Positions 1-14,769 of a DNA stretch of 14,769 nucleotides are shown one piece after another (the first letter of the stretch is position 1; each line of letters begins with the position of its first letter). Source of the stretch: Methanosarcinaceae archaeon (GTDB taxonomy: Archaea; Halobacteriota; Methanosarcinia; Methanosarcinales; Methanosarcinaceae). Below the pieces are notes generated by a model that saw nothing but the letters and a program-made list of their open reading frames with translations, did no database searches and was not told where the DNA came from. The stretch lies in contig DQIO01000290.1 in the NCBI GenBank assembly GCA_020793555.1, positions 1 to 14,769 on the forward strand, given 5' to 3'. The position numbers and the translations under genes are program-made.

Positions 1-525
1 TGATGTGATTCCATCATACGAGGTTGAAGTGTCGGTGAAAACAACAGTCAATGGCTCAGGACCTGCCAGAGGTGTGGCAGTAAAGCCTGCAACAGGTTCG
101 ATATCGGAAATGGTTGCTGTTGTAGAATGTGAATCAGTTAAACCATCGTTGTCTGTTACTTTTAAGGTGACTGTGTATGTTCCGTCCTGAACATAGGTGT
201 GATCTGGATTGATTCCGGTTCCACTGTTTCCATCTCCAAAGTCCCAGTCATAGTAATCAATGCTTCCACCAGGGTCAGATGAACCTGAACCGGAACCGTC
301 AAAGGTTACTGATACTCCTTCAGTGTCAGTGTAAGGACCGTTCGGATCTGCAACTGGATCTGCCGCACTCCCCACCCCAACCAGCAACCCAAAAACTAGT
401 GCAACGCACAAAGCATAAACTATAATCTTTACAAGTAAATCATACGATAACTGCGCGGTTCTAGGGATTGTGCCCCCTGTATACATGTGATCAATAATAC
501 TATGCCCCCTGTTAAATCTAAACAT
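1..525 (-). CDS. Secreted PKD-domain surface protein (3' part missing)
   Basis: An open frame runs from an ATG at 525 to the window edge, giving 175 codons without a stop. The N-terminus has a long polar stretch (residues 1 to about 35), then a hydrophobic segment (about 36-55) ending in VGSAA, which looks like a signal peptide or membrane anchor. One complete PKD domain follows (about residues 58-140), with the hallmark motifs YDWDFGDG, HTY and TYTVTLKVTDNDG. A second PKD domain starts at about 143 with PVAGFTATPLAGPEPLTVVF and is cut by the edge. PKD domains are beta-sandwich modules common in methanogen surface proteins; the ligand is unknown. The n-region is long for a signal peptide, so the ATG at 486 (residue 14) is an alternative start. 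There is no clear ribosome binding site before 525, but a TATA box lies about 46 bases upstream. PKD identity is firm; start and full architecture are not. Confidence 0.85.
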   Translation of the reverse strand, partial: MFRFNRGHSIIDHMYTGGTIPRTAQLSYDLLVKIIVYALCVALVFGLLVGVGSAADPVADPNGPYTDTEGVSVTFDGSGSGSSDPGGSIDYYDWDFGDGNSGTGINPDHTYVQDGTYTVTLKVTDNDGLTDSHSTTATISDIEPVAGFTATPLAGPEPLTVVFTDTSTSYDGITS

Positions 526-757
526 TTATAGTTCCAATGAATGTACGGCAAAGGTTTAACGGGGATGTATATAAATGTATTTAGTATATAATATAATAAT
601 ATACATATAATTAATATTCAAATTAATATTATAAATTTAATAAATATACAAACGATTCAGTTTTACCAATTGTAAAATAGACACAAATACATTTTCCAGT
701 TACATTTAGGCACAGGTTCACACTGGTTTTGATGCTCGCTAAATAAATTACTCCCCT
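526..757. other. AT-rich intergenic spacer
   Basis: No gene is seen here. Bases of about 567-650 are almost purely A and T, with repeated AATTAATATT-like words (near 610-632) and many TATA-like motifs, so the tract probably carries the promoter of the PKD gene and little else. The rest of the gene-free stretch up to 1175 holds the CYTH-tail copy (758-954, listed separately) and 955-1175, which has no convincing coding frame and ends in a possible terminator of the nuclease cassette. Confidence 0.5.
566..578 (-). promoter_or_regulatory. TATA box of the PKD gene
   Basis: On the minus strand the sequence reads CATTTATATACAT. Its centre is about 46 bases before the ATG at 525, which would place transcription start near 545 and leave a leader of about 20 bases. 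It sits at the edge of a very AT-rich tract, so other TATA-like sequences are present and the exact element is uncertain. Confidence 0.45.
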
Positions 758-954
758 ATCAACATCTCCAAATACGAAACCCGTATTGAATCCCCCTGTC
801 CAATACCCAGTTTCTCCATAAACGCAAACACGCGCGCCCTGTGAAGTTCCACATCCGATTCCGACTCCACTATAGTCTCAACTTCAATGAACTCTCCAAG
901 CCCATCAACCGAATCAAGACATATTGTAAAGTTTTCGAACTCAAAGACCGCGCG
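758..954 (-). pseudogene. Partial copy of the CYTH gene 3' end
   Basis: These 197 bases match 3215-3411, inside the CYTH gene, in the same orientation with no gaps and 7 mismatches (about 96% identity). Read in the CYTH frame the piece encodes the last third of the protein (RAVFEFENF through SYLEMLI) with no internal stop. It then diverges to GE and a stop instead of the intact gene's DMLKK ending. Upstream of the block the frame is lost: a 2-base gap and weak residual similarity reach to about 970. Five of the seven differences are synonymous and two are not (Met to Ile, Gly to Ala), a pattern made in a functional gene rather than in a decaying fragment. It has no start codon of its own and is unlikely to be translated. 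Together with the intact gene it brackets the ATPase-nuclease cassette. Confidence 0.93.
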
Positions 955-1112
955 TTTTCCTGACCACTCCCTACTATATTTTCTGCAATTAGTAATGGTG
1001 GTGGTCGTTTAAATCGTTGTTTCGCCCATGGTACTATTTGAAAATATATTAATAGAGTATCACTAAATTGAATGGCGGTTGTCAACGATATTAACGACAT
1101 TTCAATATTTAC

Positions 1113-1127
1113 GTCTAAAAAAAGAAT
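1113..1127 (-). terminator. Possible T-rich terminator after the nuclease gene
   Basis: On the minus strand a run of seven T (within ATTCTTTTTTTAG) lies about 50 bases after the stop codon of the nuclease-like gene. Archaeal RNA polymerase often terminates at such oligo-T runs without a strong hairpin. The call rests only on the T-run and its position. Confidence 0.35.
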
Positions 1128-1175
1128 GGTGTCAGATGCTCAATGAGTAATAAATTTGAATCACAATATCAACGT

Positions 1176-1670
1176 TTATACTAAACCACGTATGAAAGTA
1201 TCAAAGCCTTTTTTAGCTATATGGGGTTTTAATCCTTTATCAGAGAGTAGTTTCATCAATGGTTTTACATTTTTTACAACAGAACTTCTTTTGTGAGTCA
1301 TAATAAAGGCTCCCCACTTAGCATCCTGAAATAGTCCATTCTTTTTCAAATTTTTATTGAATATTTCATAAGTATTCAATAATTGTTGAACAGCATGATG
1401 AGAGTCTTTCCCCTTTAATTCAACTAAACAAATTGCCTTTTTCGGTTCATTTGACGCATGGTTCAAGTGATAAATTAACAAATCACAAATTGTTTCTCCT
1501 GTATCAGAAATCCCCATATATTTATTGAATTGTTGCTTATTTTTATCGGAATCAGTGTTGAAAAAAAGAAATGTTTCATCACTGTTTGGTTTTATTGATA
1601 CGTTCACCCCACTTTCATTATAACTTGTGCCATGATGAAGGCAATTTGCGAGTAAAAGGTTAAATGGCAT
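1176..1670 (-). CDS. Putative PD-(D/E)XK nuclease, partner of the ATPase
   Basis: This 164-residue protein is not one I can name. Its central part has the layout of a restriction-endonuclease fold: D63 in ICDLLIYHL, then about 20 residues later a strand ICLVELKGKD carrying E84 and K86 (the E-x-K motif), then a helix HHAVQQLL with Q95/Q96. That D...ExK...Q order is typical of PD-(D/E)XK nucleases. There is no signal peptide or membrane segment. The start is the ATG at 1670: AGGTGA lies 4 bases before it (TTTG spacer) and overlaps the TAG stop of the ATPase gene, so the two are probably translationally coupled. A TTG directly before the ATG would add one residue and is less likely. Base composition is AT-rich, like the ATPase and unlike the operon to the right. 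The context suggests an effector of an ATPase-nuclease defence system. Nuclease assignment is inference from the motif pattern. Confidence 0.6.
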   Translation of the reverse strand: MPFNLLLANCLHHGTSYNESGVNVSIKPNSDETFLFFNTDSDKNKQQFNKYMGISDTGETICDLLIYHLNHASNEPKKAICLVELKGKDSHHAVQQLLNTYEIFNKNLKKNGLFQDAKWGAFIMTHKRSSVVKNVKPLMKLLSDKGLKPHIAKKGFDTFIRGLV

Positions 1671-1678
1671 CAAATCAC

Positions 1679-3082
1679 CTACAAGTCATAATAGAGATTA
1701 GATACATATTCGGATATATTGCCAAATGTATCCCAGTCAACAAAACCATCTTCATCGAGTATATCTTTCACAGAATTGTTGTCAAAAAGATATGTTGATA
1801 CTTTGTCAGAACCTATGAAACATAAATCATTCTTCAATTTAAACTTCTCTTCTAAATTATTCTTTCCGGCATTTTTGAGTTCACACGCTTTGGTTAAATT
1901 TGAAATGTGGTCTACTAAATAAGGACTGTGTGTGGTTGCAATTACATTCAGACCAGAATTTACCATCATAGCCAAAAGTTCCATAATTTTGATTTGAGCT
2001 TCAGGATGCAAATTCATTTCAGGTTCATCTATCACAACTAAATCTCTTTCCTCTGCCGCATATCTTAGATAAAGCACTAGTGGAATTAAATCTTTTATAC
2101 CTGATGAAACGGGTGAAATGTCAAAAACATTTGTATCATTTTTAAGTTTAAATACAATTTCTACAGATTTATCTGGTTTTTCAACCGTTTCAACTCCACC
2201 AAGAAGAATATCATTCTCTAATATATTAGCTAATTCCATATATCTCTTGATCTTAGAGTTCTTCTTTGCTAATTCTTTACGGTGAATCTGATTTTTAGAA
2301 TCAAAAGCACTCGTGATAGTAGAGATCAAACTACTTACCAACACAGATGCACGATATTTATCATCATTTTCATTTGAAGTTATATCTTTTGACATTACAT
2401 TCTCTTCTTTAGTAATTTGAAATGCAGAGAAAAATTGCACAATACCTGTTCTTTCAGCGGGGAAAAAATAAGTGTCATCGTAATACATCCGATTAATAAT
2501 CATGAAAATAAAAGAAGAGATATTATGACTAATGAGGTTTCGGGGCATGTCCTGTATTTCTTTACTTGATCTGGTAAACACATATACATAAGGATCATTC
2601 TTTTGGGCATACACTTTTAAAAGTGCTTCCCCATCTTCATTTTCGCCTATTGTCCTATCAGCAGAGAATTTATTAATATATGATAAATGATTTTCGCGTT
2701 TAAACTCAACATTTATATTTAAATCGTCGAATGAAATCAACTGACTGCCTAAAAATTCCGGCATGTATTTTGGCATAAGACGAGCAATATTCGAGAAATA
2801 TTCATTGGCATATTTTTCAATGAAACTGTTCATGTCAATTTTTGCATTTCCATTAACTAATACACTTTGGATAGCATCTTCGATAAGATCATAACGTTCA
2901 GTTAGTTCACCTTCTGAATATGCACGCGAATAATGATTCCACATATTTGGATGAAACAGACATGCTATCAACGTAGCAGTCCAAGTTTTACCAGTACCAT
3001 TCGGACCTACAAATATTGTAAGAGGTTTTGTTTCAATTTCACATTCGTCAATAGGTCCAAAATTTTCAATTTTAATTTTCAT
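1679..3082 (-). CDS. ABC/OLD-like AAA ATPase of a two-gene accessory cassette
   Basis: A 467-residue ATPase of the RecF/SMC-like ABC type (AAA_15/AAA_21 group). Visible motifs: Walker A GPNGTGKT at 26-33, an FPAERTGI motif at 207-214, the signature-like SSGIKDLIPL at about 326-335, Walker B DLVVIDEPEMNLHP at 347-360, and the switch histidine in TTHSPYL at 383-389. The N-terminal IKIENFGPI opening is typical of this group. The region between Walker A and the signature is the expected place for a helical insertion. No TOPRIM nuclease domain is evident at the C-terminus, unlike full OLD nucleases. A catalytic partner follows 8 bases downstream. Related ATPases drive phage-defence systems such as OLD, Septu, PARIS and Gabija, but the pair here does not match any of them that I recognise. 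The cassette lies between two copies of the CYTH tail, is AT-rich and is probably horizontally acquired. Confidence 0.85.
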   Translation of the reverse strand: MKIKIENFGPIDECEIETKPLTIFVGPNGTGKTWTATLIACLFHPNMWNHYSRAYSEGELTERYDLIEDAIQSVLVNGNAKIDMNSFIEKYANEYFSNIARLMPKYMPEFLGSQLISFDDLNINVEFKRENHLSYINKFSADRTIGENEDGEALLKVYAQKNDPYVYVFTRSSKEIQDMPRNLISHNISSFIFMIINRMYYDDTYFFPAERTGIVQFFSAFQITKEENVMSKDITSNENDDKYRASVLVSSLISTITSAFDSKNQIHRKELAKKNSKIKRYMELANILENDILLGGVETVEKPDKSVEIVFKLKNDTNVFDISPVSSGIKDLIPLVLYLRYAAEERDLVVIDEPEMNLHPEAQIKIMELLAMMVNSGLNVIATTHSPYLVDHISNLTKACELKNAGKNNLEEKFKLKNDLCFIGSDKVSTYLFDNNSVKDILDEDGFVDWDTFGNISEYVSNLYYDL

Positions 3083-3128
3083 TTACAAATCCCATTTCCT
3101 TATAGAATTTATCAATCACAAGTGATTA

Positions 3129-3141
3129 CATATAATATATT
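3129..3141 (-). promoter_or_regulatory. TATA box of the ATPase-nuclease cassette
   Basis: The minus strand reads AATATATTATATG, preceded by a purine-rich AAAAAG that could serve as a BRE. The centre is about 53 bases before the ATPase ATG at 3082, predicting a start near 3109 and a short leader containing AGGAAA. The cassette therefore appears to have its own promoter rather than relying on the mevalonate operon upstream. Confidence 0.5.
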
Positions 3142-3195
3142 CTTTTTGTTGACGGTAAAAGGCTTTGTGACAATAACATTCACAATAATAATTAT

Positions 3196-3729
3196 TTACT
3201 TTTTAAGCATATCAATCAACATCTCCAAATACGAAACCCGTATTGAATCCCCCTGTCCAATCCCCAGTTTCTCCATAAACCCGAACACGCGCGCCCTGTG
3301 AAGTTCCACGTCCGATTCCGACTCCACCATAGTCTCAACTTCAATGAACTCTCCAAGCCCATCAACCGAGTCAAGACATATTGTAAAATTTTCGAACTCA
3401 AAGACCGCGCGTGTTTTTTTGACAACACCAGATTCTACAAAACCAAGTGAAAGCAGGATATTGCGCATGATCGTAGCATCAACATCTGTTTCGAACTCCT
3501 CGCGTGTTTTGGAAACGGCATCAAGTTTCTTGCCTTTGTAGGTAAGAACCGCGCGACCGTTGACTATGCGTATCCGTAGCGCCTCGTCAGTAATTGAAAA
3601 ATCACGGTGCGGGGCATTATAATAAGTATCACAATGGTGCTCCACACCAATTGCACGCGCGCCCAACCCCGTGATCAGTTCACCTATCCGCTCATGGTCG
3701 GCGCGCGCTTTAACTTCTATTTCTATCAT
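3196..3729 (-). CDS. CYTH-domain protein (class IV adenylate cyclase/CyaB-like)
   Basis: A 177-residue protein with the CYTH fold signature: ExExK at residues 3-7 (EIEVK), a basic strand LRIRI, LTYKGK, a REEFET strand, FEFENF and FIEVE. The alternating charged residues line the tunnel that binds triphosphates and metal in this superfamily. Archaeal members are annotated as CyaB-type class IV adenylate cyclases, but CYTH proteins also act on inorganic triphosphate or other phosphorylated substrates, so the reaction is not settled. The ATG at 3729 directly follows the DUF35 stop codon (TAGATG) with no clear ribosome binding site, implying coupled translation as the last gene of the operon. Bases 3215-3411 are duplicated at 758-954. 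The final six codons lie outside the repeat and differ from those after the copy, so the present C-terminus may have come in with the inserted cassette. Confidence 0.85.
   Translation of the reverse strand: MIEIEVKARADHERIGELITGLGARAIGVEHHCDTYYNAPHRDFSITDEALRIRIVNGRAVLTYKGKKLDAVSKTREEFETDVDATIMRNILLSLGFVESGVVKKTRAVFEFENFTICLDSVDGLGEFIEVETMVESESDVELHRARVFGFMEKLGIGQGDSIRVSYLEMLIDMLKK
3215..3411 (-). repeat. Direct repeat, copy inside the intact CYTH gene
   Basis: This is the partner of 758-954, same orientation, 190 of 197 bases identical, no gaps, constant offset of 2457 bases. The interval between the copies holds only the ATPase-nuclease cassette and its flanks. The repeat is long enough for homologous recombination, which would excise the cassette as a circle and leave one CYTH gene ending in GE-stop. 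Confidence 0.93.
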
Positions 3730-4119
3730 CTATGCAGGGATGAACTTGGTACCATAATATATCATACCCCTATCGCTATCCTGTCCGAGTTTTCTGAAAA
3801 CAGATTTAACTCTCATTCCAATCTTCATTTCTTCGGGTTTGCCTATAATCTGGCTTGTAAGACGTGGCCCCTCATCCAATTTTATAATTGCAAGCGCATA
3901 AGGTGTCTGGTGTTCAAACCCTTCGGCTGCCGTATGAATAATGGTATAGGTAACGATTTCCCCCTCACCATTGAACTTGTATGATTCAAGTTCACCATCA
4001 CGCCTGCATGTAGGGCACAGATTTCGTGGTGGATAGTAATACTCGTCACATTCCTTACAATGTGTCCCGATCAGATTGTACCTGTTAACCTGTTTTCTCC
4101 AGAATCTTGGAACTGACAT
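3730..4119 (-). CDS. DUF35 Zn-ribbon/OB-fold protein of the thiolase-HMG-CoA synthase complex
   Basis: A 129-residue protein with an N-terminal rubredoxin-like zinc ribbon (C21-x2-C24 and C35-x2-C38) and a C-terminal OB-fold (about 45-129). This is the DUF35 family. In the methanogen complex described from Methanothermococcus thermolithotrophicus, the DUF35 protein joins acetoacetyl-CoA thiolase to HMG-CoA synthase and provides a shared CoA-binding site that passes the intermediate on. Gene order here supports that role. The start is the ATG at 4119, because AGGTGA sits 5 bases before it. The GTG at 4128, which would add three residues, lies inside that ribosome binding site. The AGGTGA also contains the TGA stop of the thiolase gene. 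Confidence 0.9.
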   Translation of the reverse strand: MSVPRFWRKQVNRYNLIGTHCKECDEYYYPPRNLCPTCRRDGELESYKFNGEGEIVTYTIIHTAAEGFEHQTPYALAIIKLDEGPRLTSQIIGKPEEMKIGMRVKSVFRKLGQDSDRGMIYYGTKFIPA

Positions 4120-4124
4120 TTGTA

Positions 4125-5297
4125 TCACCTGTTCCTCGAAAGAATGTGTATAACAGCCGTTGCACCGGATCCGCCCACATTATGGGTCATCCCGATCTCT
4201 GCACCGTCAACCTGCCGTTTACCTGCCTCGCCGCGCAATTGCTGTGTGATCTCCACAGCCTGCTTGATACCTGTCGCACCTACCGGATGTCCGCATGCTT
4301 TCAGCCCACCTGAAGTATTAACAGGAATCCGTCCGCCAATCGCAGTCTCTCCTTCCGCTGTCACCTTGCCGCCTTCACCTTTCTTTGCAAATCCAAGGTC
4401 TTCGATAGCACATATCTCAGCAATTGTAAAGCAATCATGTACCTCAACAAGATCAATATCTGAGGGTGTAAGTTTTGCCATCTCATATGCTTTTTTCGCT
4501 GCACTAACAGTGGCATCAAGTGTAGTGATGTCACGACGGTCATGCAATGCTATTGTATCGCTTGCCTGTGCACTCGCTTTTATATAAATCGGAGTATCCG
4601 TATATTCATGTGCGATCTCCGCAGGTGCCAGAACAAGTGCTGAAGCACCGTCACTTATCGGAGAACAATCAAAAATGTGTAATGGGTCAGCCACCATAAC
4701 AGATCTCAATACCGCTTCCACACTAATTTTGTTCTTGTACTGGGCAATAGGGTTCATTGAACCGTTAAAGTGATTCTTGACAGCGACCTCTGCGAGTTGC
4801 TCGCTTGTGGTCCCGTACTTATGCATATGCAACTGCGCGATCATTGCATACAAGCCTGGGAACGTCGCACCCATGATGCCTTCCCATTCACGATCAGCCG
4901 CTGCAGCCAGGGCAGTTGATGCGCTTGATGAAGATATATCTGTCATCTTCTCAACACCTGCCGCGACAACGATATCCTCATGTCCTGATGCAACCGCCAG
5001 CATGCCCTGACGAAGTGCCAATCCACCGGAAGCACATGCCGCCTCGACACGTGTTGCCGGTACATGAAGGTTTCTTGCAAGTCCTGAATAATCAGCGATC
5101 AATGCACCCACATGTTCCTGGTCAACGAATTGACCACTGCTCATGTTCCCGACATACATATTGCTGATCTCCTCTCCTGCAACACCTGCGTCTTTGAGTG
5201 CTCCGACACCTGCTTCCACAAAAATGTTCCTAAATGAGCGATCCCACATCTCACCAAAATTTGTGTTCTTTACTCCAATAATTGCTACGTCTCTCAT
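4125..5297 (-). CDS. Acetoacetyl-CoA thiolase (archaeal type)
   Basis: A 390-residue thiolase-fold enzyme that condenses two acetyl-CoA to acetoacetyl-CoA, the first mevalonate-pathway step. Catalytic features are visible: nucleophile C88 in EAACASGG, H287 in VHDCF, and the CGHPVGATG motif (C335, H337) near the C-terminus, followed by the glycine-rich HNVGGSGA. Length and HDCF motif match the archaeal SCP2-like thiolase group that works with DUF35 and HMG-CoA synthase. The condensation is unfavourable on its own, which explains coupling to the synthase. The start is the ATG at 5297 with AGGTG six bases before it; an in-frame GTG at 5306 overlaps that site and is rejected. The gene begins 10 bases after the HMG-CoA synthase stop. 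Confidence 0.93.
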
Positions 5298-5307
5298 GAT
5301 TAACACC

Positions 5308-6357
5308 TTATGCGAGCCTTATTTTTCCTTTATGCTTAGCGTACATTGCATAGTCCATGTATATCGGATCTTTCAACAGGTCTTCCACACTTGGAGCACC
5401 ATTTCTGATCTCCTCAATCCTGTCCGTTACCGTGATGCTGAAAGCATCACCACCCGCACCTGATCCAAAGGCAGTGGCAAATATCCTGTCACCGGGCTGT
5501 GCCATATCGAGTGTTGCTGCAATTCCCATCATGCATGAACCGGAATATGTGTTTCCAAGTCTTGGCACTACCAATCCGGGTGTAATCTGTTCTTTGCTGA
5601 ATCCCAGCATCTTTGCAACACGCGTTGGGAATTTTCCGTTTGGCTGGTGGAAAACCGCGTAATCGTAATCAGCAGGTTTTGTATCGATCTTTTCCATAAG
5701 CCCGTTCGCAGCACTTGTCACATGTTTGAAATAACCGGGTTCACCTGTGAACCGACCACCGTGTTCGGGATACGGCATGCCTTCACGTCTCCAAAAATCA
5801 GGAATATCTGTTGTAAATGAATATGTATCCTCAATGATCGCTGCAAGTTCGGATTTTTTGTTACCTATAAGATATGCAACCCCGCCGGCTGCCGCAGTAT
5901 ATTCAAGTGCATCCCCGGGTGCCCCCTGTGAAACATCTGCGCCTATTGCAAGACCGAGATCGATCATGCCTGAGCCCACAAGACCCATGCATGCCTGAAT
6001 TGCTGCAGTACCTGCCTTACATGCGAATTCAAAATCCGCAGCAGTCATTACAGGAGTGGCACCAACAGCCTCGGCAACGATCGTACTTGTGGGTTTTACA
6101 GCATAAGGATGACTCTCTGATCCCGTGTACACTGCACCGATACGCTGCGCATCAGTGTCACTTCGAATAATCGCAGACCTTGCGGCTTCCACTGCTATGG
6201 TTGCTGTATCCTCATCAAGGTCAGGTACTGATTTTTCGTTAACCATCAGACCTGCTATGAGAATGTCTGCATCATCGCCCCAAACACGGGCGATGTCTTC
6301 TACCTTTATTCTGTATCTTGGAATATAGGCGCCGTATGATACAATACCAACATTCAT
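5308..6357 (-). CDS. Hydroxymethylglutaryl-CoA synthase (archaeal)
   Basis: A 349-residue enzyme that makes HMG-CoA from acetoacetyl-CoA and acetyl-CoA for archaeal lipid synthesis. Catalytic residues can be placed by motif: E81 in TGSESHPYA, nucleophile C113 in FEFACKAGT, and H237 in FHQPNGKFP. The GSCMMGIAA and [11 protein letters not shown] motifs near the C-terminus are typical of the family, and the length fits the archaeal form, which is shorter than the eukaryotic one. The start is the ATG at 6357, five bases after AGGTGA; the GTG at 6366 that would add MKK falls within that ribosome binding site. It follows the HTH regulator by 33 bases and precedes the thiolase by 10, so it is the first enzyme gene of the operon. 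Confidence 0.95.
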
Positions 6358-6390
6358 TTTCTTCACCTATTAATTTATTACTTTCACGGA

Positions 6391-7131
6391 TTATTCAATT
6401 GAATTGTATTTACTGTATTTTTTCAGATTATCTATCAATGTATCAAGGTTCATCGTAGTCGCAAGAAGCGGGATCCGATCGATCTCTGCCAACTTTTTGG
6501 CCATAGGGTCAACTTCCCCGCCGTGCAGTCCGTGAATTATAACAGCACCAGGTTTTAGGTTTGTTACACGGATTGCCACCATCGGGGATTTTCCTGAGGA
6601 CACTCTTGTAAAGATCATTGCACGTTCTGTGCTCCAGCCGTAGAGGTTCTGGAACTCGTGCGATGAGAGTTCAGTGATTGCTTTTTTACTATCGATTACC
6701 GTAAAACCGTACAATGGTTTCTCAATTCCCTTATATACGGTATCAGCCTTGATCAAAGTTGACAATTTTGCGATCTGTATCGGATATGTGTATTCGTATG
6801 TGGTGTATATGGCTTTTGATGTGGTTTCAGTATAAATCATACCTTCGTATGCATGTATCTTTTGACCGCCACGCTCGGAATCGATATCCAATAAGGCTTT
6901 AACGATCTTGCTTACAATCATTGTGCCAGGTGATTTTCGTCTACCGCTTTCGTAATCACTTATAACAGATGGTGATACGGCCAGATAACTGGAGAGGTCG
7001 CTTTGCGCAATCTCAAAGTTCAACCTCCATTTTTTCAGTGCTTCGCCTGGTTTTTCAGACAGCGTTATCTCGCCTGCCATTTTTTCAGACAATCGCTGGC
7101 GAGTACTGTCATGCGACTCGTTACCTGTCAT
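6391..7131 (-). CDS. XRE-type HTH regulator at the head of the mevalonate operon
   Basis: A 246-residue protein with an XRE/HTH_3 DNA-binding domain at about 30-85 (LKKWRLNFEIAQSDLSSYL, then VSPSVISDYESGRRKSPG as recognition helix and wing). A C-terminal domain of about 130 residues contains the stretch PGAVIIHGLHGGEVDPMAKK. I recognise this as an archaeal regulator type often found beside HMG-CoA synthase genes but know no ligand or name for it. As first gene of the operon it may autoregulate it. The start is ambiguous: a 19-base tandem repeat at 7106-7143 places ATGs in three frames, and the one at 7131 is in frame, preceded by AGGTAA. An internal ATG at residue 18 (MAGEITLS) is the main alternative. 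The first ATG, at 7150, would give only MTGNESHDR before a stop. Confidence 0.85.
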   Translation of the reverse strand: MTGNESHDSTRQRLSEKMAGEITLSEKPGEALKKWRLNFEIAQSDLSSYLAVSPSVISDYESGRRKSPGTMIVSKIVKALLDIDSERGGQKIHAYEGMIYTETTSKAIYTTYEYTYPIQIAKLSTLIKADTVYKGIEKPLYGFTVIDSKKAITELSSHEFQNLYGWSTERAMIFTRVSSGKSPMVAIRVTNLKPGAVIIHGLHGGEVDPMAKKLAEIDRIPLLATTMNLDTLIDNLKKYSKYNSIE

Positions 7132-7155
7132 GCGACTCGTTACCTGTCATGTTAC
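7106..7155. repeat. 19-base tandem repeat over the regulator start
   Basis: The unit CTGTCATGCGACTCGTTAC occurs at 7106-7124 and again, identically, at 7125-7143. A third, shortened copy (CTGTCATG then TTAC) spans 7144-7155. On the minus strand each full unit carries AGGTAA nine bases before the next ATG. Because 19 is not a multiple of 3, each copy puts its ATG in a different frame, and only the middle one (7131) opens the regulator. Confidence 0.95.
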
Positions 7156-7178
7156 ATTTAACATATACGTGAGATTTG

Positions 7179-7190
7179 CATATATATTTA
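7179..7190 (-). promoter_or_regulatory. TATA box of the regulator/mevalonate operon
   Basis: The minus strand reads TAAATATATATG. Transcription would start near 7159, about 9 bases before the first ATG (7150) and about 28 before the in-frame ATG (7131). The site lies in the divergent spacer shared with the Cas4-like gene, whose own TATA box is at 7254-7266. Confidence 0.55.
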
Positions 7191-7253
7191 ACGAATTCGA
7201 GTTCGTTCATTGCCGAAATACATTTCTGTTTTAATTTTTGTAGAATATTCAAT

Positions 7254-7266
7254 CTTTTATAATATG
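7254..7266 (+). promoter_or_regulatory. TATA box of the Cas4-like gene
   Basis: CTTTTATAATATG is centred about 27 bases before the ATG at 7287, so the transcript would start at or next to that codon and be leaderless. This supports 7287 as the start even though no ribosome binding site is seen. Confidence 0.55.
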
Positions 7267-7286
7267 TCTGCTATTAACAGTAAAAT

Positions 7287-8126
7287 ATGTTTCGACAAAA
7301 TGATGAAATAAACATGAATGTTTCCGAACTACTCATGTATTTCCGATGTCCCAGACAGGTGTATTACTTGTATCGGGGGCACGAACTCATGCCTGACATC
7401 TCATCACGATATATTGAAAGTTTGCTCATAAAAGAACTTGCTTTTGCCTATCCTGATATTGTAAACGCGTGTTCGTCAAACGACGTGGACGTGGTAGAGG
7501 GTGTGGTAGAGAACCTTGAAACCGAACTTTGTCGTATTTGTGACAATATTGAACTTATCCACCCGGGTGAACTCGAAGGTGCATCACCTGAACTGATGAA
7601 AGATGCAAGGTCTGCGGTTTCTGAATGTGTCAAAGAGATTGGTACTAATCTGATGTCTGCAATCTCGGAGCACGGAAAAAATGAATTACTCAGTTGTATC
7701 GATCCTGTAAAAACTGACCCTATACTGTATTCCGAGCGCATTGGATTGTCAGGTATGCCTTCCAAACTTGTCTGTCATGCCGAAAATGTTGTCCCATCGG
7801 TCATTAAAACCGGAAAATATCCCGAAAACGGTGTATGGAACAATGATCGGTTGCAAATTGCCGCACTTGCAATGCTTGTTGAAGAGGAGTACGGCAAGAC
7901 CGTTAAATATGGTTTTGTGGAATATGCAAAATACGGCATTGTCAGAAAAGTGATTATTCGGGCTAATGACAGGCGGCAGATATTGAAGATCGGAAATCGT
8001 GTTAAAAAGATCAAGGACGGTACAATGCCTGATAAGAAGGAGAGTACGCTTTGTGAGCATTGCAATTATTCGGAAATGTGCAATAAGTGTAGCACGAAAG
8101 TGTCGCTTGCATCCAGATTTTTTTGA
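7287..8126 (+). CDS. Cas4-like (RecB-family) iron-sulfur protein, probably nuclease-deficient
   Basis: A 279-residue protein resembling Cas4/DUF83. It opens with NVSELLMYFRCPRQVYY, the usual Cas4 start including the first cluster cysteine (C21). It ends with C256-x2-C259-x5-C265-x2-C268, so four cysteines are available for a 4Fe-4S cluster. The nuclease core appears altered: where Cas4 has an Asp after the Gly-Pro turn there is a Ser (GMPSKL, S159), and the expected E-x-K strand reads VIK (V172, K174). The motif III glutamine is kept (RLQIAAL, Q190). Loss of both acidic residues suggests no metal-dependent nuclease activity, although related archaeal stand-alone proteins may share some of these changes. 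No cas genes or CRISPR array are in the window. Leaderless start at 7287 is favoured; the ATG at 7314 (MNVSEL) also fits the family start. Confidence 0.75.
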   Translation: MFRQNDEINMNVSELLMYFRCPRQVYYLYRGHELMPDISSRYIESLLIKELAFAYPDIVNACSSNDVDVVEGVVENLETELCRICDNIELIHPGELEGASPELMKDARSAVSECVKEIGTNLMSAISEHGKNELLSCIDPVKTDPILYSERIGLSGMPSKLVCHAENVVPSVIKTGKYPENGVWNNDRLQIAALAMLVEEEYGKTVKYGFVEYAKYGIVRKVIIRANDRRQILKIGNRVKKIKDGTMPDKKESTLCEHCNYSEMCNKCSTKVSLASRFF

Positions 8127-8209
8127 AAATTGGCACGTAGGTTTAATCGAAAAATTTTAAACACATTGCATCCAATCTGTATTTATACTTATATCCTGGA
8201 GATGAGAAC

Positions 8210-9364
8210 GTGTACGTCAAGTTTTTTCGTTGTTTTGGATGCGATGCAACGTATCTGCCAGAAGAAGTGGAATCGCTTCAAATAATGCGATGTGAAAAAT
8301 GTGGCTCTGCGCTTGATGCCGAATATGATTACGAGTCCATCAAAAAAGAGATAATATCCGACAGTTTCAGGCGTGACACACCGACTCATTGGAAATACTG
8401 GCCTTTCCTGCCGGTATCTGATCTGTCATCCCTTGTTACTTTGGGGGAAGGTGCAACACCACTACTTGAGCACCCTGCAATTACCCAAACGATTGGAGCA
8501 GCAGATTTGTATTTCAAGTACGAGGCACAAAACCCAACCGGTTCTTTCAAGGACCGCGGATCGTCCCTTGAAATTACAAAGGCTCTTGAACTTGGAAAAA
8601 ATAAGGTGGTTGTGGCATCCACAGGCAATATGGGCTCTTCAATAGCAGCGTATGCGGCTTTTTCAAACATGGAATGTGTTGTTTTTGTTGCAGATGTCGC
8701 GGCTGATGTAAAAGTTGCACAGATGAGGGCACATGGTGCTGATGTGCGCATGGTTGATGACGATTATTGCATTGCCATGAATGAAGCGGAGAATTACGTT
8801 CGTAATAATAATGATTCGTTCCTGACAGGAGATTATCCATGGAGATGTGAAGGTACGAAAACGGTTGGATTTGAGATACTGGATCAGTTGTATTGGAAAG
8901 TGCCTGATTATGTGATAGCACCGATCGGGAACGGTACACTGCTATGGAGTTTGTATGAGGCGTTCCGGGACATGGTTGGTGTCGGTATGACAGAGCGCAT
9001 TCCGCGTATAATCGGAGTTCAGGCGGAGGGGTGCAATTGTGTTGTACAGGCGTGGGAAGACAGTACACAGTCGATCGAACCTATCGATGACCCAATAACC
9101 GTTGCAACTGCGATCGCCTGCGGAGACCCCATTGATGGTCTCGCTGCACTTAAGGCGATGAGGGAATCGGATGGTCTGGGTGTCAGTGTCAATGATGATG
9201 AGATCCTTGCAGCAAGGAATGAACTTGCAAGACATGGGATACTTGTTGAGCCAAGCGGTGCAGTTTCGTATGCAGGTGCACTTAAGGTAAAAGATGAGCT
9301 CGTCGAGCAGACGGCTGTGTGTATTGCGACGGGGCATGGGTTAAAGGATATGCAGGGGTTTTGA
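8210..9364 (+). CDS. thrC: Threonine synthase
   Basis: A 384-residue PLP enzyme that converts O-phosphohomoserine to threonine and phosphate. The PLP lysine is K114 in NPTGSFKDRG; the phosphate-binding loop STGNMGSS and the GEGATPLL motif are also present. An N-terminal zinc ribbon (C8-x2-C11 and C28-x2-C31) is common in archaeal threonine synthases. Length is near normal for this class. The start is GTG at 8210, with GGAG eight bases before it; the nearby ATG at 8202 is in another frame. A TATA-like TTTTAAACAC lies at about 8153-8162. The gene stands alone between the Cas4-like gene and a toxin-antitoxin pair and appears to be a housekeeping gene. Confidence 0.93.
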   Translation: MYVKFFRCFGCDATYLPEEVESLQIMRCEKCGSALDAEYDYESIKKEIISDSFRRDTPTHWKYWPFLPVSDLSSLVTLGEGATPLLEHPAITQTIGAADLYFKYEAQNPTGSFKDRGSSLEITKALELGKNKVVVASTGNMGSSIAAYAAFSNMECVVFVADVAADVKVAQMRAHGADVRMVDDDYCIAMNEAENYVRNNNDSFLTGDYPWRCEGTKTVGFEILDQLYWKVPDYVIAPIGNGTLLWSLYEAFRDMVGVGMTERIPRIIGVQAEGCNCVVQAWEDSTQSIEPIDDPITVATAIACGDPIDGLAALKAMRESDGLGVSVNDDEILAARNELARHGILVEPSGAVSYAGALKVKDELVEQTAVCIATGHGLKDMQGF

Positions 9365-9410
9365 GTTTAGACGAATTATGTGATATGCGTATTTGCTTGT
9401 TATCAGTTAC

Positions 9411-9420
9411 GTTTAAATAA
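9411..9420 (+). promoter_or_regulatory. TATA box of the RelB/RelE-like pair
   Basis: GTTTAAATAA is centred about 26 bases before the antitoxin ATG at 9442, predicting a leaderless transcript for the pair. Confidence 0.5.
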
Positions 9421-9441
9421 TTTTGAAATAAAGATGATGTT

Positions 9442-9645
9442 ATGCCAGAAATTGATTTTGAAAGAAGAATATTTGATGAACTTGTGCATATCAAGGCTGA
9501 GTTAAGTGAAATTAAAGAGCATATGGTAGATGTCGACACATTTCTCACTGAAGATGAAAGGCATATTGTAAAAGAAAGTTTTGAACACGAAAATGAGGGG
9601 AAATTGATCTCACTTTCGGATTTTAAAAAAGAGATTGGCTTATAG
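9442..9645 (+). CDS. RelB-like antitoxin
   Basis: A 67-residue acidic, mostly helical protein. The C-terminal half (DERHIVKESFEHE then GKLISLSDFKKEIGL) matches the usual archaeal RelB-type ending, which wraps around and blocks the toxin. The N-terminal part (residues 1-38) is a charged helix, probably for dimerisation. It is immediately upstream of a RelE-like toxin, with only one base between its stop codon and the toxin ATG, so the two are translated together. A leaderless start at 9442 is supported by the TATA box position. Confidence 0.8.
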   Translation: MPEIDFERRIFDELVHIKAELSEIKEHMVDVDTFLTEDERHIVKESFEHENEGKLISLSDFKKEIGL

Positions 9646-9646
9646 T

Positions 9647-9904
9647 ATGTTCGTAATTCTTCTTGATCTTCCGGCACAGAAGTTTTTAAGAAAAATTGAT
9701 AAAAAGATCGCTTCCCGAATAGTGGAATCGATCGAGAAACTTGCCGAGGAACCTATCCGTCATGATTCGAAGAGAATTATGGGAAGTAAAGAAAATTTGT
9801 TTAGAATCAGAGTAGGAAAATTCCGTGTGCTTTATAGAGTTGATTATGAAAATAGCCATATTGTTATTACAAAAATCGATTCAAGAGAGCACATTTATAA
9901 TTAA
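9647..9904 (+). CDS. relE: RelE/ParE-superfamily toxin
   Basis: An 85-residue basic protein with the RelE fold pattern: a first strand (FVILLDLPAQKFLRKI), a two-helix region ending EEPIRHDSKRIMG, then the conserved LFRIRVGKFRVLYRVDYEN strands and a final IVITKIDSREHIYN. Arg residues in the RIR-GKFRVLYRV block correspond to those that position mRNA in RelE. Such toxins cleave mRNA in the ribosome. The start is ATG 9647, one base after the antitoxin stop; an in-frame TTG at 9635 is less likely. RelE is favoured over ParE because of the strand motif and the ending, but the target cannot be proven from sequence. Confidence 0.85.
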   Translation: MFVILLDLPAQKFLRKIDKKIASRIVESIEKLAEEPIRHDSKRIMGSKENLFRIRVGKFRVLYRVDYENSHIVITKIDSREHIYN

Positions 9905-9988
9905 CTCATTAGCACTGCAAATTTTATGTTAACCGATCGACTATTTTGATGTTAATGCTCGAATGGCATTCAAGAGGCCACCAAAACC

Positions 9989-10000
9989 CTATTTAAGTAT
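9989..10000 (+). promoter_or_regulatory. TATA box of the PP-loop/ferredoxin gene
   Basis: CTATTTAAGTAT is centred about 25 bases before the ATG at 10019, predicting a leaderless transcript. No ribosome binding site is visible before that ATG, in agreement. Confidence 0.5.
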
Positions 10001-10018
10001 GCCACTATTCTGCCTGCC

Positions 10019-11920
10019 ATGTCAAAACCTGTTTATCTTGGAGAAATGCTCCTGCACTGGTGCAAGTCCTGCAATGTTCCTGTACTTGGTAAAAAATGCG
10101 ATTGCGGTGCGAAGACAAAGAAAGTGACCGTTACCCCGCCGGGTGATATTCGTCCGGCTTTTGAGTATGATATCAAACATATCAATTCGTTATCTGTGGA
10201 GCAATTCAATGTTCCTCTCATTTCACCGGAACGTTTGGTCGTGATGAACAAAGCTCCTTATGATGACAGGATGGAAGAGATTATCGTTGACGGCGAGGTT
10301 GTTGCAAGTATCAGGTTCGAGATCGATGGGTTAAGATGGGTACTTCTTACAAGGGCTGGCGGAGCACGGCGCATTTTTGACAAGGCGGACAAAAAAGCGA
10401 TGCGAAACTGGGTTGAGATCGATAAGGATGCCATTAGTTTTATCGTGAAAGGCGCAAATGTACTGGCACCCGGAATATCGGATGCCGACCCAGATATTAA
10501 GGAAGGCGACGAGGTTGTTGTGCTTACTCCCGATGGCGAAGCTGTGGCTGCCGGACGCGCACGGATGGATGGTGCGACAATGCTCAAACGCGAGCGAGGT
10601 ATGGCTGTCAAGTGTCGCTGGAGTGAGGCGGCTTGTGATGTTGATATTCCGGAAGGCGGACAGATATGGGACGATGCGGTGGCTGCAAATTCCGCTATTC
10701 TGGATGGGTTCATTGAACGGTCACACAAGTTCATCAGGAATGTCGCGGAAACTACCAATCGACCTGTGACGGTTTCATATTCGGGTGGTAAGGACAGTCT
10801 TGCAACACTCCAACTTGTGAGCGAGTGTATGGATGATTATGAATTGATGTTCGCAGATACCGGACTTGAGTTTCCTGAAACGGTTGAGAATGTGGAGGTT
10901 GCTGCCAAAAGATATGGTCACCCCCTGCATACGATCAGTGTGGGAGATGCGTTCTGGGAATCTGTGGATGATTTTGGACCACCGAGCGTTGAAGTTCGAT
11001 GGTGCTGTAAGGTTTGTAAACTCGGTCCTATTACGCAACTTATTGAGGATAATTACGATAACGGATGCCTGACCTACATTGGTCAGCGCAAGTATGAATC
11101 CACTGCACGGGCTAAGAGTGAGCGGGTGTGGAAGAATCCCTGGGTTGGGAACCAGGTCGGTGCGGCACCGATTCAGGACTGGACTGCGCTGCATGTCTGG
11201 TTGTACATTTTCAGGACAAATGCACCTTATAATCCGCTCTATGAGCAGGGTTTTGACAGGATAGGGTGCTGGCTTTGTCCTTCCTCGTCACTTTCGGATA
11301 TTGTACTACTCAAAGAGACTCATCCCGAGATGGAGAAACGGCTTACTGACTACCTGTACGGATATGCCGAACGCATGGGATTATCAAAAGCGTGGGTAGA
11401 ACACGGGTTCTGGCGCTGGCAGACACTGCCGTCACACATTGCAGCCATTGCGGAGAAAAAAGGCATCAATATTATCCCGAAAAGCGAGGGCAAGGATGTG
11501 CTGACTTTCACGATGACATCGGGATACCAGCCATGTAAGGCTGGTGGCATGTCGGCAGAAGGTGGTTTCGGTACTGCGATAGACCTTGCGCGTCTTGAAG
11601 ATACACAAATGCTGCGCGCTGTCGGTGATGTGTCGTATATGGCCGGTGTGGTCTCTGTTCTGAATGGAGAAGACCGCACGCAGGTGTTTGCATCTGGAAA
11701 TGTGACTGCTCGGAGCGATACGGAAAAGAAAGCGCGCAGGTTGATGCACAGGGTGGAACTGTCCATCCGGCGCGCCCTCAAGTGTCGTGGGTGTGGGGTC
11801 TGTGTTGGAAACTGTCCGAATAATGTAATTGTTATTGAGGATGGGGTTGCTGTTATTGGGGACGGGTGTGTTCATTGCGGGAAGTGCATTGAGGTCTGTC
11901 CGGTTGTGAAATTCGGGTAG
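10019..11920 (+). CDS. PAPS-reductase-like PP-loop protein with Zn-ribbon, PUA and 2[4Fe-4S] ferredoxin domains
   Basis: A 633-residue multidomain protein. In order: zinc ribbon (C15, C18, C27, C29), a linker, a PUA-like domain (about 140-205), an adenylyl-transferring PP-loop domain with SGGKDS at 255-260, Cys motifs WCCKVC (329-333) and GCWLC (417-420), and a C-terminal ferredoxin domain (about 584-633) with two CxxCxxCxxxCP motifs. It belongs to the archaeal branch of the PAPS/APS reductase superfamily. PP-loop domains activate a substrate with ATP, and the PUA domain hints at an RNA substrate, so sulfate-derived reduction and RNA modification are both possible. Family membership is clear; the reaction is not. 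The start at 10019 fits the TATA box. The last 183 bases occur again, diverged, at 13941-14123, and the last 69 at 13256-13324. Confidence 0.88.
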   Translation: MSKPVYLGEMLLHWCKSCNVPVLGKKCDCGAKTKKVTVTPPGDIRPAFEYDIKHINSLSVEQFNVPLISPERLVVMNKAPYDDRMEEIIVDGEVVASIRFEIDGLRWVLLTRAGGARRIFDKADKKAMRNWVEIDKDAISFIVKGANVLAPGISDADPDIKEGDEVVVLTPDGEAVAAGRARMDGATMLKRERGMAVKCRWSEAACDVDIPEGGQIWDDAVAANSAILDGFIERSHKFIRNVAETTNRPVTVSYSGGKDSLATLQLVSECMDDYELMFADTGLEFPETVENVEVAAKRYGHPLHTISVGDAFWESVDDFGPPSVEVRWCCKVCKLGPITQLIEDNYDNGCLTYIGQRKYESTARAKSERVWKNPWVGNQVGAAPIQDWTALHVWLYIFRTNAPYNPLYEQGFDRIGCWLCPSSSLSDIVLLKETHPEMEKRLTDYLYGYAERMGLSKAWVEHGFWRWQTLPSHIAAIAEKKGINIIPKSEGKDVLTFTMTSGYQPCKAGGMSAEGGFGTAIDLARLEDTQMLRAVGDVSYMAGVVSVLNGEDRTQVFASGNVTARSDTEKKARRLMHRVELSIRRALKCRGCGVCVGNCPNNVIVIEDGVAVIGDGCVHCGKCIEVCPVVKFG

Positions 11921-11928
11921 GGCAAAGG

Positions 11929-11943
11929 CTCTTCTTTTTTTTT
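11929..11943 (+). terminator. Oligo-T terminator of the PP-loop/ferredoxin gene
   Basis: Nine consecutive T at 11935-11943 follow CTCTTC, about 15 bases after the stop codon. The same AGCTCTT/AGCTTTC plus T-run follows both tail copies (13333-13345 and 14131-14140), so the terminator is part of the duplicated unit. Confidence 0.6.
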
Positions 11944-11991
11944 GTAGAGTTAAGTTCACATGATAACGTGGTAAAATCCAGATGTACAATT

Positions 11992-13158
11992 TTACTCACT
12001 AATATTTCTCTTGAGCCATATCCTGAACACATTGTCGATTATTCCATATACTCCATCTTTTGACTTTTCAATTGTCATGGTATTTTGGAGATCACTCATT
12101 GATGATGTGAGGGATGATGCAGGTGTTTGCATATCTTTTGCGATATGGCTTAACCGTCTGAATTTTTCTTTGGATAGGTGTTTTAGTACTTTTTTTTGCT
12201 GTTCACTGAATTTGTCAATGTAGCGGGATTCAAACTCACTGTCAAACTCAGCAAGCATAGCACAAAAACTTGCATCAACATCAGCACTCTCAATTTTATT
12301 TTTATTTTCCAGTACTGTGTCCTGATATACCATGAATCCAAGCTTTTGAAAATAAAATGGAAAGCCGCCCGTGATTGTATATATATTGTCCAGTGCCTGA
12401 TCGGATATTTGTATATTTTGTATCCCAAGACGTTGTCTTATATATTTTCCAACATATTCTTCCTTTATCGGTTCAAGCTGCATTTTGGCAGCCATCAGGT
12501 AAAGTGGTGAATCTGGTTTCAAAAACACATCGTGTAAGAGTGATATCGATGAACCGGAAAAAATGTAGCGAACATTTGGTTGGCTGTCCATTCGACTTTT
12601 TAGCACACTAAATATGCTACCATCGAATTTACGTAGTTCTTGAAATTCATCAAAACAGAGTATAATTGGCAGTTGTTTTTCTTTAGAAAAATGATCTATA
12701 AATTCGAATGTTTCTGCTATTAAGTCCTGTTCATTGAGTTCATCATCACGAAATTTGAGGTACATGCCACCAACATGTTCGATACTGCCGCCAATTTCAG
12801 AAAGTGAACCATATGCAGCCGTCATTTTTCCTTTGAATATCTGAGCAAATTTTTTGGATATGCCTTTCATTTTATGTTTTTCTTCATACGCCTCTAATAG
12901 CAGTTTGGTAGTTATCCTGAAAAAATCACTTATGCTTACCATTTCCCTGCAGTTTATAAGTGCAAAGATAACATCATCCTTTACACTTAATTTGAGGTTT
13001 CGAAGAAGTGATGTTTTACCAATTCGGCGTGGACCAATTATCACATTGTTTTGTGCTAACGTTAAAACATCGATTTTAATTTTTTCAATCTCTTCAGTTC
13101 TGCCTATAAAAAAAGGAGGTTCTACTTCGCCACCAACCATGAAGATCTTTTGTATCAT
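11992..13158 (-). CDS. STAND-like archaeal ATPase with C-terminal winged helix
   Basis: A 388-residue protein of the archaeal ATPase group related to AAA_16/Arch_ATPase (STAND NTPases). It opens with PPFFIGRTEEIEKI, has Walker A GPRRIGKTS at 42-50, Walker B IILCFDEFQEL with D170/E171, and sensor 1 YIFSGSS at 198-204. A helical lid follows (EYVGKYIRQRL, then ITGGFPFYFQ near 275-283), and the last 80 residues look like a winged helix. The role of this large archaeal family is mostly unknown; links to defence, mobile elements and regulation are proposed. It is convergent with the upstream PP-loop gene, has its own TATA box for a leaderless start, is AT-rich, and lies between the intact PP-loop/ferredoxin gene and its first tail copy. 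Confidence 0.85.
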   Translation of the reverse strand: MIQKIFMVGGEVEPPFFIGRTEEIEKIKIDVLTLAQNNVIIGPRRIGKTSLLRNLKLSVKDDVIFALINCREMVSISDFFRITTKLLLEAYEEKHKMKGISKKFAQIFKGKMTAAYGSLSEIGGSIEHVGGMYLKFRDDELNEQDLIAETFEFIDHFSKEKQLPIILCFDEFQELRKFDGSIFSVLKSRMDSQPNVRYIFSGSSISLLHDVFLKPDSPLYLMAAKMQLEPIKEEYVGKYIRQRLGIQNIQISDQALDNIYTITGGFPFYFQKLGFMVYQDTVLENKNKIESADVDASFCAMLAEFDSEFESRYIDKFSEQQKKVLKHLSKEKFRRLSHIAKDMQTPASSLTSSMSDLQNTMTIEKSKDGVYGIIDNVFRIWLKRNISE

Positions 13159-13178
13159 AGTTTATAGTTGAAATCGAC

Positions 13179-13190
13179 TATATTTAAAAT
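13179..13190 (-). promoter_or_regulatory. TATA box of the STAND-like ATPase
   Basis: The minus strand reads ATTTTAAATATA, centred about 26 bases before the ATG at 13158, which predicts a leaderless transcript. Confidence 0.55.
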
Positions 13191-13255
13191 TGACTACTAA
13201 TTTAATCGTTGAAACACAATATATCCATATTTGACGATAGGATAAACGACTGATT

Positions 13256-13324
13256 GTTATCGGAAACAGGTGCGTTCATTGCGGGAAGTGTATTGAGGTC
13301 TGTCCGGTTGTGATATTTGGGTAG
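13256..13324 (+). pseudogene. Tail copy 1 of the PP-loop/ferredoxin gene
   Basis: These 69 bases match 11852-11920 without gaps at 61 positions (8 mismatches, about 88%). They encode the second CVHCGKCIEVCP cluster motif and the stop codon, in the same orientation as the parent. Of the 8 changes, 5 are synonymous; three change residues (Asp to Asn, Gly to Arg, Lys to Ile). There is no start codon or upstream gene body, so this is a remnant. The similarity continues beyond the stop through the T-rich terminator. From 13349 to 13388 it also matches the region after tail copy 2 (14149-14188). Confidence 0.88.
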
Positions 13325-13348
13325 GGTGGAAGCTTTCTTTTTTTTGTG

Positions 13349-13388
13349 GATTGAACTAAAAACGATGCGGTAAACGATGCAGGCGGCG
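13349..13388. repeat. Direct repeat shared by the flanks of the two tail copies
   Basis: These 40 bases, beginning GATTGAACTAAAAAC and ending GCAGGCGGCG, match 14149-14188 at 35 positions with an exact offset of 800. The segment after the intact gene (from about 11943) shows only faded similarity (for example GGTAAA). Copies 1 and 2 therefore share more 3' flank with each other than with the parent. Confidence 0.85.
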
Positions 13389-13417
13389 CAGTGTGACAGG
13401 AAGGGAGTAGTTCACAA

Positions 13418-13729
13418 TTACACATACATGATATTCATAGCTTCATTCTCTTTTTGTTTTTGCTCTCTTATCATTTGCCACATCTTTTCTTGTTTCTTTC
13501 GTATCATAATATTTCTTGGTTCATTGTCTATATCATATTGTTCCCGCTTGCTTGGGTCTGATAATACTGAATAAGCCTCTGCGATTTCTTTAAACATTTC
13601 TTCAGCTTCCGGTAACTTGTTTTTGTCGGGATGATGTAGCATAACCAGCCTGCGGTAAGCGGACTTAATATCTTTTTGGGATGCTCTCTTATCAACTTCC
13701 AATATTTCGTAATATATTTTTTTAGCCAT
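13418..13729 (-). CDS. Minimal J-domain (DnaJ-like) protein
   Basis: A 103-residue protein. Residues 1-66 are a complete J-domain: [12 protein letters not shown], helix [14 protein letters not shown], the HPD motif at 33-35, then [24 protein letters not shown]-domains stimulate the ATPase of Hsp70 (DnaK). The remaining 37 residues are a highly charged helix rich in Lys, Glu, Gln and Met, with no Gly/Phe region, zinc fingers or substrate-binding domain, so this is a class III J-protein and not the housekeeping DnaJ. No dnaK or grpE is nearby. The ATG at 13729 has no strong ribosome binding site, and upstream TATA-like sequence is weak (about 13766-13776). It lies alone between tail copies 1 and 2 of the PP-loop/ferredoxin gene, which suggests acquisition as cargo. 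Confidence 0.9.
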
Positions 13730-13925
13730 GGGTTATTGGTATTGCTTTGTTATTGTTCCGGACTCAAAATAATTCAAAACACGCGGTGATACATTCTGAT
13801 GCACAGATTGTGCGGGATTCTATATCTGTTATAGCTAACAGATATTTTCATGTTCTTTAATTTATCTCTAACCTTTAATATACTTAACATATCAGCAAAA
13901 AAATCAGGCGTAATCTTTGTTCTGG
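13730..13925. other. Spacer with a possible protein remnant
   Basis: No confident gene. On the minus strand, a frame from about 13925 to 13774 reads SRTKITPDFFADMLSILKV and continues plausibly to a stop at 13774. It lacks a start codon of its own apart from one inside the ferredoxin copy, so it may be the C-terminal end of a lost protein, or chance. The J-domain gene promoter should also lie here. Confidence 0.3.
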
Positions 13926-14123
13926 ATGAGGGAGGCGTGTAGGTTGATGCACAGGGTTGAATTATCCATTCGGCACGCACTCAAGTGTCGTGGGTGCGGT
14001 GTATGCGTTGAGAAGTGTCCGAATAATGTGATCGCTATTGAGTATGGGGTGGCTGTTATCGGGAACGGGTGTGTCCACTGCGGGCAATGTATAGAGGTCT
14101 GTCCGGTTGTGAAGTTTGGGTAG
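13926..14123 (+). pseudogene. Tail copy 2 of the PP-loop/ferredoxin gene, possibly a stand-alone ferredoxin ORF
   Basis: Bases 13941-14123 match 11738-11920 without gaps: 28 of 183 bases differ (about 85% identity). Of the 25 changed codons, 18 are synonymous. All eight cluster cysteines are intact (CRGCGVCVEKCP and CVHCGQCIEVCP), with no frameshift or early stop. The frame is open from an ATG at 13926, giving 65 residues, and weaker similarity begins near 13931. It could be a remnant of a full-length homologue's 3' end, or a small 2[4Fe-4S] ferredoxin still made from this ATG or from the ATG at 13947, which has GGGAGG upstream. I favour a remnant because no promoter is obvious, but the lack of damage is notable. 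Confidence 0.75.
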
Positions 14124-14148
14124 AGCGAAAGCTCTTTTTTGATTTGTT

Positions 14149-14188
14149 GATTGAACTAAAAACAATGCGACAAACGCCGCAGGCGGCG
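14149..14188. repeat. Direct repeat after tail copy 2
   Basis: Partner of 13349-13388 (35 of 40 bases). It includes CGCCGCAGGCGGCG, a GC-rich inverted repeat, directly followed by a second one, GGCGGATTCCGCC (14185-14197). These two GC-rich palindromes may strengthen termination after the tail copy. Confidence 0.8.
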
Positions 14189-14251
14189 GATTCCGCCATG
14201 AAAGAATATATGGGCGCATACAAGTTGTTTATGTTTGCCTCATGCGTACAA

Positions 14252-14272
14252 CCAGTTACATTTTGTAACCGG
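14252..14272. repeat. Small inverted repeat
   Basis: GTTACA, three T, then TGTAAC (14255-14269) forms a 6-bp stem, extended by CC/GG beyond one mismatch. It resembles in form the larger hairpin at 14293-14315 (both have ACA before and TGT after the loop) and may be part of the same termination region between convergent transcripts. Confidence 0.55.
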
Positions 14273-14292
14273 TTCACTGCTTCCAATTTTTT

Positions 14293-14315
14293 GTCGGTGA
14301 CAATTTGTCACCGAC
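14293..14315. terminator. Perfect 10-bp hairpin directly after hepT
   Basis: GTCGGTGACA, loop ATT, and TGTCACCGAC form a perfect 10-bp stem. On the minus strand it begins at the first base after the hepT TGA stop and is followed by a run of A rather than T. It is therefore not a classic intrinsic terminator for hepT, and may instead protect the mRNA 3' end, bind a protein, or serve convergent transcription from the left, where T-runs follow near 14327-14332. Confidence 0.5.
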
Positions 14316-14675
14316 TCATTCCCTTCCTTTTTCAATGTCTTCTAAAACCTTTTGAATAAATGGCTTTGTTTCAGGAATATCAACATTCACTGTTTGCCAA
14401 ACAGTTTGCAGATTTACTCCAAAATAATCATGAATTAGAACATCTCGCATTCCTGCGATTTCTCTCCATTGGACATCCGGATATTTGTCCCGAATATCAG
14501 TCGGAATATGTTTTGCGGCTTCCCCTATAATTTCTATGGCTCTTATGACTGCATAAGCAGTCTTTTTGTCACTGATAAAATCATCAAATATCATTCCGTC
14601 AACAAAACTTTCTGCTTCATCCATAGCATCTATAATGTCTTCCAAATAATCCAAAAAATCTCTTTCTTCAGACAT
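14316..14675 (-). CDS. hepT: HepT-like HEPN toxin (RNase)
   Basis: A 119-residue all-helical HEPN protein. The HEPN RNase motif R-x4-H-x-Y is present as R77, H82, Y84 (RDVLIHDY), and [10 protein letters not shown] (about 49-58) is the usual HepT helix before it. HepT proteins cleave RNA and are silenced by the partner MntA, which adds AMP residues to the tyrosine of the motif. The mntA gene lies directly upstream and its stop codon overlaps this start by 8 bases (14668-14675). The start is ATG 14675 with GAGGT five bases before it; a TTG at 14681 would add two residues. It is the outermost accessory gene to the right of tail copy 2. Confidence 0.92.
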
Positions 14676-14769
14676 AAACAACCTCTTTTAGTATCCGCTT
14701 GCCAATTCGAGGTTTTAATGCATTCTTCATTACAAGATCGACTTCAACTCCCAAAAGATCGGAAAGATA
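14668..14769 (-). CDS. mntA: MntA-like nucleotidyltransferase antitoxin (5' part missing)
   Basis: Only the last 33 codons are in the window, read on the minus strand from 14769. They encode [20 protein letters not shown] and end RILKEVVYV before TGA. The VDLV strand with its Asp, followed by the ALKP-x-IGKRIL pattern, is typical of the C-terminal end of minimal nucleotidyltransferases (MntA), where this Asp is one of the metal ligands. The catalytic GSxAxG part should lie just beyond the edge. MntA neutralises HepT by AMPylation. The gene order and overlap are those of the standard HepT-MntA pair. Confidence 0.82.

Follow-up and report, generated by a model that had tools for sequence, protein, structure and literature searches.

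Behind an intact core gene of a methane-oxidising archaeon, pieces of that gene's own 3' end recur in the same direction, separated by unrelated, AT-rich genes that differ from one relative to the next. We propose that this 3' end has repeatedly offered incoming DNA the homology for insertion on one side only, the far end being joined illegitimately, and that recombination between the resulting tails then follows; we give this reading a probability of roughly 0.53. The end of a core gene may therefore be a landing place for foreign genes. The window, i.e. the whole stretch of DNA that was analysed (14,769 nucleotides), is the entire contig C275, one of the 334 contigs of an ANME-3-type Methanosarcinaceae genome, and holds the following features at this locus.

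10019..11920, plus strand: anchor, an intact PP-loop (PAPS-reductase-like)/PUA/ferredoxin gene (Pfam PAPS_reduct, PUA, Fer4) with orthologs throughout the family
11732..11942, plus strand: reference tail, the 3' end of the intact gene with a terminator-like hairpin (repeat search, hairpin scan)
11992..13158, minus strand: cargo, archaeal/STAND-type ATPase (Pfam ATPase_2/AAA), cassette A of the ANME array, GC 36%
13255..13345, plus strand: tail 2, the last 70 coding nt only and a T-run (repeat search, BLAST)
13418..13729, minus strand: cargo, stand-alone J-domain protein (Pfam DnaJ), GC 35%
13935..14145, plus strand: tail 3, 189 coding nt in an open frame with a terminator-like hairpin (repeat search, BLAST, hairpin scan)
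14316..14681, minus strand: cargo, HepT (Pfam HepT-like)

The initial annotation had read three 3' ends of one gene, all in one direction, and both the repeat search and BLAST bear this out. Segments 11732-11942 and 13935-14145 match at 83% on the plus strand, as do the in-register repeats 11851-11944, 13255-13348 and 14054-14147 (81-83%, all plus strand). The coding part of tail 2 is 89% identical to the intact gene over 70 nt and that of tail 3 84% over 189 nt, without a stop codon; the E-values, 2e-24 and 1e-59, place both far above chance expectation. The T-rich terminator ascribed to each copy was recovered in part, with terminator-like hairpins at 11919-11932, behind the gene, and at 14122-14135, behind tail 3, whereas the T-run of tail 2 has no hairpin that passed the terminator scan, which found five hairpin/T-run sites against a mean of 2.6 in shuffles. 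Pfam confirms the genes named for the successive intervals, i.e. ATPase, J-domain protein and HepT; MntA adjoins HepT and runs off the contig end, leaving it incomplete in the window. The cargo has a GC content of 31-36%, against 47-50% in five core genes and 52% in tail 3, and the sequence upstream of tail 3 resembles the MntA promoter region of relatives.

Extra tails are present in all five members of the ANME-3-type genus in which the PP-loop gene was found (five of seven genomes; G003, 73% complete, and G006, 60% complete, yielded no ortholog). Their cargo overlaps (J-domain protein, two ATPases, HepT/MntA) and its order and number vary; for instance, the ATPase at 11992-13158 has an ortholog at a different array position in G001, where the J-domain gene sits immediately behind the PP-loop gene. 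Gene tails and displaced tails in this genus share 77-99% pairwise identity. The displaced tail of G004 (G004_T) is 94% identical to the G001 gene and 97% (77 nt) to a G001 tail, against 84% to its own gene, and the MntA beside it matches G001 MntA at 317 of 333 positions, compared with 1423 of 1694 for the PP-loop gene of the two genomes. Some cargo and tails are therefore closer between species than the core gene is, which points to transfer. The tails are fragments with ragged 5' ends, here at -33, -57 and -70 (BLAST) and at about -265 and -390 (by eye); several in other genomes carry stops, frameshifts or deletions, tail 3 being open. They do not look like independent ferredoxin genes, and derivation from the 3' end of the gene, as first suggested, fits these features. 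Contig C135 of G000 has a 5' fragment of purH joined directly to a piece of a tail. Several tails seem to begin at 11732, but a fixed attachment site there was rejected. Read upstream by eye, most of these tails extend to about -265 and one to -390, with internal deletions at short repeats, which make 11732 resemble a deletion joint, not an att core.

A separate ladder stands behind the same PP-loop gene in a second, related genus, g8, in five of eight genomes (five of the six close ones), two of which, G013 and G026, are single-contig assemblies. Its cargo consists of multi-gene transport cassettes, and number, order and cargo of the tails vary among the six g8 species as they do among the five ANME-3-type genomes, as the initial annotation had predicted for relatives. 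Gene and displaced tails share 67-96% pairwise identity and, substitutions aside, a common 3' end motif, and the 5' ends range from -165 to -274 (-266 in G013, -274 in G077). In G026 cassette C adjoins the intact gene and in G077 it adjoins a tail, with an identical junction in both, reading ...GTGAAATTT up to the joint and ATTTGA beyond it. Between g8 species, cassette A is about as similar as the PP-loop gene, and so no recent transfer is shown for it. A foreign 3' end of the intact g8 gene was sought as well; 14 of 15 pairs showed lower identity in the 3' than in the 5' part, but the drop never exceeded 0.039, too little for a clear donor tract to be visible. The g8 trees are poorly supported and do not fix the order of events, and a secondary loss in G036 was not demonstrable because the tree lacks resolution.

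The array between the PP-loop gene and purH is most likely inserted DNA, as comparison of loci indicates: purH lies 59-118 nt behind the gene on the same strand in 18 of 46 gene-bearing loci (distance between tblastn match ends). From gene to last tail, 48 of 49 ORFs in eight genomes run antisense to the gene, a count that includes tail sequence (the sense ORF and one antisense ORF) and in which about seven cassettes recur many times; cargo running the opposite way comprises RhuM in G002, the cargo of the CYTH gene treated below and that of G056. The locus looks like a hotspot and not like a case of a common genome-wide process, since orphan tails were scarce in sampled stretches of G000, G013 and G008. 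Same-strand 3'-end matches numbered 4 (204 ORFs), 3 (361) and 11 (333) in these, respectively, and 5'-end matches 2, 0 and 4; G008 gave one further 3'-end match on the opposite strand. Many of the matches are neighbouring pairs of similar ORFs and about four read as orphan tails. The window has 3 among 14 ORFs, but was picked for having them. Paralogs of the PP-loop gene have tails at one of 21 loci, that of G056, which was added after a match, one of the paralog loci (L234) having only 2 nt of downstream DNA.

In the proposed series of events, incoming DNA that bears its own version of this gene end together with unrelated downstream genes would pair with the resident 3' end. One side would be joined through homologous recombination and the other illegitimately, somewhere within the tail of the resident gene, so that AT-rich cargo would follow an intact gene and precede what is left of a tail, its 5' end ragged. 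With two or more tails present as direct repeats, ordinary recombination could move, swap or delete cargo. We infer the one-sided join, its polarity and the tail-by-tail shuffling from what is observed, i.e. the tails, the variable cargo and its order, the gene-purH adjacency, cassette C at both a gene and a tail, the ragged 5' ends, and the lack of a tyrosine or serine recombinase match in three of the five ANME array genomes. The claim of repeated insertion at the same spot is supported by the tails, the varying cargo and the gene-purH adjacency; each step may add a new tail or displace the old one, there are also signs of reshuffling and partial deletion in the arrays, and the 5' boundary is not one point. 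Ragged 5' ends and gene-fragment ends were seen at the junctions, yet three tails begin near one place, contrary to what random joins would give (about -265 in the ANME MntA unit, -266 in G013, -274 in G077). The antisense bias of the cargo also counts against one-sided insertion, as do the g8 genes without a clear donor tract, the g8 cassette A without a sign of recent transfer, and the recombinase-profile matches in some array genomes (below); neither a donor nor an array mid-event was caught among the loci examined. A broader version, which we put forward tentatively, is a recombinase-free cassette array that would use the 3' end of a metabolic core gene as an integron-like site of landing and exchange; units of cargo plus tail would pass between species in the form of DNA, attach behind whichever tail is present with the host gene left intact, and be shuffled or purged by ordinary homologous recombination.

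The coinciding tail starts and the antisense bias would suit site-specific integration, in which a trans-acting recombinase would insert cassettes as circles, each made of cargo and a copy of the 3' tail that serves as attachment site. Insertion would take place in an integron-like or SCC-like manner at one fixed position, at the stop codon or just ahead of it. The g8 junctions speak for it as they do for homology-anchored insertion: the 14 aligned g8 tails carry cassette-specific sequence beyond the junction point (A and B share about 23 nt further), with cassettes A, B and C and flank D switching at the same place, and cassette C has the same junction at gene and tail. Displaced g8 tails, moreover, mostly cluster according to the cassette before them (three that follow A, 0.87/0.90; two that follow B, 0.999), in keeping with both readings; the exception, the A-preceded G077_T_C, groups with G077's own gene and other tail and counts against the homology-anchored model. 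We nevertheless regard site-specific integration as rather doubtful. The profiles PF00589 (tyrosine recombinases) and PF00239 (serine recombinases), the two families searched, had no match in G000, G004 and G005 (92-94% complete), three of the five ANME array genomes, and by PF00589 no integron integrase was found there. PF00589 does match in G001 and G002 (kind unspecified) and in seven of eight g8 genomes, and PF00239 once in G001, but the PF00589 matches are either on different contigs or at least about 30 kb away from the arrays. No recombinase was present among the 20 array proteins scanned and the window cargo, array genes outside that scan including cl4, cl6, cl16 and cl21. The repeats at both ends are not short and identical, as att-type repeats are, but imperfect and of variable length, and the C-termini of the g8 PP-loop proteins past the junction point differ among species anyway.

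Tandem duplication of the gene end with its downstream DNA, followed by different gene losses in each copy, would account for the up to ~160 nt past the stop that ANME tails share (G005 5034-5380 and 5807-6153; window repeat D4). It is unlikely given that successive intervals hold unlike, AT-rich cargo, that the transfer suggested above brings some cargo and tails closer between species than the core gene, and that gene and purH are nearly adjacent in the 18 loci, so that there was probably no cargo to be duplicated. Selection for functional tails, as small ferredoxins, terminators or antisense regulators, could explain the open frame of tail 3 and its dN of 0.052 and dS of 0.85 against its own gene (0.068 and 0.375 against the G001 gene), but low dN/dS also arises from plain between-species divergence of intact PP-loop genes; with the disrupted tails of other genomes and only 70 coding nt in tail 2, we find this very improbable. 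The window is one contig of a fragmented assembly, which would suit an artefact of metagenome binning, but the like architecture in four more draft genomes of the genus and in the single-contig G013 and G026 makes an artefact hardly credible. Homology-anchored insertion remains our preferred reading.

Displacement of Rhs C-termini was reportedly described by Jackson in 2009. For T6SS orphan immunity arrays and Rhs displacement, a published account describes successive insertions behind a conserved region, with displaced 3' ends or genes downstream, proposes homology-facilitated illegitimate recombination and gives no evidence for an integrase (PMC5361080). Our arrays likewise have displaced same-direction 3' ends downstream of an intact gene and variable unrelated cargo. 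In those systems a polymorphic toxin region makes up the 3' end, whereas here this end is conserved and no polymorphic 3' domain was found; the anchor here is a core archaeal gene to which the cargo is unrelated. Homology-facilitated illegitimate recombination, with one homologous and one illegitimate side, is described for competent bacteria (PMC2884548, PMC5361080), whereas here it is suggested by archaeal genome comparison and for repeated events at one gene. Integrons, which are reported from archaea as well (PMC9668308), are likewise arrays of unrelated cassettes at one place. Their order, too, varies between relatives. Our arrays differ in that three array genomes have no tyrosine recombinase match and that what is repeated is part of a protein-coding gene. 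Integrative elements such as SCC at rlmH use the 3' end of a gene as insertion point and accrete in tandem; here, the cargo checked is without a recombinase and the tails are long imperfect copies, not short att repeats. Judged by titles and the starts of abstracts, we found no description of such gene-tail ladders in archaea in the open literature. The class of mechanism that we infer is already known from Rhs/T6SS displacement arrays; the novelty lies in the anchor, a core gene of archaea whose 3' end is conserved. This suggests a possible route by which archaea could acquire defence-type, toxin-antitoxin and transport genes and change their order without an integrase in the cargo, and such genes would enter at a fixed, harmless address. 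Short 3' copies downstream of a core gene offer a simple genome signature for finding such hotspots, and the related genomes would allow gain, loss and shuffling to be measured directly.

A second 3'-end duplication was observed in the window, at a CYTH gene, with two genes between the gene and its copy.

3196..3729, minus strand: second anchor, the CYTH gene (Pfam CYTH)
1679..3082, minus strand: cargo, ATPase similar to PADLOC PD-T4-4_A (E 8.5e-57), GC 32%
1176..1673, minus strand: cargo, partner protein with no Pfam or PADLOC match at E<=0.001
758..958, minus strand: partial 3' copy of the CYTH gene, 201 nt, 96%, frame ending in LIGE* (repeat search)

That the distal copy is the native end was considered, as the LIGE* ending is common to G002 (LIGK* in G004); G001 and G005 end otherwise, and the shared ending is therefore only suggestive. 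Before the CYTH tail lie about 50 nt that look like the end of a gene, the one located behind the cassette in G001, and the insert thus appears to end in a piece of a neighbouring gene.

Behind the intact PP-loop (PAPS-reductase-like)/PUA/ferredoxin gene of the window, the initial annotation had claimed a ladder of successive same-direction copies of the 3' end of this gene, here called tails. The ladder proved to be real, as the tails were recovered by both repeat analysis and BLAST. The window spans the whole of contig C275, which belongs to a draft genome (G000) of 334 contigs and 2.56 Mb. The features concerned are:

758-958 (-), partial 3' copy of the CYTH gene
3196-3729 (-), CYTH gene
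10019-11920 (+), intact PP-loop gene, followed by an archaeal-type ATPase gene
13255-13345 (+), tail 2, partial, followed by a J-domain gene
13935-14145 (+), tail 3, full, followed by HepT

A T-rich terminator had been proposed after each tail; hairpin-type signals follow the gene and tail 3, but tail 2 shows a T-run only. Two genes, a small one and one for a ParE-like toxin (Pfam ParE_toxin), lie immediately upstream of the PP-loop gene (9442-9904), and a similar ParE-like gene is found upstream of the PP-loop gene in G005.

Comparison across relatives supports the reading of the ladder as repeated insertion. Within the window's genus, here called ANME-3-type, tail matches occur in five of seven genomes (G000, G001, G002, G004 and G005), exactly those with a PP-loop ortholog, the remaining two being 73% (G003) and 60% (G006) complete.

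Gene order in ANME-3-type arrays
G001: PP-loop gene, J-domain gene, 33-nt tail remnant, ATPase B (AAA plus Mrr-like nuclease domain), the window's ATPase, tail, HepT/MntA, partial tail, two more genes, purH
G002 (array presumably split across two contigs), second contig: ATPase B, tail, RhuM, MntA, deleted tail, J-domain gene, short tail, purH
G005: PP-loop gene, MntA, tail, J-domain remnant
G004: PP-loop gene and tail on different contigs

The gene orders of G001, G002 and G005 reuse the same modules differently, and the cargo is therefore common to these genomes yet permuted in order. Cargo is also more alike than the core gene in the same pair of genomes, for ATPase B of G001 and G002 (1562/1611 identical versus 1507/1696) and for MntA of G001 and G004 (317/333 versus 1423/1694), although only slightly so for the window's ATPase in G000 and G001 (1075/1165 versus 1509/1685). 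A palindrome of ~43 nt (reading like GAAAAGTATACCAGATGGGATATATCCCATGTGGAATACTTTTC), possibly a terminator, possibly a repeat element, stands just behind several tails in G001 and G002 (L090-L093), and a similar sequence follows the PP-loop gene in G004.

The second genus with arrays, g8, we take to be Methanohalophilus. Its cargo comes as multi-gene cassettes: A, with an ABC transporter ATPase, a radical SAM protein and a periplasmic binding protein (Pfam) plus one permease-like and one methyltransferase-like gene, both judged by eye; B, with a predicted permease and an MMPL protein (Pfam); and C, with a C39-like peptidase (Pfam).

Gene order in g8 arrays
G074: PP-loop gene, A, tail
G013 and G076: PP-loop gene, A, tail, B, tail
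G077: PP-loop gene, A, tail, C, tail, part of B
G026: PP-loop gene, C, A (no tail between), tail

No tail was found behind the PP-loop gene of G036, nor in G075 and G078, which are more distantly related. When six gene tails and eight displaced tails of g8 were aligned, the switch to the sequence of the following cassette fell at one point, 2-3 codons before the stop; the end motif is substituted in two displaced tails, and cassettes A and B have ~23 nt more in common. At this common switch point cassette C adjoins the gene in G026 but a tail in G077. In a tree from which the fragment G013_T_B was excluded, the displaced tails group mostly by preceding cassette, with the exception of G077_T_C.

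Across 43 PP-loop ortholog loci, some of whose tail-negative members cover just 2-6 kb downstream, seven carry tails: two in the ANME genus, four in g8, and G044 of another family (66 nt, 76%). An eighth, G076, was seen in the separate g8 comparison and had been missed because its PP-loop gene is broken; stops interrupt it in the draft (L142, 602-2501), tails and cargo being present nonetheless. Of 46 loci bearing the gene, 33 have purH downstream in the same orientation, and in the other 13 it was not found within the DNA covered. Spacing in the 33, measured between tblastn match ends in loci some of which may share a genome, is 59-118 nt in 18, 280-868 nt in four and 6.9-13.9 kb in 11, the last comprising five tail-bearing arrays, G036 and five others with a 7-9 kb gap. 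Tails were not found in these five (L238-L241 and L251, other Methanosarcinaceae), where the gap has a similar-looking gene order.

Arrays of this kind are already known in bacteria for polymorphic toxins, whereas here the anchor is an archaeal core gene; the new aspect is a tail array at such a gene in two genera. The best explanation, which we infer and put at slightly better than even (about 0.53), is that cargo would insert one-sidedly, anchored by homology at the 3' end of the gene, and that tails would subsequently recombine with one another. It fits the ragged 5' ends of the tails, insert ends resembling fragments of other genes, AT-rich cargo, the decay of most tails, and the absence of recombinase matches in three array genomes and in the cargo proteins scanned. 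One report sets out the same insertion logic for T6SS immunity arrays and mentions it for Rhs (PMC5361080), and another describes illegitimate recombination helped by homology (PMC2884548). Several results count against one-sided insertion: three tails start near -265 to -274, cargo is biased to the antisense direction (48/49 ORFs in eight genomes), g8 has its common 3' junction, G077_T_C is an exception in the tail tree, PF00589 matches occur in G001, G002 and 7/8 g8 genomes, and no donor tract is visible. Site-specific integration, unlikely by comparison, stays alive through these results.

Tails also occur at other genes. In the window, an ATPase and a partner gene separate the CYTH gene from a 201-nt, 96% copy of its own 3' part. 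The same cassette is present in G001 (mostly 95-100% identical per 60 nt, one stretch lower), where its start coincides with the stop codon of the local CYTH gene, itself ~87% identical to the window's, and where the next gene after the cassette is of antiporter type (Kef by eye), with no tail seen; in G000, ~50 nt resembling the end of this antiporter-type gene precede the CYTH tail. G056, of another family, has a paralog of the PP-loop gene with two copies of its 3' end downstream, one of about 770 nt and one of 376 nt (90-91%), and a further gene at this locus likewise has a 3' copy.

Elsewhere in G000, a purH 5' fragment is fused to a 62-65 nt PP-loop tail fragment near a SIR2-domain gene (L096, C135, 2827-2990 (-)); the fusion resembles a scar left by the tail-array process and since moved. 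On contig C310 (L162), 1029-1520 with 3551-3657 and 3377-4615 with 2127-2447 are reciprocal 3'-/5'-end partial copies of two genes, possibly a small rearranged duplication. In G056 (L108, C3, reverse complement), a flavodoxin/FMN-reductase-type gene (by eye) and a 3' copy of ~140 residues (5917-6537 and 9267-9689), the copy lying downstream of a 659-residue gene, form another possible 3'-end duplication.
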